A DNA stretch of 64,000 bases from assembly GCF_005869845.1 (NCBI RefSeq), contig NZ_VAWF01000002.1, positions 124,001 to 188,000 on the forward strand. Direction: 5' to 3'. Shown piece by piece: positions 1-64,000 of this stretch. Every line of letters begins with the position of its first letter. Position 1 is the stretch's first letter. A program made the position numbers and the translations under genes. A model generated the notes under the pieces. The model did no database searches. It was not told the origin of the DNA and saw only the letters and a list, made by a program, of their open reading frames with translations. The stretch is from Fodinibius saliphilus (GTDB lineage Bacteria; Bacteroidota; Rhodothermia; Balneolales; Balneolaceae).

Positions 1-1742
1 TCGAAAACAAAAAACAACTTACTGATTCTGAGATCCCTGAATACAGCCCCAGTTGGTCTCCTAATGGTAACCGTATCGCTTTTGTGATGGAAGGGGATGT
101 GTGGATTCTGGATATTAATAGCAGTCAACTAAAACAGGTGACGAATACCTCAAAAGAAGAGCTAAGATATAATATTACTAGCTGGGCCGGTGAGGATAAA
201 CTTATCTTATCGCAATACGATACCTCTGATTATGAAGAATACTATTTCCCCGACTACGTAGGTCACTATGTTGAAACCGGTGCTACTCGAAGAGGCATTG
301 CTAAAAGAACCTATTCCGTAGCTTATCTTGACTCCAGCAAAATTGATCTTCTCTTTGAACAGAAGGGCTATGTAAGTTCCAGTGTTAGCTCTGGTGGTCA
401 ATATCTTGCTCTTGATATCATGGATGCTGCTATGAAAAATCGCAAAATAAAAGTATACGACCTTACTGAAGCATCTTCGGAAACTGTTTTTGAAGATTCT
501 ACGAAAGGATGGTTATACGGTACCGATATGGAGTTTTCCCCAGAAGGGAAAAAACTAATGTTCCAGTCAGAGCAAGATGGATGGAATCATATCTACACGG
601 TAAACCCTGATGGAAGTAACCTGAACCAACATACCACGGGTACTTTTGAAATCCCTTGGGCAGAATGGACCGGTAAAGAAACAATAGTTTTCACCTCAAC
701 CAAAGTAGACCCCGGTGAACGACATATTTATACCCTCGATATCACCAGTAACAAAACCAAAAAGCTTACAAATAAAAGAGGGTACCGTAAAAACTTTCGA
801 CTAAGCCCTAACAAACAACAGCTGGTATATAGTTACAGTTACTTCAATCAGCCATTTGAGCTTTACAGTCTCAACCTGGAAAATCCCCAAAAAGAAGTTC
901 AATTAACTGAAACCGTTCCAAATCGTTTCCATAAAATTGATTGGCAAAAAGAAGATTATATACGTTTTACTGGGCGTGATGGAGAAACGAACCTCTCGAT
1001 GTCAGTACTTGAACCACTCAACAAGCAAACTAAAAAGAAACATCCCGTGGTAGTCTTTGTTCATGGAGCCGGTTCACTACAAAATGTTTACAAAGGATGG
1101 TCATCCAGTTACTATCGAGAATATATGTTCCACCAGTACCTAACGACCCAGGGATATTATGTGATTGAGGTAGACTATCGGCATAGCACAGGATATGGAC
1201 GTGAATTCCGTGAAGATGTAACAAACTGGATGGGTAAATACGAAACTCAAGATATCATAGACGGTATTAATTACCTGGCAGAAAACTATGCTCAAGCTGA
1301 CACCAGCAACGTAGGCATCTATGGTGGTAGCTACGGTGGTTTTATGGCCCTGTATGCTACCAGTGTAGCTCCTGATTATTTTGATGCGGCAGCAGCTTTG
1401 CGAGCCGTTACAAACTGGGATAATTATTATCACACGAACCCCTGGTACACCCTGCCACGACTCGGCAAACCCAAAGCCGACTCTGCCAACTATGCCCGAA
1501 GTTCTCCCATTACCTATGTTGATGAGCTAGAACAACCTGTACTTATCCTGCACGGTCTCATAGACAATAATGTGGGGTTCCAGGATGCTGCCCAATATAT
1601 CGAAGAGCTGGTTCAGGCAGGGGACAAAGAGTTTGATATGATGATGTATCCCTCGGAGCGGCATAGCTTTAAAGACCCTGATGCCTGGTACGATGAATAC
1701 AGTCGAATCTACGATTTTTTCGAAGAAGAACTAGATGAATAG
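1..1742 (+). CDS. S9 family peptidase (DPP IV/prolyl oligopeptidase type), 5' partial
   Basis: The reading frame is open from the first bases of the window, so the N-terminus, including any signal peptide, lies upstream; the ATG at 84 is internal. The visible part begins in WD40-like/beta-propeller repeats (SPSWSPNGNRIAF, FSPEGKKLMF, RLSPNKQQLVY) and ends in an alpha/beta-hydrolase domain. The triad can be placed: Ser in GGSYGG (codon 1329-1331), Asp in HGLIDNN (1563-1565) and His in SERHSF (1662-1664). Family members are usually exported serine peptidases that cleave short peptides, often after proline. The exact specificity cannot be read from the sequence. It is followed by a 212-bp gap and a same-strand hydrolase. 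Confidence 0.93.
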   Translation, partial: ENKKQLTDSEIPEYSPSWSPNGNRIAFVMEGDVWILDINSSQLKQVTNTSKEELRYNITSWAGEDKLILSQYDTSDYEEYYFPDYVGHYVETGATRRGIAKRTYSVAYLDSSKIDLLFEQKGYVSSSVSSGGQYLALDIMDAAMKNRKIKVYDLTEASSETVFEDSTKGWLYGTDMEFSPEGKKLMFQSEQDGWNHIYTVNPDGSNLNQHTTGTFEIPWAEWTGKETIVFTSTKVDPGERHIYTLDITSNKTKKLTNKRGYRKNFRLSPNKQQLVYSYSYFNQPFELYSLNLENPQKEVQLTETVPNRFHKIDWQKEDYIRFTGRDGETNLSMSVLEPLNKQTKKKHPVVVFVHGAGSLQNVYKGWSSSYYREYMFHQYLTTQGYYVIEVDYRHSTGYGREFREDVTNWMGKYETQDIIDGINYLAENYAQADTSNVGIYGGSYGGFMALYATSVAPDYFDAAAALRAVTNWDNYYHTNPWYTLPRLGKPKADSANYARSSPITYVDELEQPVLILHGLIDNNVGFQDAAQYIEELVQAGDKEFDMMMYPSERHSFKDPDAWYDEYSRIYDFFEEELDE

Positions 1743-1954
1743 AAAACTAAACCACTAAACTCTTGAATAATACCTATTGAAGATTTATCGGGTGTTATTC
1801 CAAGAAGTGAATTTTTATTCTATAAAAAATCACAACAGTTGGTTTATATACCTGAAAAAGATTAAGTCAGTAATATTTATCGAAATATTCTTTTTTTTCT
1901 TAGGTTCTTATCTTTTTGAGAAAAGACTCCAATAATCATAATTCGTGACATTTT

Positions 1955-3025
1955 ATGGCTTGGATTGTTGTTGCCATAACCACATTAATAGTTGCCCTTT
2001 TTGTAGTAGAGCTACAGATTGCCGCACCTCCATACATGGAAGAAACATCCAACCACTTTGATGGTAAAAAGTTCGTAAATCCCAATGACGGAGATACACA
2101 CCACTACTGGGAAGTACTTAAATGGTGGCTTAGTGGATACGACAGGGGGGAATGGTATCAACTGAATGAAGAGGATCTAACGCAACATCCCCTGCCCCCA
2201 TCCAAAGTATCTACTGGCAACTTTAAGGCTACATTTGTGAACCATGCAACCTATCTACTACAGGTGGATGATCTCAACATCCTGACTGACCCGGTGTGGA
2301 GCTTTCGTGCCAGCCCCTACCAATGGATCGGTCCCAAGCGCATGCGCCCCCCCGGTATTGCATTCGAAGACCTGCCTGATATTGATGTCGTACTGCTTAC
2401 CCATAATCACTATGACCATCTGGATTTATCAACGGTTAAGAAGTTACAAAAAAGATATAAGCCAAAGTTCATAGTACCACTTGGGGTTGAAAAACTTTTA
2501 CACGATCACGGCATTATTAATACCTCTCATCTTGACTGGTGGGACCACCACCCCATTTCGAACTCACTTTCTTTAACAGCGGTACCTGCCCAACACTTTT
2601 CCGGACGGGGCCTTTTCGACCGGAACAAAACACTGTGGTGCGGCTATGTGTTACATGCATCGATAGGAAACATCTATTTTGCTGGCGATACGGGTTATGG
2701 TGATTTTATTAGAGCAATAGGTAATAAGTTTGGTCCTATACATACCTCCTTTCTCCCAATCGGTGCCTATAAACCACGCTGGTTTATGCAAAAAATTCAT
2801 ATGTCACCGCGAGAAGCCGTTAAAGCACACAAATACATTCAGTCTCAACAGAGCTTTGCCATGCACTTTGGTACTTTTCCCATGGCCGATGACGGGATGT
2901 ATGAACCCATTGAAGAACTGAAGCATGCCTTAGAGGAGTTCCAAATCAACAAACAACAATTTAGGGTTCTTAATGAGGGAGAATCTGAATTCTTAACCCC
3001 TATTGATTCTGCTAATGTGGCTTAG
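1955..3025 (+). CDS. MBL-fold metallo-hydrolase, NAPE-PLD/UlaG-like
   Basis: This 356-residue protein starts with a hydrophobic helix (about residues 2-20), so it is probably membrane-anchored or exported. The metallo-beta-lactamase core follows: THNHYDHLD (HxHxDH metal motif), a later His in PAQHFSGRG, Asp in YFAGDTGYG and a final His in FAMHFGTF. The order FVNHATYLLQ, then LTDPVW, then KRMRPPG is that of the N-acyl-phosphatidylethanolamine phospholipase D-like branch. A phosphodiesterase acting on a lipid or phosphate ester is therefore the best guess; the substrate is unknown. It stands alone between the S9 peptidase and dnaX, each about 200 bp away. Confidence 0.85.
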   Translation: MAWIVVAITTLIVALFVVELQIAAPPYMEETSNHFDGKKFVNPNDGDTHHYWEVLKWWLSGYDRGEWYQLNEEDLTQHPLPPSKVSTGNFKATFVNHATYLLQVDDLNILTDPVWSFRASPYQWIGPKRMRPPGIAFEDLPDIDVVLLTHNHYDHLDLSTVKKLQKRYKPKFIVPLGVEKLLHDHGIINTSHLDWWDHHPISNSLSLTAVPAQHFSGRGLFDRNKTLWCGYVLHASIGNIYFAGDTGYGDFIRAIGNKFGPIHTSFLPIGAYKPRWFMQKIHMSPREAVKAHKYIQSQQSFAMHFGTFPMADDGMYEPIEELKHALEEFQINKQQFRVLNEGESEFLTPIDSANVA

Positions 3026-3207
3026 GGTTCTTCAATCTTACGGTCAATTCTTCCATATTATTTTCTAGACACCAGCCATAAACTAAAAACTGGCTACCAC
3101 ATTATTTATTAAGGAGAGAGGACAAATTTAGCACGAAATTGGCCTTCATTTTTTGTAGATTTATCCGTTGTTTATATCAATAACTTCCAGCTCAACCAGA
3201 GCCTTCG

Positions 3208-5136
3208 ATGTCTGACAATTATCGCGCATTAACCCGTACTTACCGACCAACGTCGTTTGACGATATTGTATCCCAGAAGCACGTAAGCAGTACGCTTAAA
3301 AATGCCATCAAAAAGAACAGACTTGCCCACGCCTATATGTTTTGTGGTCCGCGCGGTGTGGGAAAGACCACCATGGCACGGGTATTAGCCCGTACCGTGA
3401 ATGAGATTGATCAACAGGTTGATGGGGAGTCACTCAATCAGACATTGAATGTTGTCGAGATTGATGCAGCATCAAACAATAGTGTAGATGATATCCGAGA
3501 CCTGCGGGAACGTGTTCGAATCCCCCCTCAAAATGGTCGGTATAAGATTTACATTATTGACGAGGTTCATATGCTTAGTAAGTCGGCGTTCAATGCGCTG
3601 CTGAAAACACTGGAAGAACCACCGGATCATGTCATATTTATTTTTGCTACCACAGAACCACACAAAGTACTACCCACCATATTATCACGGGTTCAGCGCT
3701 TTGACTTTAAGCGTATCAGTGTTGACCAAATAGTAGAACGCCTTGCCAATGTCGCAGCTGACCAAAACATCAACATTGATGAAGAATCGCTCCACGTAAT
3801 TGCCAAGAAAGCAGACGGTGCACTACGCGACGCGCTGGGTCTTATGGACCAAGCCATTGCGTTCTGTGGAAATAATATTCAACATGAAGAACTGCTTCGG
3901 GCACTCAATGTGGTAAGTACCGAACGCATGTTTGACTTCATGAATGCCGTAGCGTCTAAAAATGCCAGCCAAGGCTTGGAGCTTATTAACGATCTTTTGC
4001 AAGAGGGCTACGACATTCAGGAATACCTAGTAGGCCTTACCGAACATCTACGCAATCTTTACGTCGCTAAAAGCTCAGCAAAAATGCACTTGGTTGAAGC
4101 TTCCCCGGATACAAAGAAGCGCTATCAAAAAGCTTCAAAAACTTTTTCTGAAGATGATTTAATGCGGATGCTTCATATTGTCAGTGAAGCGCAATACAAG
4201 ATTAAAGAAGCGCATCAGCCTAAAATACAGTTTGAAATTACGCTGTTGAAGCTTATTCACATGGAGCGCACTCAGAATCTTAATAAGCTGTTATCAGGGC
4301 TCGAAGACTTAAAAAAAAAGCTCAATAACAAAACCGAAATAAGCAAAACTAATACTGAGGATACAAAAAGCGCTTCCTCAACTTCTGACAACAATCAACC
4401 TTCGCCTGAGCAACAACCCAAAAGAACGTCCCAATCTAAAAATGGGCAATCTGCTAATCCCAAAGAAGAATCAATAACAAGGCAACCGGAGCCACCTACT
4501 CCAGAACCTGCAGCCGTAAATAAAGAACCGAATTCAAAACCATCTACCTCTGAACCAACAAACAATTCGCATCAACCGGCGAACCAAGTCAATAAGAAAA
4601 CCCCTAAAAAAACTGAAGAGGATTCGGATGATGAGCTTAGCAAGCTATTTGGCAAATCTTCTTTGGGCAACCCCAAAAAAAATACAGAATCCACTGTTGA
4701 AAAAGAAGAAACTGCAGCTGATACCGCTACCCAAACAAAAGCAAAAAGAGCGCCAAAAGATGTAAGCTTAGAAGAAGTTAAAGAGGTATGGGAATCGTAC
4801 CTGGAAGACCTTCGCCACCACGTGCCTGAAATGTTATATTTCCAGATGCAACGTGTTAAACCGATGAAGCTTAAAAATGGGCTCTTGCTGTTGCGGTGTA
4901 ATGATGATTTTGCAAAAAAGATTGTCGATGAAAATAATCGGCGACTGGGGAAATTTTTAGAAGATAAAATTGGTGCGTACCTTGGTTTTGAGTCCATAGT
5001 CCAAAAAGATGAAAGTGATGTGGAAGCTTCAAAAAGCCCATACGAACGTTTTAAGGAGCTGCAAAAACGAGATCCAACCATAAAGCATTTGGTTGAACTT
5101 TTCGGTGCTGAATTGGATTACAACTTAAACCAATAG
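3208..5136 (+). CDS. dnaX: DNA polymerase III subunit gamma/tau
   Basis: Clamp-loader ATPase of the replisome, 642 residues. The AAA+ core shows Walker A GPRGVGKT (47-54), Walker B IIDEVHML (116-123) and sensor I FATTEPHK. Two things are odd. The usual four-cysteine zinc module between Walker A and the EIDAAS motif is missing: residues 63-81 contain no cysteine and the segment is short. A run of nine A followed by G sits at codons 368-371, just after domain III, where slippage would give a truncated gamma-like form. Residues of about 375-520 are a Ser/Pro/Lys/Glu-rich linker, followed by the tau C-terminal domain. It heads the conserved dnaX-ybaB-recR block. Confidence 0.96.
   Translation: MSDNYRALTRTYRPTSFDDIVSQKHVSSTLKNAIKKNRLAHAYMFCGPRGVGKTTMARVLARTVNEIDQQVDGESLNQTLNVVEIDAASNNSVDDIRDLRERVRIPPQNGRYKIYIIDEVHMLSKSAFNALLKTLEEPPDHVIFIFATTEPHKVLPTILSRVQRFDFKRISVDQIVERLANVAADQNINIDEESLHVIAKKADGALRDALGLMDQAIAFCGNNIQHEELLRALNVVSTERMFDFMNAVASKNASQGLELINDLLQEGYDIQEYLVGLTEHLRNLYVAKSSAKMHLVEASPDTKKRYQKASKTFSEDDLMRMLHIVSEAQYKIKEAHQPKIQFEITLLKLIHMERTQNLNKLLSGLEDLKKKLNNKTEISKTNTEDTKSASSTSDNNQPSPEQQPKRTSQSKNGQSANPKEESITRQPEPPTPEPAAVNKEPNSKPSTSEPTNNSHQPANQVNKKTPKKTEEDSDDELSKLFGKSSLGNPKKNTESTVEKEETAADTATQTKAKRAPKDVSLEEVKEVWESYLEDLRHHVPEMLYFQMQRVKPMKLKNGLLLLRCNDDFAKKIVDENNRRLGKFLEDKIGAYLGFESIVQKDESDVEASKSPYERFKELQKRDPTIKHLVELFGAELDYNLNQ
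4311..4320 (+). promoter_or_regulatory. Candidate slippage site (A9-G) inside dnaX
   Basis: The in-frame codons are tta aaa aaa aag. A -1 slip on this run reads Lys-Ala-Gln and then meets TAA at 4326-4328; a +1 slip adds seven residues and then stops. Either route gives a product of about 374-380 residues that holds domains I-III without the linker and tau part. In E. coli (A AAA AAG ribosomal frameshift) and Thermus (poly-A transcriptional slippage) dnaX makes gamma in this way. I see no clear downstream stem-loop, which would favour transcriptional slippage, but this is inference. Confidence 0.55.
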
Positions 5137-5268
5137 AATTACAATGAAGGAGCGTTTATCCCGTTTTGGTAATAGCTTTTAAACTTATGAACAGATGCGA
5201 TTCCAAACTGATTACAGGAATCACCAAATAAATATTTTAGTACTCTTTAATACTTAAATCACAAGATT

Positions 5269-5613
5269 ATGAATCAGAATATGGCAGATATGTTCGGGAA
5301 GTTTTCCGAACTGCAAGAAAAAATGAAGCAAGCAAAGAGTGAACTCTCTAAGCTTGAAGTAGAAGCAGAAGCAGGCGGTGGTATGGTAAAAGTTAAAGCC
5401 AACGGCCAACGCAAAATATTGAGCATCAGCCTTGACGACGATGTTATTGATCCTGATGACGCTGAGATGATGGAAGACCTCGTTGTGGCCGGCGTTAATA
5501 AAGCGCTTGATAAAGCTGAAGAAGCAGCTCAAGAACGCATGCAAGAAACCTATAAAGATATGATGCCGGGCGGTGGCATTCCAGGTATGGATATGAGTAA
5601 ACTAGGCTTTTAA
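5269..5613 (+). CDS. YbaB/EbfC family nucleoid-associated protein
   Basis: A 114-residue protein with the family layout: an N-terminal amphipathic helix (MADMFGKFSELQEKMKQAKS), a beta segment with GGGMVKVKANGQ, the DPDDAEMMEDLVVAGVNKALDKAEE helix region and a Gly/Met-rich tail. The family binds DNA as a dimer and is thought to help organise the nucleoid or assist recombinational repair. Placement between dnaX and recR is the conserved arrangement in many bacteria and supports the call. The start is the ATG after an AT-rich leader; no strong Shine-Dalgarno is visible. Confidence 0.95.
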   Translation: MNQNMADMFGKFSELQEKMKQAKSELSKLEVEAEAGGGMVKVKANGQRKILSISLDDDVIDPDDAEMMEDLVVAGVNKALDKAEEAAQERMQETYKDMMPGGGIPGMDMSKLGF

Positions 5614-5674
5614 TTAATTGTTGTTTGTGTACGTTAGTCAAATCGCATATAACAATTAACTCTTAACACTATAC

Positions 5675-6283
5675 ATGGAAGGAACTTCGGAAATACTGGA
5701 GCAGGCAATTGAACAGCTTGCTAAGCTCCCCGGCACAGGGCGAAAATCAGCCCGGCGTATTGCGCTTTACCTGCTTAAACAGAATGAAGAATCTGTTTTA
5801 AAGCTGGCAGAAGCACTTGTCAATCTTAAGAAATCTATCACACGTTGTGATACCTGTGGGGTTATCAGTGACAATGATCCTTGCTCTATATGCAGTAACG
5901 TTAAGCGCCAAACGGGACAGATTTGTGTGGTCGAAGAGTCGCAGGATGTATTTCTGATTGAAAAAACCAATGAGTTTCGGGGGCGCTATCATGTACTTGG
6001 CGGTGTTATATCTCCACTCGATAATATTGGTCCCGATGATGTACGCGTCAAAGAACTCATGGAGCGCATCAATGATGAGGAAGAACAAACAGAAGAAGTG
6101 ATTTTAGCCCTCAACCCTGATTCTGAAGGTGAAGCTACCTCTTACTATATCAATAAATTACTCAAACCCTTTGAAGAGGTTGAAGTCACCCGTATTGCCT
6201 ATGGTATCCCTATGGGAACGGAACTTGAGTTTATTGATGAAGCTACCCTTGGACGTGCTTTCGCAAGCCGAAACACTTTCTAA
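5675..6283 (+). CDS. recR: Recombination mediator protein RecR
   Basis: At 202 residues this is the normal RecR size. It has an N-terminal helix-hairpin-helix (LPGTGRKSARRIALYLL), a zinc finger with Cys58, Cys61, Cys70 and Cys73, and a Toprim domain beginning CVVEESQDVFLIE and containing ALNPDSEGEATSYYI. A C-terminal segment ends in ELEFIDEATLGRAF. RecR works with RecO (and RecF) to load RecA on SSB-coated single-stranded DNA at gaps. It lies 61 bp after ybaB and is likely co-transcribed with dnaX-ybaB. Confidence 0.97.
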   Translation: MEGTSEILEQAIEQLAKLPGTGRKSARRIALYLLKQNEESVLKLAEALVNLKKSITRCDTCGVISDNDPCSICSNVKRQTGQICVVEESQDVFLIEKTNEFRGRYHVLGGVISPLDNIGPDDVRVKELMERINDEEEQTEEVILALNPDSEGEATSYYINKLLKPFEEVEVTRIAYGIPMGTELEFIDEATLGRAFASRNTF

Positions 6284-6371
6284 CGTTGTAGAAATGAACC
6301 GGTTAATAACGAATTGAGGCGTTAACCTAAATCTCTTATATCTAAAAAATCCATAATTAAATAAGCGAACT

Positions 6372-8273
6372 ATGAAGTTTAAAACTATTAGTCTTTGTAC
6401 GCTTTTCATGCTGCTTTCTTTGGCTGGACTTAGCCAGGATAACTATTACTGGCAGCAAGAAGCAGAGTACAAAATGGAGATCAATATAGATGCCGAAAAC
6501 CATCATTTTACAGGTGTCCAGGAGTTGACCTACCACAATAACTCACCCGATACGCTCCATCGTGCATTCTACCACCTATACTTTAATGCTTTCCAACCGA
6601 ACAGCATGATGGATGTACGTTCGCGTACCATTGCTGATCCCGACGGACGGGTTCGTGACCGCATCCAAAAATTACCAGAGGATGAGATCGGATATCACCA
6701 TATCAACAGCCTTAAACAAGATGGCAAAAAGGTTGATTATACCGTAGACGGTACTATTCTAGAGGTCACTCTTGACGAACCGATACTTCCGGGTGAATCA
6801 ACTGTATTCAATATGGAATTTGAAAGCCAAGTGCCACGACAGATTCGCCGATCCGGTTGGATGAACAAGGAAGGTGTTGAGTTTTCTATGAGTCAATGGT
6901 ACCCTAAGCTTTCTGAATATGATGAGGATGGATGGCATCCCAATCCCTATATTGGCCGGGAATTTCATGGTGTTTGGGGGAGCTTCGACGTTAAAATCAC
7001 TATTGACAGCTCCTATGTTATGGGTGCTACAGGACACCTTCAAAATGCGGATGAAATCGGCCACGGCTATGCGGATAATTACAATCGCCCTAATTCTGAA
7101 AAACTGACTTGGCATTGGAAAGCTGATAACGTGCACGACTTTATGTGGGGTGCCGATCCGGACTTTACCCATACTACAGCACAAGTACCTAACGGCCCCA
7201 AACTGCATTTTCTCTACCAAGCAGATACTGTTGCCGTTAATGCAAAGCAATACTCCCAAGAACAGCTTCGCCAAAGCTGGGAAAGACTACCCCAAGCTAC
7301 TGTTACAGCATTCCAGTTTATGAGCAAACATTTTGGTAAATATCCTTATGACAAATTTACCGTTATCCAGGGAGGGGACGGGGGCATGGAGTATCCGATG
7401 GCTACTTTGATCACCGGAAACCGTTCTTTTGGAAGCTTGGTAGGCGTTACGGTACATGAGCTTGTTCATAGTTGGTATTATGGCGTTTTAGCGACAAATG
7501 AAAGTCGATATCCCTGGATGGATGAAGGGTTTACGACCTACTCCTCGGCACTTGTCATGGATCACCTTTTTAAGAATGGAAATGAAGAACGCCCTCATAA
7601 ACGGTCGTACCAATCGTACTTTAGTATTGCTGAGGATGGGCAACAAGAAGCACTCGACACCCATGCCGACCACTTCCATACCAATAGAGCTTATGGCGCT
7701 GCATCATACTCCACAGGCGCCGTATTTCTGAATCAATTGCGTTATATCGTTGGCGGTGAACACTTTGACCGCGGCATGAAGCGTTATTTTGAAGAATGGA
7801 AGTTCAAGCATCCCGACGGACGTGATTTTCTACGAGTTATGGAACAAGAATCAAACATGGTGCTGGATTGGTATTACCAATATTTCATAGAGTCTACTAA
7901 ACATATAGATTACGGTATCACTTCTGTGCTGGAAGATAACGGATCTACTTATGTAACGCTCGAACGTCATGATCTGATGCCGATGCCTATAGACTTAGTA
8001 GTTTCCTACAAGGATGGCAGCCAGGAACTATATTATATGCCTCTGCGCATTATGCGCAATACCAAGCCGCATAGCAGCTCAGATATGCAACGCATTGTTA
8101 AACCTGACTGGCCATGGGTAAATCCAACATATACCCTCGAAATTGATGCTCCATCTTCAGAAATAAAACGTATTGAAATTGATCCCTCAATGCGGATGGC
8201 AGATGTCAATCGTGAAAACAATGTGATTGATATGAGTGAGTATCTGAAACAGTTTGAACCTGCTACTAAATAA
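6372..8273 (+). CDS. Secreted M1 family metallopeptidase (aminopeptidase-like)
   Basis: A signal peptide (MKFKTISLCTLFMLLSLAGLS) precedes a 633-residue M1 peptidase. The zinc site is HELVH (first His at residue 362) followed by 18 residues and Glu in WMDEGF, the HEXXH-x18-E gluzincin pattern. The exopeptidase motif appears as GGMEYP upstream. The N-terminal beta-sandwich contains the ENHHFTGVQELTYHNNSPDTL stretch typical of FCB M1 enzymes. It probably trims peptides in the periplasm or outside the cell, complementing the S9 peptidase 5 kb upstream. A strong hairpin terminator follows the stop codon. Confidence 0.93.
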   Translation: MKFKTISLCTLFMLLSLAGLSQDNYYWQQEAEYKMEINIDAENHHFTGVQELTYHNNSPDTLHRAFYHLYFNAFQPNSMMDVRSRTIADPDGRVRDRIQKLPEDEIGYHHINSLKQDGKKVDYTVDGTILEVTLDEPILPGESTVFNMEFESQVPRQIRRSGWMNKEGVEFSMSQWYPKLSEYDEDGWHPNPYIGREFHGVWGSFDVKITIDSSYVMGATGHLQNADEIGHGYADNYNRPNSEKLTWHWKADNVHDFMWGADPDFTHTTAQVPNGPKLHFLYQADTVAVNAKQYSQEQLRQSWERLPQATVTAFQFMSKHFGKYPYDKFTVIQGGDGGMEYPMATLITGNRSFGSLVGVTVHELVHSWYYGVLATNESRYPWMDEGFTTYSSALVMDHLFKNGNEERPHKRSYQSYFSIAEDGQQEALDTHADHFHTNRAYGAASYSTGAVFLNQLRYIVGGEHFDRGMKRYFEEWKFKHPDGRDFLRVMEQESNMVLDWYYQYFIESTKHIDYGITSVLEDNGSTYVTLERHDLMPMPIDLVVSYKDGSQELYYMPLRIMRNTKPHSSSDMQRIVKPDWPWVNPTYTLEIDAPSSEIKRIEIDPSMRMADVNRENNVIDMSEYLKQFEPATK

Positions 8274-8311
8274 TCACGACAAGGAAAAGCTTACTCACTA
8301 AATATATTCAA

Positions 8312-8348
8312 AAATGGCACAGGCGTGATGCTTGTGCCATTTTTTATT
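8312..8348 (+). terminator. Rho-independent terminator after the M1 peptidase
   Basis: Stem aaatggcaca / tgtgccattt (8312-8321 with 8333-8343) with an 11-nt loop and a T-rich tail. It ends the rightward transcript that carries the M1 peptidase. Confidence 0.85.
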
Positions 8349-8678
8349 TTTGGGGATTTGTTAGCCTACCTCCAGTTAAATCCCTGTTTTATAAGATTTT
8401 GTGCTACACAGATCTCTCGCTTCGTTCGAAATAACTCGTTGTTTGTTTATTGTGGCAAGCTACCTCATCCCTACTTCCTAAAATCACAGCGAGAGGTCTT
8501 TGTTTTGATGGATAACTAAAAATGGGGCAGTAAGCACATTTAGATTTGCCTTTGCTGTGGCCGAACGATAACCCCAGTCACCCGACTAAGGTCGTTGATA
8601 TTACTTCCAACAATTACACCCGTGATCGCAATCTGTCAGCTGCCGGCAGTAGTGGTTGATGGTTAGTTACAGATAAAA
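8349..8678. other. Gene-free stretch with a spaced inverted repeat
   Basis: There is no convincing gene here; a 64-codon open frame across it overlaps the terminator and has no family resemblance. It holds an inverted repeat, agatctctcgct at 8410-8421 against agcgagaggtct at 8488-8499 (one mismatch), which could fold into a long hairpin or mark a dispersed intergenic element. The last ~150 bp before the convergent gene show nothing I can name. Confidence 0.4.
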
Positions 8679-9248
8679 CTAAAAAAGATTGGCCTGTTCG
8701 CTATCCTCTTTGGGTGCCCGCTCCATCTGGGGATTGGCAACCTTACCTTGATTGACGCGCAGCATATCCGGTTTAAACTTCTTACCATAAATCTGCTTGG
8801 CAACGCCCTGCAATGCCTTTTCTCCGCGAGGGGTTATTAGCAATCGGTCTTGGTCATCTATAGAAAGGAAGCCAAACTCTTTCAGGTCATTCACAATCAT
8901 ATAAGCCAGCTTATTGATCGCTCCTGAATTCTGCTCAACATAATCACGACTAGGTGCCTCATCGGCAGCAGAGTAAACAAGACCCAAAATGTTTAATTCT
9001 ACTTCGGTAAGGGGATATCCTTCGCAACCGGCCGTCAGGGTTTCGTCCCACGCTTGTTGACTAAAGTAAGCTCCAAACCACCACTTGCCTTCTTTGATAA
9101 GTTTATCCGTTACTTTACAAGCAAAATATTCACCGGGCTTCGCTTTTTTAGGGATACCCCGGTCTCGGTACATTGATACCAATGTTGCTAAATCCAACTC
9201 ATGAAGGTTGGGAGGGTAACTAAAGAATGTATTTGATGACTTTTCCAT
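8679..9248 (-). CDS. Conserved unknown protein with a C-terminal clamp-binding-like motif
   Basis: A 189-residue protein that I cannot assign to a named family. The middle looks like a winged helix: PLTEVELNILGLVYSAADEA, then AYMIVNDLKEFGFLSID, then LLITPRGEKALQG. The chain ends exactly in SEQANLF, a QxxLF pattern at the very C-terminus, which is how many repair and replication proteins dock on the beta sliding clamp. The gene is convergent with the M1 peptidase and lies 159 bp downstream of topA on the same strand, so a role in DNA transactions is a reasonable inference. The motif is short and could be coincidence. Confidence 0.7.
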   Translation of the reverse strand: MEKSSNTFFSYPPNLHELDLATLVSMYRDRGIPKKAKPGEYFACKVTDKLIKEGKWWFGAYFSQQAWDETLTAGCEGYPLTEVELNILGLVYSAADEAPSRDYVEQNSGAINKLAYMIVNDLKEFGFLSIDDQDRLLITPRGEKALQGVAKQIYGKKFKPDMLRVNQGKVANPQMERAPKEDSEQANLF

Positions 9249-9407
9249 GACGCTCCAAATTAGAAAACTGGAACCTTATTGTCATGTTAAAATTGCAAGA
9301 ATTTTTAACGATGTATGTCCCGACTATTAGACCGGGCACTTACACACATTATTCCTCAAACCGGATCACTATCCTATTGAAAAAATAAAGCTTAATTCCC
9401 GGTTACG

Positions 9408-11951
9408 CTATCCCTTTTCGGTAATAAGTTGTACCGCAATATCCATATCTACATCTTCAGGATCAAAATCATCTGGTAAGCTTATATTATTTTTACCATG
9501 CTTAATATATGGACCATATCGACCAGTCATCACCCGTACTTTTTTTCCATCTTCGGGATGTTCACCAAGGTCATGAATGACATTGCTTTTCCGCGACTTC
9601 TTATTCTTCTTCTGCTCAAGCAGTTCCAAAGCCCGTTCCAGTGTAATATCTAACACATAATCTTTCTTTCGCAGTGAGGCAAAAGTACCGTCGTGTACAA
9701 CAAAGGGTCCATAGCGGCCTACACCCGCTCTTATAATTTTTCCAGTATCAGGATGATCTCCCAAAGGACGAGGCAGCTCCAACAATCGAAGGGCCAAATT
9801 AACATCCACATCTTCGGGCTTCATATCCTTAAGCAAAGAAGCACGCTCAGGTTTTTTATTATCATCAGTCACTTCACCAACCTGCACATACGGACCGTAC
9901 CTTCCGTTAAGTACAAAGATGGGCTCTCCGGTATCAGGATGGTTACCAATAGATTTCGGACCTTCCTCTTCCGCTTTTATCAACTCTTCAAGCTTTTCAA
10001 CCGTAATATCACTGGGCTTCCAGCTTTCCGGTATAGAAGTCGTTAATTCTTCCCCATCCTGCTCTTTTTTAATATACGGACCGTACCGCCCTACAAACAC
10101 TTGTATCCCGTTAAGACCGGGCAGGGGAAGTTCCAAGTGGCGAGCATCCTGTGGATCAATTTGATCTTCCTGTTCTTCTACTTTTGCTTTCAACCCGTCA
10201 TCTCCTTTGTAATACTCGCGGAGATACTGTTTAGTATCCAGTTCACCTTGGGCAATTTCATCCAACTTGGCTTCCATTCCCGAGGTAAAGTCGCTGTCTA
10301 CTACATCATGAAGATTCTTCTCGAGCAGTTCGGTAACCGCAAAAGCGGTGAAAGTAGGGACCAGCGTTTTACCGTCCGCTTCAACATAACCTCGATTTTG
10401 CACCGTACTGATAATAGATGCATAGGTACTGGGTCGACCAACTCCTCGTTTTTCAAGCTCTTTAACAAGGGTCGCCTCAGTATAACGCGCCGGGGGTTTG
10501 GTCTCGTGCGAAATAGGCTCAATGCCATCCTCTTCAACCGTTTCTCCTTCTTCTAGCTTAGGCAAGAACTTTTCCTGGTTTTCCAGGGCCGCATCGGGAT
10601 CATCACTCCCTTCTACATAAGCTCGGAAAAAGCCGGGGAATATAATCTTCTTGCCACTCGTCTTAAATTCAGCAACTTTATTATTGGCTTTAGCCTCGAT
10701 AGTAACATTGGTAAACTCAAGCTCAGCCCGTGCCATTTGGGTAGCTATGGTACGCTTCCATATCAAATCATAGAGCTTAAACTGATCGCCACTAAGACCT
10801 GCCTCTTCCGGTTTTCTGAAATAACTACCTGCCGGACGAATTGCTTCGTGAGCCTCTTGAGAGCCGGAACCACCAGAATAATTTCTGACTTTTTTATAAA
10901 GGTAGTCTTCACCATACTCATCCTTAACGGCATTACGCGCCGCCCCAATGGCCTGACTCGACAACCGAGCTGAATCAGTACGCATGTAGGTAATGTATCC
11001 ATTTTCGTACAACTTTTGAGCCACACCCATTGTCCGCTTAGCCGAAAAGTTCAATTTCCGGTTCGCTTCCTGCTGCAAAGTAGATGTTATGAAGGCCGGG
11101 GAGGGATTTCGCTTCTTACGATTCTTTTTAACTTCCGAGACCTCCCAATCGGCAGACTCAAGATCATCACGCAGTTCACCAGCGGTTTTATCATCAAGCA
11201 AGACAACCTTTTCAGGCTTCTTCAGCTTGCCCGTATGTTCATCAAAATCTTTACCGGAAGCTAATCGTTTACCATCCAGATGAGTAAGATCAGCTTCAAA
11301 AGTATTGCCGGCATCCTGCTTACGCAGTTGAGCTTTCAAATCCCAGTAACGAGCAGAGCGAAATTTCATGCGTTCTCGTTCCCGTTCAACCATAAACCGA
11401 ACAGCAACCGATTGTACACGTCCTGCCGAAAGACCCGGCGCAATTTTTTTCCAAAGAAGAGGAGAAATTGTATAACCGGCCAACCGATCAATAATACGGC
11501 GGGCTTCCTGGGCATTTACCAAATTCATGTCGATATCACGAAAATGGTTAAGCGCTTCTTTAATAGCTTCTTCGGTGATTTCTCTAAAAACCATGCGCTT
11601 CACCGGAATATCGGGCTTTAAAATCTCGGTCAAGTGCCACGAAATTGCTTCTCCTTCCCGGTCTTCATCTGTAGCAAGAATAAGCTCATCAGAATCCTTA
11701 AGCTCTTTCTTAAGTCGTTTAACAACCTTCTTTTTACTAGAAGGTATTACATAAAGAGGATCAAAGTCGTCATCTGTATTGACACCTAAATTTGCCCACT
11801 CCTCTCCCTTAAACTTTTTAGGCACCTCTTTGGCATTGGCAGGGAGATCCCGAATATGCCCCATCGACGAATCGATCACATACTCTTCGGGCAGGTACTT
11901 CTTAAGCGTTTTAATTTTTGTGGGTGACTCTACAATTACAAGCGACTTCAT
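9408..11951 (-). CDS. topA: DNA topoisomerase I
   Basis: A type IA topoisomerase of 847 residues that relaxes negative supercoils. The Toprim domain begins at residue 1 (SLVIVESPTKIKTLKKYL) and carries the acidic DEDREGEAISWH motif. The catalytic tyrosine is Tyr322 in TYMRTDS. The C-terminal third has no cysteine zinc ribbons; instead it has repeated GRYGPYI/GRYGPYV/GRYGPFV modules (about five), the topoisomerase C-terminal repeat found outside the gammaproteobacteria. The start is the ATG before KSLVIVESPT. The peroxiredoxin gene is 12 bp upstream on the same strand, suggesting co-transcription. Confidence 0.97.
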   Translation of the reverse strand: MKSLVIVESPTKIKTLKKYLPEEYVIDSSMGHIRDLPANAKEVPKKFKGEEWANLGVNTDDDFDPLYVIPSSKKKVVKRLKKELKDSDELILATDEDREGEAISWHLTEILKPDIPVKRMVFREITEEAIKEALNHFRDIDMNLVNAQEARRIIDRLAGYTISPLLWKKIAPGLSAGRVQSVAVRFMVERERERMKFRSARYWDLKAQLRKQDAGNTFEADLTHLDGKRLASGKDFDEHTGKLKKPEKVVLLDDKTAGELRDDLESADWEVSEVKKNRKKRNPSPAFITSTLQQEANRKLNFSAKRTMGVAQKLYENGYITYMRTDSARLSSQAIGAARNAVKDEYGEDYLYKKVRNYSGGSGSQEAHEAIRPAGSYFRKPEEAGLSGDQFKLYDLIWKRTIATQMARAELEFTNVTIEAKANNKVAEFKTSGKKIIFPGFFRAYVEGSDDPDAALENQEKFLPKLEEGETVEEDGIEPISHETKPPARYTEATLVKELEKRGVGRPSTYASIISTVQNRGYVEADGKTLVPTFTAFAVTELLEKNLHDVVDSDFTSGMEAKLDEIAQGELDTKQYLREYYKGDDGLKAKVEEQEDQIDPQDARHLELPLPGLNGIQVFVGRYGPYIKKEQDGEELTTSIPESWKPSDITVEKLEELIKAEEEGPKSIGNHPDTGEPIFVLNGRYGPYVQVGEVTDDNKKPERASLLKDMKPEDVDVNLALRLLELPRPLGDHPDTGKIIRAGVGRYGPFVVHDGTFASLRKKDYVLDITLERALELLEQKKNKKSRKSNVIHDLGEHPEDGKKVRVMTGRYGPYIKHGKNNISLPDDFDPEDVDMDIAVQLITEKG

Positions 11952-11963
11952 ATAAACCGTTTT

Positions 11964-12437
11964 CTACAAATTCTCGATCACATCCTTTAACTCTGAGGCA
12001 TGATCTTTAGTATTTATTTTTTCAATAATAGCTTTAACAGTACCATCCGTATCAATAATATATGCTGACCGTGACGGAGCTTCGTATTGGTTACCGAACA
12101 TGTTCTTTTCAACAATAGAATCGGTAGCTTCTGCAAATTTATAATCAGGATCGGATGCCAGTATATAATTGATATCCAGTTTTTTTGCATAGTTTTTGTG
12201 CGAGCCACAGGTGTCTTTGCTTATAGCTACAATGTTATATCCCTGCTCATCAAACCAATCGGAATGCTGGGCTAAACTCTTATTCTGCTTATCACAACCC
12301 GATGTGTTATTACGCATATATACCGAAACTATGGTAGGACGTTCCAAAAGATCATCAAAGGCAACAGTCTGCTCTTCGCCATCTTTAACGATATCAAGCA
12401 TAAAATCGGTATCAATTTTAGATCCTGTCTCAATCAT
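11964..12437 (-). CDS. Peroxiredoxin, BCP/AhpC-TSA type
   Basis: A 157-residue thioredoxin-fold peroxidase. The peroxidatic cysteine is Cys48 in NNTSGCDKQN, matching the TPGC(T) site of bacterioferritin comigratory proteins. The resolving cysteine usually five residues later is absent; the only other cysteine is Cys77 in SKDTCGSHKNYAKKL, on the next strand-helix turn. It may therefore use an atypical second cysteine or be a 1-Cys enzyme. It should reduce organic or hydrogen peroxides. It directly precedes topA on the same strand. Confidence 0.88.
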   Translation of the reverse strand: MIETGSKIDTDFMLDIVKDGEEQTVAFDDLLERPTIVSVYMRNNTSGCDKQNKSLAQHSDWFDEQGYNIVAISKDTCGSHKNYAKKLDINYILASDPDYKFAEATDSIVEKNMFGNQYEAPSRSAYIIDTDGTVKAIIEKINTKDHASELKDVIENL

Positions 12438-12681
12438 TTTCTAGGAATTACTTTTTATTATCAATCCAATCTTGTATTGGTAACGGGAGTTGCAGGGGAA
12501 ATCGTTCTCTGTAGCGCTGCCATCCAAAGCTTTTATGATAACGCTATCAGCCTGATACTGCAATAAAACTTTTGATTGCCGAAGGTACAGCCTTTATTTG
12601 AAGCTTAGATGAAGAAACATCTTACAAGAACAGGAATAGCAAACGCCCTGAGATCAAATTTATTTCAAACTCACCAATACC

Positions 12682-13269
12682 CTATTTGTTCCTATTTTTG
12701 CGATGTAACAAATATCGTGCTACCGTAGCTAAAACGATCGTATGATGGATAGTGCCATCTGAAGAATATGACAAAAATTCTTCAAGGGGTATTTTATGAA
12801 CTTTAATTCGTTCGTGTATATCTCCCCCCGACTCTTGTATCCCCTCGAAGGCACAACCTTCTGCCAAAAACAGGTGCGTGAAATTAGTCATTATTGCGGG
12901 ATTCGCGCTCACCTTTCCCAAACTGCTCCATTCCTCAGACCGGTATCCCGTTTCTTCAAGCAGCTCTCGCTGTATGGCTTCCAACGGCTCTTCACCTGGA
13001 TCAACCATACCGCCAGGCACTTCTAGTGTAGGCTCTTCAATACCATATCGATATTGCTCTACCAGCACTACTTCGCTATCAGAAGTAATAGGCAGAACAT
13101 TTACCCACTCAGGAGCTTTAAGCACATAAAAGTCTCCCTCATTTTCTTCATCATCAGCTTCCAATTTCATTTTTCTGTGTAAAAGATTAAAAATTGGTGT
13201 CTGATATTCTTTATTTTGGTGGATAACCGACCACGGTTCTATTGAAAAGCGGAATGATTTTTCACTCAT
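12682..13269 (-). CDS. NUDIX hydrolase (ADP-ribose/NDP-sugar pyrophosphatase-like)
   Basis: A complete Nudix box is visible: GGMVDPGEEPLEAIQRELLEE followed by TGY (G-x5-E-x7-REL-x-EE-x-G). The neighbouring text (VLVEQYRYGIEEPTLEVPGG, GKVSANPAIMTNFTHLFLAEGC) matches ADP-ribose pyrophosphatase-type members. I chose the ATG at 13269 (MSEKSFRF); the frame stays open upstream but that extension would overlap the divergent gene. The start codon is 16 bp from that of AMP nucleosidase on the other strand, so the two share a control region. ADP-ribose cleavage gives AMP and ribose 5-phosphate, and AMP is the neighbour's substrate. Confidence 0.88.
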   Translation of the reverse strand: MSEKSFRFSIEPWSVIHQNKEYQTPIFNLLHRKMKLEADDEENEGDFYVLKAPEWVNVLPITSDSEVVLVEQYRYGIEEPTLEVPGGMVDPGEEPLEAIQRELLEETGYRSEEWSSLGKVSANPAIMTNFTHLFLAEGCAFEGIQESGGDIHERIKVHKIPLEEFLSYSSDGTIHHTIVLATVARYLLHRKNRNK

Positions 13270-13285
13270 AAAATAACAACAGTTT

Positions 13286-14473
13286 ATGTCAGAACGATTT
13301 GAATTTACTACTGATGAGGTTAGCTCACAAGAAGAACTCCATGAACGTGTGGAGCAGGCCTGTGATACAATGGAATCCATTTATGAAAATGGTGAATATC
13401 CAAAACTACTAGTCAAACGATCGTGGTCCAAACATAATCCCATTATTACGGGAGAGATGGCTAAACCAAAATCTTACCGTTGGTACCTGTTGCGAGAGCT
13501 AAAAAAACTGGGAGAAAAAGGAGCTGTCATAAAAATCATACCTTCCCGTGAGCGACTGGCACTAAACGATCCTGACCTGCTTGACAATACTGACGAAGAT
13601 GACTGGGATATCACTCAGAAAAAACTCTTCCTGTTTAGTCCCGAACGAATTGAGATCTCATTAAATCGCCTGCAGCATTACACAGGTACACAACCCGAGG
13701 ACTTTCAACGATATATTCTGTTCACTAATTATGATATGCATGTAGAGGTATTCAAAGAGAAATTCCCCAACTGTGTGGGTCCAGACCGAGAAGGCGTACA
13801 AATGCCTGCTTACCATCACAAATTGGATGATCATAAAGGTGTGACGCTCATTAATATCGGCGTAGGTCCATCAAACGCCAAAACCATTACCGACCATGTC
13901 GCTGTACTCCGTCCCGATGCGATGATTATGGTCGGACATTGCGGCGGCCTGCGTAACCACCAGGAAATTGGTGATTTTGTATTAGCAACAGGCTTTATGC
14001 GGGATGATGGCGTACTGGATAACATCTTACCACTAAATATCCCGATTACCCCCAACTACTTACTCAATGTCTATCTCAAAGAAATACTGGACAAATACAA
14101 TCGCAATCACCGCCTGGGTACCATCTTCACCACCGCCAACCGAAACTGGGAGTTTATAAAAGGACGAACGGTTGAACAAATTCATATGAGTCGCAGTATA
14201 GCCGTAGATATGGAGTCGGCAACAGTTGCCACAAATGGATATCGCTATCGTATCCCCAATGCCACCATGCTATGTGTTAGTGACAAACCGTTGCATGGAG
14301 AACCCAAGCTTAGTGATGCAGCCCAAGAGTTCTATGAAGACTCTAAGCAGATGCATATTGAGATGGCTATTGATGTACTTAACATGTGCAAACAAAACTA
14401 TCCGGAAGGCTTACCTAACGCCAGCATCCGCGCAATGAATGAACCTCTGATGGGTGGTCCCGACGAAGACTAG
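13286..14473 (+). CDS. amn: AMP nucleosidase
   Basis: Hydrolyses AMP to adenine and ribose 5-phosphate. The phosphorylase-type nucleosidase domain is clear: GVTLINIGVGPSNAKTITDH, MVGHCGGLRNHQEIGDFVLATGF and VDMESATVATNGYRYRIPNAT, then CVSDKPLHGEPK. The N-terminal regulatory part is present but short; at 395 residues the protein is shorter than E. coli Amn (about 484). It is divergently paired with the NUDIX hydrolase. There is no obvious terminator after it before the convergent DUF5916 gene. Confidence 0.9.
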   Translation: MSERFEFTTDEVSSQEELHERVEQACDTMESIYENGEYPKLLVKRSWSKHNPIITGEMAKPKSYRWYLLRELKKLGEKGAVIKIIPSRERLALNDPDLLDNTDEDDWDITQKKLFLFSPERIEISLNRLQHYTGTQPEDFQRYILFTNYDMHVEVFKEKFPNCVGPDREGVQMPAYHHKLDDHKGVTLINIGVGPSNAKTITDHVAVLRPDAMIMVGHCGGLRNHQEIGDFVLATGFMRDDGVLDNILPLNIPITPNYLLNVYLKEILDKYNRNHRLGTIFTTANRNWEFIKGRTVEQIHMSRSIAVDMESATVATNGYRYRIPNATMLCVSDKPLHGEPKLSDAAQEFYEDSKQMHIEMAIDVLNMCKQNYPEGLPNASIRAMNEPLMGGPDED

Positions 14474-14634
14474 TTACAATAGCTTACTATTGACTTTTCA
14501 AGCCTGCCGATCCTCAAAAACCAGCAAGGCTAAAGCCGTGCCCTTTTCTACACTCAGTGCAATTTGCAAAGTCCTGTTTTTAAGCCGGGCGACATATTGA
14601 AATATGAAAAAACGAAGATATGTAACAATCCCCA

Positions 14635-16881
14635 CTAGCTCTGTATCAGATACTGAAATTTTACAAAAAACTGGCGATCCGTTTCTGTGAATCCCCCTAA
14701 ACCATCGGGTTTTCCCGAGTCAAAATGGTTCATATAATCCGTCATACCAATATAAAACTTTGTGAAAGGGTTGACCTTATAATACACCAGTGGATATAAC
14801 TGGATTTGTTCTTTAAATGAATTGTACTGAGTTATTACACGGGCAAACAACCTTCTTGAAAAGTTATAATTTCCCGTCATTCTGAAAATACTGCCACTAT
14901 AAAACTCCTGATCATCCTCGACAGAAGATAATGTGGAATAATTATAACGCAGCGACAATTCCAGACGACTACTGGGCTTTAATGTTGTATAAACACTTGC
15001 ATTGTACCCTCTACCCAATTGGGGATTATTGCTCTTATAAATATATCGACCGAAATTAACATTACCCCCAAAAGAGAGCATATCCATAGGATTTGATTGC
15101 AGATTAACCATTGTACGATGAAGTCTGGTGAAAAACTCTCCTCGAAAATGTTCATCATTTAGAGGCAAGTAACTAAAAGAAAGGTACGTTTGGCCAGCCA
15201 AATTATTACTCCATCTTGTATAGATAAAACGTTCTTGAAACTGCCCTCCAAAATCATATCTCCAGACCCCGCTTACACTTACTCTACCTCGTGATAACCA
15301 ATCTTTATTGGGATAGTAAGCAATACTCTGTGATGCTTCCAGTTGACGCCTATCTGTTCTATTGATAAATCCTGACTGGGTTTGGAAAGTTGGTGAAAAT
15401 GATTTGTACTCAAAATCAAAGTTGTAATACTTCGCTTCCCGCGAAAACTCAGCACTCACCAGGGTACCACCATACTGCTCCCCGTTAAACGCAGCATCAT
15501 ATCGTTTTTCTCCAAATACTCTGCCTTCTGACATTAATGTTGAATCATCGAGTTCTTTAGTACTGGAATAGCCCAACTGCCCACTAAAGTAGTACTGATC
15601 TGCTAACAAAATATTCCAATCAATACTCCCCACATAGTTGGATCCTTCCCCTTGGTTTCGTGCTGTAAACAGTCCGCCGATATACGATTCAGAGCCAAAA
15701 TTGTATTTTCCTCGAAATATATTATTGTAAGCATCTATATCTGATCGGACTAAAGAACTACTATATTTACCCGGAACCAGGAAAGGACTGTCTCGATCAT
15801 AGGCCGTCAAAAAAGCAAGACTAAAATTATCTGCCTGATGCGTATATTTACCAGCTGCTATCGGGCGGTTAATCATACGAGAATAAAAAAGATTCTCTCT
15901 GGTAGCGAACAAATCACTTCTTCGCATAAAAAAGGGACGTTTTTCGGGATAGTATAATGCAAATGTTTCATTTGCCCCTATCTGTGCCGCATCAGTTTCA
16001 ACCTGACTAAAATCCGGATTAACCACTGCATTTATAGAACTCGTAGAATTAGGAGAATAAGAAACACTTCCACCAATCCGTCCATTTATCCGCCCATGAT
16101 TCAAATTCGATGAATTCTCTGGGTTTTTCAATGTACTATTCTGATAACCCATACCATAAGGCAAAAACTCAACAGCATTACTGCTTTCAATATTTTTCAC
16201 CCCTTTCATCTCTCCATTTTGACAAATTAGACATGAATTATCTACACTTACATCACTCCAGGTAAACTGATAACGGGTACTACGCGGATAGTTTCGGATA
16301 AATTGTATTGACCAATCCTGCACCTTTTTATCTGGAAAGTTTAGGCTTGCAAAAGGAACTTTCATTACTACCTGGTAACCTTCATCTGTTATTTTGCCTT
16401 CTGAATACCATAGCAGATCAAAATTCATGTCTTCGTTATTTCCAGATCGCATGCCATCCATCTGAATGCCCAGTGGATTTGAAAATAGCTCATAGGCATT
16501 TTGGTTATTATTAAAAGGATCAACAAAGACCCCTACAAAATCATCTCGAAAACTTTTATCCCGATCTGAAATATTAGCCCGAATGTTCTGAGGGTTGGGA
16601 TCTTTTGCCCAAAAGCCGATATATAAATACTCTTTGCTGTATAGCATTTTCACTTTGGTCTGAACAGTTGCTGAAGCATTATCATCGGGCATCACTTGGT
16701 TCTTTATATATATTACCGGTGCTTTATCCCAAGCTGGCTGATCTAGATCAGCGGTAATTTCAAAATTTTCCGAAATCGACTGAGGTTTTACAGCTGCTGT
16801 TCTGTCTGTAGTTGACTGCCCCACTACCTGTTGCGTCACTACTATAAACAAAACGACTAAAACACTACCTGAATACTTCAT
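14635..16881 (-). CDS. DUF5916 outer-membrane protein with a CBM9-like N-terminal domain
   Basis: A signal peptide (MKYSGSVLVVLFIVVTQQVVG) leads into a carbohydrate-binding family 9-like beta-sandwich (DLDQPAWDKAPVIYIKN, YLYIGFWAKDPNPQNIRA, VFVDPFNNNQNAYELFSNP). The rest, from about residue 240, is built of alternating aromatic strands ending in YLIQS, as expected for an outer-membrane beta-barrel. Such proteins are common in FCB bacteria and their role is not established. The gene ends facing amn, and nothing else is within 380 bp upstream. Confidence 0.88.
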   Translation of the reverse strand: MKYSGSVLVVLFIVVTQQVVGQSTTDRTAAVKPQSISENFEITADLDQPAWDKAPVIYIKNQVMPDDNASATVQTKVKMLYSKEYLYIGFWAKDPNPQNIRANISDRDKSFRDDFVGVFVDPFNNNQNAYELFSNPLGIQMDGMRSGNNEDMNFDLLWYSEGKITDEGYQVVMKVPFASLNFPDKKVQDWSIQFIRNYPRSTRYQFTWSDVSVDNSCLICQNGEMKGVKNIESSNAVEFLPYGMGYQNSTLKNPENSSNLNHGRINGRIGGSVSYSPNSTSSINAVVNPDFSQVETDAAQIGANETFALYYPEKRPFFMRRSDLFATRENLFYSRMINRPIAAGKYTHQADNFSLAFLTAYDRDSPFLVPGKYSSSLVRSDIDAYNNIFRGKYNFGSESYIGGLFTARNQGEGSNYVGSIDWNILLADQYYFSGQLGYSSTKELDDSTLMSEGRVFGEKRYDAAFNGEQYGGTLVSAEFSREAKYYNFDFEYKSFSPTFQTQSGFINRTDRRQLEASQSIAYYPNKDWLSRGRVSVSGVWRYDFGGQFQERFIYTRWSNNLAGQTYLSFSYLPLNDEHFRGEFFTRLHRTMVNLQSNPMDMLSFGGNVNFGRYIYKSNNPQLGRGYNASVYTTLKPSSRLELSLRYNYSTLSSVEDDQEFYSGSIFRMTGNYNFSRRLFARVITQYNSFKEQIQLYPLVYYKVNPFTKFYIGMTDYMNHFDSGKPDGLGGFTETDRQFFVKFQYLIQS

Positions 16882-17266
16882 CTACCCATCAATTAAAAGT
16901 TCTTAATATGTTTACATATAACCTTACGGATATATCAAAAAATGTTTCAAATATACTTGAAGTAATCACTCGAAACAGCATCAACTAAGAAAATATGAGA
17001 CATGAGGAAAACCTATTTGAAACAGTGTTTATCAAATAGGATAATTGAGAGAGGTAAACTTAGATGAAGTACAATTAATAGCCTAATGACCAATAACAGC
17101 GATTCTTGATGAACTATAAAAACTTTCAATCATGCTAGAAACTTCATAAGAAACTACAAGTAGCGTCCGACATTTCAATGTGTACGATGCCCCCTTAATA
17201 GAAATACCCTCCTGTTAATAGGGGAAAAATCTGGTTTCTGATAACTTTTTTAGATCAAAACGTACT
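16882..17266. other. Gene-free stretch with one perfect inverted repeat
   Basis: No coding frame of interest is present. A perfect 9-bp inverted repeat, cctatttga / tcaaatagg, lies at 17012-17020 and 17032-17040 with an 11-nt gap; it could be an operator for the DUF5916 gene, which starts 130 bp to the left, or a small hairpin. The rest is AT-rich and featureless to my reading. Confidence 0.4.
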
Positions 17267-18634
17267 TTACACAGAAGCAGCACTATTATTCATGTCTACT
17301 TTTCTATTAATACTTTCTATCGCATTAGTCAGTACGTGAGTTTGCCCCTGTAGCTGCTTAGCTGTTGAAGCATTTTTCTCTGCCATACCTGCTGTATTAT
17401 CTGTTGTGTCAGATATTCTAGCTATACTTTTCTTAATCTCTTTAAGCTGAAAAATTTGCTCATCCCCCACTGTATTCACCTGTTCAATCCAAGTTTGCAG
17501 TTCATCAATCTGTGATGAAATTTGTTTTGAAATAGAAACCCCCGCTTCTGCTTTCTCCACATTCGTTTCAATCATCTTACTTATATCGGCCGCTGCCCGA
17601 GCCGTCTTTTGAGCTAACACTCGAATTTCGTCGGTAACTACAGCAAAACCCGCTCCGGCTTTCCTGCACGAGCAGCCTCAACTGCTGCGTTCAGAGCTAA
17701 TATATTTGTCTGTGAGGCAATGCTGTTAATGGTCTCTGTAATAGTAGATATATTACTACTAGACTCTTTAAGATTATTCATGGAATGATTCATCCGATCG
17801 GTCTCATTCGCAATTGACTCCACCTTCTGGGTAGCCGAGTTCGTTTTATCATTAAGCTCCAATATTTTTTCATTCATACTATCGATCGATTCATTAGACT
17901 CTGCTACTACCTGGGCATTTTCAGAAGCATTGGCAGCCAAATCTTGTCCGGAATCAGAAATAAATTCCGTCACTTCTCCTACTTGATGAGCTGAAGCACT
18001 CAGCTCGTCCATAATATTAAAAACCTTCGAATTATTTAGATATTCTTGCGTCAGATTCAATACAATATTACTAATTACCACAGCCTCAACAATGACAAAA
18101 ACGGCGTGCAAAGCAACCAGATCCCAACCACATCCATAATCAAACACTTTAAATAGTAGTTCCAGCAATGGCCATCTCATAGGTTCGGGCAATATTAAAA
18201 AGGGCATGATGTATTGCTGTAGTTGCCGCAGCAGCTAAAACCGGTGCTATATCTATGTAGCGTATTAGTACGGCGATAGCGATAAAAATATGGAAATGCA
18301 TCTCTATTCTACCCATATGCTGCTGAATAAAAATCATCGAAAAGGCCATAAATGAAGCGCCAAAGGTAATCCGACTTAACAACGTGCCTGGATTCATATT
18401 ATAAACTACATAGGCAATACCCGTTATTATACCTCCTCCTATAAACCCCAATAGATATGTACTATATGTAAATGCCGTTAATGTAGAGGCTACGATCCAG
18501 TGCAAAATTACGAGCCTAAACATAAAAGCATCCGTTTTTACAAACGTTCGTTTTACATTCTGCCTGACATCTTCCGATAAATCATCACTATAAACCGGGA
18601 AAAATATATCTTCGAAGCTGGCTTGATCCGTCAT
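17267..18634 (-). pseudogene. Methyl-accepting chemotaxis protein, two compensating frameshifts
   Basis: Read across three frames this is one 455-residue receptor. The first part (MTDQASF... to 18149) is a multi-helix His-rich membrane domain (QQHMGRIEMHFHIFIAIAVL, ATTAIHHALFN). One extra base in the run near 18149-18155 shifts the frame; the next part continues KVFDYGCGWDLVALHAVFVIV and enters the signalling domain (ASQTNILALNAAVEAARAG). A one-base loss near 17659-17664, inside the expected AGEAGxGFAVVADE motif, restores the first frame for the final AQKTARAAADISKMIE part. Both indels touch short homopolymers. It is either a real decayed receptor or hit by sequence errors; with two more broken genes nearby I favour decay. 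Confidence 0.85.
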
Positions 18635-18690
18635 CGCTTAAGTTTTTTTGTCCTGCCGGGATTTGAAATCTTGTTTTATTGAATTAATGC

Positions 18691-19240
18691 TTATTTGAGT
18701 ACAGTCTGTATCGTTTCCTTCTTAGTGCTATTTGACAATACCCGCTTTATTTTCCATCCATTCTGCATCTGTCGTAAAACAAAAAAGTCATCAGTATGGA
18801 AAATCTTTGATTTATCCGCTCTCAACTGATTTGAAACGCACATTAAAATCACGGTGAACTTCTCTCATTTCATTAGATGTCAAAGTGCCCCCCGTTATAT
18901 GCTTTGAAAACTGGCGCCCATATCTTCTTGTTACTTCAGGATTTGCTTTCTTTGCCACATTCACAAAAACAGCACCTACCTTACTCTGAGGGAATTTCTG
19001 TTTTAGAACCTTCAAAACTTCTCCTAACCTTTTTAAAGAAACAGGGCATATGGAATCACAACCGGCATACCCCCAAAAAACCACTTCAATCGATTTTGAT
19101 GATTGGGAAAGAAAAAATGGTTCAGCCACCGTCTTGTTTTCCAGAGGGTGCCCTTTCCCCAGATAAGAAAAACCTATTACTAATGTTGCAGGGAGTAGTG
19201 ATATACCTGCTAGTAAAGATAAAGAGATAACTTTTTTCAT
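18691..19240 (-). pseudogene. SCO1/SenC-like copper chaperone, frameshifted
   Basis: The first frame gives 142 residues: an N-terminal signal/anchor helix, then FWGYAGCDSICPVSLKRLGE with the CxxxC copper ligands Cys61 and Cys65, and EVHRDFNVRFKSVES before a stop at 18812-18814. The missing C-terminal strands lie downstream in another frame, reading ADKSKIFHTDDFFVLRQMQN and then GWKIKRVL to a stop at 18691. One surplus base near 18815-18825 explains the break; repaired, the protein would be about 182 residues, a normal SCO size. SCO proteins deliver copper to cytochrome oxidase or act as periplasmic thiol factors. Without the C-terminal His-bearing strand it is probably inactive. Confidence 0.75.
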
Positions 19241-19402
19241 TTAGCCTAAAACCTACCTACGGTTGATGCTTATTTATCGATAAATTTGCTTTAACCTTAA
19301 ATCCTACTAACTCTGTAATCATAGTTTACTTTGGGGAATTTTGTAAGGATTGCACACTTTGCTAGTCCTACTTATAAAATCAACATCAAAAGAGAGATTG
19401 TA

Positions 19403-20122
19403 ATGTCCAATCAAGAACAATTTGAAGCCAGTAGCTTTTTAAATAGAACTGTCAAAGAGATGGGCCCGGATGAACAACCCCGCGAAAAACTGATGAATTA
19501 TGGAGGTGAAAGCCTTTCGGATGCCGAACTTCTGGCTATCCTGCTTCGAACCGGCAGTAGAAAAATGAATGTAATACAAATGGCACAAGCTCTGCTAGAT
19601 CATTTCGAAGGCCTACGCTACTTGGCTCGTAAAGACTGGCAAGACCTTAAAGTTATTCCTGGAATGGGAAAAGTTAAATCACTAACGCTGGAAGCTGTGT
19701 TTGAGCTTTCGAAACGGATACAAGTGGCCAGCCTTGGTAAACAGATTCAGATCACCTCCCCTGAAGATGCTGTGGCATATTTTGGACCAAAACTACGCGA
19801 CCTTACCAAAGAGGTATTTATGGTGGCTTTCCTTAACAATGCCAAAATCGTAGTAGGGTACAAAAAGGTAAGTTCAGGTGGTTCTACAGCCACCATCGTA
19901 GATCCAGCCGAAGTGATGCGACAAGCAGTTATGAATGAAGCAAATAGCATTTTACTGCTACATAACCACCCGAGTGGTAACAATAAAGCGTCAAAAGCCG
20001 ATATCCAGCTAACAAAACGAATCTCAAAATCAGGCAAACTGCTGGGTATCCCAGTTGATGACCATATCATCATTGCCGGCGATGGCTACACTAGCTTCCG
20101 CGCCCAAGGGCTTATAAATTAG
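19403..20122 (+). CDS. radC: RadC family JAB/MPN-domain protein
   Basis: A 239-residue protein starting at the ATG after agagagattgta; an upstream TTG start is possible but adds unrelated residues. The helix-hairpin-helix part (LLRTGSRKMNVIQMAQALL, LKVIPGMGKVKSLTLEAV) precedes the JAB domain with its metal motif HNHPSGNNKASKADIQLT. The family was named from an E. coli repair mutant that later proved to be recG, so its real function is uncertain. It is the only intact gene in a 3-kb stretch with three broken ones. Confidence 0.93.
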   Translation: MSNQEQFEASSFLNRTVKEMGPDEQPREKLMNYGGESLSDAELLAILLRTGSRKMNVIQMAQALLDHFEGLRYLARKDWQDLKVIPGMGKVKSLTLEAVFELSKRIQVASLGKQIQITSPEDAVAYFGPKLRDLTKEVFMVAFLNNAKIVVGYKKVSSGGSTATIVDPAEVMRQAVMNEANSILLLHNHPSGNNKASKADIQLTKRISKSGKLLGIPVDDHIIIAGDGYTSFRAQGLIN

Positions 20123-20136
20123 AAGTAAAAAAATAA

Positions 20137-20532
20137 GATTTAGGAATTAGAAACAATGAAAAAGGTAAATATTGCCAGAGATAAAAGTATCAGTTCTCAC
20201 TTCTTATTATTCAACTTAGTCGAAAATTGATTGCAAAACGAACAAGAATATGTCATATCTAAACAAATTTTAAAAAGTGGAACATCTGATTGGGGCTAAT
20301 TTAGAAGAGGCCATTGGTGCACAATCGAGAAAGGACTTTAAGGCTAAACTTTCATTTTATACAAAGAAGCCCGACAAACACATTCCTGGTTCAGATTGAT
20401 AAGGGATTCTAATCGCAGAAAACCTAAATTTGTCAATTCATTGATTGATAATTGTGATGAATTATTAAAAAATCTCGGTTCGATCATAAAAACTCTGAAA
20501 AATCCTTATTCCTAATTCTTAATTCCTAAATC
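20137..20532. repeat. Inverted repeats bracketing the four-helix-bundle relic
   Basis: gatttaggaatta at 20137-20149 and its exact reverse complement taattcctaaatc at 20520-20532 enclose the broken gene. The right side carries more copies of the same word (tattcctaattcttaattcc). The arrangement suggests that the gene and its flanks arrived as one unit; no transposase is present. Confidence 0.6.
20156..20515 (+). pseudogene. Four-helix-bundle protein (S23/IVP family), degenerate
   Basis: Pieces of one ~119-residue protein can be read in order: MKKVNIARDKS, then NEQEYVISKQILKSGTS, then IGANLEEAIGAQSRKDFKAK, then YKEARQTHSWFRLIRDSN, then LIDNCDELLKNLGSIIKTLK. These match the four-helix-bundle family first described from 23S rRNA intervening sequences (RSGTSIGAN-EEA, YKEARET-YWLRLI). 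An in-frame TGA at 20228, an extra base near 20288 and a compensating indel near 20354-20360 break it. It starts just after radC and is bracketed by a short inverted repeat, as if it were a cassette. Confidence 0.85.
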
Positions 20533-20586
20533 AACTGCTTATATTTAGCGGTTATTAATTTTCTGCAAATGCAATGATATTAGACA

Positions 20587-22221
20587 ATGAAGGATTATTT
20601 ACGAAAAATTATTACCACCTCACTGCAGCAGTTTGATATCAGTGAAGAAGAGATCCCCGAGATACAGATTGAAAAACCCAACCAGCCAGAGCACGGAGAC
20701 GCTGCCTCCAACATTGCCCTTAACCTGGCAAGCATTTTAAAGGACAGTCCACGAAATATTGCAGAACAAATTGTGGACGGCCTAGAATATGAGACTGATA
20801 AAATTGAAAGCGCAGAAATTGCAGGACCCGGTTTCATCAATTTCAGGTATGCCGAGAACTATCTTTTCAATGAACTTAACAACATTTTAGAAGAGGGAAA
20901 AACTTTTGGAAAATCTTCTACTCTCCATGGTCAACGTATCTTGGTAGAATATGTCAGTGCAAACCCCACCGGACCGCTTACAGTAGGCCATGGTCGTAAT
21001 GCTGTGTTGGGCGATACTATTGCCAACCTACTGGAATGGATCGGCGCTGATGTCGACAGAGAATACTATTTTAATAACGCCGGACGTCAAATGCGGGTGT
21101 TGGGGCAAAGTGTAAAAGCCCGATACCTGCAAGAGTTAGGACAAGACGTTGACCTACCCGAAGGTGGATACGAAGGGGAATATATTCGTGATATTGCCCA
21201 AGCTTTAATTGATGAACACGGCGAAGATCTCACTAATAGTGAAGATATTACACCTTTCAAAGAGAAAGCCGAGCAGGTTATTTTTGAGGATATCCAAGAA
21301 ACGCTGCAACGTATGGATATTAAGATGGACTCCTTTTTTAACGAGCAAGAAGTATATGACGATGGTTCCATCGATAACGTCGTAAACACACTACGCGAAA
21401 AAGACTTGGCATACGACGAAGACGGGGCAACCTGGTTCAAAACCACAGAATTCGGCAAAGATAAAGATACCGTACTGATTAAAAGTACCGGAGAGCCCAC
21501 CTATCGGTTGCCCGACATTGCCTATCACGTAAATAAACTTGAACGCGGATACGACAAATGTATAGATGTCTTCGGTGCCGACCATATAGATACCTATCCC
21601 GATGTGCTTTCCGGGCTAGACGCTTTAGGTTATGACAAATCAAAAGTAGATGTGGTGGTCTATCAGTTTGTAACTATCGTCAAAGAGGGCCAACCTTTTA
21701 AAATGAGTACCCGTAAGGCCAACTTTGTAACCCTCGATGACCTGATGAATGAGGTAGGATCTGATGTTACACGCTTCTTTTTTGAGATGCGGGACCCCAA
21801 CACACACTTGGAATTCGATATTGCCGAAGCCAAAGAAGCCGGAGATAAAAACCCAGTATTTTATCTGCAGTATGCTCACGCCCGTATCCACAGCATTTTG
21901 CGTAAAGTAGCACAAGAATACTCCTTCGATACCGAACCAAAACTCAACCTGCTCAATCACGATTCAGAGACAAAGCTAATGAAAAGTCTGATTCGCTTTC
22001 CCGAAATGATAAAAAGTGCAGCCCGAAGCCATGAACCCCACCGGCTAATCAATTATCTCGATGATCTGGCCTCTGCATTTACTACCTTTTACCACGACTG
22101 TCGTATTCTCGGTGAAGAAGAGGAGTTGGTGCAGGCACGCTCAGCGCTGGCCAAAGCCACTGCACAAGTTCTGGCTAACGGGTTAGGAATTCTTGGGATA
22201 TCTGCTCCAGAAAAGATGTGA
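20587..22221 (+). CDS. argS: Arginyl-tRNA synthetase
   Basis: Class I aminoacyl-tRNA synthetase that charges tRNA-Arg, 544 residues. It has the N-terminal Arg-tRNA recognition domain (QPEHGDAASNIALNLA), the HIGH-equivalent SANPTGPLTVGHGRNAVLGD, the KMSKS-equivalent FKMSTRKANFVTLDDL and a C-terminal DALR anticodon-binding domain (RFPEMIKSAARSHEPHRLINYL onward). The ATG follows a long AT-rich gap. It is convergent with the methyltransferase on the right. Confidence 0.97.
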   Translation: MKDYLRKIITTSLQQFDISEEEIPEIQIEKPNQPEHGDAASNIALNLASILKDSPRNIAEQIVDGLEYETDKIESAEIAGPGFINFRYAENYLFNELNNILEEGKTFGKSSTLHGQRILVEYVSANPTGPLTVGHGRNAVLGDTIANLLEWIGADVDREYYFNNAGRQMRVLGQSVKARYLQELGQDVDLPEGGYEGEYIRDIAQALIDEHGEDLTNSEDITPFKEKAEQVIFEDIQETLQRMDIKMDSFFNEQEVYDDGSIDNVVNTLREKDLAYDEDGATWFKTTEFGKDKDTVLIKSTGEPTYRLPDIAYHVNKLERGYDKCIDVFGADHIDTYPDVLSGLDALGYDKSKVDVVVYQFVTIVKEGQPFKMSTRKANFVTLDDLMNEVGSDVTRFFFEMRDPNTHLEFDIAEAKEAGDKNPVFYLQYAHARIHSILRKVAQEYSFDTEPKLNLLNHDSETKLMKSLIRFPEMIKSAARSHEPHRLINYLDDLASAFTTFYHDCRILGEEEELVQARSALAKATAQVLANGLGILGISAPEKM

Positions 22222-22278
22222 TTTATGCAGACCAAAAGTCAGGATGCATACCTTCAACAATCATATACCCTGTAACTG

Positions 22279-23085
22279 CTAGGCTGGTATCAGCTTGGTA
22301 AAACAGACAATTCCCTTTGAAAACTGTTCGGAAATGTGAAATCCCGCTCGTTCAAACATGGTGTTACTTTCACCGATGGTCCAAAACTTAATACCACCAA
22401 ACTCAGCAGAATCCTGTAACAGTCGCATATACCAGGCATCGGCTTTTACCAGGTGCATCATAAAGAAGGTACCATCTTTCTTGATTACGCGTCGGGCTTC
22501 ATAGAGTACTTTAAGAGGGTCAGAAAGCTCGTTTAGTGTACCCCCCATCATAACTCCATCAAATGTAGCAGCAAAGAATGGTAGTTTACGCCCATCGGCC
22601 CGTAAAAGGAATAGGTTAGCTTGTTCCGCTTCTGATTTTAGACGTGCTTCTTCCAGCATCTGCTTAGAAAAATCTAGCGAAACAACTTTGGTATTGGCCT
22701 CCTTACCCTGCACTAAACGACCATAAAGACCGGTAGAGCAACCGATATCCAAATACATTTTATCGGGCTGAGGATTCAACCATTCAATGAGCAGCTCACG
22801 CTCTTTTTCAATAGGAAAAGCTTCTCCCGTCAAAATGGAAAGAGACCGTTTCCGCCATATATCCTCATATAATGCCGCTGTTACCTTCCAGTGATTAGAA
22901 CTCTGCGCCCATGACATACGCACTGTGTCATCCGCTAACAAATCAATAATATTGTTGGAGATGGTATATTCATCCCCTTTGTTGGAGCAGATAGTTCCAT
23001 TGAAACTCTTTTGCAGATTTGCTACTTCTTCGGGCACCGTAATGGAGGCGCGATCATTCTTTGGGGAACGCAGTTCAAGAGACAT
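22279..23085 (-). CDS. Class I SAM-dependent methyltransferase
   Basis: A 268-residue protein with a short N-terminal segment (GTICSNKGDEYTISNNIIDLL) like the leading domain of some UbiE/rRNA-type methyltransferases, then a Rossmann core: motif I YLDIGCSTGLYGRL, motif II VVSLDFSKQML, motif III LRADGRKLPFFAATFDGVMMGG. The substrate (lipid, quinone or RNA) cannot be told. It is the last gene of a leftward run after dnaN and the SAM hydroxide adenosyltransferase, so two SAM-using enzymes sit side by side. Confidence 0.85.
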   Translation of the reverse strand: MSLELRSPKNDRASITVPEEVANLQKSFNGTICSNKGDEYTISNNIIDLLADDTVRMSWAQSSNHWKVTAALYEDIWRKRSLSILTGEAFPIEKERELLIEWLNPQPDKMYLDIGCSTGLYGRLVQGKEANTKVVSLDFSKQMLEEARLKSEAEQANLFLLRADGRKLPFFAATFDGVMMGGTLNELSDPLKVLYEARRVIKKDGTFFMMHLVKADAWYMRLLQDSAEFGGIKFWTIGESNTMFERAGFHISEQFSKGIVCFTKLIPA

Positions 23086-23183
23086 AATTTTCTTTTTAAA
23101 GATTCTGGGGCATGAATTAAAAAATAAATACCCATCAATACCAGTGCACAGCAGTACGGAATAGAAGCCGCCGGTGTTACAAT

Positions 23184-23984
23184 CTAAATCTGACTCTCTT
23201 TCTGTAGAATCAGTGAAATCTGTGCCCCCTTCTGAACACTTAACATCTCTTCGGCATTTCCTTTATTGATGCCAATCTCCAACATCCCTGAACTCCCTAT
23301 AAATGCCATGGGCTCTCCCTCAGGAACGGCCCCGAAAGTGCCAACTATATCATCCAGAATCGTATTACCCACATATATTTTTACGCTCTTGTCCCCAATG
23401 ACCTCTTCGATTTGATCAGACGTTATATTAGTAATTAAATTACCAAACTTGTCAATATGAATGACCATACCTTCCAGTCCATCTTTATCGGCAATAGGCA
23501 CCGTCCAACGATAGGTAACAAGCTCACTAAGTGGCTCACCCAAATCTTCCAAAGGTACTCCCTCACTAAGATGAGCAGCTGCAGGAGCAAAGATATCACG
23601 GCCGTGAAAAGTCTCCGAAGGATCCTCACGCCAATACTTATCGTTGGTCAACTTCACTGCCTTGTAGTCACGATTCTGGGTGAGCAGCGAAAATATCCCG
23701 TTATCGGGTCCAACAAAATATTGGTCCCCTATCTTTAAGGCTACTGCATTTCGATCGGTACCAACACCGGGATCCACCACTACATTATGAACCGTTCCGG
23801 CTGGAAAAAGCATAGCAGAGTTTTGCAGGATCCAAGACCCTGCCATTATATCCTGCGAAGGAATATCATGTGAGATATCGATCATCCGTACATCAGGAGC
23901 GATGCCCAGAATAACCCCTTTCATGGCACTCACATAGTAATCCTTCAGACCAAAATCAGTCGTTAAAGTAATTACATTACGCAT
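23184..23984 (-). CDS. SAM hydroxide adenosyltransferase (DUF62 family)
   Basis: A 266-residue member of the fluorinase/DUF62 fold: ITLTTDFGLKDYYVSAMKGV, MIDISHDIPSQDI, VVDPGVGTDRNAVALK, FVGPDNGIFSLL and FHGRDIFAPAAAHL are the family motifs. Characterised non-halogenating members hydrolyse SAM to adenosine and methionine. Its start codon lies inside the end of dnaN (8-bp overlap), so the two are translationally coupled, which is an unusual partnership for a clamp gene. Confidence 0.9.
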   Translation of the reverse strand: MRNVITLTTDFGLKDYYVSAMKGVILGIAPDVRMIDISHDIPSQDIMAGSWILQNSAMLFPAGTVHNVVVDPGVGTDRNAVALKIGDQYFVGPDNGIFSLLTQNRDYKAVKLTNDKYWREDPSETFHGRDIFAPAAAHLSEGVPLEDLGEPLSELVTYRWTVPIADKDGLEGMVIHIDKFGNLITNITSDQIEEVIGDKSVKIYVGNTILDDIVGTFGAVPEGEPMAFIGSSGMLEIGINKGNAEEMLSVQKGAQISLILQKESQI

Positions 23985-25092
23985 ATGTATTAAGCATAAC
24001 CGGCATCACAAGCATGAGAATTTGCTCATCCTCTTCCTCTTCAGAAGGTTTTACGATACCAGCCCTGTTAGGGGTAGAAAATTCAAAGTATACTTCGTCA
24101 CCGTCAACATTACCTAAAACATCAGCCAGATATTTGGCATTAAAGCCTATCTCCATCTCATCATTGCTATATTCACAAGCAATCGTCTCTTTCGCTTCAC
24201 TGCTCATGTCAATATCTTCAGCCCGAATCGTCAAGTTATCAGGGTTTAGCTGCAGACGAATTTGACGGGTAGTAGAACTAGAAAAGATAGCAACACGCTT
24301 TACCGTAGCCAGCATCTGCTCTTTATTGATAAACAGCTCTTTTTCATTGTCTTTGGGTATAACCGACTCATAATTAGGGTACTGCTCATTAATCAGTCGG
24401 GTTATAACGATGGTATTTCCGCTCTCAAAACGCACATGATCTTCCGTAATTGTTAATACACACTCCTCGGCGTGAAGGGCTTTCTTAACGAGATTCAATG
24501 CCTTTTCGGGCACAATAAAGTCAACTTCTGTATCGCTGGTCAGATCATGCTTAATATATTTTACCAACCGATGACCATCAGTAGCAACAAACTTGCTTTC
24601 TTCAGCACCAATATCAAAATAAACCCCCATCATTGCCGGACGCAGATCATCATTTGATACAGCAAAAAGTGTTTTATCAATAGCGTTGAGAATAAGATCT
24701 TTGCTCGTCTCAAGCTTTTGCCCGTCATTTAAGTTTGGAACTTCAGGGAATTCATCGGGATCTTCACCCACCAGCTTATAGGTACCCTTGTCAGTACGAA
24801 ACTTAATATTGAATTTTTCATCCACCTCAAAAGCTACAGGAATATCGGGCAGCTGACGCAATGTTTCGATTAATCGTCGTGCCGGTATTGCTACAGCCCC
24901 ACCATCATCGATATCAGCGTCCATGGATTCAATAATGGATATTTCAAGATCAGTAGCGGTCAAGCGAAGTTGATCACCATCACTTTCAAATAAAATTGTT
25001 TCCAAAATGGGCAGCGTGGCCTTATTAGGAACAGCCCCCGAAACTGCTGATAATGCATTTACAAGTTCGTTACTTGAGACATTAAATTTCAT
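23977..25092 (-). CDS. dnaN: DNA polymerase III beta subunit (sliding clamp)
   Basis: A 371-residue protein with three repeated clamp domains: MKFNVSSNELVNALSAVSGAV at the start, LPILETILFESDGDQLRLTATDLE, then the second domain around DDLRPAMMGVYFDIG and FVATDGHRLVKY, and a C-terminal VMPVMLNTYA end. The family tethers polymerases and repair factors to DNA. Here it is not beside dnaA or recF but leads a leftward set with the DUF62 enzyme. The 229-bp gap upstream separates it from the divergent miaA and should hold both promoters. Confidence 0.97.
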   Translation of the reverse strand: MKFNVSSNELVNALSAVSGAVPNKATLPILETILFESDGDQLRLTATDLEISIIESMDADIDDGGAVAIPARRLIETLRQLPDIPVAFEVDEKFNIKFRTDKGTYKLVGEDPDEFPEVPNLNDGQKLETSKDLILNAIDKTLFAVSNDDLRPAMMGVYFDIGAEESKFVATDGHRLVKYIKHDLTSDTEVDFIVPEKALNLVKKALHAEECVLTITEDHVRFESGNTIVITRLINEQYPNYESVIPKDNEKELFINKEQMLATVKRVAIFSSSTTRQIRLQLNPDNLTIRAEDIDMSSEAKETIACEYSNDEMEIGFNAKYLADVLGNVDGDEVYFEFSTPNRAGIVKPSEEEEDEQILMLVMPVMLNTYA

Positions 25093-25321
25093 AGATAAAC
25101 CTTTTTAAACTATACGTTCGTCAGACATCGATATTCAGTCCGAATAATAAGTACCATATACTAATAAATACTTGCTCTCTTAGCAACCAAATAACCCCTG
25201 CTTTCTATAACAAATTTTGCACTCAACAAGGCATCACTAAAAGCTCTTATATATCATAATTGAATTCCCAAAAAAAGTTCATATTTCCTTATGTTTAGCC
25301 TATATAATTATATCAGGATAA

Positions 25322-26266
25322 TTGAACAGAATTTACGTGAGGATACTTTTACTTGGCCCCACTGCCGTGGGTAAAACTGCGCTCTCTGTCGGTCTGGCCA
25401 AAGAACTCAATGCTGAAATCATTTCTACTGATTCCCGTCAGTGCTACAAATATATGAATATTGGCACTGCTACGCCCACTGAAGAAGAACGGGGCGGGAT
25501 ACCGCACTATAATTTGTCGATCATTGATCCCGCTACAAAAGACAGCGTCGTCAACTTTTCTGAACGTGCCGACCAATGGCAAAAAGAGATTCAATCACGG
25601 AGGAACAATGTGCTCTATGTGGGAGGCAGCACCCTGCACGTACAATGCGTGATACAACCATTGGATGATGTACCTGAAGCTAATGAAAAAAATATTACTC
25701 AGCTTGAGGCACAGATTGAAGAAAAAGGCATTGAAACTCTTTACAAAAAGCTGCAAACTGTTGATCCAGATTACGCACAAAAAATGGATGGGATGAATAC
25801 CCAGCGTATCGTTCGGGCCCTTGATGTATGGATGCAAACCGATCGACCTTTTAGCTCATTCCATTCTGACAATAATACGATAACGGTGCCTGATGACCTT
25901 GTGGTTTTCGGATTAAAGCGAGATCGTCAGCTTTTATATGATCGTATTAACCATCGAGTTGATAATATGTTTGAAGAAGGATTTATTGACGAAGTTATCT
26001 CTATACGCCAGAATGGCTATTCTCTGGACGATCCCGGGTTAAATACTGTTGGATATAAACAGGCCATTGCCTACTTGGATGATCAAATGAGTCGTGAACA
26101 GATGGTCAAAGACATGAAAGCCAAGACTCGTCAATATGCCAAAAGGCAGCTTTCCTGGTTCCGTCGATGGGATTTTATTAATTGGATTGATCTTGACAAT
26201 AACACTAAAGAAGAGGCACAGAAAATTATCTGCCAACAGTTAGCAGCTAAGTCAAATAAAGATTAA
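25322..26266 (+). CDS. miaA: tRNA dimethylallyltransferase
   Basis: Adds a dimethylallyl group to A37 of tRNAs that read codons starting with U. It has the P-loop LLGPTAVGKTALS, the substrate motif STDSRQCYKYMNIGTATPT and the C-terminal KTRQYAKRQLSWFRRW tRNA-binding signature; 314 residues is a normal length. No ATG lies near the start: TTG at 25322 (after atcaggataa) or GTG at 25337, giving MRILLLGPT, are the options. It opens a co-directional run with purS, clpS, purQ, lptB and a rhodanese. Confidence 0.95.
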   Translation: MNRIYVRILLLGPTAVGKTALSVGLAKELNAEIISTDSRQCYKYMNIGTATPTEEERGGIPHYNLSIIDPATKDSVVNFSERADQWQKEIQSRRNNVLYVGGSTLHVQCVIQPLDDVPEANEKNITQLEAQIEEKGIETLYKKLQTVDPDYAQKMDGMNTQRIVRALDVWMQTDRPFSSFHSDNNTITVPDDLVVFGLKRDRQLLYDRINHRVDNMFEEGFIDEVISIRQNGYSLDDPGLNTVGYKQAIAYLDDQMSREQMVKDMKAKTRQYAKRQLSWFRRWDFINWIDLDNNTKEEAQKIICQQLAAKSNKD

Positions 26267-26304
26267 CTTTACCCTCATTTAAAACTGCATAATTTTTGTA
26301 CAGA

Positions 26305-26553
26305 ATGTATAAAGCAACAGTAAACGTCACGCTTCGAAAATCTATTTTGGATCCTAAAGGTAAAGCCGCCCATCATGCACTTGAAGATCTCGGACTTACC
26401 GATATCAACAGTGTTCGTATTGGTAAACTTATCGAGCTCAATATTGATGCCGATGACAAAGACCGGGCGTATGAAGTTGCCGAAACAGCTTGTACCAAGC
26501 TATTAGCCAATGAAGTGATGGAAGACTTTGAGATCACTATCAGCGAAAACTAA
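26305..26553 (+). CDS. purS: Phosphoribosylformylglycinamidine synthase subunit PurS
   Basis: A small 82-residue protein starting at ATG (MYKATVNVTLRKSILDPKGK) with the family's GKAAHHALEDLGL and VRIGKLIELNIDA motifs. PurS bridges PurQ and PurL in the complex that makes FGAM in purine synthesis. purQ lies 350 bp downstream, with clpS between; purL is not in this window. Confidence 0.95.
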   Translation: MYKATVNVTLRKSILDPKGKAAHHALEDLGLTDINSVRIGKLIELNIDADDKDRAYEVAETACTKLLANEVMEDFEITISEN

Positions 26554-26566
26554 TTAGCATAATGCT

Positions 26567-26905
26567 ATGGACGATCTGCTTTTTAGCATTTGGGGATCTG
26601 ATCCCGACCTTGAAGAAGAAAGTAAGCCGGGTGTTGAGGTCGATGTTCTGGAAGAAGAGCAAGAAGATGAAAAAGAAAACACCCCCTGGAGAGTCATCTT
26701 ATATGACGATGACATCCACACTTTCGATGAGGTGATTACACAACTCATCAAAGCACTAAAATGCAACAAATCACACGCTAAGAATTTAACCTATAAAGTA
26801 CATAACGAAGGCAAAGCCAATGTATACGAAGGCTCATTTGAAGATTGCTTTCAGGTTAACGGCGTGCTTAAAGAAATTCAACTTATCACCGAAATAAAAG
26901 GATAA
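26567..26905 (+). CDS. clpS: ClpS-like adaptor protein
   Basis: A 112-residue protein: an acidic N-terminal extension of about 40 residues (LEEESKPGVEVDVLEEEQED) and then the ClpS core PWRVILYDDDIHTFDEVITQ. ClpS hands N-degron substrates to ClpA/ClpC-ClpP. The extension is longer and more acidic than in E. coli ClpS. No clp gene is nearby; it sits between purS (13 bp) and purQ (3 bp), so it must be co-expressed with the purine genes. Confidence 0.88.
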   Translation: MDDLLFSIWGSDPDLEEESKPGVEVDVLEEEQEDEKENTPWRVILYDDDIHTFDEVITQLIKALKCNKSHAKNLTYKVHNEGKANVYEGSFEDCFQVNGVLKEIQLITEIKG

Positions 26906-26908
26906 ACC

Positions 26909-27610
26909 GTGTCTGCTAACTTTGGAGTAATTGTATTTCCGGGCTCAAACTGTGATCATGATGCCTACCATGCATTGGCCCATGTCATGAATGCCAATGC
27001 TAAATTTCTATGGCATAAAGATACCGATCTCTCTGATATCGATTTTCTGTTAGTCCCGGGAGGGTTCTCATATGGAGACTACCTGCGATCCGGGGCTATT
27101 GCCCGCTTTTCACCCATCATGCAATCTGTAATCGATTTTGTTGACCAGGGGCGCCCTGTATTGGGTATTTGCAATGGATTCCAGATCCTACTGGAAGCCG
27201 GCCTGTTACCGGGGGCTATGTTACACAATGAAGAATTGCGTTTCGTATGCAAACAAACTCACCTGCGTTGCGAAACCTCTGATACCCTCTTTACTCGAAA
27301 TATTGCTGAAGGAGAAGTCTTGCAAATACCGGTAGCACATGGCGAAGGGAACTATTTCACTGACGATGATCAGTTAAAATCTCTGCAAGATAATGACCAG
27401 ATTGTTTTCCGATACTGTGATGCTGCAGGCAATGCTACAAAAGAAGCTAATTTTAATGGCTCAATTGATAATATTGCGGGCATCTGTAACAAACAAAGAA
27501 ATGTACTAGGTATGATGCCTCACCCAGAACGTGCAGTTGAAAAGCTTATAGGCTCTGATGACGGGAAAAAAATCTTTGAATCCATTCTAAATGAACTGTC
27601 TGTGGCGTAA
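26909..27610 (+). CDS. purQ: Phosphoribosylformylglycinamidine synthase subunit PurQ
   Basis: Class I glutamine amidotransferase that supplies ammonia to PurL, 233 residues. The nucleophile is Cys88 in VLGICNGFQ, and the His/Glu pair is in [11 protein letters not shown] near the C-terminus; the N-terminal [14 protein letters not shown] is diagnostic. The start is GTG at 26909, preceded by aaagga eight bases upstream, three bases after the clpS stop. Confidence 0.97.
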
Positions 27611-27631
27611 GCTCTAATAAACCTTTAATAA

Positions 27632-28396
27632 ATGCCGGAACAGAAACATAATAAAACGCTTTATAGTAGAGGACTTACCAAGAGCTACAAAAAGCGTACG
27701 GTCGTTTCGGATGTTTCTATCAATGTGTCACAGGGAGAAATTGTAGGACTGCTGGGCCCTAACGGAGCGGGAAAAACGACAACTTTTTATATGTTTGTTG
27801 GATTGGTCACCCCCAATAGTGGGCAGATTTTCCTCGACGATAAAAAGCTAACTGGCATGCCGATGTATAAACGTGCACGGCTTGGAGTGGGTTACCTCTC
27901 ACAAGAAGCCAGTGTGTTTCGCAACCTCACGGTAAGAGAGAATCTGGAATCTATTCTAGAATTCTTCAACATGCCTGATAAAGAGATAAAACAACGTGTA
28001 GACCAGCTTATTGAGGAGTTCGGCCTTGAACGCGTTTCCAGTAATAAAGGGCATAGCCTTTCAGGCGGGGAGCGCCGCAGAACTGAAATTGCACGCGCAC
28101 TTGTTACCGATCCGGATTTTATATTATTAGATGAACCCTTTGCGGGTGTAGATCCTATTGCAGTAGAAGATATTCAGGAAATCGTATCTGAACTACAGTA
28201 TCGCAACATTGGCATTTTTATTACCGATCATAATGTGCACGAAACACTTGCTATTACGGATCGAGCATACCTTATGTTTGAAGGCAATATCCTAAAAGAG
28301 GGCTCGGCTAATGAACTAGCTGACGATGAAGAAGCCCGGCGCTTATATCTGGGCGACCAGTTCCGATTAGATCGTTATAAATCACAAGAAGAATAA
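27632..28396 (+). CDS. lptB: LPS export ABC transporter ATP-binding protein
   Basis: A 254-residue ABC ATPase with Walker [16 protein letters not shown]-loop region [20 protein letters not shown] (the LptB-typical wording), signature [15 protein letters not shown], Walker [14 protein letters not shown] and switch His in [10 protein letters not shown]. LptB powers extraction of LPS from the inner membrane with LptFG, which are not in this window. It follows purQ by 21 bp. Confidence 0.95.
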
Positions 28397-28410
28397 TTTT
28401 TTTGATTATA

Positions 28411-28740
28411 ATGGAAGAAATTAACGTAGAAGATTTCAAAGAAAAAATAGAGAACAACAATACTGTTCTTTTGTTGGATGTCCGCGAACCTTTTGAACAA
28501 TACCAGTCCAATATTTCCTATGACAACTCCACACTCATTCCAGTAGGAGAGCTGGGAGATCGCCTTGATGAGATCGAAGATCACAAAAATGGTGAAGTTG
28601 TCTGCATGTGCAGAAGTGGAGGACGCAGTGCTGATGCTTGCAAATTACTTGAAAAAGAAGGATTTGAAAACGTCAAAAATCTCAAAGGCGGTATTAACGA
28701 GTGGGCCAAAAAAATCGATACCAGCCTGCCGGTATACTAA
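28411..28740 (+). CDS. Rhodanese-like domain protein
   Basis: A single-domain sulfurtransferase of 109 residues from ATG (MEEINVEDFKEKI). The domain is complete: LLLDVREPFEQYQSNI, then the active loop VVCMCRSGGRSADACKLL with the catalytic Cys in CRSGGRS, then GGINEWAKKID. It may carry persulfide sulfur; the partner is unknown. Its stop overlaps the stop of the convergent cutC by 4 bp. Confidence 0.92.
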   Translation: MEEINVEDFKEKIENNNTVLLLDVREPFEQYQSNISYDNSTLIPVGELGDRLDEIEDHKNGEVVCMCRSGGRSADACKLLEKEGFENVKNLKGGINEWAKKIDTSLPVY

Positions 28741-29495
28741 GAAGAAACTGATGAATCTTTCGCTAGCGCTTTTTGACAAATTCTGTTAACCCGGTCTTGG
28801 CTGGCTATATGGATGGTATATGCTGTGCCAGGTTTATTCCCCATTCCATCTATACTCTCATTGCGGTATTCCATTTTACTTGAGCGTTTACTCGATGCAG
28901 AGAAGTGCACTTCACGAACTCCCGATTCTCGTATGATCTCCCGAACAGTAGCTTCATTAATACCACAACCGGCCATAATTGAGATACGATCTCTGGCCCT
29001 TGCTACCAGTTCTGTTATTGTGGAAAGGCCCTCATATGCTTGCGCTTGTTGACCTGAAGTGAGAATACGATCAAAACCAGCTTTAATACAACTTTCCAGT
29101 GCCTGAAAGGGATCACGAGCCATATCAAAAGCTCGATGACAGGTTACTTGCAAAGGGCGGGCCAACTCAATCAGCTCTTTACAACGTGCAAGGTCCAGGC
29201 TACCGTCAGCAGAGAGAATACCGAACACAACGCCATCCAGACCAAGATCTTTAAAACGCTTGATATCACGCTTCATCGCATCAAACTCATTATCCGTATA
29301 GCAAAAATCACCTTCGCGGGGGCGTATCATCACAAAGATTGGGATATCAAGCCTGTTTTGTACTACTTCTGCTATCCCCAAAGAAGGAGTAGTACCACCG
29401 CCTCCCCGATTACCACATAGCTCTACCCGGTCAGCTCCGCCAGTCTGGGCATTTAATGCCGATTCAATATTATAAACGACAACTTCGCTAGTCAA
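28737..29495 (-). CDS. cutC: CutC family protein
   Basis: A TIM-barrel protein of 252 residues with the family motifs ALNAQTGGADRVELCGN, FVMIRPREGDFCYTDNEFD, GVVFGILSADGSLD, TCHRAFDMARDPFQAL and IMAGCGINEATVREI. It was named for copper homeostasis in E. coli, but the biochemical activity remains uncertain. No ATG is available; a TTG at 29495 with aggtgg about 8 bp upstream is the likely start. It lies 14 bp after rho on the same strand. Confidence 0.92.
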   Translation of the reverse strand: MTSEVVVYNIESALNAQTGGADRVELCGNRGGGGTTPSLGIAEVVQNRLDIPIFVMIRPREGDFCYTDNEFDAMKRDIKRFKDLGLDGVVFGILSADGSLDLARCKELIELARPLQVTCHRAFDMARDPFQALESCIKAGFDRILTSGQQAQAYEGLSTITELVARARDRISIMAGCGINEATVREIIRESGVREVHFSASSKRSSKMEYRNESIDGMGNKPGTAYTIHIASQDRVNRICQKALAKDSSVSS

Positions 29496-29509
29496 TCTAG
29501 CCCCACCTA

Positions 29510-30703
29510 TTACACCATGGCCGCGATCTGATTCAACAGCTCTTCATTGCTGTCCGTATTTTTTAGCACCTTAAGCAGGCTCTGCATTGATTCTTTAGGC
29601 GATTTCTTTAACAAGTAACGACGCACCATATTCCGCTCTTCCATAGAATCACCAATAAACTTGTCTTCATTTCTGGTGCCCGATGCGCTAATATTAATAG
29701 CCGGATAGATACGATCATTCGCCAGTTCCCGGTCTAATACTAACTCCATATTACCTGTCCCTTTAAACTCTTCAAAGATAAGATCATCCATTCGAGAGTT
29801 TGTCTCAATCAGGCAAGTCGAAATAATCGTCAAAGAACCGCCACCTTCTATTTTTCGTGCAGATCCAAATATCTTTTTGGGGATCTCCAAGGCACGAATA
29901 TCAAGACCGCCAGACAAAGTTCGTCCACTACTTTCCTGAACATTGTTGTAAGCACGTCCCAAGCGAGTAATAGAATCGATAAGTAGCACTGCATCATCGC
30001 CCATTTCAGCCTTACGCTTCACATAGCCCAAAGCGAGCTCTGTAACACGTATATGGCTTTCTGTTGGCTTATCATTTGAAGAGGCAAAAACTTCAGCATC
30101 GGTCGTACGCAGGAAGTCGGTAACTTCTTCAGGACGCTCATCTACCAACAATACCCCGGTACTAATATCGGGATGGTTTTTGGTCAGACTTTCGGCAATT
30201 TTCTTGAGTAATACTGTCTTACCGGTACGAGGAGGTGCTACAATGAGTGCACGCTGCCCTTTACCGATAGGAGATACGAGATCCATTACCCGCATTTCAA
30301 TATTTTCAGAATCAACACCGAGTTTGATATGCTCTATCGGCATGATGGGTGTTTGTAGCTCAAATCGGGTTGAACGTTGCCATTCCATAGGATCACGCCC
30401 ATTTATCTTTTCTATAGAATAGATATGGCGGTGACCATGACCGTCTTCTTCGTATTCACCTTCGATTTCAAGCCCCGGGCGCAAGTTATGCTTCTTCACC
30501 TCATGGGGTTTCAGAAATGGATCACTCGGCTCATAACTGAACTCATAATCTTTTTCTCGAGCGAAACCATAGCCTTTAGCATTAATTTCTACTACGCCCT
30601 TATATCGTCCGGCGACTTCAACATTGTGATTTTCATTAAACCTAGGGACGAAAGCATTTTTCTTATTTTTCCGACCCCGATTATTATTTCGTGAACGTCC
30701 CAT
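29510..30703 (-). CDS. rho: Transcription termination factor Rho
   Basis: A hexameric RNA-dependent ATPase, 397 residues. A basic N-terminal tail (RSRNNNRGRKNKKN) replaces the usual helical Rho_N domain; the cold-shock-like RNA-binding domain follows (GVVEINAKGYGFAREKDYEF). The motor domain has Walker A VAPPRTGKTVLL, Walker B DDAVLLIDSITRLGRAYN and the Q/R-loop region GSLTIISTCLIETNSRMDD, then FKGTGNMELVLDREL. The gene is followed closely by cutC and preceded by a 186-bp gap with a terminator hairpin of the upstream gene. Confidence 0.96.
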   Translation of the reverse strand: MGRSRNNNRGRKNKKNAFVPRFNENHNVEVAGRYKGVVEINAKGYGFAREKDYEFSYEPSDPFLKPHEVKKHNLRPGLEIEGEYEEDGHGHRHIYSIEKINGRDPMEWQRSTRFELQTPIMPIEHIKLGVDSENIEMRVMDLVSPIGKGQRALIVAPPRTGKTVLLKKIAESLTKNHPDISTGVLLVDERPEEVTDFLRTTDAEVFASSNDKPTESHIRVTELALGYVKRKAEMGDDAVLLIDSITRLGRAYNNVQESSGRTLSGGLDIRALEIPKKIFGSARKIEGGGSLTIISTCLIETNSRMDDLIFEEFKGTGNMELVLDRELANDRIYPAINISASGTRNEDKFIGDSMEERNMVRRYLLKKSPKESMQSLLKVLKNTDSNEELLNQIAAMV

Positions 30704-30816
30704 GACATCCGTAAATTTTGCTTGATACCCAACATTCTGTATGCAAATTTAAATCGACTTTTGCACGCAGAAGGTAGGAGTTGTAGTTAAGTTTCTTTAT
30801 TGAGAAGAGAAGAAGG

Positions 30817-30845
30817 AACAGTGCAGCTATAACTGCTGCACTGTT
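30817..30845 (-). terminator. Hairpin between the TPR gene and rho
   Basis: A perfect 11-bp stem, aacagtgcagc / gctgcactgtt, with a 7-nt loop. On the minus strand it is followed by a pyrimidine-rich tract (ccttcttctctt) rather than a pure T run. It lies after the TPR gene's stop and before rho's start, so it most likely ends the leftward transcript that starts upstream. Confidence 0.6.
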
Positions 30846-30889
30846 AAATTGTAAAAAGTAAGATAAGAATCTTTGCCGATATTTAAAAT

Positions 30890-32224
30890 TTATCGGACTT
30901 TTGTAGTTTCATTAATCCACCCATAGCACTTGCGCAGAGATGAATCAATCTTAAAGTCCTCACCTTCTTCAAGTGGTGGCTTCCAGAAAAATTTCTCTTC
31001 ATTAGTTAAAATAACAGAGCTATAAGACTTGTACTTTCTTTGTACTTCGTTAGCCGTGTTAGGATCAATTTGCTTTGCTTTATCCAAATAGTCAAGCACT
31101 AACCAATATACCGTTTTATCTTTACGATCCATTTTACGGTCACTGCTACATTTGCTTACCGATTGTGCGTAAACATCCGCAATCTGAATATATGGTTCGC
31201 CCCAATCACCATCAAAGTTAGTAGCTGAACGAGCATACTCACGAGCATCTCTAAGCTCCTCCATATTTAAATACGCATCAGAGATTTTGAGAGCTATTTC
31301 TGCCCTCTGCTTATCTGTTTTGGCTTTCTCCATTGCTTCTTTCAAATATTTAATAGCCATTTTATTTCTGGCATTGCTAATTGCAAAATCAGCAAGAGCT
31401 ATTGTATTCTCATAATTAGGGTTCAGTTCATAAAGCTTTTCACTTGTCTTACGAGCCTCCTCTATCATTTCCTGCTCTTCATACAGATCACGCAAAGACT
31501 TTAGTACCTCTGTATTTTCAGGATTTTCTTTTAAACGCCCTTCTAAAAACGTGAGACGTTCTTTAGGGGAATCGAATAACTGATTCCGCATCTTATTAAA
31601 TGCATCTTTTACTTTTTCAGAGGCATAGGGTTCTGCCTTTTTCATAACGGCCAGTGCTTCATCCTTTTTATTTTGACCGATCATTTCTTGCAGCATAACT
31701 TGTATGTAATAGCCATTACCATAATTAGTAAACTCTTCATACTTTAGATCAAATGCCTTTTTATAATTCTCAGCCGCCTTAACAGATGCATTATCAAGGA
31801 CGCTGGCAAACTTTTGATAAAGTCGCCCTCTGCTTATATACCAACTGTAGTGATCGTCTTTCGCATCTGGATACTTTTCAAACATTTTATCAGAAATAGT
31901 CAGCGCAGTATCAAGATATGCTTCTTTTAACGAAGGATCTTGCTTCTTTTCAGCAATTCCACTGTAAACTTTAACCAGCCGTTTTAGATTTTTTTTGAGC
32001 TCAAATCGGGGATGCCCTTTAATCTTTTCTGGCATCCCTTGCCAAATCCATCGGCCAAATTTTGCAGCTCTTTCATGTGCTTCATTCCTGTAACTTTCAT
32101 AAAATAGAGAGTAGGCCGCAATTTCCTGAAGACCATTTGGAGGCTTTACAGACGTTGATTTTTGGGCCATTGTTATGCCACTCCCAAACAGCAGCAAGGC
32201 AACTATAAGTGATAACTTCTTCAT
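30890..32224 (-). CDS. Exported tetratricopeptide-repeat protein
   Basis: A signal peptide (MKKLSLIVALLLFGSGITMAQ) and then almost entirely helical repeats, for example EVLKSLRDLYEEQEMIEEARKT, TIALADFAISNARNKMAIKY and AEIALKISDAYLNMEELRDA, which pair as TPR units. The C-terminal 60 residues hold two of the few cysteines (KCSSDRK, RKCYGW). It should be a periplasmic scaffold; the partner is unknown. It is the last gene of a leftward envelope-related run after a FadL-like protein and DUF4270. Confidence 0.82.
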   Translation of the reverse strand: MKKLSLIVALLLFGSGITMAQKSTSVKPPNGLQEIAAYSLFYESYRNEAHERAAKFGRWIWQGMPEKIKGHPRFELKKNLKRLVKVYSGIAEKKQDPSLKEAYLDTALTISDKMFEKYPDAKDDHYSWYISRGRLYQKFASVLDNASVKAAENYKKAFDLKYEEFTNYGNGYYIQVMLQEMIGQNKKDEALAVMKKAEPYASEKVKDAFNKMRNQLFDSPKERLTFLEGRLKENPENTEVLKSLRDLYEEQEMIEEARKTSEKLYELNPNYENTIALADFAISNARNKMAIKYLKEAMEKAKTDKQRAEIALKISDAYLNMEELRDAREYARSATNFDGDWGEPYIQIADVYAQSVSKCSSDRKMDRKDKTVYWLVLDYLDKAKQIDPNTANEVQRKYKSYSSVILTNEEKFFWKPPLEEGEDFKIDSSLRKCYGWINETTKVR

Positions 32225-32278
32225 AATTCAGATATTTTGGTACATGTGTTTCAAGTTATAAACTGTATATATACAATT

Positions 32279-33574
32279 TTATTTCAATTTGGGACGAAAG
32301 AACATAATTTCAGCAAGATTTACTGATAATTTCATGCCCCATATTTGTTCTTTGATCAAATTCAATGAATTTGTTCCCCGAATTCCATACTCAAAACTTA
32401 AATCAATCGATGAAGCTGAGTTTGGTGAACGAATCCCCAGCCCAAGCGAAAACTTTAAGGTACTAATATTTTTATTGTCTATTTGTAAATGTCCTGTATC
32501 AAAAGAAGTACCTATGCGATATTTAAATTTAGACAAAAACTTGTCTGACCCAGAACGGTATGGCAAATATTGCATTCCCAGCCCCATCTTATAACGATCT
32601 ACAAAAGAAGTGCCTGTTTGAGAAAGATCTTCCAGATCATTTCTATAGTCAGACCAACCTTGATATAAACCCTCGGCTGCTAGTATAATTAAATTATTCG
32701 GCCGGTAACTTAGCCCACCACTTACTTTCATTGGCAATTTAATTGTACCCTCGCCTAACTCAATAGGGTCTAAAGTTTGTATAATTTCTTCTGACTCTTT
32801 TTCTTGACTCGCGGAAATGGATACAGGAAGGCTTACAGCAACCCCCAGCCCTAATTGATCCCCTTCACTAAAGAGATCAGGGAAACGGACATGTGCCCCA
32901 AAACGATTTCCAAGCCCAACGCCCGAAGTTTTATAAGTATAGCTTACCGTATTGTAGCCGGACGTTAAAATATTGCTCACGTACTTATCATTATGTGACA
33001 GAAACACAGCAGAGGCAGCGTAACCGATAGATAAGTTTTTGTTTATTTTCCAACCAATACCTAATTCAGCACTATTCGTACCACCGCTACCTTCATTTTC
33101 AATAGCATATTGCAAAGTATCCTGGGTTGTCCCTCTACTAACTATCTGTTGCTTAAAGTCGAAATTTCGATAATTAGTCTCTGAAACAGGTGCAAATGAT
33201 CCTGAAATCCCTAATACACCTCGAATAATTGGCAGTTGTAATTGAAACTGCTGGACTCCAAAATCTAAATTAGTAACACTACTGTTGTTAGAAGAAGCAT
33301 GATATGAAGTAATTCCAATTCCTCCTGCTCCTAAACCGTAAACCGTGTTACCCCAATGCGCAGGATTAGCAAGGTTCCCGACATTATTCTGGTTAAAAGA
33401 GACTCCCAAAAGGCCCGATGACCTAGAAGAGGTATTAGCTATACTTACTGGATAGCCAACTCCCAACTTGGAATATACAGAACCGGTACTGGCCTTGCTC
33501 TCAATTGAAGATTGAGCCCATGCTAAAGAGTTAATGAAACAAAAAACTAACGCTATAAATGCTAATTTTTTCAA
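32279..33574 (-). CDS. FadL/OmpP1-like outer-membrane protein
   Basis: 431 residues with a signal peptide (MKKLAFIALVFCFINSLAWA). The mature start YSKLGVGYPVSIANTSSRSS and the NPAHWGN motif resemble the FadL-like and PorV-like outer-membrane proteins of FCB bacteria, and the rest alternates as amphipathic strands (LGIGWKINKNLSIGYAAS, LKFSLGLGIRSP) to an aromatic C-terminal region. The ligand is unknown. It lies 2 bp after the DUF4270 gene, so they are almost surely co-translated. Confidence 0.8.
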   Translation of the reverse strand: MKKLAFIALVFCFINSLAWAQSSIESKASTGSVYSKLGVGYPVSIANTSSRSSGLLGVSFNQNNVGNLANPAHWGNTVYGLGAGGIGITSYHASSNNSSVTNLDFGVQQFQLQLPIIRGVLGISGSFAPVSETNYRNFDFKQQIVSRGTTQDTLQYAIENEGSGGTNSAELGIGWKINKNLSIGYAASAVFLSHNDKYVSNILTSGYNTVSYTYKTSGVGLGNRFGAHVRFPDLFSEGDQLGLGVAVSLPVSISASQEKESEEIIQTLDPIELGEGTIKLPMKVSGGLSYRPNNLIILAAEGLYQGWSDYRNDLEDLSQTGTSFVDRYKMGLGMQYLPYRSGSDKFLSKFKYRIGTSFDTGHLQIDNKNISTLKFSLGLGIRSPNSASSIDLSFEYGIRGTNSLNLIKEQIWGMKLSVNLAEIMFFRPKLK

Positions 33575-33576
33575 TA

Positions 33577-34794
33577 TTAATTGGAACTATTTTTTAACGA
33601 AGTTATAATAAGTTTCGGACGTTTTTCTACTGAAGCTTCATTAGTATGGATAATACTGGTTCTTATGATTCCATCATTATTTAAGGTAATTACGAACTTC
33701 TTATTATCCTCTAAACCTTCAGCTAATATTCTCTGAACTTGGGGCGTAACCTGAAAATGGAACGCGTCATCCTCAGTTGAATAAAATCCGTTAGTGACAG
33801 GATTACCTGGTGCAATATTTACTGGCAGTTGATCTGAATCAACTAAATGAAGCTGTGCTCTTTCTGATTGGGGGCGAGATAACCCAGCCTGTAAAGACTG
33901 CTCCATTAAGTCTGAATCTTGATAGAAAACCAATTCAGCTCTTGAAACATCTGGCGCCTGAACATCAACTGATGACAAATCAAGGTCAAAAGTTAATATT
34001 TGTTCTTTAGTACTATACCATTTCGTAACACCTGATGGTAGTGCTTTTTCATTTCTTTCTAACATATAAGCCCGTTCGTGAGTCCTAACAGAAAAGGTAT
34101 CCTCCTCAACAGGATTTTGAACTACAAACTTTGTTCTGGAAACGTTAGGAGCGATAATTTTTTTACCATTAGTTGGCACAAGTGCTAGTCCAAAAACATT
34201 TCTCTTATATAAAGAATCAGCATTTGCAGTATCAGCATAAGACCTATACATCTCAACCCAATCATCTGGCAAAGGTACATCTATTGAATCAACGCCCCCA
34301 ATTGAAAATGAGGCAATGGGCCCGTTATTAGTATCTAGTTTAATATCATCTCCTAATCGAGTTGACTGACTACGCCATGCTTCATCAACCTTATAGATAT
34401 CAAAATGCTGTTCTGCAAGTGAGTCGCCATACGCCTTTCCTCCATCCAAAATAACTCGCATCAACATTTTAGAGTTACTGGTTAGAGAATCATCCCTTAC
34501 CTTACTAGGCAATGAGGGCTTAATCAAGCCGGTAGCCTTTATATTTCCCAATAAAGGATCATCAAATTCACCGGCAGAAAAAAACGGATAACCACCCGAA
34601 TAGAAATTAAAATTTCTAGATTCTAGATTGCTAACACCTAAAGTATCAATGACAAGATCGGCTTTTTCATTGCCAATATCCTTACCTAGTGATCCTGGAT
34701 TTTCACAACCCGCTAACCCTATAAGGGCAACTAGTAAAACTATTAAAGAAAATGTGCTTGCACTTTGAAAGGCACTATTCATTATGTTCTGCAA
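33577..34794 (-). CDS. DUF4270 family lipoprotein
   Basis: 405 residues with a lipoprotein signal ending in LIGLAGC (Cys lipidation site), followed by ENPGSLGKDIG. It is rich in beta-strands with a repeated layout (DEAWRSQSTRLGDDIKLD; RPKLIITSLKN at the end). DUF4270 lipoproteins are typical of Bacteroidota and commonly lie next to the small glycogen synthase-like gene, as here. Function unknown; surface or periplasmic lipoprotein by its signal. Confidence 0.85.
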   Translation of the reverse strand: MQNIMNSAFQSASTFSLIVLLVALIGLAGCENPGSLGKDIGNEKADLVIDTLGVSNLESRNFNFYSGGYPFFSAGEFDDPLLGNIKATGLIKPSLPSKVRDDSLTSNSKMLMRVILDGGKAYGDSLAEQHFDIYKVDEAWRSQSTRLGDDIKLDTNNGPIASFSIGGVDSIDVPLPDDWVEMYRSYADTANADSLYKRNVFGLALVPTNGKKIIAPNVSRTKFVVQNPVEEDTFSVRTHERAYMLERNEKALPSGVTKWYSTKEQILTFDLDLSSVDVQAPDVSRAELVFYQDSDLMEQSLQAGLSRPQSERAQLHLVDSDQLPVNIAPGNPVTNGFYSTEDDAFHFQVTPQVQRILAEGLEDNKKFVITLNNDGIIRTSIIHTNEASVEKRPKLIITSLKNSSN

Positions 34795-34816
34795 CGAAAT
34801 ACGACTATATATTTAT

Positions 34817-35635
34817 TTATGATTCTTCTGTTTCCTCTTCAACACCAGCAATCTCGTCATAATAAGCGGCAAACTTATCAGAAACGTCTTCAGGGGAGCC
34901 CTGAATTTTCTTGGCATCAATCTCTAATTCTCCAAACAGCTCATCCAATTCATCTGTAATATGGTTTCCGGTAACCACATAGTCAGCATATTTTAAGCCG
35001 AGTGTTCGCAAGTCAACGCTATCACCTTCAATAAGACTGTCACGATCCACGGAATCGGGCAATCCGACCAGATCTAACAACTTCTTATCAAACACTCCAT
35101 TATTTTCTGGGTGGTGAATGTTATAAATAACCTTTGTATCCTTGAAAAGGTCCAGATCGTTGTACTTTGCTTTAGCTAACAACGGAATAAGCCCGGCTGC
35201 CCAATCATGACAATGAATAATATCAGGCTCCCATCCTAATTTAGCGACCGTTTCAAGTACCCCTTTGCTATAAAAGACAATACGCTCATCGTTATCATCG
35301 TAATGTTCATTACTGTCAGGGTCCATGAACATCGCCTTACGTTCAAAGTAAGTATCATTATCTAAGAAATATACTTGCAGCTTTGCATTTGGAATGCTAG
35401 CTACCTTAATACGCATACTCTCAATCTTTTCTCCTACTTCGACCTCAATACCAGAAAGACGAATTACTTCGTGGAGACGATTTCTGCGATCATTAATGGT
35501 ACCATACTTAGGCAACAAGATACGAATTTCGTATCCTTTATCTTGTAGGGATGCCGGCAAGAAACGCAACAGATCGGCTGTATGTGTCATGCGGGCAAAA
35601 GGAGATATCTCAGCAGCAGCGTATAAAACTTTCAT
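34817..35635 (-). CDS. Glycogen/starch synthase-like protein, N-terminal catalytic half only
   Basis: The 272-residue protein matches the GT5 N-terminal Rossmann domain: KVLYAAAEISPFARMTHTADLLRFLP, DIIHCHDWAAGLIPLLAKA and KVIYNIHHPENNGVF. The C-terminal GT-B domain, with its donor-binding residues, is absent; the chain ends in an acidic EEETEES tail. In canonical GlgA the first loop is KTGGLADVxxALP; here it reads RMTHTADLLRFLP, so the ADP-glucose-binding Lys is lost. One-domain forms of this kind are widespread in Bacteroidota, and their enzymatic role is unclear. It clusters with glgB. Confidence 0.85.
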   Translation of the reverse strand: MKVLYAAAEISPFARMTHTADLLRFLPASLQDKGYEIRILLPKYGTINDRRNRLHEVIRLSGIEVEVGEKIESMRIKVASIPNAKLQVYFLDNDTYFERKAMFMDPDSNEHYDDNDERIVFYSKGVLETVAKLGWEPDIIHCHDWAAGLIPLLAKAKYNDLDLFKDTKVIYNIHHPENNGVFDKKLLDLVGLPDSVDRDSLIEGDSVDLRTLGLKYADYVVTGNHITDELDELFGELEIDAKKIQGSPEDVSDKFAAYYDEIAGVEEETEES

Positions 35636-35671
35636 AGATAAGTACTAATGAATTCGTTGGTATTTTATTGT

Positions 35672-36490
35672 TTACTCTTTTGACTCGCTGTCTTCCGAGT
35701 CGGCATAAAGTTGGTTCATCTCTTCATCATCAAGCGAATAAAAGTCGAATAGTGTATCGCTTCGAAGACCAAGACGCAATGTTTCAACAGGAATAACTTC
35801 CGAAGGTTGGACATTTCCTAAATTAACATTACTTCCAAATTTTCGAATAAACCAAACTTGTTGGGCTTTTTGAGGAGCTTCAAAAATCAGGTTTTCTACC
35901 GGTACCTGGTCAGCTATTTCATCGATAAGCCCAGAACGGACTTCACCGTTAGGTCGAAACACACCAACTGTGCCGCTCTCACGAGCTTCACAGATAATCT
36001 TCCAAGCTCCGGCATCGAGCTCGCGCTCAATCATTTTCACCCACTTATAGGGAGGAATAATATCATTCGGGTTTTTACTTCCGATTTCTGACAATATTGT
36101 AAAATGCTTGCTCATTCGTTGGATAATCTCAACCTTGCGCTGATCAGACAACCAAATTGTTCCATTTGAGACTTCGGCATGCTCTATATTAAACCTGTCG
36201 AGCAGTTCCATATATGCATCAAGCTGATCGCGTAATACATATGCCTCAAATAGTGTTCCTCCAAAATATACCGGGATATTAGCACTAGAATAGACAGCCA
36301 GCTTCTCCTCTAAATTCTGAGTAACATAGCTGGTTCCCCATCCGAGTTTAACAATATCGATATAATTGGAACAAGATTTGCAAAAGTCCTCAACTTCTCG
36401 AACGCTTAGCCCCTTATCGAGGACAAGCGTCATTCCTTTTTCACGAGGTTTTTCTGTACGCTTTGGGAGATGGTTTAGCTTAAAAGCCAT
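35672..36490 (-). CDS. Phosphosulfolactate synthase-like protein (ComA family)
   Basis: A 272-residue TIM-barrel protein with ComA wording: RGMTLVLDKG-type start (KGMTLVLDKGLSVREVEDF), YIDIVKLGWGTSYV, VYFGGTLFEAYVLR, HAEVSNGTIWLSDQRKVEII, WKIICEARESGTVGV and LIFEAPQKAQQVWFI. ComA adds sulfite to phosphoenolpyruvate to make phosphosulfolactate in coenzyme M synthesis. In an FCB bacterium a link to sulfonate or sulfonolipid metabolism is more plausible, but that is inference. It lies between the glycogen synthase-like gene and glgB on the same strand. Confidence 0.88.
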   Translation of the reverse strand: MAFKLNHLPKRTEKPREKGMTLVLDKGLSVREVEDFCKSCSNYIDIVKLGWGTSYVTQNLEEKLAVYSSANIPVYFGGTLFEAYVLRDQLDAYMELLDRFNIEHAEVSNGTIWLSDQRKVEIIQRMSKHFTILSEIGSKNPNDIIPPYKWVKMIERELDAGAWKIICEARESGTVGVFRPNGEVRSGLIDEIADQVPVENLIFEAPQKAQQVWFIRKFGSNVNLGNVQPSEVIPVETLRLGLRSDTLFDFYSLDDEEMNQLYADSEDSESKE

Positions 36491-36602
36491 TGAGCATTAT
36501 AATTTTGACAAATTAAACGAACAAAGATACTAAAATGAAGGTTGTTAATAAAGTGCAGACATATCTTTCTTCAAAAAGAAATAGTTATAATAGGAAAAGG
36601 AG

Positions 36603-38480
36603 TTATAAGTGACTCTCATTACCCGACATTTCGCGCTCTGGTTTTAATATAAGCGCAGAAAAGGAAGATAGCCAAATATACTGCCCTTCCATACTTCCAT
36701 AATGTCCTCCTCCGTTATCTCCGCCGTAAAAATGAGAATTGCTATTAAAAATTGTGCGATATTGCACTCCCAGGAAGGGACCCAATGAATAATCCGTTAT
36801 CTCATGATCAGAGAAGTTAAAAACAAATAACAGATGATTTGAAGGGGCTTCGGCTTTTCGTAAAAAGGCAAACACAGAAGGGGTCTCCTCTCCTAGTTCA
36901 ATCCATTCAAATCCATCGGCTTCACGATCATACTGATGCATAGCCGGCTCATTTTGATACAACAGGTTCAACTTAGTCACTAACTGCTTCACTCCCCGAT
37001 GCTGCTTATGATCCAGCAAATGCCAGTGCAATCCTCTACCTTCAGACCATTCGCTGGTCTCAGCAAATTCTCCGCCCATGAATAATAGTTTTTTGCCGGG
37101 ATGACCATACATATAAGTATATAATAATCGCAGGTTAGAAAATTGCTCTTTTTTGCTACCGCTTCCCTTTAAAAGCAGGGGCCTTTTCATATGTACCACC
37201 TCATCGTGGGAGAGCGGCAGCACAAAGTTCTCTGAATAGTTGTACATCATCGGGAAGGTTATTTTATTAGAATTCCCTGCACGTTCCCATGGAGATTTTT
37301 CAAAATATTCGAGCGTATCGTTCATCCAGCCCATATTCCATTTATAGTCAAAGCCCAACCCTCCATGATGTACCGGTGTGGTCATTCCCGGCCATGACGT
37401 CGATTCTTCGGCAAACGTTAGTATGCCCGAAAATTCACGATGAATTACTGTATTAAAATCCTTCAAAAACTGTATGGCCTCCAGGTGTTCATTGTCGCCA
37501 TGCTTATTGGGTGACCACTCGCCGGGGCCTTTTGAATAATCTAAATAAAGCATCGAAGCCACAGCATCTACTCGAAAACCGTCGATATGAAATTTCTCAC
37601 ACCAGTACCGGGCATTAGATAACAAAAAGTTGCGAACGCCCTCCTTACTATAGTCAAAAATATAAGTTCCCCAATCTTTCTGTTCCCTTTTTTTGGGGTC
37701 GGCATATTCGTAGAGAGGCGTTCCATCAAACATTTGCAGACCATGCTCATCTTTGGGAAAATGCGCCGGCACCCAATCCATAATTACCCCAATACCATTC
37801 TTATGGCACTCATCTACGAAATACATCAAATCTTTTGGCTCTCCCAACCGGCTGGTAGGCGCAAAATATCCCATCACCTGGTACCCCCAAGAAGGGTCGT
37901 GAGGGTACTCTGCAATAGGCATCAGCTCAACATGGGTAAAACCTGTTTCTTTGACATAGGGAATCAGCTCATGTGCTAACTCACGATACGTAAGATATTC
38001 ATTATCCCCTTTTCTTTTCCACGAAGGCAGATGAACCTCATAAATTGAAATAGGTGTTCTGAACGACTGCCGGTCTTCTCGTTCTGCCAACCATTGCTCA
38101 TCGCTCCATGTATATTCATTCGGGTTATATACTAGTGATGCTGTTTTGGGTCGCAGCTCCATACAATGTGCATAAGGATCTGTTTTTAGAAATGGCGCAG
38201 CATCTTTTTCTGCTTTCAGCTCATACTTATACAATGTCCATTGGTCCAAATCCGGAACAAAAGTTGTCCATATTCCCGTAAATTCATCCTTTTGCATACG
38301 ATTCTGACGACCGTCCCAATTATTAAATGGGCCAACAACACTTGCGCTATAAGCAGCAGGAGCCCAAACAGCGAAATACACTCCATCATCGGTTAGGTGT
38401 GCACCTAAATATCGATATGCGGTATCCAATTGGCCAGCTTGCCAACACTCTTTATCCATTTCAGCAAGCATCTTTTCCAT
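36603..38480 (-). CDS. glgB: 1,4-alpha-glucan branching enzyme
   Basis: A GH13 enzyme that makes alpha-1,6 branches in glycogen, 625 residues. An N-terminal CBM48 (GVYFAVWAPAAYSASVVGPFNNWDGR) precedes the barrel. The catalytic residues are in GFRVDAVASML (Asp nucleophile), LTFAEEST (Glu) and LSHDEVVHMK (Asp/His). The C-terminal beta domain ends around FSALILKPE. A second in-frame ATG (MDKECW) seven codons in could be the true start. It shares strand with the glycogen synthase-like gene. Confidence 0.95.
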   Translation of the reverse strand: MEKMLAEMDKECWQAGQLDTAYRYLGAHLTDDGVYFAVWAPAAYSASVVGPFNNWDGRQNRMQKDEFTGIWTTFVPDLDQWTLYKYELKAEKDAAPFLKTDPYAHCMELRPKTASLVYNPNEYTWSDEQWLAEREDRQSFRTPISIYEVHLPSWKRKGDNEYLTYRELAHELIPYVKETGFTHVELMPIAEYPHDPSWGYQVMGYFAPTSRLGEPKDLMYFVDECHKNGIGVIMDWVPAHFPKDEHGLQMFDGTPLYEYADPKKREQKDWGTYIFDYSKEGVRNFLLSNARYWCEKFHIDGFRVDAVASMLYLDYSKGPGEWSPNKHGDNEHLEAIQFLKDFNTVIHREFSGILTFAEESTSWPGMTTPVHHGGLGFDYKWNMGWMNDTLEYFEKSPWERAGNSNKITFPMMYNYSENFVLPLSHDEVVHMKRPLLLKGSGSKKEQFSNLRLLYTYMYGHPGKKLLFMGGEFAETSEWSEGRGLHWHLLDHKQHRGVKQLVTKLNLLYQNEPAMHQYDREADGFEWIELGEETPSVFAFLRKAEAPSNHLLFVFNFSDHEITDYSLGPFLGVQYRTIFNSNSHFYGGDNGGGHYGSMEGQYIWLSSFSALILKPEREMSGNESHL

Positions 38481-39234
38481 AATCTAATCTTAAGTGAACC
38501 AAAACTTTAGCAAAATATTAACAGTTGAAACCAAACTTAAAAAACCAATCACTGCTTTTATATAGTTCTTTTTGTAATCACACATAATTTGCCTTCTGTA
38601 CCTAAAACAAAGTGCTATAAAAGGCGTTTGCATAAGGTTTAGTAGGTGTTCATAACCTATCAGAAAAAATAAAATTACCTAAAACATTTTATTACCTGAC
38701 TGTATTTTTCAGCTTACCCCTTGTGCTCTCTTTTAATATAAGCAATAAAACCAGCATATAGAGAAAGACACTCCCAAAAACAGGACCTCCAACAACCCCT
38801 CGGATGAAACAATCAGGACTGGCATTGCCCAACACTCCTCTTTTAATTACCAAAAACCTTGACACCAAGCACTCATAGTGCACCATTTACGATCTTAATA
38901 CTTATTTTTCAATGGGCAAACAGATATGCCGAGCACCTATGAGTACTAAGACGATATACTATACGAAACCTGGCAGGCTCTATCCTGACTCCTATAGCCC
39001 CCTTAGAAAAGCCGACCAGGAGACTTTTCGCCGCCTAGTACAAAAACTTTATGTTAAGATGACTGCTGAAAAACATTCTTAAAGGGGACATGAATAAGTA
39101 TTACAACAACTTTTTACTATTTTTTCCTTTCTACATATTCAATAGATATTTCAATCCTGATTCATTAAAAAGTAACTGTAAATCCCGATAAAACAATGTA
39201 GCTATTATAACAAGAACACAGTATCATCACCCTA
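38481..39234. other. Long gene-poor stretch with two doubtful small frames
   Basis: I find no confident gene in these 750 bp. Two weak candidates exist: a 64-codon minus-strand frame (38692-38886) with a hydrophobic middle (FGSVFLYMLVLLLIL), and a 47-codon plus-strand frame from the ATG at 38939 to 39082 (RLYPDSYSPLRKADQETF). Neither has a convincing ribosome-binding site or a family match. The stretch may be a leader or a remnant. Confidence 0.35.
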
Positions 39235-40455
39235 TTACTCTTTAGTTTTAGCCTTCACCTTCCATTGATTGTACTGTTGTTGACGGCTTGTAACTTTCTT
39301 CAGGTAATTGCGAGCCTCTGCATATTCTAAATTCTCTCTCAAAAAGTTATAGTTTTCTTCTGGACTCATCTTGTTTATTTTCGGAAACGCCCGTGACAAA
39401 CTCGTATCCCCGGTATAAGCAACCGCAACATTTCCGGCCCCTGTATTATAAGCACTGATCATCAAATATTGCCGCGTCTTATCATCCTCAGCTCGTGAAA
39501 AATAGTTTGATGTAAGGATATCGATGAAGGTGCAACCCATCTGAATATTATTACTGGGTTGGAAAAGAAATTCTTTGGTAGGAATACCATCTTTATTAAA
39601 TATCTTTCGGTAAGCATCACGGCCTCCGGTACTGGGAACTAACTGCATCAGGCCATAAGCATTAGCATGTGATGCAGCCGTAGGGTTGAAGTATGACTCT
39701 ACATGTATGATAGCAAAAACCAAGGCTGGGTCAATATTGTGCTCTTTAGCAAATTTATACACATCCTCTTCCACTTTTCTAGCCCGCTTTTGTACATGAT
39801 TATTGGCCAGTTTCAAATCTACATATACCACATATCGAGTAGCTCCGTCATCTCCCTTTACCTCTTTTGTTTTTGTTTCCTTTTCAGCAACCTTTTTGGT
39901 GTATTCATCAACTGTTTCATCCTCCGATTTAGGTAACTGATCATCTAATACCGGCTCTTCAGTCACATCTTTATTAGGCAGTTTATCCGTTTCGAAGCCT
40001 TCACGCGTACCTTTAGACTTCACAGCCTGAGCCGTTTTTTCAGGCATATCTTCCTTTATCCGTTCAGCTTCTTCTTTACTTTCTGCCAACACTTCTACTT
40101 TGGCCGAACCTTTCTCAAAATCTGCAGAAATCCGAAGGTTTCCATTCTCCTTATACTCTACCCATTGTTTATTGGAACGTTCTTTAAAATCACCCCATTT
40201 TTGTTTCATCTCCTCCTTGAACTTCCGAAACTCCTCTTGGTAGGCTTCCCGATACTCCTCATATGCTTCTTCGGAGTTAGCAACCCCGTTTTCAAAATTC
40301 TGGCGATATTCTGCATACCCTTCCTGATACTTTTGGCTCCAATCTTGATAGCTTTCCTGGGCTTGAACCGCAGTGGGGATGGCCCCAAATAACGTAATAA
40401 GACAAACTAACAAAGCATATTTTTCAAACCGGAAAATATAATCTAGATGTTCCAT
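39235..40455 (-). CDS. Lytic transglycosylase (MltC-like, SLT domain)
   Basis: 406 residues with a signal sequence ending in AVQAQ. The N-terminal part has repeats of aromatic/acidic helices (SYQDWSQKYQEGYAEYRQNF, YQEEFRKFKEEMKQKWGDF) like the MltC leader domain. The GH23 domain follows: catalytic Glu in FAIIHVESYFNP, then ASHANAYGLMQLVPSTGGRD and MISAYNTGAGNVAVAYTG. It should cleave peptidoglycan with formation of 1,6-anhydro ends. The upstream lipoprotein operon is separated by a terminator, so it has its own promoter. Its leader region resembles that of the exported transglutaminase-like protein 5 kb away. Confidence 0.92.
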   Translation of the reverse strand: MEHLDYIFRFEKYALLVCLITLFGAIPTAVQAQESYQDWSQKYQEGYAEYRQNFENGVANSEEAYEEYREAYQEEFRKFKEEMKQKWGDFKERSNKQWVEYKENGNLRISADFEKGSAKVEVLAESKEEAERIKEDMPEKTAQAVKSKGTREGFETDKLPNKDVTEEPVLDDQLPKSEDETVDEYTKKVAEKETKTKEVKGDDGATRYVVYVDLKLANNHVQKRARKVEEDVYKFAKEHNIDPALVFAIIHVESYFNPTAASHANAYGLMQLVPSTGGRDAYRKIFNKDGIPTKEFLFQPSNNIQMGCTFIDILTSNYFSRAEDDKTRQYLMISAYNTGAGNVAVAYTGDTSLSRAFPKINKMSPEENYNFLRENLEYAEARNYLKKVTSRQQQYNQWKVKAKTKE

Positions 40456-40521
40456 AACTTTTTACTTTAGCTGAAATGCACACTTTTATTTGCGAAAACT
40501 CTCCTGAAATAATTTGAAAAC

Positions 40522-40564
40522 AAAAAAGCACTCAGCCCGGTCATAGCATTTCCGGACCGAGCGC
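40522..40564 (-). terminator. Terminator of the LPP20/LpoB lipoprotein operon
   Basis: On the minus strand gcgctcggtccgg pairs with ccgggctgagtgc (40552-40564 with 40528-40540, some G-T pairs), followed by six T. It separates the lipoprotein genes from the downstream transglycosylase. Confidence 0.8.
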
Positions 40565-40595
40565 CTTATTAATTACTATTATATCCGTTAAGAGA

Positions 40596-41192
40596 TCAAT
40601 TTTCCGAAGGCATATTTCCATTCTCCATATCTTCGATAGATTTCTTCATATCTTCAAATGCCTTCGAAGCCTTGAATTTGGTATAGAGCTCTTCATCTCT
40701 GGAAAGAGTATTTTGAAGCGCCTCATCAAGTGCATTAGCAGCCTCTCCAATTGGCATTCGCATTAAAAGAATAACCTCATATTTATTTCCGCTATCCGTC
40801 TTTGTAAAGTGGCTCTTATGTACCTCTACTCCACTGAGTTTCTGCTGTGCCACTGATTTTGATACATCAGTAAAAACCTGGCGATAATTACTGTCTTCAC
40901 CGGCCGTAGTCTCTTCAGAGAAGTTCTTTTGCATGGTACTCACTTCTGCCTGAATTTTTTGTGCTATTGCAGCATCACCGTTATTCATAGCCGAGGTACG
41001 TGCAATTCGTCGCCTCGAAGATGTAGCTTCTCCAATAGCATACATATACTCACTATCACTGCTTGGTGGATTCATATACCAGTTAGGTAAATTACTTTCC
41101 ATTTCAGTGTTTTCTGATACCTCCTTAGAGCTGCTACAACCTAAAAGTAGCATCCCTGACATAAAAACTGCTAGTATTATTTTTAACTTCAT
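40596..41192 (-). CDS. LPP20 family lipoprotein, short form
   Basis: 198 residues with lipobox MLLLGC and then a Ser-rich linker. The LPP20/FlgP-type domain is recognisable: LPNWYMNPPSSDSEYMYAIGEATSSRR, then ARTSAMNNGDAAIAQKIQAEV. A C-terminal acidic helix follows (FEDMKKSIEDMENG). It is probably an outer-membrane lipoprotein facing the periplasm. It is the last gene of the leftward set that begins with the LpoB-like gene. Confidence 0.85.
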   Translation of the reverse strand: MKLKIILAVFMSGMLLLGCSSSKEVSENTEMESNLPNWYMNPPSSDSEYMYAIGEATSSRRRIARTSAMNNGDAAIAQKIQAEVSTMQKNFSEETTAGEDSNYRQVFTDVSKSVAQQKLSGVEVHKSHFTKTDSGNKYEVILLMRMPIGEAANALDEALQNTLSRDEELYTKFKASKAFEDMKKSIEDMENGNMPSEN

Positions 41193-41322
41193 AATGGTCC
41201 CTTGTTTATTTGATGATTGAGGTTATTTTTTCAAAATGATCTTAAAAAAAGCTACTCCGAATAATTATTTTTACAAATCTAATATTAAAACTGCACATTA
41301 TTAAATTGATAAAATTCTAATA

Positions 41323-42396
41323 CTATTTTATCGAAAGCAATTCTTCGTTAATAAAAACGGGGAACTCTGAAGATATCTTTTGTTGGATTGCCTGAGTAGT
41401 ACGTTCTTTAGCATTGGCTTTATTCATCCCTCCTTCGCGCCCCCGCGCAGAATATGTACTAAAATAACTACCGGTTTCCCTATTTTGAGCTTCTACCTGA
41501 AAAGACCACTGCAAGAATTTGGCATTTTTACGTCCCATATCTATAGGCTCCATCGTTAGGTTAAGAGCAATCTCAACTACCGAATTCTCGGGAGTCTGTG
41601 AAATTGTGAACCCTTCATTTTGTAACTGACGATTTAGCGTTGAGCTGACTTCTTGGGGGATTTCTTCACCTACTATATAAACAGTACATTCTTTTTTCGC
41701 ATCTCGATAGGCCTGGGAGATAGCCGGCACAGACATATCCTCACCAATCCCCTGGGTAGTATGTGAGGTTAGCACCGCTCGTTGATTAGCCAGCATTTTG
41801 TTCATTCGGGCATTCATTAATGCTTGCTTCATATAAATCAGCTGTTCCAGCTTACTTTCTGTTTGGGTAGCCTTTTTTTGAAAAGACTTAATAGCACTCT
41901 GCCTCCTGTTAATCTCTTCAGTATATAATTGAGAAGTTTTCATTCTGTCCATGACGGCCAAGGCATAATAAGTTCCATTATCGGCCTCATAAACTTCTTT
42001 GACCTGTACATTTTTCATTTGCTGATCAGATTCAATATTTGAATCTGTAATCAAATATGTACGCTCCTTTACTTTTGTTTCCCCCGTAGAGCTACTGGTT
42101 TCCTCAAATTCCTGAACCGTATTTTCATTCACCTCTACCTCTGAGACAAATATTTTTGCAAGGTTAGCATGCGCCTGATTTTTAGCTTCCTGGCGAGAAA
42201 TAGCCGACCCTACTGCCATCAAATATTGCTGATTACTAAACTGCTCATCTGGGTTATTCACCCATGTTGGCAACTCTTTACTACTACTTTCGCTCTGAGC
42301 CATCGTTGCACAAGAACTACTGATCATTGCCATCAACAACAAGAACGAAAATGGAAGCAGCAACAACGAACCAAGTTTTTTAATGGTCATAACCAT
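41323..42396 (-). CDS. LPP20 family lipoprotein, long form
   Basis: 357 residues. The signal ends in MISSSC, a plausible lipobox. The N-terminal domain is LPP20-like: LPTWVNNPDEQFSNQQYLMAVGSAISRQEAKNQAHANLAK. The C-terminal half (KECTVYIVGEEIPQEVSSTL, FTISQTPENSVVEIALNL) has the alternating pattern of a second small domain for secreted lipoproteins. It lies 12 bp after the COG3014-type gene, hence the same operon. Confidence 0.85.
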   Translation of the reverse strand: MVMTIKKLGSLLLLPFSFLLLMAMISSSCATMAQSESSSKELPTWVNNPDEQFSNQQYLMAVGSAISRQEAKNQAHANLAKIFVSEVEVNENTVQEFEETSSSTGETKVKERTYLITDSNIESDQQMKNVQVKEVYEADNGTYYALAVMDRMKTSQLYTEEINRRQSAIKSFQKKATQTESKLEQLIYMKQALMNARMNKMLANQRAVLTSHTTQGIGEDMSVPAISQAYRDAKKECTVYIVGEEIPQEVSSTLNRQLQNEGFTISQTPENSVVEIALNLTMEPIDMGRKNAKFLQWSFQVEAQNRETGSYFSTYSARGREGGMNKANAKERTTQAIQQKISSEFPVFINEELLSIK

Positions 42397-42408
42397 AAAC
42401 CTATAATA

Positions 42409-43734
42409 TTAATTAGAATAAATTGATGTTACCGGTTCTAGACGTTCACCATCACTCAGGGTAACTGTTTTTTTCTCTGAAAAAAGTAGTTCACCGCTAG
42501 TCGCATAATAATTAAAAGCTACCTGATGCTTTCCCGGAGGTAATTTGAAGAGTGTAGTATGGACTTTGCCGGGCATAGTTTGCCATCCCCGCAAGTCTGC
42601 CTGCTCAGAAGCTTCTCTCACCTGGCCTGCCAAAAGCCCGACAGCATCAGCCAACAGTTCACCACCTTCTTCTTCCGCAGCATCAGATACAGCATCTTCT
42701 CCTACCGACTTCAAAATACCACGAACCGTTGCCCGTGCCACAATAATAGGTTTTTTAATTTTAAAAGTCTCCCGAGCCACCTTATCCATCTCTTCAATCA
42801 TCGGAAGCGACAAACTGGTAGTATCATTAATCACCACCTCTACATTTGTCACTTGCGAAGGCTGCATATCCAATTTAGGAATAGCAATCTTTAGTCCTGT
42901 TTGGTCACCAACTGATGGAATAACCAGGCTATTATCCACTTTTTTCGGCCCATTACCACAAAAAGCAGTAAAAACCATATTATATTGGCTAGGATCATCG
43001 ATTTTGTTAAAAGTGGAGTCGAATTGCACACGAGAATCCGGTAACATCTGATGGTTTTTAATAGCTCCTTTTAACTTTTCTAATTCAATACGTGCATCAT
43101 CTGGTTTGTCTGATTTAGCATAGAGTATCCCTGAAAGGTAACGTCCAAAAGGGCTATCATGAATCTGTGAGGTACCGGCCTTCCACTCAATCTCCTTACT
43201 GGTCGTATCAGCCTTACTCATTGAAGTTGCGAGGTCACCATATTTACTTTCTGCTTGCTCTAGCTTATGAACAATGCGACGAGCTTCAATAAGAGCACTC
43301 TCATACTCACCCATCTCTAAATAGCTCAAACTTTTAAAACTATTTAGATACACATCTTCATAAACTTCACCATTGTAGGCTAGTTCGTTATCATTCAATA
43401 AAAAGGCTTTGAGCCCCATCTTCATGCTTTTAGTGAAGAACTGATCCATATACTCTTCTGCATTTGAAAAAGCCTCTACACTCTCTTCATGATCTCCCTG
43501 GAAAAAATCTATTGTACCCATTTCAAGGGCGTATATTACCCTGTCCTTGTCTTGGTATATTTCATTATCTTTCAATGAATCTGCAATAAACTCAGCGCGC
43601 TCGTAATTACCCGCATTAAAATGAGTGCGCATCTGCTTTTGCCCACTTACAAGTTTTTGTGACGTACAGTTTGTTACCAAAACAGAAATGCAAATTGCAA
43701 ACAACACTCTTGATAGAGAATAGTATTCCCTCAT
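42409..43734 (-). CDS. COG3014-type lipoprotein with TPR-like helices
   Basis: 441 residues, lipobox VLVTNC. The N-terminal half is helical (NYERAEFIADSLKDNEIYQD, YLNSFKSLSYLEMGEYESALIEARR) as in TPR repeats; the C-terminal half is beta-rich and ends FKLPPGKHQVAFNYYATSGE. This matches the uncharacterised COG3014 lipoproteins often found with LpoB-like and LPP20 genes. It probably assembles with its neighbours at the outer membrane. Confidence 0.8.
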   Translation of the reverse strand: MREYYSLSRVLFAICISVLVTNCTSQKLVSGQKQMRTHFNAGNYERAEFIADSLKDNEIYQDKDRVIYALEMGTIDFFQGDHEESVEAFSNAEEYMDQFFTKSMKMGLKAFLLNDNELAYNGEVYEDVYLNSFKSLSYLEMGEYESALIEARRIVHKLEQAESKYGDLATSMSKADTTSKEIEWKAGTSQIHDSPFGRYLSGILYAKSDKPDDARIELEKLKGAIKNHQMLPDSRVQFDSTFNKIDDPSQYNMVFTAFCGNGPKKVDNSLVIPSVGDQTGLKIAIPKLDMQPSQVTNVEVVINDTTSLSLPMIEEMDKVARETFKIKKPIIVARATVRGILKSVGEDAVSDAAEEEGGELLADAVGLLAGQVREASEQADLRGWQTMPGKVHTTLFKLPPGKHQVAFNYYATSGELLFSEKKTVTLSDGERLEPVTSIYSN

Positions 43735-43938
43735 AGCCTTATAAATTTTATAAAACTTATAATTTTTAAATATGTGATAAAATCACACCCCTATAATAAG
43801 TAGGCCCCACACACTGCCTAAAGTATTACTGCTAGTGCATCTCAGATCTTTTACAAATTGATAAATATTAATCTAAAGACACAGCTAGGATGCACTTAGC
43901 TTTTATACCCTTAAGAACCAACTAAAACTATTCTTCTG

Positions 43939-44535
43939 TTACCACTTAACCTTATCTCGCTGAACCAACTTTTTAATTTCTTTATCTTCGATCCAAACCT
44001 TTTGGTTTTTCTCTACATCAATAAGCTCTAATGTAACTTTATAAAACTTAGCTGCTTTTGTACCATCCATGCTCTGATCAACGTTCGCATCAATATTACC
44101 TACCAGCATGTAATCGGCACCTAACTCTTTTGCTAAAGAAGCAGCCGACTCAAAAGTAGCATGCTGTTGCTGATCCATTCGTTCTTCACGGATTTGCTTT
44201 CGCTGATCTGCATCGGCGACCATGCTAACCTTCGGGCTATTAACAATAATTTTTTCTATCTCTTTAATGAAAATATCGGTTTGAATATGCTCCATGGTAT
44301 TATTGTTGATATTCCCGACAATAAGTACCGGTTGGTCACCTGCATTTTGCATCCAACCTGCAGAAAGAATATTGGTAGTCATCTTATCAGCTACCCGACG
44401 TGCATCGGTATCATTCCATTTTCCTGATAGATCTGTCTGTGTATCAGAGTCAACCCTTGTCACCTTACTGCTGGTACTACAGCTGATGGCAAATAGTGTA
44501 AAAAATAGAATTACTGCAACTTGTATACTTTTCAT
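43939..44535 (-). CDS. LpoB-like lipoprotein (penicillin-binding protein activator family)
   Basis: 198 residues with lipobox FAISC and a Ser/Thr linker. The LpoB/CsgG-like fold is indicated by LSGKWNDTDARRVADKMTTN, QPVLIVGNINNNTMEHIQTD and ASLAKELGADYMLVGNIDAN, ending in VTLELIDVEKNQKVWIEDKE. In gammaproteobacteria LpoB reaches through peptidoglycan to activate PBP1b; the linker here is short, so that role is not assured. It starts the leftward lipoprotein set. Confidence 0.85.
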   Translation of the reverse strand: MKSIQVAVILFFTLFAISCSTSSKVTRVDSDTQTDLSGKWNDTDARRVADKMTTNILSAGWMQNAGDQPVLIVGNINNNTMEHIQTDIFIKEIEKIIVNSPKVSMVADADQRKQIREERMDQQQHATFESAASLAKELGADYMLVGNIDANVDQSMDGTKAAKFYKVTLELIDVEKNQKVWIEDKEIKKLVQRDKVKW

Positions 44536-44799
44536 AGAATCACTCTTGAAATTTATATTTTATTTTACCCCGGTTAAGAAAAAACACATGATTTTACTTT
44601 TTTTCAAATCAAATACGAAAACAAATCAGGTGCCATTCCATCCTGACAAATGAGTGGATTAAAACTTTCATTTGAATACTAGACTCTCTTTACACAACTT
44701 TTTGAATGTTGTATGAGTCGTTTTATTATACCATCTTTTAATGTAATCAGCATCCAGGGAGCTAAAAAATAACTAAGTAACAACAACGGGATTACTTTC

Positions 44800-46386
44800 A
44801 TGAGAAGATTACCATCCAGCAATAAACTTTTACTTTTTCCACTCTTTTTAATTCTATTCTCAATAGTTCTTGTTAACAAAAGCAAGGCACAAGAAACGTT
44901 CGAAGAATGGAAACAAAATTACCTCGAAGAGTTCCAGAAGTTTCAAAATAAATATGACAAACAGTTCCATAAAACGCTGCAGAAAGAATGGAAAGAATTT
45001 GCAGCAGAACGCAGTCCGGAGTTCTATAACACCCCCAAACCGGATATTATCCCAACAGTAAAAAGAGAAAAATCGGATACTCCAAAAACAACCGTTGAAC
45101 TGGAGCAACCTAGCCCCAACAAACCTAAGACTACTACCCTATCTAAAACTGAAAAAAAGAAGAAAACGCAGAAACCATCCTCCGATCAAAAAAAGCAAAA
45201 AGTAACAGATACCGGTGTCTCAAAGACTGGTATTACACCCACTTTTGAACCCAATGTTAAAAAAGCAAAAGTACAAGAAAACAGCCTCACCTTTTTCGAT
45301 ATCCCTATACAATACAAGTACTATACTGCCTACAAAAAACAGATGCAGAACGAGGTTGGACAAAATGCGATCTCAAAATTTTGGAAACATTTAAGTACCA
45401 AAGACTATCCTTCCTTTTTAAAGCAAGTGCAGCAAATACGTTCACAACTATCCCTTAACGACTATGGGTATGCTCAATTACTGTATAATATTGGAAATCA
45501 AATTTATGGGAGTCAAACACCAGAATCCACGCTCTTTACCTGGTTTATGTTAACACAATCGGGCTTTGGTACCCGTATCGCCTATAATAAACAGCAAGTA
45601 TACCTACTTATTAAGGTAGCACCAGACGTTTTTAAAACAACCTATTTTCCTATTGACGGATCCAAATTTTACGGATTAAATCTAAGTGGCTCCCAATCTG
45701 ATCTGCCTTCCAACCTATTTACCTATGAAGGCAGTCATCCTAAATCAAAAGAAAAAGAATTAAGCCTGTTCTTTACCAAGCGACCGGCCTTGCCAGGAGA
45801 ACAAGAACAGCGATCTTACAGCTTTAGCTATCGCGATACCAGCTACACTTTTAAACTTCCTATTGATAAACAGATTGTCAATTACATGAAGAACTATCCA
45901 AAGGCCAAACTGGAGCTATATTTCAACAGCCGGATTGATGGGCCCACCCATAAAGGCCTACTCAATGCTCTTAGGCCCCTTTTAGACGACAAAAATGAAG
46001 TAGAGAAAGCAAATTTATTACTTAGTTTCGTTCAAAAAGCTTTTAAATACCAGACCGATCAGGAACAGTTCAATGTTGAAAAAAAGATGTTTCCTACAGA
46101 AACACTTTATTATCCTGCCAGTGATTGTGATGACCGCACAATTCTATTTTCCTATTTAATAGAACACCTTACCAATCTGGATTATATTATTATTCGCTAT
46201 CCGGGACATTTAACTCCGGCCGTACATTTTCCGGACACACCACCTCAAGGTCCCAAAGTAGACTCTCCAATTAGCTATAACGGTAAGGCATACTATGTTA
46301 CCGACCCAACGTATATCAATGCTAATGCAGGTATGATCATGTCCAAATATCGCAGTACTCCACCAGCCGAAACCTTTGACTTCTAA
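44800..46386 (+). CDS. Exported transglutaminase-like protein
   Basis: 528 residues with a signal peptide (SNKLLLFPLFLILFSIVLVNKSKAQ). Residues 30-70 (QETFEEWKQNYLEEFQKFQN, TLQKEWKEFAAE) resemble the leader domain of the transglycosylase nearby. A Lys/Pro/Thr-rich linker follows. The C-terminal region looks like a transglutaminase/cysteine-peptidase core: Cys in PASDCDDRTILFSYLIEHL, His in GHLTPAVHFP, Asp in YYVTDPTYINANAGM. The catalytic activity and the substrate are inference. It is transcribed away from the LpoB-like gene, which suggests shared control. Confidence 0.75.
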   Translation: MRRLPSSNKLLLFPLFLILFSIVLVNKSKAQETFEEWKQNYLEEFQKFQNKYDKQFHKTLQKEWKEFAAERSPEFYNTPKPDIIPTVKREKSDTPKTTVELEQPSPNKPKTTTLSKTEKKKKTQKPSSDQKKQKVTDTGVSKTGITPTFEPNVKKAKVQENSLTFFDIPIQYKYYTAYKKQMQNEVGQNAISKFWKHLSTKDYPSFLKQVQQIRSQLSLNDYGYAQLLYNIGNQIYGSQTPESTLFTWFMLTQSGFGTRIAYNKQQVYLLIKVAPDVFKTTYFPIDGSKFYGLNLSGSQSDLPSNLFTYEGSHPKSKEKELSLFFTKRPALPGEQEQRSYSFSYRDTSYTFKLPIDKQIVNYMKNYPKAKLELYFNSRIDGPTHKGLLNALRPLLDDKNEVEKANLLLSFVQKAFKYQTDQEQFNVEKKMFPTETLYYPASDCDDRTILFSYLIEHLTNLDYIIIRYPGHLTPAVHFPDTPPQGPKVDSPISYNGKAYYVTDPTYINANAGMIMSKYRSTPPAETFDF

Positions 46387-46392
46387 TGAGAC

Positions 46393-47883
46393 CTACTTTT
46401 CAAATTCGATAAACGCCTCTTCAATATTTTGGGGCTTTGGGGTAAACCGGCTTACCGCCCAGGTAGCCAATAAACTCAGGGCAAATGCAGGGATAAGTTC
46501 ATAGAGATTATTTTTCAAGACAGGTATATAATACCACACCACTGTAACCGATGTGCCGGTAAACAGACCTGCAAACACCCCTGCCTTGGTTGTACCCTTC
46601 CAGTAAAGAGCCAAAATAGAAGTAGGCCCTATAGCGGCTCCCAAACCTGCCCACGCAAACAGTACCAGCCAAAACACCAATTCTTTTGCTAACAGGCTAA
46701 AAATGAGGGCAATCCCTACCAGCAACACTACAATAATACGACTATACAGCACTAACTTTTTTTGTGGGATATCCTTGCCCTTTTTAATAATACGATCATA
46801 TATATCCCGGACTACCGCAGAAGCAGCAACCAATAGCTGAGAATCTGCCGTAGACATAATAGCCGCAAAGATTGAAGCAATTACAATCCCAAACAAAACA
46901 GGGGAAAGATGTTCCTGCGCCAAGGCGGGGTAGAGATTTTCGGTATCTGCCACAGGTAACATTTCAACTTCCGGAAAATAGATCCGACCAGCCAAACCGA
47001 TAAAAAGGGCACCCCATCCCATTACCACATTCCAAATTGTTCCGACAATAGCAGACCAGCGCAACTGTTTTGCATCATCAATGGCCATATAGCGCGAAAG
47101 AATATGAGGGTTGCCGGGAGAGCCCAACCCTATCCCCAGAAACCCGAACAAGCCTCCCATGGTAACAGCAAAAGGGTCAACCAGCCCCACCTCCATAGTT
47201 ATCAGCTCTGATAATACCAATTGTAAACCTCCGGCCTCCCATATTGCGATAAAAGGTAATACCACCAAGGCGAATATCATAAATATTGCCTGAAACATAT
47301 CCGTTAAACTAACGGCTAAAAAACCGCCTAAAACCGTATACACCATAATAATAGCAGCCGATATATAAATACCGGAAGCCTGAGTGATACCAAAGCTGGA
47401 AGCAAAGGCCTTACCCCCGGCCACAAACTGAGCCGAAACATAGCTGACCATAAAAATTAGAAAAACCACCACTAAAGCGATGCGTAGTGATCCATTTTTG
47501 TCATTAAACCGTTCGGCAAAAAAGTCTGGGACCGTTATACAGTTATATGTTTCTGAAAAGTTACGTAGTCTACGTGCGTAGTAGAGAAAAAGAAACAGCT
47601 CGACCGTTACATAGCCCACTACTGCCCAGACAGCCGAAGCCCCTTGTGAATAGGCCATTCCTGTTACGCCTACCAACAGCCAGGCACTACGACCCGATAC
47701 TACGGCCGATAGGGCGATAACAAAACGGTTCATTTTTCGACCGCCAATAAAAAACTCACTAATCCCCTCAGAAGAAAAGCGTGAAGAGTAGATACCGATT
47801 CCCAGGAGTATTAATAAGTAGCCAACAAAAGCTGCTACAGCATACTCATTTACAGCAATAGAGATAACTTGGGATTCATCCAT
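46393..47883 (-). CDS. Sodium:solute symporter (SSS family, PutP-like)
   Basis: A 496-residue membrane protein with about 13 hydrophobic helices. The family signature is present: FFIGGRKMNRFVIALSAVVSGRSAWLL near the start, YTVLGGFLAVSLTDMFQA in the middle and IFAAIMSTADSQLLVAAS, followed by WAGLGAAIGPTSILALYW. These are closest to the proline/amino-acid branch, but the substrate cannot be fixed. A 32-residue membrane peptide overlaps its start, as seen for many symporters of this family. Confidence 0.9.
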   Translation of the reverse strand: MDESQVISIAVNEYAVAAFVGYLLILLGIGIYSSRFSSEGISEFFIGGRKMNRFVIALSAVVSGRSAWLLVGVTGMAYSQGASAVWAVVGYVTVELFLFLYYARRLRNFSETYNCITVPDFFAERFNDKNGSLRIALVVVFLIFMVSYVSAQFVAGGKAFASSFGITQASGIYISAAIIMVYTVLGGFLAVSLTDMFQAIFMIFALVVLPFIAIWEAGGLQLVLSELITMEVGLVDPFAVTMGGLFGFLGIGLGSPGNPHILSRYMAIDDAKQLRWSAIVGTIWNVVMGWGALFIGLAGRIYFPEVEMLPVADTENLYPALAQEHLSPVLFGIVIASIFAAIMSTADSQLLVAASAVVRDIYDRIIKKGKDIPQKKLVLYSRIIVVLLVGIALIFSLLAKELVFWLVLFAWAGLGAAIGPTSILALYWKGTTKAGVFAGLFTGTSVTVVWYYIPVLKNNLYELIPAFALSLLATWAVSRFTPKPQNIEEAFIEFEK

Positions 47884-47974
47884 TATCCCTAAATTTTATT
47901 CGATACGAAAGCACAATCGCCAATGCGACGATTGTTACAGGAACACCAAACATCATCAAATAAAATCCAAACAT
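47876..47974 (-). CDS. Symporter small accessory protein (32 aa)
   Basis: The ATG at 47974 opens a frame of 32 codons: MFGFYLMMFGVPVTIVALAI followed by VLSYRIKFRDNG. It is a single hydrophobic helix with a basic end, and its TGA overlaps the symporter ATG by 8 bp (aatggatga arrangement), so the two are translationally coupled. Short peptides of this kind precede SSS-family symporters in many bacteria. This is too short for routine gene callers. Confidence 0.7.
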   Translation of the reverse strand: MFGFYLMMFGVPVTIVALAIVLSYRIKFRDNG

Positions 47975-48011
47975 GTAACATTTATTTTTGACAAACGTAC
48001 TCTAAGTTGGT

Positions 48012-48129
48012 CAGGTATCAAGAGGCTCGCAAAGACGATTATTCCTGTGATACCTGGCTTAAGGCTGCATTATATTCCTGTAGCTGAATATCCCTAAAGT
48101 GAGGCCCCGACACCCATCGGGGCTTTTTT
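48012..48129 (+). terminator. Two consecutive hairpins, the second a plus-strand terminator
   Basis: Hairpin 1 pairs tcaggtatca with tgatacctgg around a ~28-nt loop. Hairpin 2 is gccccga / tcggggc (48104-48110 with 48117-48123) followed by six T, a good terminator when read rightward. No rightward gene lies to the left; both flanking genes are leftward. It could end a short antisense or small RNA, or hairpin 2 may also stop the leftward gdhA transcript. Confidence 0.5.
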
Positions 48130-48134
48130 ATAAA

Positions 48135-49538
48135 CTATGGGAAAATACCCATCTGCTCGTACATGATACCCACCTTATTGATAGCACTCAAAAAGGCAGC
48201 TGTACGTAGATCGATATCATGTTCTTTTCTCAGTTCGTTTAATTCTTTATAAGCATTGATCATTGTTTCCTCAAGACCGGAATCAACCAAATCGTATTCA
48301 TCTGCTCCACGAGCAAGCCTTCCCATTTCAGCTTCTGTAAACGTCCGGTTTGAAATATTTTCAATCTCATTCAGAATCTTGCGATAACTGCTCTCCTCAA
48401 AACGCTTTTCCATACGACCAAATCGAACGTGGGATAAGTTTTTAAGCCATTCAAAATAAGAGACCGTAACGCCACCTGCATTCAAATAATTATCCGGAAT
48501 AATCAGAGCACCTTTCTCTTTCAGAGTTTGGTGAGCCTTAGCTGTGGTAGGACCGTTAGCAGCCTCTGCAATTATTTTCGCCTGTATTTCCGAGGCATTA
48601 TCTTCATTAAGTTGGTTTTCTAGAGCAGCGGGAATCAAGATATCGCATTCAGCCTCAAGTACTGATGTATTATTTTCCAGTTCTTTTGTATTCTCAAAAC
48701 CAATAATTGAACCAGTCTCTTCGCGGTATGCTACCAGTTCTTCCAGGTTAATACCATTTTTATCATAGATAGAACCCTCAATCTCAGCAACCCCAACCAT
48801 TTTTGCGCCGCCCTCAATCATATATTTAGCAGCATAATAGCCTACATTACCAAGGCCCTGAATAATAAATGTCTTGCCTTCCAGACCTTGCTTAAGGCCA
48901 AGCTCTTCCATATCATTTTTATTACTACAGGCCTCACGAACACCAAAATACACTCCACGTCCGGTTGCTTCTGTACGCCCTCGAACTCCGCCCTGAGGAA
49001 TCGGCTTACCGGTTACGCAAGCTTCCGCATTGATATCTGACTTGAGCTGACGATAGGTATCCAATATCCAGCCCATCTCCCGCGCGCCGGTTCCATAATC
49101 AGGTGCCGGCACATCAGAACCAGGCCCAAGAAATTCTTTTTTGATGAGTTCATAGGTATATCTGCGTGTGATCCGTTCAATTTCAGCATCCGAAAAGCGT
49201 GATTTATCAATCTTTATGCCTCCCTTAGCTCCTCCAAAAGGCACATCCACAACAGCACATTTATACGTCATCAATGCTGCCAAAGCCATCGTTTCATCTT
49301 CATTAACAGTCATACTAAAACGAATACCCCCCTTTGTCGGCAGTTTGTGATGACTGTGCTCAACACGCCACCCATGAATCACTTCGATAGAGCCATCATC
49401 TCGTTCCAAGGGGAATGTTATATGATAGACATTATTACATATTTTTATTTGATCAAGTAAACCTTGATTGTAATCTGAAAATTCAGCTGCAATATCAAAA
49501 GCACGATTAACCTGGGCAAAAAACTTATAATCAGACAT
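48135..49538 (-). CDS. gdhA: Glu/Leu/Phe/Val dehydrogenase (glutamate dehydrogenase)
   Basis: Oxidative deamination of glutamate or its reverse, 467 residues. Motifs are the substrate lysine in LPTKGGIRFS, the catalytic region KCAVVDVPFGGAKGGIKI, DVPAPDYGTGAREMGWILD and the nucleotide fold IIQGLGNVGYYAAKYM. The length and spacing fit the hexameric small GDH class. Cofactor preference (NAD or NADP) is not obvious from the sequence; the Glu in AEIEGS after the Rossmann turn hints at NAD. It is monocistronic as far as can be seen. Confidence 0.93.
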   Translation of the reverse strand: MSDYKFFAQVNRAFDIAAEFSDYNQGLLDQIKICNNVYHITFPLERDDGSIEVIHGWRVEHSHHKLPTKGGIRFSMTVNEDETMALAALMTYKCAVVDVPFGGAKGGIKIDKSRFSDAEIERITRRYTYELIKKEFLGPGSDVPAPDYGTGAREMGWILDTYRQLKSDINAEACVTGKPIPQGGVRGRTEATGRGVYFGVREACSNKNDMEELGLKQGLEGKTFIIQGLGNVGYYAAKYMIEGGAKMVGVAEIEGSIYDKNGINLEELVAYREETGSIIGFENTKELENNTSVLEAECDILIPAALENQLNEDNASEIQAKIIAEAANGPTTAKAHQTLKEKGALIIPDNYLNAGGVTVSYFEWLKNLSHVRFGRMEKRFEESSYRKILNEIENISNRTFTEAEMGRLARGADEYDLVDSGLEETMINAYKELNELRKEHDIDLRTAAFLSAINKVGIMYEQMGIFP

Positions 49539-49655
49539 ATATAAAGTTCCTCATTTAACAATGAATTTAACGTCCATTGCTACTTATTAGTGATTATGGA
49601 ATGACAGACAATCGCAATATTCTAAGAGAGTATCAAATAGATTTAGCAAAACTAC

Positions 49656-50168
49656 TTAGTTGAACACGGCAGAATGGATACGTTTCCAGTCTTTGGGCAT
49701 ACCATTGGTTTTCATCAACACAACATTCTTAACAGTGAATCGGATGTAAAACGTTCTTCCCATTAAATTCAGTAACCGTTCCTTTTCCTTTTGAGTAAGA
49801 TCACCGTATAACAAACTTAGATGCGGCATATAACCTTCCCCATTATCATTAAAAAGGCGTTGTGCTTTTTTATGAACCTCGTTCAGCGTTTCAGACTTCT
49901 TTACATGAACAAAAAGCGACTGATAAAACGTATTTTGATAACCGGCCCTGGTAAGCTCTAACTCAAATGGATGTACAGAAGAAGCTAGTGTATTTGTCAG
50001 CGTTATCGATTCCGTCTCTGATAGGTTAATACTTCCAAGCAAAGTAACATGAGGCGAAAAGACAGGAGTATCATGTTTTTGACTTAGCTTTTTGATGCGC
50101 TCTTGAAGTTCATATGCAATATCGCCAGTGGGCTCAAACCATAGTGAATACTCAGCCGAATCTGTCAT
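49656..50168 (-). CDS. 2H phosphoesterase (2',3'-cyclic-nucleotide phosphodiesterase-like)
   Basis: 170 residues from the second ATG of a tandem pair at 50171-50166, five bases after a strong gaggagg; an upstream extension to 50237 is possible but weak. Two HxS/T motifs define the 2H fold: SPHVTLLGSI and MPHLSLLYGDL. Such enzymes open cyclic nucleotides or ligate/cleave RNA 2',5' bonds. The start region overlaps nothing if this start is used; the upstream gene ends 62 bp before. Confidence 0.78.
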   Translation of the reverse strand: MTDSAEYSLWFEPTGDIAYELQERIKKLSQKHDTPVFSPHVTLLGSINLSETESITLTNTLASSVHPFELELTRAGYQNTFYQSLFVHVKKSETLNEVHKKAQRLFNDNGEGYMPHLSLLYGDLTQKEKERLLNLMGRTFYIRFTVKNVVLMKTNGMPKDWKRIHSAVFN

Positions 50169-50229
50169 CATACCCTCCTCTTTATTAATAAGAATATAAA
50201 CCTCTTCCCTGCAAGCTAAGAGAGTTTTA

Positions 50230-51036
50230 TTAATCATTCAATGGCAGATACAAATGTAGATGGTCAGCCGTTCCAACATGTCGAATACTTTCCAGGCCTA
50301 GCCCTTCAAGGGTTGTAGCCAGCAGCCAATTCTTCCATTCCGATCTTCCTTTGGTTCGCAAATCTACGGCGTGTACGTATCCGTCTTGCTGCACAAAATG
50401 CAAAGAGTGTTTTCTTTGGGGCAACCCCATCTTTATATAATCTTCTGGCCTACGCTGTATGTCTGTTACTAAAATATCACTGTCGGCAAGCGTTGCTGTA
50501 GAAAGTGCTACGCGCATGATAGGATGTAGCGATCGATAGTAACTGCTTACCTGCTCGGTTTTGGCATTGAGTTCTGAAAAATACAGCAATCCGTAGAGGG
50601 TATATGCAGCCACAAGCAATGCAATAGCACCCTGTACATACCTATTCAAGCGCCACCCACTGCTGAATCGAATCTTTAGAAATAGTGCATAACATAACAA
50701 GAGCAGTATGGTTGCCAGTAACCCACCCCCGAGCGCCAACCATCCATCAAAATGATACCTACTATACAAATACACAGATGTTCGAATTAATAAAAAGAAT
50801 GGAGCAACAAAGCTACAAACCACAACCGCTATATATAATATAAACTTCGTTGCGATGTTCGAAGAGTAAGAGCTGGATTCAGAGGGAAAAGGCTCTCCTT
50901 TCTTTTCTTCGAGATCTGCTAACTGCCGGTCGAACTGGTTATTTAGCTCAGCAAGCTCACTGGTAGATAGCTTCTTGTTTGAATCTACTGCTGACATAAT
51001 ATATGGTGACTTCTGAAAATTGCTTAGCTTTTTCAC
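50230..51036 (-). CDS. Membrane protein with a C-terminal DD-peptidase/hedgehog-like domain
   Basis: 268 residues. A cytoplasmic N-terminal segment (about 60 residues, acidic coil ELAELNNQFDRQLADLEEKK) is followed by three hydrophobic helices (KFILYIAVVVCSFVAPFFLL; LALGGGLLATILLLLCYALF; GAIALLVAAYTLYGLLYF). The last 100 residues contain KHSLHFVQQDGYVHAVDLRT and GTADHLHLYLPL, the SxH / HxVD / HxH spacing of the peptidase M15-hedgehog fold, so it could be a zinc peptidase facing the periplasm. Start is GTG at 51036 or ATG at 50997 (MSAVDSNKK). Confidence 0.65.
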   Translation of the reverse strand: MKKLSNFQKSPYIMSAVDSNKKLSTSELAELNNQFDRQLADLEEKKGEPFPSESSSYSSNIATKFILYIAVVVCSFVAPFFLLIRTSVYLYSRYHFDGWLALGGGLLATILLLLCYALFLKIRFSSGWRLNRYVQGAIALLVAAYTLYGLLYFSELNAKTEQVSSYYRSLHPIMRVALSTATLADSDILVTDIQRRPEDYIKMGLPQRKHSLHFVQQDGYVHAVDLRTKGRSEWKNWLLATTLEGLGLESIRHVGTADHLHLYLPLND

Positions 51037-51064
51037 GTTTTATATGACAGCATAGTTACAAAAT

Positions 51065-51095
51065 AAAAAAGGGTCCCGGTAAAAACCGGAACCCC
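51065..51095 (-). terminator. Terminator after the small membrane protein gene
   Basis: On the minus strand ggggttccggt pairs with accgggaccc across a short T loop, followed by six T (51065-51070). It lies between the YeaQ-like gene and the DD-peptidase-like gene and should stop leftward transcripts of the former. Confidence 0.8.
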
Positions 51096-51249
51096 GTACA
51101 TCTCATCACAATCCCTATTGGAATGTAAATAAAAGGAATCAACTTGTCATATTGATCCTCAATAAATATTCTTAATGAACTTAAAACCCTTGCCAGACAG
51201 TATATTAAGGCTTAGTGAGATAGAATGCAGTGTTTGTTCTTCTTCTGGG

Positions 51250-51510
51250 TTAATGAATCTCTTCGCTTTGCTGGTGAAACACATTGAGTATAAACAAGAT
51301 TGAAAGGCTCCCCAACATAGCAAATAAAAAACCTCCGGGAAGTTGCAAAGCAATGGTAACACCACCCATTACTAACGAACCTGCAACACCAGCTGCAAGA
51401 TTTGGCACCATATCAATCGTTGTATTCCACATGGCAAGTTTTGCTATTGCCCCTATGACCATACCCAATGCAATAAGCCAAAAAATTGTTGTCCCGTCTA
51501 AAACTTCCAT
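51250..51510 (-). CDS. Small integral membrane protein, GlsB/YeaQ/YmgE-like
   Basis: 86 residues with three hydrophobic segments: TIFWLIALGMVIGAIAKLAM, PNLAAGVAGSLVMGGVTIAL and GGFLFAMLGSLSILFILNVF. The pattern of glycine-zipper helices fits the transglycosylase-associated/YeaQ family linked to stress, but the match is by layout only. The gap after its stop holds the terminator. Confidence 0.65.
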   Translation of the reverse strand: MEVLDGTTIFWLIALGMVIGAIAKLAMWNTTIDMVPNLAAGVAGSLVMGGVTIALQLPGGFLFAMLGSLSILFILNVFHQQSEEIH

Positions 51511-51651
51511 TCGTCAAATATTGTTTGAATTATAGAATTTATTGACTCAAAAATAACTTTTTTTATCTGATTTTGGAACTGAAATCTGGATCCCTATAAA
51601 ATCGGAAATCTTCTGTATTTTAAAGCAGATTCTGATTTATATATTAGCGTG

Positions 51652-52749
51652 ATGGAACAAACCGATATCCGGAAAATTATACATATCGATATGGATGCTT
51701 TTTATGCATCTGTTGAGCAAAGAGATTTCCCCGAATATCGCGGGAAGCCGGTAATTGTCGGGGGGTCTCCCGAGGGCAGGGGAGTCGTAGCGGCCGCTAG
51801 CTACGAAGTTCGTAAATTTGGTGTACACTCTGCAATGCCTGCTGCTAAAGCAGTTCGGCTGTGTCCTCATGCCATTTTTGTGAAACCCCGCTTCGAAGTA
51901 TATCGAGAAGTTTCGAAACAAGTTCGTGAAATATTCTTTGAATATACCGACCTTGTTGAACCACTTTCCCTTGATGAAGCCTACCTTGATGTTACTGAAA
52001 ACCATATCAACCTACCTTCTGCCACTCTTATTGCCAAAAAGATACGCAAGCGAATCAAAGAAAAAACAAGACTTACAGCTTCTGCAGGAGTTGCACCCAA
52101 TAAATTTTTGGCAAAAATAGCTTCAGATTTGAATAAACCCGACGGACTTGCTGTAATCTTACCCGAAGATGCTGAAGACTTTCTTGAAAAGCTTGAGATT
52201 GGCGAGTTTCACGGCATAGGTGATGCCACAGAGGCAAAAATGAAATCGGTGGGTATTAATAACGGTCATGATCTTAAAAAGTGGTCCGAGATTGAACTGG
52301 TGAACACCTTTGGGAAAACGGGCCGCCATTACTACCGTATTGTTCGTGGGATAGACCGCCGGGAAGTAAAAAAGGATCGTATACGAAAATCCATCGGCAA
52401 AGAACGCACTTTTACCGAAGATATTGAGGATATGGGCTGGATACAGAATTTCCTGCGCGAGCTGGCCTCTAAAATATCACAGCGAATGACCGAGAAGAAA
52501 ACGGCCGGCAAAACCGTTACTCTCAAGGTTCGATATGATGATTTTGAAACTATTAGCCGCAGCACCTCATTCAATCACTATATCCATAAACCTAAGGATA
52601 TTGCCGACACTGCCATTTCCCTGCTCGATGAAACGGAAGTAGGGGAACGTAAAGTACGATTGCTGGGGATTACCCTCTCAAATCTTAATCTCAGTGAAAA
52701 AGGATATTTTAAACAACTTGAAATTCCATTTGAAGAATCTTCAAAATAG
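51652..52749 (+). CDS. dinB: DNA polymerase IV
   Basis: Y-family translesion polymerase, 365 residues. Motifs: IIHIDMDAFYASVEQRD at the N-terminus (first catalytic Asp), VEPLSLDEAYLDVT (SLDEAYLD motif with catalytic Asp-Glu), SAGVAPNKFLAKIASDLNKP, and the helix-hairpin-helix GIGDATEAKMKSVGI. The C-terminus has KQLEIPFEESSK, which fits the QLxLxF clamp-binding motif expected in this protein. Start is ATG at 51652 just after an in-frame GTG. No LexA-type operator is evident upstream. Confidence 0.95.
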   Translation: MEQTDIRKIIHIDMDAFYASVEQRDFPEYRGKPVIVGGSPEGRGVVAAASYEVRKFGVHSAMPAAKAVRLCPHAIFVKPRFEVYREVSKQVREIFFEYTDLVEPLSLDEAYLDVTENHINLPSATLIAKKIRKRIKEKTRLTASAGVAPNKFLAKIASDLNKPDGLAVILPEDAEDFLEKLEIGEFHGIGDATEAKMKSVGINNGHDLKKWSEIELVNTFGKTGRHYYRIVRGIDRREVKKDRIRKSIGKERTFTEDIEDMGWIQNFLRELASKISQRMTEKKTAGKTVTLKVRYDDFETISRSTSFNHYIHKPKDIADTAISLLDETEVGERKVRLLGITLSNLNLSEKGYFKQLEIPFEESSK

Positions 52750-52846
52750 TGAACTATTTGGAGCTTCCCTTTTATAAAATAAATAGTTTCCTCTGTAGGT
52801 CTGTGTTCTTAACTTCCACCGTTTTTTAGAATTGACCCTTTTTCAC

Positions 52847-53848
52847 ATGAGCTACCAACTTTCCGACTTCGACTTTGATCTACCTGATGAAATGATAGCC
52901 CAGAAACCGGCACAACCCCGGGACCACGCACGACTGCTAGTCTACGATCGTGAAACCGGTAACATTGCTGATGATCGCTTCTATAACCTACTGGAATACC
53001 TGCCAACCAACACCACGTTGGTACTCAACAACAGTAAAGTTGAAAAATGCCGGCTTCTTTTCGATGAAGGAAAAAAAGAAATTTTTGTACTGGATGCCGT
53101 AAATAATACAACCATACGTGCTTTGGTTAGGCCGGGTAAAAAGTTTAAAAAGGGTCGCACGGTAGAACTTACCGATACTATTTCTGCAAAAGTACTGGAT
53201 ATTGATGAGGAAGGCATTCGAACATTAGAGCTAAATCCCAGCCTAGGCAAACCAGCCTATAACGAACACAAACATACCCCCTTCCCACCCTACATCGAAC
53301 AAGATGAATCGCTTTCAGAAGAATACCAGACAGTTTATGCACAGGATCTGGGCAGCAAGGCTGCTCCTACAGCAGGTCTTCACTTCACTGATGAACTTCT
53401 TGAAAAAATAGAAGAGCAGGGCATAGAAGAAGCAGAAGTAACCTTGCATGTGGGACTCGGTACTTTTGCCCCCGTTAAAACGGAGACCATCGAAGAACAT
53501 ACCATGCATTCGGAATGGTTTGAAATCACAAAAAATACCGCCCAACAACTAAATAGTGCCACCCATAGAACTGCCGTTGGCACCACTAGTGTACGCGTGT
53601 TGGAATCTTGCCTAAAAAAATACGACCGATTTCGTGCCACCGATATGGATACAGATATATTTATCCGGCCCGGATTTGAATTCCAAGCTACCGATGCTCT
53701 TATCACCAACTTTCACTTACCTAAAAGTACGCTACTAATGCTGGTTGCCGCTTTTACTGGCTACGAAGAAATGAGAAAAATATACCAGCATGCCATCGAT
53801 GAGGAATATCGATTCTATTCCTTTGGCGATGCCATGCTGATACTTTAA
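52847..53848 (+). CDS. queA: S-adenosylmethionine:tRNA ribosyltransferase-isomerase
   Basis: Transfers the ribosyl part of SAM to 7-aminomethyl-7-deazaguanine in tRNA to make epoxyqueuosine, 333 residues. Diagnostic stretches are FDFDLPDEMIAQKPAQPRDHARLL, TTLVLNNSKV, TVYAQDLGSKAAPTAGLHF-type text (YAQDLGSKAAPTAGLHFTDE), VTLHVGLGTFAPVKTE and NFHLPKSTLLMLVAAFTGYE. The usual NTKV...R loop reads NNSKVEKCRL. It follows dinB by 97 bp on the same strand. Confidence 0.95.
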   Translation: MSYQLSDFDFDLPDEMIAQKPAQPRDHARLLVYDRETGNIADDRFYNLLEYLPTNTTLVLNNSKVEKCRLLFDEGKKEIFVLDAVNNTTIRALVRPGKKFKKGRTVELTDTISAKVLDIDEEGIRTLELNPSLGKPAYNEHKHTPFPPYIEQDESLSEEYQTVYAQDLGSKAAPTAGLHFTDELLEKIEEQGIEEAEVTLHVGLGTFAPVKTETIEEHTMHSEWFEITKNTAQQLNSATHRTAVGTTSVRVLESCLKKYDRFRATDMDTDIFIRPGFEFQATDALITNFHLPKSTLLMLVAAFTGYEEMRKIYQHAIDEEYRFYSFGDAMLIL

Positions 53849-53917
53849 TAATATGGATCAACTGATTGGTTTAGCCCTCATTTTTGAGCATAACCCAATG
53901 AACAGATTACAAGAAAC

Positions 53918-54292
53918 TTAGCTGTCAGGGTTGTCCTGTTGCTGTTGTTGCTTCATCTGATCTTGCATTTGGCTACTATCAACCATTTTGATCTGGTTTT
54001 TGAGCGATGTTGACAGCTCTTCGACATCATCTTCGTCCAGCACTTCATCAATGCTTTCGATGCCTACCTTGTTCAATAAGTTGTAAACCATACGGTTGAA
54101 CAACATTTGCTGAGCCGCAGAGCTTAACTGCATCAACTGCTCTTGTGGAATCTGTGCGCCAGACAGCTTCACTTTATTCATCACCGGCTCAAGCAGCTTT
54201 TCAACCTTCTTCGACATTTGCTTCTCTAACTCCTTGGCATCAGTGTTTTCTTTACTTGTCACTTCATTGCCATTAGGATCAACTAATTTCAT
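53918..54292 (-). CDS. Small helical unknown protein with a Gln-rich tail
   Basis: 124 residues, almost all helix-forming: KELEKQMSKKVEKLLEPVMN, LMQLSSAAQQMLFNRMVYNL, then an acidic VLDEDDVEELSTSL stretch and a C-terminal MKQQQQQDNPDS tail. No signal or membrane segment. I do not recognise the family. It is convergent with queA and isolated on its own strand. Confidence 0.65.
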   Translation of the reverse strand: MKLVDPNGNEVTSKENTDAKELEKQMSKKVEKLLEPVMNKVKLSGAQIPQEQLMQLSSAAQQMLFNRMVYNLLNKVGIESIDEVLDEDDVEELSTSLKNQIKMVDSSQMQDQMKQQQQQDNPDS

Positions 54293-54506
54293 ATCAAATC
54301 TTTATTTGTTTTAGTATTGCTTCACGTTTTGAACAACGAACCGAAGGATATCGTTTATATCGCCATTAATCAATTAAAACAGTGTTTAAATGTCTGATAC
54401 CAAACTATTGTTTCCTCCATTCGACCGGACAGCTTAGTTGACAATTAGATTAATAATAAATAGTTTAATGTTGAACTATATAAAATAAAGTTAATATACT
54501 CACAGC

Positions 54507-55106
54507 ATGGCAACCACTCTTAAAAAGACTACAAATAAAACTGACATCAAATACCCCATTCATGATCTATTACAAAAGCGGTGGAGTCCACGTGCATTTT
54601 CGGACAAATCCATAGAACCTGAACTACTAAAACAGCTTTTTGAAGCCGCCCGCTGGGCCCCATCTTCATACAATGAGCAGCCCTGGCATTTTATTGCTGC
54701 TCGCAAAGAAGATGAAGAAGCATTCAAAAAGCTTTCAGCCGTCATGAATGATTTTAACCGGGGCTGGGCTTTAGCCGCTCCTGTGCTGGTATTAGGGCTC
54801 ACAAAAACTACCTTCGAAATGAATGAAAACTCCAATCCCCATGCCGGGCATGACCTGGGACAGGCCATTTCACACCTTACTTTTGAGGCAAGTCGTCACG
54901 ATCTCTATGTGCACCAAATGGCCGGCATACTTCCCGACAAAGCCCGGGAGATCTATGATATTGCAGAAAATGTTGAACCGATGACGATGTTTGCTATCGG
55001 TTATAAGGAAGCAGCCTCACAGCTTGATGACGGTCTCCAAGAAAAGGAACAAGCACCCAACGAGCGTAAACCTCTTAGTGATATCCTTACCCTCAATGCA
55101 GGTTGA
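54507..55106 (+). CDS. Nitroreductase family protein
   Basis: 199 residues, FMN-dependent fold. The N-terminal motif RWSPRAFSDKSIEPELLKQL and AARWAPSSYNEQPWHFIAAR bind FMN; the central DLGQAISHLTFEASRHDLYV and the FAIGYKE strand complete the core. Family members reduce nitroaromatics, quinones or act as dehalogenases; the natural substrate is unknown. A strong bidirectional terminator follows. Confidence 0.9.
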   Translation: MATTLKKTTNKTDIKYPIHDLLQKRWSPRAFSDKSIEPELLKQLFEAARWAPSSYNEQPWHFIAARKEDEEAFKKLSAVMNDFNRGWALAAPVLVLGLTKTTFEMNENSNPHAGHDLGQAISHLTFEASRHDLYVHQMAGILPDKAREIYDIAENVEPMTMFAIGYKEAASQLDDGLQEKEQAPNERKPLSDILTLNAG

Positions 55107-55421
55107 AGTAGATCAGATAATGATAAAAGGTAAGCCCGGGATATATCCTGGGCTTACCTTTTGCTCTACTTTTTTAGGTGCCACCTATACCTACAATAAA
55201 TCCCCTCTTCAAAAGAAGTAAATAAAGAAATCATTGATATTCTTTATTAAAAAATAGTGCCAACAATCCTAAATTTACCTGTACCATACACCTTTCAGGC
55301 TAGATGGGTAGAAGCCCGCTTGTGAAAAAGTTCTGGCGACATTACACAAACCAACTGGTATTAAGATTACCCCAAAACCGCTTCTTAATCTCTGTGGTCT
55401 GCGTCGCTATCTAAATTTTTA
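55107..55421. other. Gap holding a terminator and otherwise empty
   Basis: Apart from the hairpin at 55125-55163, the 315-bp gap between the convergent nitroreductase and sugar dehydrogenase genes shows only an AT-rich weak hairpin (aataaagaaatc ... tattctttatt near 55220-55245). I see no small gene. Confidence 0.5.
55125..55163. terminator. Bidirectional terminator hairpin
   Basis: The arms aaaaggtaagcccggg and cctgggcttacctttt pair over 16 positions with one G-T pair, loop atatat; A-run before and T-run after let it serve the rightward nitroreductase and the leftward sugar dehydrogenase. Confidence 0.9.
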
Positions 55422-56552
55422 TCATTCATTTTCAGGTATAACACGCACAATACCATTATCGCCCTCAGTAGCTATATAAATATAACCATCGGGACCCTGT
55501 TTTATATTTCGAGTTCTGCCTATATCACGCAAAACGATCTCTGTATCTGTCACCGTATTATTTTTCACCTTACAATGCACGATATAACCAAACTTTAACG
55601 ACCCCACCAACAGATCGCCCTTCCATTCCGGATATTTATCACTGGTTACAAATGTCATCCCTGAAGGAGCAATAGACGGATCCCAATACCACTCAGGTTG
55701 TTCCATTCCGGCCCTCGCCGTATCCTCAGCAAACTCGGTACCGCTATAGTTAATGCCATAACTTATAATAGGCCATCCATAATTATTACCCGCTTTTATA
55801 ATATTAACTTCATCACCACCACGAGGACCGTGCTCATGCTCCCACAGCTCTCCCGTTTCTGGATTTAGTGCCATCCCCTGCGGGTTACGAATGCCGTAGG
55901 CAAAAATAGCATTCTTTGCATCAGCTGAATCCACAAAAGGGTTATCTTCGGGAATACGGCCATCATCGTGCAGGCGATATATTTTACCAGCATCACGTGT
56001 AATATCCTGGGGATTTACATCTCTATTACCACGATCACCAATCCCAAAATAGACATAGCCTTCATTATCAAAAACGATGCGGCTGCCGAAATGCTGACCC
56101 CGTGTAGTATTGGGCTCAGCTTTGTAGAGCATTTCTTTATCTATGAGCTCTGTACGCCCCTCATTAAGACGTGCCCGCATCAATGCCGTATTGGCACCAC
56201 CACCCCCTTCGGGACTGGAGTAGGTAATATAGATCCAGCCGTTTTGCTCATAATTGGGGTGAAGCGCAATATCGAGCAGTCCGCCCTGGCTGCGGGCCCA
56301 GACCTTGGGTACCCCGGCAATAGGCTCGTCGCGCAGTTTCTCATCATTATAAAGCCATAAATCCCCACTGCGTTCCGTAATTAACATCGTACCATCGGGC
56401 AGCCAAGCCATACCCCACGGCACTGATATCTCTGATATAATAGTCTCGGTACTAAGAGCATTCTTGTCCTGGGCTACACTACAGTTGGCAACAGCAACGG
56501 TTATAATCATAATTACTACTGCCACCCATCGTCTTTGAGCATTATTCTTCAT
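55422..56552 (-). CDS. PQQ-dependent sugar dehydrogenase (soluble aldose type)
   Basis: 376 residues from the ATG before KNNAQRRWVAVVIMIITVAVAN, a signal peptide. The six-bladed propeller of soluble glucose/aldose dehydrogenases is indicated by VPWGMAWLPDGTMLITERSG, GGLLDIALHPNYEQNGWIYI, RGQHFGSRIVFDNEGYVYFG, YGIRNPQGMALNPETGELWE, HEHGPRGGDEVNIIKAGNNYGWP and IKQGPDGYIYIATE. It oxidises sugars in the periplasm if PQQ is available; no PQQ genes are in the window. A longer start at 56618 is in frame but adds a non-signal extension. Confidence 0.92.
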   Translation of the reverse strand: MKNNAQRRWVAVVIMIITVAVANCSVAQDKNALSTETIISEISVPWGMAWLPDGTMLITERSGDLWLYNDEKLRDEPIAGVPKVWARSQGGLLDIALHPNYEQNGWIYITYSSPEGGGGANTALMRARLNEGRTELIDKEMLYKAEPNTTRGQHFGSRIVFDNEGYVYFGIGDRGNRDVNPQDITRDAGKIYRLHDDGRIPEDNPFVDSADAKNAIFAYGIRNPQGMALNPETGELWEHEHGPRGGDEVNIIKAGNNYGWPIISYGINYSGTEFAEDTARAGMEQPEWYWDPSIAPSGMTFVTSDKYPEWKGDLLVGSLKFGYIVHCKVKNNTVTDTEIVLRDIGRTRNIKQGPDGYIYIATEGDNGIVRVIPENE

Positions 56553-56732
56553 GGTTTTCAAGAGTCTTATTTGATATTTATCTGTGAGACAATAACTTAT
56601 AAAGCATATATTTCGCATCAGAGAAAAGCTTCAACGTCAAAGTCCCAGCTCTTCCGAAAAATCAATTTGGGATTTCTGGCCTTTGCATTACGTATAGTAT
56701 AGTAAAATTTACAATTAAAATTGGGGATCAGT

Positions 56733-57737
56733 ATGGACTTGGATTTTAAAAAAGCATCACAATCGTTTGACTCGTTACCATATCAAGAGCGTCTTAAATC
56801 AGTATTAGAACTTGTTAAAAGCACACTTTCTATCGTCGGAAAAGATGCCGACATCATAAAACCCTGGGTGCGTATGGCAATTTACCATACTTTCATGGTC
56901 AGCTTTTTCTTTGGAGGTTTACTTTTCTGGCAGTTTTCGCAATACGGTTACGGGATACTATCTTTTTTTCTGGGATTCATTCTCTTCCTGTATAAACACT
57001 TTTATAACAACAAACAGGAGATGCGAATGAGTTGGATCGTCTACGAAACCCTTATCGGTAACGATCCTTCTTTCAAAGAATCGGTGGCTGTAGATAAAAA
57101 GTTAAAGTCTCAGCGACGCAAAATCGCATGGATTGATATTGCAATGGCCTTTGTAAACAAGGGTAAGTTTGCTGGCGGCGGTATCGTAAAAATGTTAATG
57201 CGCCTCTTTGTATCGGGAATGGAAGAAGTTTGGGATCTTGCCAACCACTATATGATTCCATCTGTTGCTGTTGATAAGATGGATCTCAGCCTGGCTTTCA
57301 AAGAGATGAAGAAACTTAAAGACCGTATTCCCGAATCGCTGGTAGGAGTCTTCGGAATCGACTTTCTGGGCAAAATAGTGCGGCAGGTCACTATCCCTAC
57401 CTATATTGGCCTTTTCCTAATATCTGCTGCCTTGGGTTATTTCGGCACAGACTTTCTGCCGACTTCTTCCATTGATGTAAATGGACAACCAGTTATGTTT
57501 AGTTGGTTACCCATTATTCTTGCCCTGTGGCTGGGAAAATTGTTCAATAATATCTTCGAACGTACTGTTACAGCTGTCAAAGTGACCTACTTCACTGTTT
57601 TTTATACCAAAATAACCCATCCCGACCGTATTCGAGAAGATATGCGCGAAGAGCTTACCGACTACCTCAAGCTGAAAGGAGTAAACGAAGTAGATAACCT
57701 GGAAGAACAGGATGTAGAACCTGCTACCACTCCTTAA
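56733..57737 (+). CDS. Unknown integral membrane protein
   Basis: 334 residues from the ATG at 56733 (preceded by gggga). Hydrophobic helices lie at about 50-85 (YHTFMVSFFFGGLLFWQFSQ, GILSFFLGFILFLY), 225-250 (YIGLFLISAALGYFGTDFL) and 258-275 (SWLPIILALWLGKLF). The region between is basic and soluble (DKKLKSQRRKIAWIDIAMAF), and the C-terminus is acidic (VDNLEEQDVEPATTP). No family is recognised. It is the last chromosomal gene before tRNA-Arg. Confidence 0.75.
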   Translation: MDLDFKKASQSFDSLPYQERLKSVLELVKSTLSIVGKDADIIKPWVRMAIYHTFMVSFFFGGLLFWQFSQYGYGILSFFLGFILFLYKHFYNNKQEMRMSWIVYETLIGNDPSFKESVAVDKKLKSQRRKIAWIDIAMAFVNKGKFAGGGIVKMLMRLFVSGMEEVWDLANHYMIPSVAVDKMDLSLAFKEMKKLKDRIPESLVGVFGIDFLGKIVRQVTIPTYIGLFLISAALGYFGTDFLPTSSIDVNGQPVMFSWLPIILALWLGKLFNNIFERTVTAVKVTYFTVFYTKITHPDRIREDMREELTDYLKLKGVNEVDNLEEQDVEPATTP

Positions 57738-57909
57738 TACTAACCATAGGGGTAGTTTACTGGGAAAAAGATGACCAAAAAACAGGTTGTTATTTAGCCT
57801 TTGAAGCTAGATATTTAGACTCCATTTAAAAATGGAAATTCCAGTGTATAGTTCGTAACAGTTACACAGCTTCTGCACCATCTATACTCCTTTTAGAAAC
57901 TGATTTAAT

Positions 57910-57983
57910 GCGCCCGTAGCTCAACTGGATAGAGCGTCTGACTTCGGATCAGAAGGTTAGGAGTTCGAATCTTCTCGGGCGTA
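57910..57983 (+). tRNA. tRNA-Arg, anticodon TCG
   Basis: A 74-nt cloverleaf: acceptor GCGCCCG with CGGGCGT (first pair G-T), D stem GCTC/GAGC, anticodon stem TCTGA/TCAGA with loop CTTCGGA, T stem AGGAG/CTTCT with loop TTCGAAT, discriminator A; CCA is not encoded. Anticodon TCG reads CGA-type Arg codons. Its 3' half borders the integrative element and is the likely attachment site. Confidence 0.95.
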
Positions 57984-57992
57984 CTGCTTCAT

Positions 57993-58027
57993 AAGCCCCT
58001 GATTCTATTAGAGTTAGGGGCTTTTTT
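57993..58027 (+). terminator. Terminator of tRNA-Arg
   Basis: aagcccct / aggggctt stem followed by a T6 run, 10 bp after the tRNA. Confidence 0.85.
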
Positions 58028-58052
58028 ATTTGGTTATACTTTTCTCTTTTTC

Positions 58053-58088
58053 GGGACAATATTTTCTCAGGGACAACATCGGGACAAC
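58053..58088 (+). repeat. Three GGGACAA repeats beside the tRNA
   Basis: gggacaa at 58053-58059, gggacaac at 58070-58077 and gggacaac at 58081-58088. Their place just inside the tRNA-side boundary suits arm-type binding sites for the element's integrase. Similar short GGGACA repeats are known next to tRNA attachment sites of other islands. Confidence 0.55.
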
Positions 58089-58196
58089 AGAATGTACTTT
58101 ACCCTTTCTCTAAAATCCCCTAAGATGTTATTTGGCTAAATGGGAAATCATCATACGAAGAGTATCATCTAACGCACAACTCAAGGAGAAACGAAA

Positions 58197-58373
58197 ATGA
58201 GTCGAGAAGAGCACCCCATGAATGGCAGTAACCAGGAGACCGCAACCTTTGACCGATCACGTGCACTACTGGATGCAGCAAATAGCATCAGAAAGGACTT
58301 ACCACCTGAGAAGAAGAAAGACCTCGATCTGCTGATTCGGAATTATGGTTCCGGATTATCCGATACAGATTAA
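58197..58373 (+). CDS. Small unknown protein (58 aa), first gene of the element
   Basis: An ATG preceded by caaggaga (about 10 bp) opens 58 codons: MSREEHPMNGSNQETATFDR, then helix-prone ALLDAANSIRKDLPPEKKKD and LDLLIRNYGSGLSDTD. The strong ribosome-binding site supports a real gene. No family is recognised. Confidence 0.6.
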   Translation: MSREEHPMNGSNQETATFDRSRALLDAANSIRKDLPPEKKKDLDLLIRNYGSGLSDTD

Positions 58374-58543
58374 GCTTTCGGATACCTAAATAACACGCTC
58401 ATAAAACCGGCATGATAGGATGCTCACGTCTTTCTACTCCAAGACATTGTTATTATTAGACTTACAAGAAACGTTTTTCGGGGTTTTTCTACCCTCAAAA
58501 ATAGGCTAAAACATAAAATCAGTAATCAAGACAATTATATCAG

Positions 58544-59035
58544 ATGCGACAATCAATAATCTATTTATCCCTCATTCTATTTCTATCCTCTTGTGGATCT
58601 GTCAGTCTAACAACTAAGCCAGGAGTCGAGATATCCCGGGACGCAACACTTACCATTGCTGCCAATGAAGATCAGACCGGCACAGTCGGACAGCTCAATC
58701 ACCTACTATTAGAAAAGGGATTCAATATCATGTCCTACTCTACGGCCAAAAAAGCGATAAAAAAGAAACATGAAATTAGCGGCTCAGGATCAACGGTTAA
58801 AGTCGATTCTGAATCGTACTCCGTTAGTCAACTCAATTCTGTTTATGCCTTGGAGCTAAACTATAGATGGTCTTATGATGCTTTATCTGGGTATCGATAT
58901 TTAAATTTCTCGGCTCGAATCATTGATTTAAATACTAAAGAGCTCGTTATGTCAGCAAGCTTTCGGGGAGATCGATCTGTACAACGCGTATTGGAAACCT
59001 TTACTACTAAGCTCTCTCAAGAGATAAGAACATAA
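58544..59035 (+). CDS. Lipoprotein with an LpoB/CsgG-like domain (element cargo)
   Basis: 163 residues, signal with lipobox FLSSCGS. The mature part reads TVGQLNHLLLEKGFNIMSYS, then YALELNYRWSYD, then FSARIIDLNTKELVMSASFR and TTKLSQEI. This strand-helix order, with a substrate-type IIDLNTKELV strand, is like the LpoB-like protein at 43939 (LELIDVEKNQKV). It may be an outer-membrane lipoprotein carried as cargo. The resemblance is by eye and modest. A 92-aa membrane protein follows by 17 bp. Confidence 0.7.
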   Translation: MRQSIIYLSLILFLSSCGSVSLTTKPGVEISRDATLTIAANEDQTGTVGQLNHLLLEKGFNIMSYSTAKKAIKKKHEISGSGSTVKVDSESYSVSQLNSVYALELNYRWSYDALSGYRYLNFSARIIDLNTKELVMSASFRGDRSVQRVLETFTTKLSQEIRT

Positions 59036-59052
59036 ATTCAACTATCAGCATC

Positions 59053-59331
59053 ATGGATACTTTACAAAAGGGAATCATCACACTGGGAATTATCCTTATT
59101 CTGGCAAGCGGTCTGTTCCTTCCCTGGAATTATACTTTCAACACTAAGGGTAATAGCGAAGTAACAAAACCAGCAGGTTATCACTTAGCCATGGATCCAC
59201 CCGAACCAGAAAGGAATCATCCCTATTATGGTGTTGAGGTTGATACTGAACGATTCTGGGCTCAGAGCTTTGTTATAATAATTTTCTTTGGAGGGCTTGC
59301 CTATATCTCTGGAAAAAGGACGGAAGAATAG
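59053..59331 (+). CDS. Small membrane protein (92 aa), element cargo
   Basis: Two hydrophobic helices (GIITLGIILILASGLFLPW and FVIIIFFGGLAYISG) flank a soluble loop of about 45 residues (TKPAGYHLAMDPPEPERNHP). Co-transcribed with the lipoprotein gene. No family is recognised. Confidence 0.6.
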   Translation: MDTLQKGIITLGIILILASGLFLPWNYTFNTKGNSEVTKPAGYHLAMDPPEPERNHPYYGVEVDTERFWAQSFVIIIFFGGLAYISGKRTEE

Positions 59332-59435
59332 ATCCCAAGCAAGTAACCAGTCTACAAAAGAGTTGAACAGAAAAGACTGATCCAAATTTCGATTCTAAGC
59401 GGCTATCTTTTCACAACTATTATAACGGCGCGTCT

Positions 59436-59648
59436 CTAAGAAGTAGCGCGCGTTTCTCGTTGGTCGCTGAGCCACTGGCTACCATCTACGATCTGTCTCA
59501 CCTCGTTAGTTAAGGCATCAACTCGAAAGATCGTATAGAGTGATGGGGTACGCGCCGAAAGAAAGAGAACTACAGCTGCTTTATTGGTTTCTTCTTTCAG
59601 AGTTTTTCCGACAATGTTATCTCGGATCTGATATTTGTAATTACTCAT
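59436..59648 (-). CDS. Small unknown protein (70 aa), end of the initiator operon
   Basis: Reads MSNYKYQIRDNIVGKTLKEE, then AAVVLFLSARTPSLYTIFRV, then DALTNEVRQIVDGSQWLSDQ. The middle is a beta-like stretch. It lies 45 bp after the replication initiator on the same strand, where lambda has gene P, but it shows no likeness to a helicase loader. Function unknown. Confidence 0.5.
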   Translation of the reverse strand: MSNYKYQIRDNIVGKTLKEETNKAAVVLFLSARTPSLYTIFRVDALTNEVRQIVDGSQWLSDQRETRATS

Positions 59649-59693
59649 AAAAATATTATCTGTTTGATTTGAAAATTTAGTTGGAATGAAGAA

Positions 59694-60566
59694 TTAGTTC
59701 TTGAATCCTTCCAGATCATCGGCTTGATCCCTTCCTGAAAGACCATCCTCTCCTGAGCCTTCTTGATTTCGCTGATCTATTTTGGATTCTTCATCCTGAA
59801 GTTTAGGTTCGTCGATCAGGTTCCTGGCATTGGCGCTGATGCTTTGTTTTAGAAGTTCAAGGACATAGGTTAGGGTACGTTTCTTTGCAAATCGTCTCAG
59901 CTCCATACGCTGCATTTCTTCTGCTGATACCGTTAGACGCTTATCAATTTCCCAAAGATGTGTTTTCCACTTTTGATACCATGCTTCGAGAATGAGATTA
60001 TCGAAAGGTTGCTGATCATTCTGTGCAGCCAATCCGAAAATTTCTTCGTCTGATAAGTCCTTAAAGTTCGAAGGAAAATCTTCGCGCGTATATTTCTCTC
60101 TCTCGTTACTTCTATGATTCTCTTCTTTATGATTCTCTTTATAAGGAACGGAACTATTGTTCCGGTCGGTGGTGGAACTATAGTCCTGTGTGGGTGGAAC
60201 CTTAGTTCCGGGGTGTGTGGAACTATTATTCCGGACACTTTGAGCATATTTATCATCTTGATCCATCCAACTATGCCGTAAGAACCTGTAGCTGTTTGGC
60301 CGCCTCTTACCTTTCTGCTGAACCTCAATCAGGTTAGCATCTATTAGCTCATTGAGATATTTTCGAATCATTCGGCTCGAGACTCCTAATTCTTTAGAAA
60401 GTGTCTCCTGCTTAGGAAATGCCTTTCCATTCTCCCCAGCATATTGAGATAACCTTCCATAACAAAGTTTAGCACCTTGGGAAATCTCCCTTCTTCTCAT
60501 CAAAAAATTAGGTACTACACAGCCATTAAACTGCCTATAAGGTATTATGTATTTCGTGCTGCTCAT
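59694..60566 (-). CDS. Phage-type replication initiator (lambda O-like layout)
   Basis: 290 residues. The N-terminal ~105 residues are a winged-helix DNA-binding domain (RREISQGAKLCYGRLSQYAG, AFPKQETLSKELGVSSRMIR, then KYLNELIDANLIEVQQKGKR), as in HTH_36-type and lambda O-type initiators. Residues 112-157 are a low-complexity Asn/Ser/Thr/Pro then Glu/Lys/His linker, encoded by the iteron-like repeats and the purine tract. The C-terminal part (EIFGLAAQNDQQPFDNLILE, RFAKKRTLTYVLELLKQSIS) is helical with an acidic tail. Length and order match lambda O, which binds an origin inside its own gene. Confidence 0.75.
   Translation of the reverse strand: MSSTKYIIPYRQFNGCVVPNFLMRRREISQGAKLCYGRLSQYAGENGKAFPKQETLSKELGVSSRMIRKYLNELIDANLIEVQQKGKRRPNSYRFLRHSWMDQDDKYAQSVRNNSSTHPGTKVPPTQDYSSTTDRNNSSVPYKENHKEENHRSNEREKYTREDFPSNFKDLSDEEIFGLAAQNDQQPFDNLILEAWYQKWKTHLWEIDKRLTVSAEEMQRMELRRFAKKRTLTYVLELLKQSISANARNLIDEPKLQDEESKIDQRNQEGSGEDGLSGRDQADDLEGFKN
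60095..60235. other. Candidate replication origin inside the initiator gene
   Basis: Four repeats with GGAAC-N4-GTTCC symmetry: 60150-60163 (perfect arms), 60174-60186 (one base short), 60196-60209 (perfect arms), 60219-60232 (one mismatch). Their starts are 24, 22 and 23 bp apart, about two helical turns, separated by G/T-rich spacers. Downstream on the coding strand lies a purine-rich, AT-rich tract of about 50 nt holding aagagaatcata twice (60128-60139 and 60113-60124). Iterons plus an asymmetric AT-rich unwinding tract inside the initiator gene is the lambda ori layout. Confidence 0.7.
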
Positions 60567-60726
60567 TCCCTCATTATTTTAAAATTCGTTGATTGAGTAA
60601 ATGCAGCACATCTTAGAATTCCGAGTACCTCCAAAAAGATATCTGGCCTATGTGTTACAGAATCGCAAAGTTTTGATAACCTGTTACCGGTCCCGACTGC
60701 TTTATCTGCTAAGTACATTTCTGTTT

Positions 60727-61017
60727 TCATTGATCGTAAACTTTGCTTTGGGATTCCCCTGGAAATAACTCGCTTTGCTTTTCTGGTGGAAATAATTCCG
60801 GATCAGTGGAATAGTATTTCGCCACATAGCCTGTTATCTGGCAAGGTCTCCGATCAACCGTTACAACCTGATTCCTTTTCTCAAGCTTAGCGATATGCCT
60901 GGTAATGTTTTCTCTGGGAATCCCCGTTGCTTTCTGAATCATTTTGGTTGTTCGGGGTCTCACTTCTAAAACCCTTTTTATCTTCTCGATCTGTGATTCT
61001 TTTTTCTCTTTGTCCAT
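60727..61017 (-). CDS. Winged-helix DNA-binding protein (96 aa)
   Basis: The helix-turn-helix is clear: SQIEKIKRVLEVRPRTTKMI, then QKATGIPRENITRHIAKLEK, then a wing RNQVVTVDRRPCQITGYVAK. The tail has EKQSELFPGES, a QxxLF string like a clamp-binding motif. Its start overlaps the end of the upstream small gene by 40 bp. It probably regulates or assists replication in the element. Confidence 0.7.
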   Translation of the reverse strand: MDKEKKESQIEKIKRVLEVRPRTTKMIQKATGIPRENITRHIAKLEKRNQVVTVDRRPCQITGYVAKYYSTDPELFPPEKQSELFPGESQSKVYDQ

Positions 61018-61277
61018 AGAATATCCTCCTTAATTTGTTTATAGATCTGCTGTTGTTCTGACCTTTCATATTTGGCCAATACGGATTCGAGAACGATTCG
61101 AAAGGTCGGAAGGCCGTACTCTGTAGATTGATAAAGTACAGCTAACCGGCGCGCCGTATCAGCTAATGAATTGCCTTTGTAGGAGGGGTTGGATATCTTG
61201 GTAGTAGCTGTTTCATCCTTTCCCGGGATACTGAGCTTTTCCGATTCGACCAACCCTCCAACGGTTGGTCGTTTCAT
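60978..61277 (-). CDS. Small unknown protein (99 aa) of the element
   Basis: N-terminal disordered part (VGGLVESEKLSIPGKDETAT) and a helical C-terminal part (SLADTARRLAVLYQSTEYGL, RIVLESVLAKYERSEQQQIY) ending in a basic WTKRKKNHRSRR. Its ATG overlaps the AlpA-type gene's stop (ATGA), so it is translationally coupled to it. The family is not recognised. Confidence 0.6.
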   Translation of the reverse strand: MKRPTVGGLVESEKLSIPGKDETATTKISNPSYKGNSLADTARRLAVLYQSTEYGLPTFRIVLESVLAKYERSEQQQIYKQIKEDILWTKRKKNHRSRR

Positions 61278-61480
61278 TTTAGAGCTGTCTTAGAACGAGT
61301 AATATCAGCATCTGGCCGGTTCGCGATCCACTCTTCAATGTCAGACTTTCGCCAACCGACGGCGCGTTCTGATATCTTAATTCGTGCTGGTAAGCGTCCC
61401 TCTTTCTCCATTCTCCAAAGGGTGGAACTGGTAACGCCTAAAATGTCCTGTAATTCGGAAGGTCTTATTATTCGGTCCAT
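61274..61480 (-). CDS. AlpA-family regulator / excisionase-like protein
   Basis: 68 residues: IIRPSELQDILGVTSSTLWR, then MEKEGRLPARIKISERAVGW, then RKSDIEEWIANRP. This is the MerR-like helix-turn-helix of AlpA and Xis-type proteins, which control integrase expression or excision. A perfect palindrome and a promoter-like sequence lie upstream. It heads the leftward set toward the initiator. Confidence 0.85.
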   Translation of the reverse strand: MDRIIRPSELQDILGVTSSTLWRMEKEGRLPARIKISERAVGWRKSDIEEWIANRPDADITRSKTALK

Positions 61481-61566
61481 AGCATCAGTTTTATAGTTCG
61501 AGTTAAATTCTGGTGCTATATTAATCCGTATGGGTGGCTATGTTAAAGACACAAAATTAATGTCAT

Positions 61567-61585
61567 AGACAGAATCATTCTGTCT
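61567..61585. promoter_or_regulatory. Perfect 19-bp palindrome upstream of the AlpA-type gene
   Basis: agacagaat-c-attctgtct, perfect 9-bp arms. It lies in the gap between the 331-aa gene and the AlpA-type gene. On the leftward strand it is followed, 7 bp on, by taattttg (61559-61552), which fits the TAnnTTTG -7 element of Bacteroidota promoters, so the palindrome would cover the -33 area. No T run follows, so it is more likely an operator than a terminator. Confidence 0.6.
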
Positions 61586-61589
61586 TATA

Positions 61590-62585
61590 TCAATTCTGAA
61601 TCTCTGGTATTACTTCCTTAATTCTCCTCTTGATAGTTCTAAGACTGGCGATCTCTTCCAGATTCGTTACCTCTGCTATGTGGAGCGCAATTTGTCTTAC
61701 CGAAGGGGTTCCATCTGATTTATAAAACTTCTTATTGGATGGATCCTTTAAAGATTCTACTACGTAAGGTCTCACATCATTTTTTGTGATTTTTCTTCGA
61801 GCTCCTGGTCTCTTTTCTTGCTTCTCTTCCAAGACCCGAAGGAATCCATTATAGGATACCTCTTGATTATACCTCTTAACTTCTAAGAGATATGACACCA
61901 TAGAGATATACTGATAAGTTTCTGCGGCCTCAGCTCTTAGATTATTCAGCTCTCTAATATCCTCTTGATGAAAAGAATCATCTGAATACTTGGGAAGGAT
62001 ATCAGTAGAAAGCTTATACATTCCTTTCTGAAACAGCCCCCCGAATGATCCTGATATCCATTCTAAAAGCTTAAGCGCAACCTTTCGGACATCAGCGGCT
62101 GAGCTTTGTTCTGAGATTTGCCAAATAATCAGATCCAGTTTATGATAAATTGAATCTTTCGTTTCGGTAAGATCGGACTTAAGATCTTTCTCAATCTCCT
62201 TTAAATCTGAATAATTCTTTTTACCAAAATAGGTAAGCATATCTTTTAACCTTTCCTCTTCCAAAATACGTTCAGAAGGGTTTACGAGAGTTTCTAAACT
62301 ATAAGAAGTTGAATAACCCTCCCAGTGTTCTTGTAGATAGATCGGATAGTATGGCTCCCAGAGAACAACCTGTTTATCATTAAGACTATGAAGGCTTGAG
62401 AGAATGGAAATAAGAAGCGATTCAGATACTATATCACGGCTAGTATCATCAGAAAAAACAGGAGGAGTATTTAAATAATCACTAATCGCCTTATGCTCAT
62501 TATTTGCTTGGCTATTCCTAAAACCTTTATCAATCAGCTTATCCAATTCTGATTCAAGTTCAGGAGAAAGATCAGATAGATTCAT
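61590..62585 (-). CDS. Unknown protein with a C-terminal HTH-like region (331 aa)
   Basis: No family is recognised. The N-terminal half is acidic and helical (LESELDKLIDKGFRNSQANN, LLISILSSLHSLNDKQVVLW). The middle has AADVRKVALKLLEWISGSFG. The end reads GTPSVRQIALHIAEVTNLEE and SLRTIKRRIKEVIPEIQN, which looks like a helix-turn-helix of the kind seen on mobile-element proteins. It begins one base after the stop of the 86-aa gene, so both are expressed together. Confidence 0.65.
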   Translation of the reverse strand: MNLSDLSPELESELDKLIDKGFRNSQANNEHKAISDYLNTPPVFSDDTSRDIVSESLLISILSSLHSLNDKQVVLWEPYYPIYLQEHWEGYSTSYSLETLVNPSERILEEERLKDMLTYFGKKNYSDLKEIEKDLKSDLTETKDSIYHKLDLIIWQISEQSSAADVRKVALKLLEWISGSFGGLFQKGMYKLSTDILPKYSDDSFHQEDIRELNNLRAEAAETYQYISMVSYLLEVKRYNQEVSYNGFLRVLEEKQEKRPGARRKITKNDVRPYVVESLKDPSNKKFYKSDGTPSVRQIALHIAEVTNLEEIASLRTIKRRIKEVIPEIQN

Positions 62586-62586
62586 A

Positions 62587-62847
62587 TTAATTCAAATGAT
62601 CTTTTAAGCTTTGCATCAGCTCCTCGAGAGTATCATCCGGATAAACGGAAGCTTCTTTTCTGAACTCTCTCATAATAGAATCAATTTCTTTGATTATGCT
62701 CTGATAAAAGATTGGATCTGATTCCTGAACGTCTTCAAGCATATCTGATAGCTCATTCTGAACTAAGCGCTTTAAATACGATTCTCCGCTACCGTCTAAG
62801 ATCATATTTCCGTTTTCGTCTAAGTAGTTATCAATGTTATAAGCCAT
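62587..62847 (-). CDS. Small acidic unknown protein (86 aa)
   Basis: Acidic and helical: MAYNIDNYLDENGNMILDGS, then YLKRLVQNELSDMLEDVQES, then IKEIDSIMREFRKEASVYPD. It lies between the integrase (15 bp) and the 331-aa gene (1 bp). A two-gene unit of this kind (small acidic plus larger partner) might be a toxin-antitoxin, immunity or regulatory pair, but nothing in the sequence decides it. Confidence 0.55.
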   Translation of the reverse strand: MAYNIDNYLDENGNMILDGSGESYLKRLVQNELSDMLEDVQESDPIFYQSIIKEIDSIMREFRKEASVYPDDTLEELMQSLKDHLN

Positions 62848-62862
62848 CGTACTGTTTTAAGA

Positions 62863-64000
62863 TTAGTTTTTCGCTGATCCTATTTGTGTAATCTTTGCCC
62901 CTTGATCTTCTTCCTCAGATAATATCTTCTGTAAATGCCTTGCCCATCGATTAAGAGCCTGCCGCTTTTCGTCCATGTAATTATGCCGGTCGTAAATTGC
63001 TGTTACCTGATCGTCTCCGGCTAACCCTTTATGATTCAACACCTTTCCTAATACCGTCCGATCTACTCCGAGTTTAGCCATGTAACTGGCTGCTGTCCGT
63101 CTCAGATCGTGAACCCGAAAGTCTTTAACCTTTGATGCGTTCTGGATTCTTTTAACCGCTTTCTGCAACCATTTAACTGGCTGATTCTCTACGCGATTAG
63201 ATTGTGATGCAAAGACATAATCCGTCGTGCCAGTCAGTATTTTCAGATTCTCGATAAGCTTTACAGCCGAATCTGATAAGGGAACATGATGCGTTCGCTT
63301 TGCTTTTGTTTCACTGGCCGGAATCACCCAGACATTATCATTATCCAAATGCTCCCACCTCATACGGCGCGTCTCTCCGGACCGCTGGCCACAAAGCAAC
63401 AGCATCTTGAAAATACTCTGTACCGGCTCTGCCTGCTGCTCAAATGCTTTCCATAGCGCGCGAATTTCATCTTTGCTATAAACGCGCTCCCTTTTATTCT
63501 CTGATTTCTTCCGTTTGGGTACGGCTAATACCGGATTGGCTTCAACGATAGCCCGATCCACTCCATAGGAGTACATGCTTGACAGTACAGCTCTTACCCT
63601 ATTAGAGAGCACTCCCTTTCCCCTTTCAACTGCTATTTTATCTAACAGCTTAATGATATGCCGGCGCGAAAGCTTATCAACTGGAATATCCCCAAGGACC
63701 GGCAAGATCTCCTTTTTTAACAATCTCCTATACTCATCACTTGTACTTTCCCTAAGTGATGGCAGATGCCTTTCCTTATATTCGTCGGCTAAATCGGAAA
63801 CAGTTTCATGGTCCGTCTCATACTTTTTAGCCTTCCTCTCCTCGATTGGATCGATACCGTCCTTAATCTTCCGATGTAGTTCTCGGGCTTTATCTCTGGC
63901 CGCAGCTAAGCTAAACTCGGGAAATGAACCGATGGTATAACGCCTGACCTTATCACCAAAGCGATATCGATACACAAAGGATTTATGACCGGTAGGCGTA
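62863..64000 (-). CDS. Tyrosine-type site-specific integrase, 5' partial
   Basis: The frame is open to the right edge (TPTGHKSFV before the GTG at 63975), so the true start lies outside. It has the DUF4102-like arm-binding start (RYRFGDKVRRYTIGSFPEFS, LAAARDKARELHRKIKDGID, PIEERKAKK), then the core-binding domain and the catalytic set: Arg in LCGQRSGETRRMRW, HxxR in RVHDLRRTAASYMAKLGVD, His in KVLNHKG and Tyr in AIYDRHNY. This P4/tRNA-targeting branch fits the tRNA-Arg at the other side. It leads the leftward block. Confidence 0.93.
   Translation of the reverse strand, partial: TPTGHKSFVYRYRFGDKVRRYTIGSFPEFSLAAARDKARELHRKIKDGIDPIEERKAKKYETDHETVSDLADEYKERHLPSLRESTSDEYRRLLKKEILPVLGDIPVDKLSRRHIIKLLDKIAVERGKGVLSNRVRAVLSSMYSYGVDRAIVEANPVLAVPKRKKSENKRERVYSKDEIRALWKAFEQQAEPVQSIFKMLLLCGQRSGETRRMRWEHLDNDNVWVIPASETKAKRTHHVPLSDSAVKLIENLKILTGTTDYVFASQSNRVENQPVKWLQKAVKRIQNASKVKDFRVHDLRRTAASYMAKLGVDRTVLGKVLNHKGLAGDDQVTAIYDRHNYMDEKRQALNRWARHLQKILSEEEDQGAKITQIGSAKN

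Follow-up and report, generated by a model that had tools for sequence, protein, structure and literature searches.

The locus considered here raises the question of whether a replication initiator gene can carry, within its own reading frame, the DNA from which replication of its element starts. In-gene origins are known from few models. In the window, by which we mean the whole analysed stretch of 64,000 nucleotides of Fodinibius saliphilus DNA, a first-pass annotation made from the letters alone had placed an origin of the phage lambda type inside the initiator gene of a satellite. Our sequence analysis indicates that the HTH_36 replication initiator gene at 59694-60566 (minus strand, 290 aa) very probably belongs to a small integrated element and that its linker-encoding part doubles as the putative replication origin of this element. 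We infer origin activity, and we read the origin as one that works like that of lambda but is carried by an HTH_36 initiator outside the lambda-O family.

The assignment of the gene is based on its open reading frame, on a match to PF13730 (HTH_36; E 2e-11, 43.9 bits against a curated cut-off of 25) and on a match to PHROG_270, 'replication initiation protein' (E 1.9e-15). The N-terminal winged-helix domain, predicted by AlphaFold2 and a fold search, is encoded by codons 27-97 (60276-60488, minus strand) and includes the recognition helix region VSSRMIRKYLNELI in codons 62-75 (60342-60383, minus strand), whereas the C-terminal domain gave no family match in the Pfam profile search. Block means of the AlphaFold2 pLDDT were 91-98 over residues 21-100 and fell below 50 in linker residues 127-165, as expected for a disordered stretch. 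The solved folds closest to the N-terminal domain are those of RepA_N initiators, which were the best match by both aligners (4pql: Z 10.4, 3.0 A over 104 residues, 15% identity), and the next unrelated fold followed at Z 8.8; with a margin of about 1.6 Z over unrelated winged helices, the modelled likeness to RepA_N is one of shared fold only. PF06970 (RepA_N) was not among the Pfam matches of the protein up to E 1, and the winged-helix centromere binders AspA, TubR and pNOB8 protein stood lower in the fold list.

The element that carries the gene lies between tRNA-Arg(tcg) and a second att copy and measures 6853 bp. Its attL corresponds to the 3' part of tRNA-Arg(tcg) (57938-57985, plus strand), and the second copy (L002 8790-8837), about 0.8 kb beyond the window end, agrees with it at 46 of 48 positions, counted by eye. 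Upstream of the initiator gene, all on the minus strand, lie genes for a 96-aa protein with winged-helix-like matches below the cut-off (60727-61017), an AlpA-type regulator or excisionase (61274-61480; PF05930, E 1.3e-13) and a tyrosine integrase (PF00589), which occupies 62863-64000, continues beyond the window end and has 427 aa in L002. Between the latter two, a 331-aa protein encoded at 61590-62585 had no family above the cut-off. Integrase, AlpA, initiator and att sites, the hallmarks of satellites and of PICI-type elements, are thus all present; packaging or helper-interference genes were not recognised among the element proteins scanned, and the label 'satellite' is plausible. Neither the list of open reading frames nor Pfam revealed a recognised helicase gene adjoining the initiator gene. 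The 13 Por_Secre_tail domains encoded by the host genome agree with a place in the FCB group. A congener (G009) carries a related element at a different tRNA-Arg, with identities of 43% for the integrase, 51% for AlpA, 62% for the 96-aa protein and 78% for the N-terminal part of the initiator; at the end of this element a second, different integrase-like gene adjoins the tRNA-Arg copy (L098 12984-14273). An element of another congener genome (L100, G011:C15:120000-138000) combines integrase, AlpA-like gene, HTH_36 initiator, major capsid protein (PF05065) and large terminase (PF04466) in about 7 kb and may be either a prophage or a capsid-forming satellite.

The linker-encoding part of the gene contains four 14-bp dyads of the GGAAC-N4-GTTCC type, and the positions, spacing and codons (112-139) for which they had been proposed are confirmed. 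In gene direction, iteron 1 (60219-60232) deviates from GGAACNNNNGTTCC at one position, iteron 2 (60196-60209) is a perfect 5-N4-5 dyad, iteron 3 (60174-60187) has two mismatches and occurs in the identical imperfect form in a relative (L005), and iteron 4 (60150-60163) is again perfect; the dyads as such are unstranded. Their starts on the plus strand, 60150, 60174, 60196 and 60219, are spaced by 24, 22 and 23 bp, so that the copies do not all lie in one reading frame. The A+T content of the iteron block is 48%, compared with 59% for the element. Over the whole window the GGAACNNNNGTTCC pattern with up to two mismatches shows no enrichment, with 23 occurrences against an expectation of 19.45, and what is unusual at this level is the occurrence of four copies, two of them exact, within 83 bp. 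For this reason homologues rather than window statistics were used as evidence against a chance cluster of dyads, an explanation that was rejected. A lone iteron-like site with one mismatch, GGAATTATGGTTCC, is located in an intergenic region near the tRNA end of the element (58339-58352) and may be due to chance.

The array is followed on the coding strand by an A+T-rich, purine-rich tract of 59 nt (60089-60147, minus strand), the putative unwinding region, which bears out the earlier description with 71% A+T, 73% purine and a doubled 12-mer at 60113-60124 and 60128-60139. Within the 12-mers, a 10-mer, AAGAGAATCA, occurs twice on the minus strand, first at 60130-60139, 10 bp beyond iteron 4, and again at 60115-60124, 15 bp from the first copy. 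The tract contains the 173rd least stable of the 6808 45-mers of the element; it is easy to melt, yet other DNA of the element is less stable. The 10-mer may resemble a 13-mer of E. coli oriC, a likeness on which no claim is based.

Homologues were collected by a protein-alignment scan, which gave 18 viral loci, from 128 genomes of the order, which gave four relatives, and by a scan for the 10-mer, from which 18 of the 37 genes finally compared were derived. After removal of 11 near-duplicates, 49 non-redundant genes were available, and the set of 37 was obtained from these by leaving out L021, which is truncated, and the 11 named distant records. In nine genes the linker offset was chosen manually; L150 and L024 denote one contig. 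The named relatives that tblastn brought up were distant and few in number (with the window protein, four phage and two plasmid records; with relatives, 16, 56 and 2 records; with a staphylococcal phage relative, 26 plasmids); nine named distant records and lambda were inspected by eye and stand outside all counts.

Homologues with linkers devoid of repeats had been named beforehand as the observation that would speak against an embedded origin. At least two linker repeat copies are present in 36 of the 37 homologues, compared with means of 7.1 after shuffling of the codon order and 22.7 after synonymous shuffling (40 shuffles each), and L008 is the sole gene in which the repeat test found none. 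For at least three copies the corresponding numbers are 29 of 37, 0.2 and 8.7. Of the 37 genes, 18 have copies spread over two or more frames and 19 show no frame change. Perfect 5-N4-5 dyads number 65, as against 15.0 +/- 3.7 with a maximum of 28 in 200 synonymous shuffles; other even dyad gaps are also raised and odd gaps mostly not, gap 9 being raised, and in L010, L065, L068 and others the arrays are not clean 5-N4-5 dyads. Eight genes, among them L008, L010, L015, L026, L037, L062 and L063, gave p>=0.1 against synonymous shuffles (L037 against either null), and in these the protein sequence alone could give the repeats.

The 10-mer is likewise shared. The 19 protein-selected genes hold 18 exact copies of AAGAGAATCA, compared with 2.0 after synonymous shuffling (maximum 6, 100 shuffles), and none on the opposite strand; the motif or a form with one mismatch is found in 12 of these genes and is missing from seven. 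Among the 30 genes that carry the motif, 29 have two or more copies, and in 24 of these 29 the copies differ in reading frame; the distance between neighbours is 13-17 bp. In 16 genes with both features that were measured, the first copy begins between 1 and 69 bp past the last dyad, in 11 of them at 8-13 bp. A scan of viral contigs for the doubled 10-mer alone returned 41 stretches, of which 26, assigned by eye and with near-copies included, lie inside this HTH_36 gene family; five of the 26 were contigs already known from the protein search, the 26 gave 18 new non-redundant genes, and four of the 15 other stretches are copies of one sequence. The control scan of the viral contigs with the reversed 10-mer gave 13 stretches, none of them in the family, and a scan for a pair of AAGAGAGTCA gave seven, of which six belong to the family and one was already known. 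Among 395 genomes of the phylum the 10-mer pair had five matches in four genomes: three fall in the initiator genes of G000 and G009, two genes in all, and two in unrelated genes (L101, L102); matches to the reversed motif were absent among those listed for the same genomes. Literature matched by the 10-mer string was unrelated by title among the matches listed, and a query joining it with phage, origin and replication returned no such replication origin, as judged from titles and the beginnings of abstracts.

A comparison of the window gene with two relatives suggests what the conserved unit is. In the alignment with L005, identical residues share the codon as well at 32 of 37 positions of the linker and at 31 of 82 within the HTH domain (Fisher p=5e-7), and third-position identity is 0.88 in the iterons and 0.82 in the 10-mer tract, compared with 0.44. 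Similarity falls just past the 10-mers, and in the C-terminal halves the alignment identity is only 25%. The repeats of L005 are spaced by 23, 22 and 24 bp with the arms kept. In L006, from a congener, GGAAC iterons are spaced by 23, 23 and 23 bp, the first copy being degenerate and the units falling in three reading frames; here the codon comparison does not reach significance (p=0.44), and the C-terminus shows only 20% alignment identity to that of the window gene. Retention of arms and spacing as DNA, which had been proposed as a check, was thus observed in both relatives, and the codon usage in L005 and the three frames in L006 agree with the earlier view that the linker is shaped by DNA rather than protein needs. 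Because the linker is conserved as DNA, similarity breaks off after the 10-mers and the C-termini of L005 and L006 have diverged, the HTH domain, the iterons and the tract appear to form a single cassette.

The arms of the iterons differ among homologues, and their similarity tracks that of the recognition helix (25 genes, arms assigned by eye from the DNA; r=0.40, 0 of 2000 Mantel permutations), also when close relatives are left out (r=0.35, p=0.0005). Five other segments of the domain gave no significant correlation with the arms in the 25 genes; in a subset of 17 genes, segment 33-46 also tracked them (p=0.015). This correspondence was then used in the reverse direction, by scanning for pairs of arms only, which gave 42 stretches for GGAAC, at least 120 for GGACA and 21 for TGAAG. 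HTH domains were searched with an HMM built from the family and rebuilt from its own first matches (77, then 88 sequences), which replaced helix assignments made partly by eye. An HTH domain was encoded upstream in the same open frame at 23 of 31 GGAAC loci with a suitable frame, at 65 of 76 GGACA loci (from the first 80 of at least 120) and at 16 of 19 TGAAG loci with a frame; the family-only HMM found 18, 59 and 15, and random places sampled alike gave 0 of 42, 0 of 76 and 0 of 21, respectively. An earlier, differently sampled control had found an HTH in 11 of 2023 other ORFs.

Arginine at helix position 8 separates two of the arm types, being present in 0 of 15 GGAAC and 36 of 38 GGACA clusters among the matches listed (p=2e-11; clusters defined by identities under 50%). 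This rule was formed on the GGAAC set together with a small number of family genes and written down before the GGACA scan. Counted by locus, GGACA helices have Arg at 8 in 63 of 65 cases in the first 80 of at least 120 loci and in 28 of 28 in the last 40 examined, where an HTH was found at 28 of 37 loci and 15 helices were new. The forecast of Arg at position 4 for GGACA applied strictly in 41 of 65 and 22 of 28 helices of these two portions of the at least 120 loci, with Lys in 23 and 6, and thus held loosely, as Arg or Lys. For TGAAG, the forecast written beforehand (R4, Q5, C6, S7, no R7) held in part: Arg or Lys is absent from position 7 in 10 of 10 distinct helices and Arg stands at 4 in nine of 10 distinct helices and nine of 16 loci, but the QCS part did not generalise. 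Two GGAAC loci, L140 and L147, encode lambda-O-type proteins (fragments matching PF04492 with E 5e-25 and 8e-23), so that the helix-arm correspondence crosses family borders.

The genes downstream of the initiator were scanned in 22 of the 27 loci listed for this purpose, usually one or two genes each. A helicase, primase-helicase or loader gene starting within 2.5 kb was found at eight of the 22 viral loci, with one more below the cut-off; the other 14, this one included, had no helicase or loader match. At L099 (G018:C6:74500-93500, 7549-10310) a DnaB helicase gene overlaps the end of the initiator gene and is followed by a DUF2280 gene (PF10045), and an integrase and an AlpA gene adjoin.

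The lambda origin lies inside gene O and is described as consisting of four dyad iterons and an AT-rich tract (PMC6022878). The window gene shares with gene O the four mid-gene dyads, spaced by 20-24 bp in lambda (annotated iterons: 20, 24, 23), the one-sided AT-rich tract beyond them, the length of the product (300 codons with stop in lambda O, 290 aa here) and the layout of an N-terminal binder and a C-terminal partner domain. It differs in that the lambda dyads, read by eye, are 5-N5-5 instead of 5-N4-5, that AAGAGAATCA was not seen in the lambda stretch inspected and that a lambda P-type gene was not recognised beside the window initiator. Membership in the lambda O family is rejected, PF04492 not being among the matches up to E 1, with L140 and L147 as positive control. 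Of the lambda-type origin proposed earlier, the in-gene anatomy (dyads, one-sided AT tract and lengths) is therefore upheld and the kinship with lambda O is not, HTH_36 and PHROG_270 being the best matches.

Further parallels are found among plasmids. Rep of pSK41 is described as binding four Rep boxes central in its own rep gene, with a linker encoded by origin DNA, and in the staphylococcal plasmid pPR9 a pfam13730 N-domain together with the origin region, about 500 bp, has been swapped in as a block in front of a C-domain of the pSK41 type, giving a mini-replicon that replicates (PMC5703833). The RepA_N initiators of pSK41 and pTZ6162 thus resemble the window protein in the nearest solved fold and the central in-gene boxes but differ from it by PF06970, which the window protein does not match. 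The exchanged block of pPR9 resembles the HTH_36 domain with putative origin that the window gene and L005 share up to the breakpoint after the 10-mers; pPR9, likened here from its published description, is a Firmicute plasmid with a pSK41 C-domain. Satellite systems are alike in other features. RepA of the PLE satellite of Vibrio cholerae, a RepA_N fold (4ro3, with a middling Z of 7.7), acts together with semi-palindromic iterons, but a noncoding region is described as needed for its origin (PMC7145576), unlike the in-gene array of the window. Gram-negative PICIs share integrase, AlpA, initiator and compact size with the window element; in the published account they have a pri-rep gene and an origin 3' of rep, with two iteron sets flanking an AT-rich region, hence outside the initiator frame (PMC6092414). 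The statement that such an origin would be new in the FCB group can be kept in a narrower form: the host is consistent with this group and no in-gene origin of an FCB element was found in the open-licence literature searched, but the HTH_36 layout is already described for pPR9 (PMC5703833). The kind of origin is thus known, and what we did not meet in that literature is a host of FCB type, a tandem 10-mer that stays fixed and a correspondence between helix and arms, the helix code not itself having been a query.

The following mechanism is proposed for the in-gene origin. The N-terminal winged helix would bind each 14-bp 5-N4-5 dyad, probably as a dimer with one recognition helix per half-site, and the four sites, 22-24 bp or about two helical turns apart, would assemble a nucleoprotein core similar to the lambda O-some. 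The adjoining tract with its tandem AAGAGAATCA would open on one side only, and the 10-mer would give the direction, as a signal for unwinding or in single-stranded form; of all the steps, this function of the 10-mer is the least secure. The C-terminal domain, exchangeable between elements, would recruit the replicative helicase. Since site and binder share one reading frame, they would stay linked on cassette exchange.

Among the other explanations, one assumes that the iterons are a cluster of binding sites for the HTH protein that serves control (autoregulation, copy control or incompatibility), with the true origin elsewhere in the element. Replicon iterons are described as serving control too, as in R6K handcuffing (PMC7433901), and the origin is located 3' of rep in Gram-negative PICIs (PMC6092414) and requires a noncoding region in PLE (PMC7145576). 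We nevertheless consider a purely regulatory array unlikely, because a tract with the tandem 10-mer adjoins it on one side, 8-13 bp away in 11 of 16 genes, because array and HTH domain are shared across C-terminal exchange like the working block described for pPR9 (PMC5703833), and because some relatives have helicase neighbours. The same array might be a partition (centromere-like) site of the HTH protein, an idea to which AspA, TubR and pNOB8 protein in the fold list and a ParB_N gene near L067 lend some weight; it is very unlikely in view of the family names, which denote replication initiation, of the best fold, that of a replication initiator, and of the matched neighbours, which are more often helicases or loaders.

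Another view holds that the repeats belong to the protein, as a low-complexity peptide repeat with DNA similarity as a by-product. The peptide RNNSS does occur twice, 19 of the 37 homologues lack a frame change, and synonymous shuffles keep at least two copies in 22.7 of 37 genes. The DNA unit, however, is not confined to one frame in 18 of 37 genes, nor is the 10-mer in 24 of 29, frame changes for which this explanation was rejected, and the codon conservation relative to L005 and the arm-specific helix residues likewise make it extremely improbable. That the element is decaying and that its former origin no longer works in this copy is unlikely as well: two of the four dyads are imperfect and no packaging genes were recognised among the element proteins scanned, but the imperfect iteron 3 is identical in L005, the integrase and AlpA frames are open, and the att copies are 46/48 alike. 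The reading that we prefer is an initiator gene with the element's putative origin in its linker.

A broader proposal, which we hold to be slightly more likely than not, is that many phages and satellites share one modular class of self-embedded origins, made up of HTH_36 and some lambda-O-type initiators, in which a few helix residues (Arg 8 for GGACA; basic residues at 4 and 7 without Arg 8 for GGAAC) let origin and protein predict each other, and that in one clade a common signal for unwinding or helicase loading, the conserved one-sided tandem 10-mer AAGAGARTCA, stayed fixed while the iterons changed. Since the layout is present in 36 of 37 homologues and is retrieved by DNA pattern alone, sequence could serve to locate the origins of uncultured phages and satellites. 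Through the correspondence of helix and arms, initiator-origin specificity, incompatibility and cassette exchange become open to experiment, and the question of how such initiators open DNA gains a defined target in the conserved tandem 10-mer. Two loci met during the 10-mer scans are of separate interest. At L040 8194, a doubled 10-mer and iteron-like repeats lie outside long open frames, possibly a non-embedded origin, and the reversed-motif match at L076 4030 falls in another kind of phage initiator-like gene, which has tandem repeats of its own together with a doubled ACTAAGAGAA and may represent a further type of in-gene origin.
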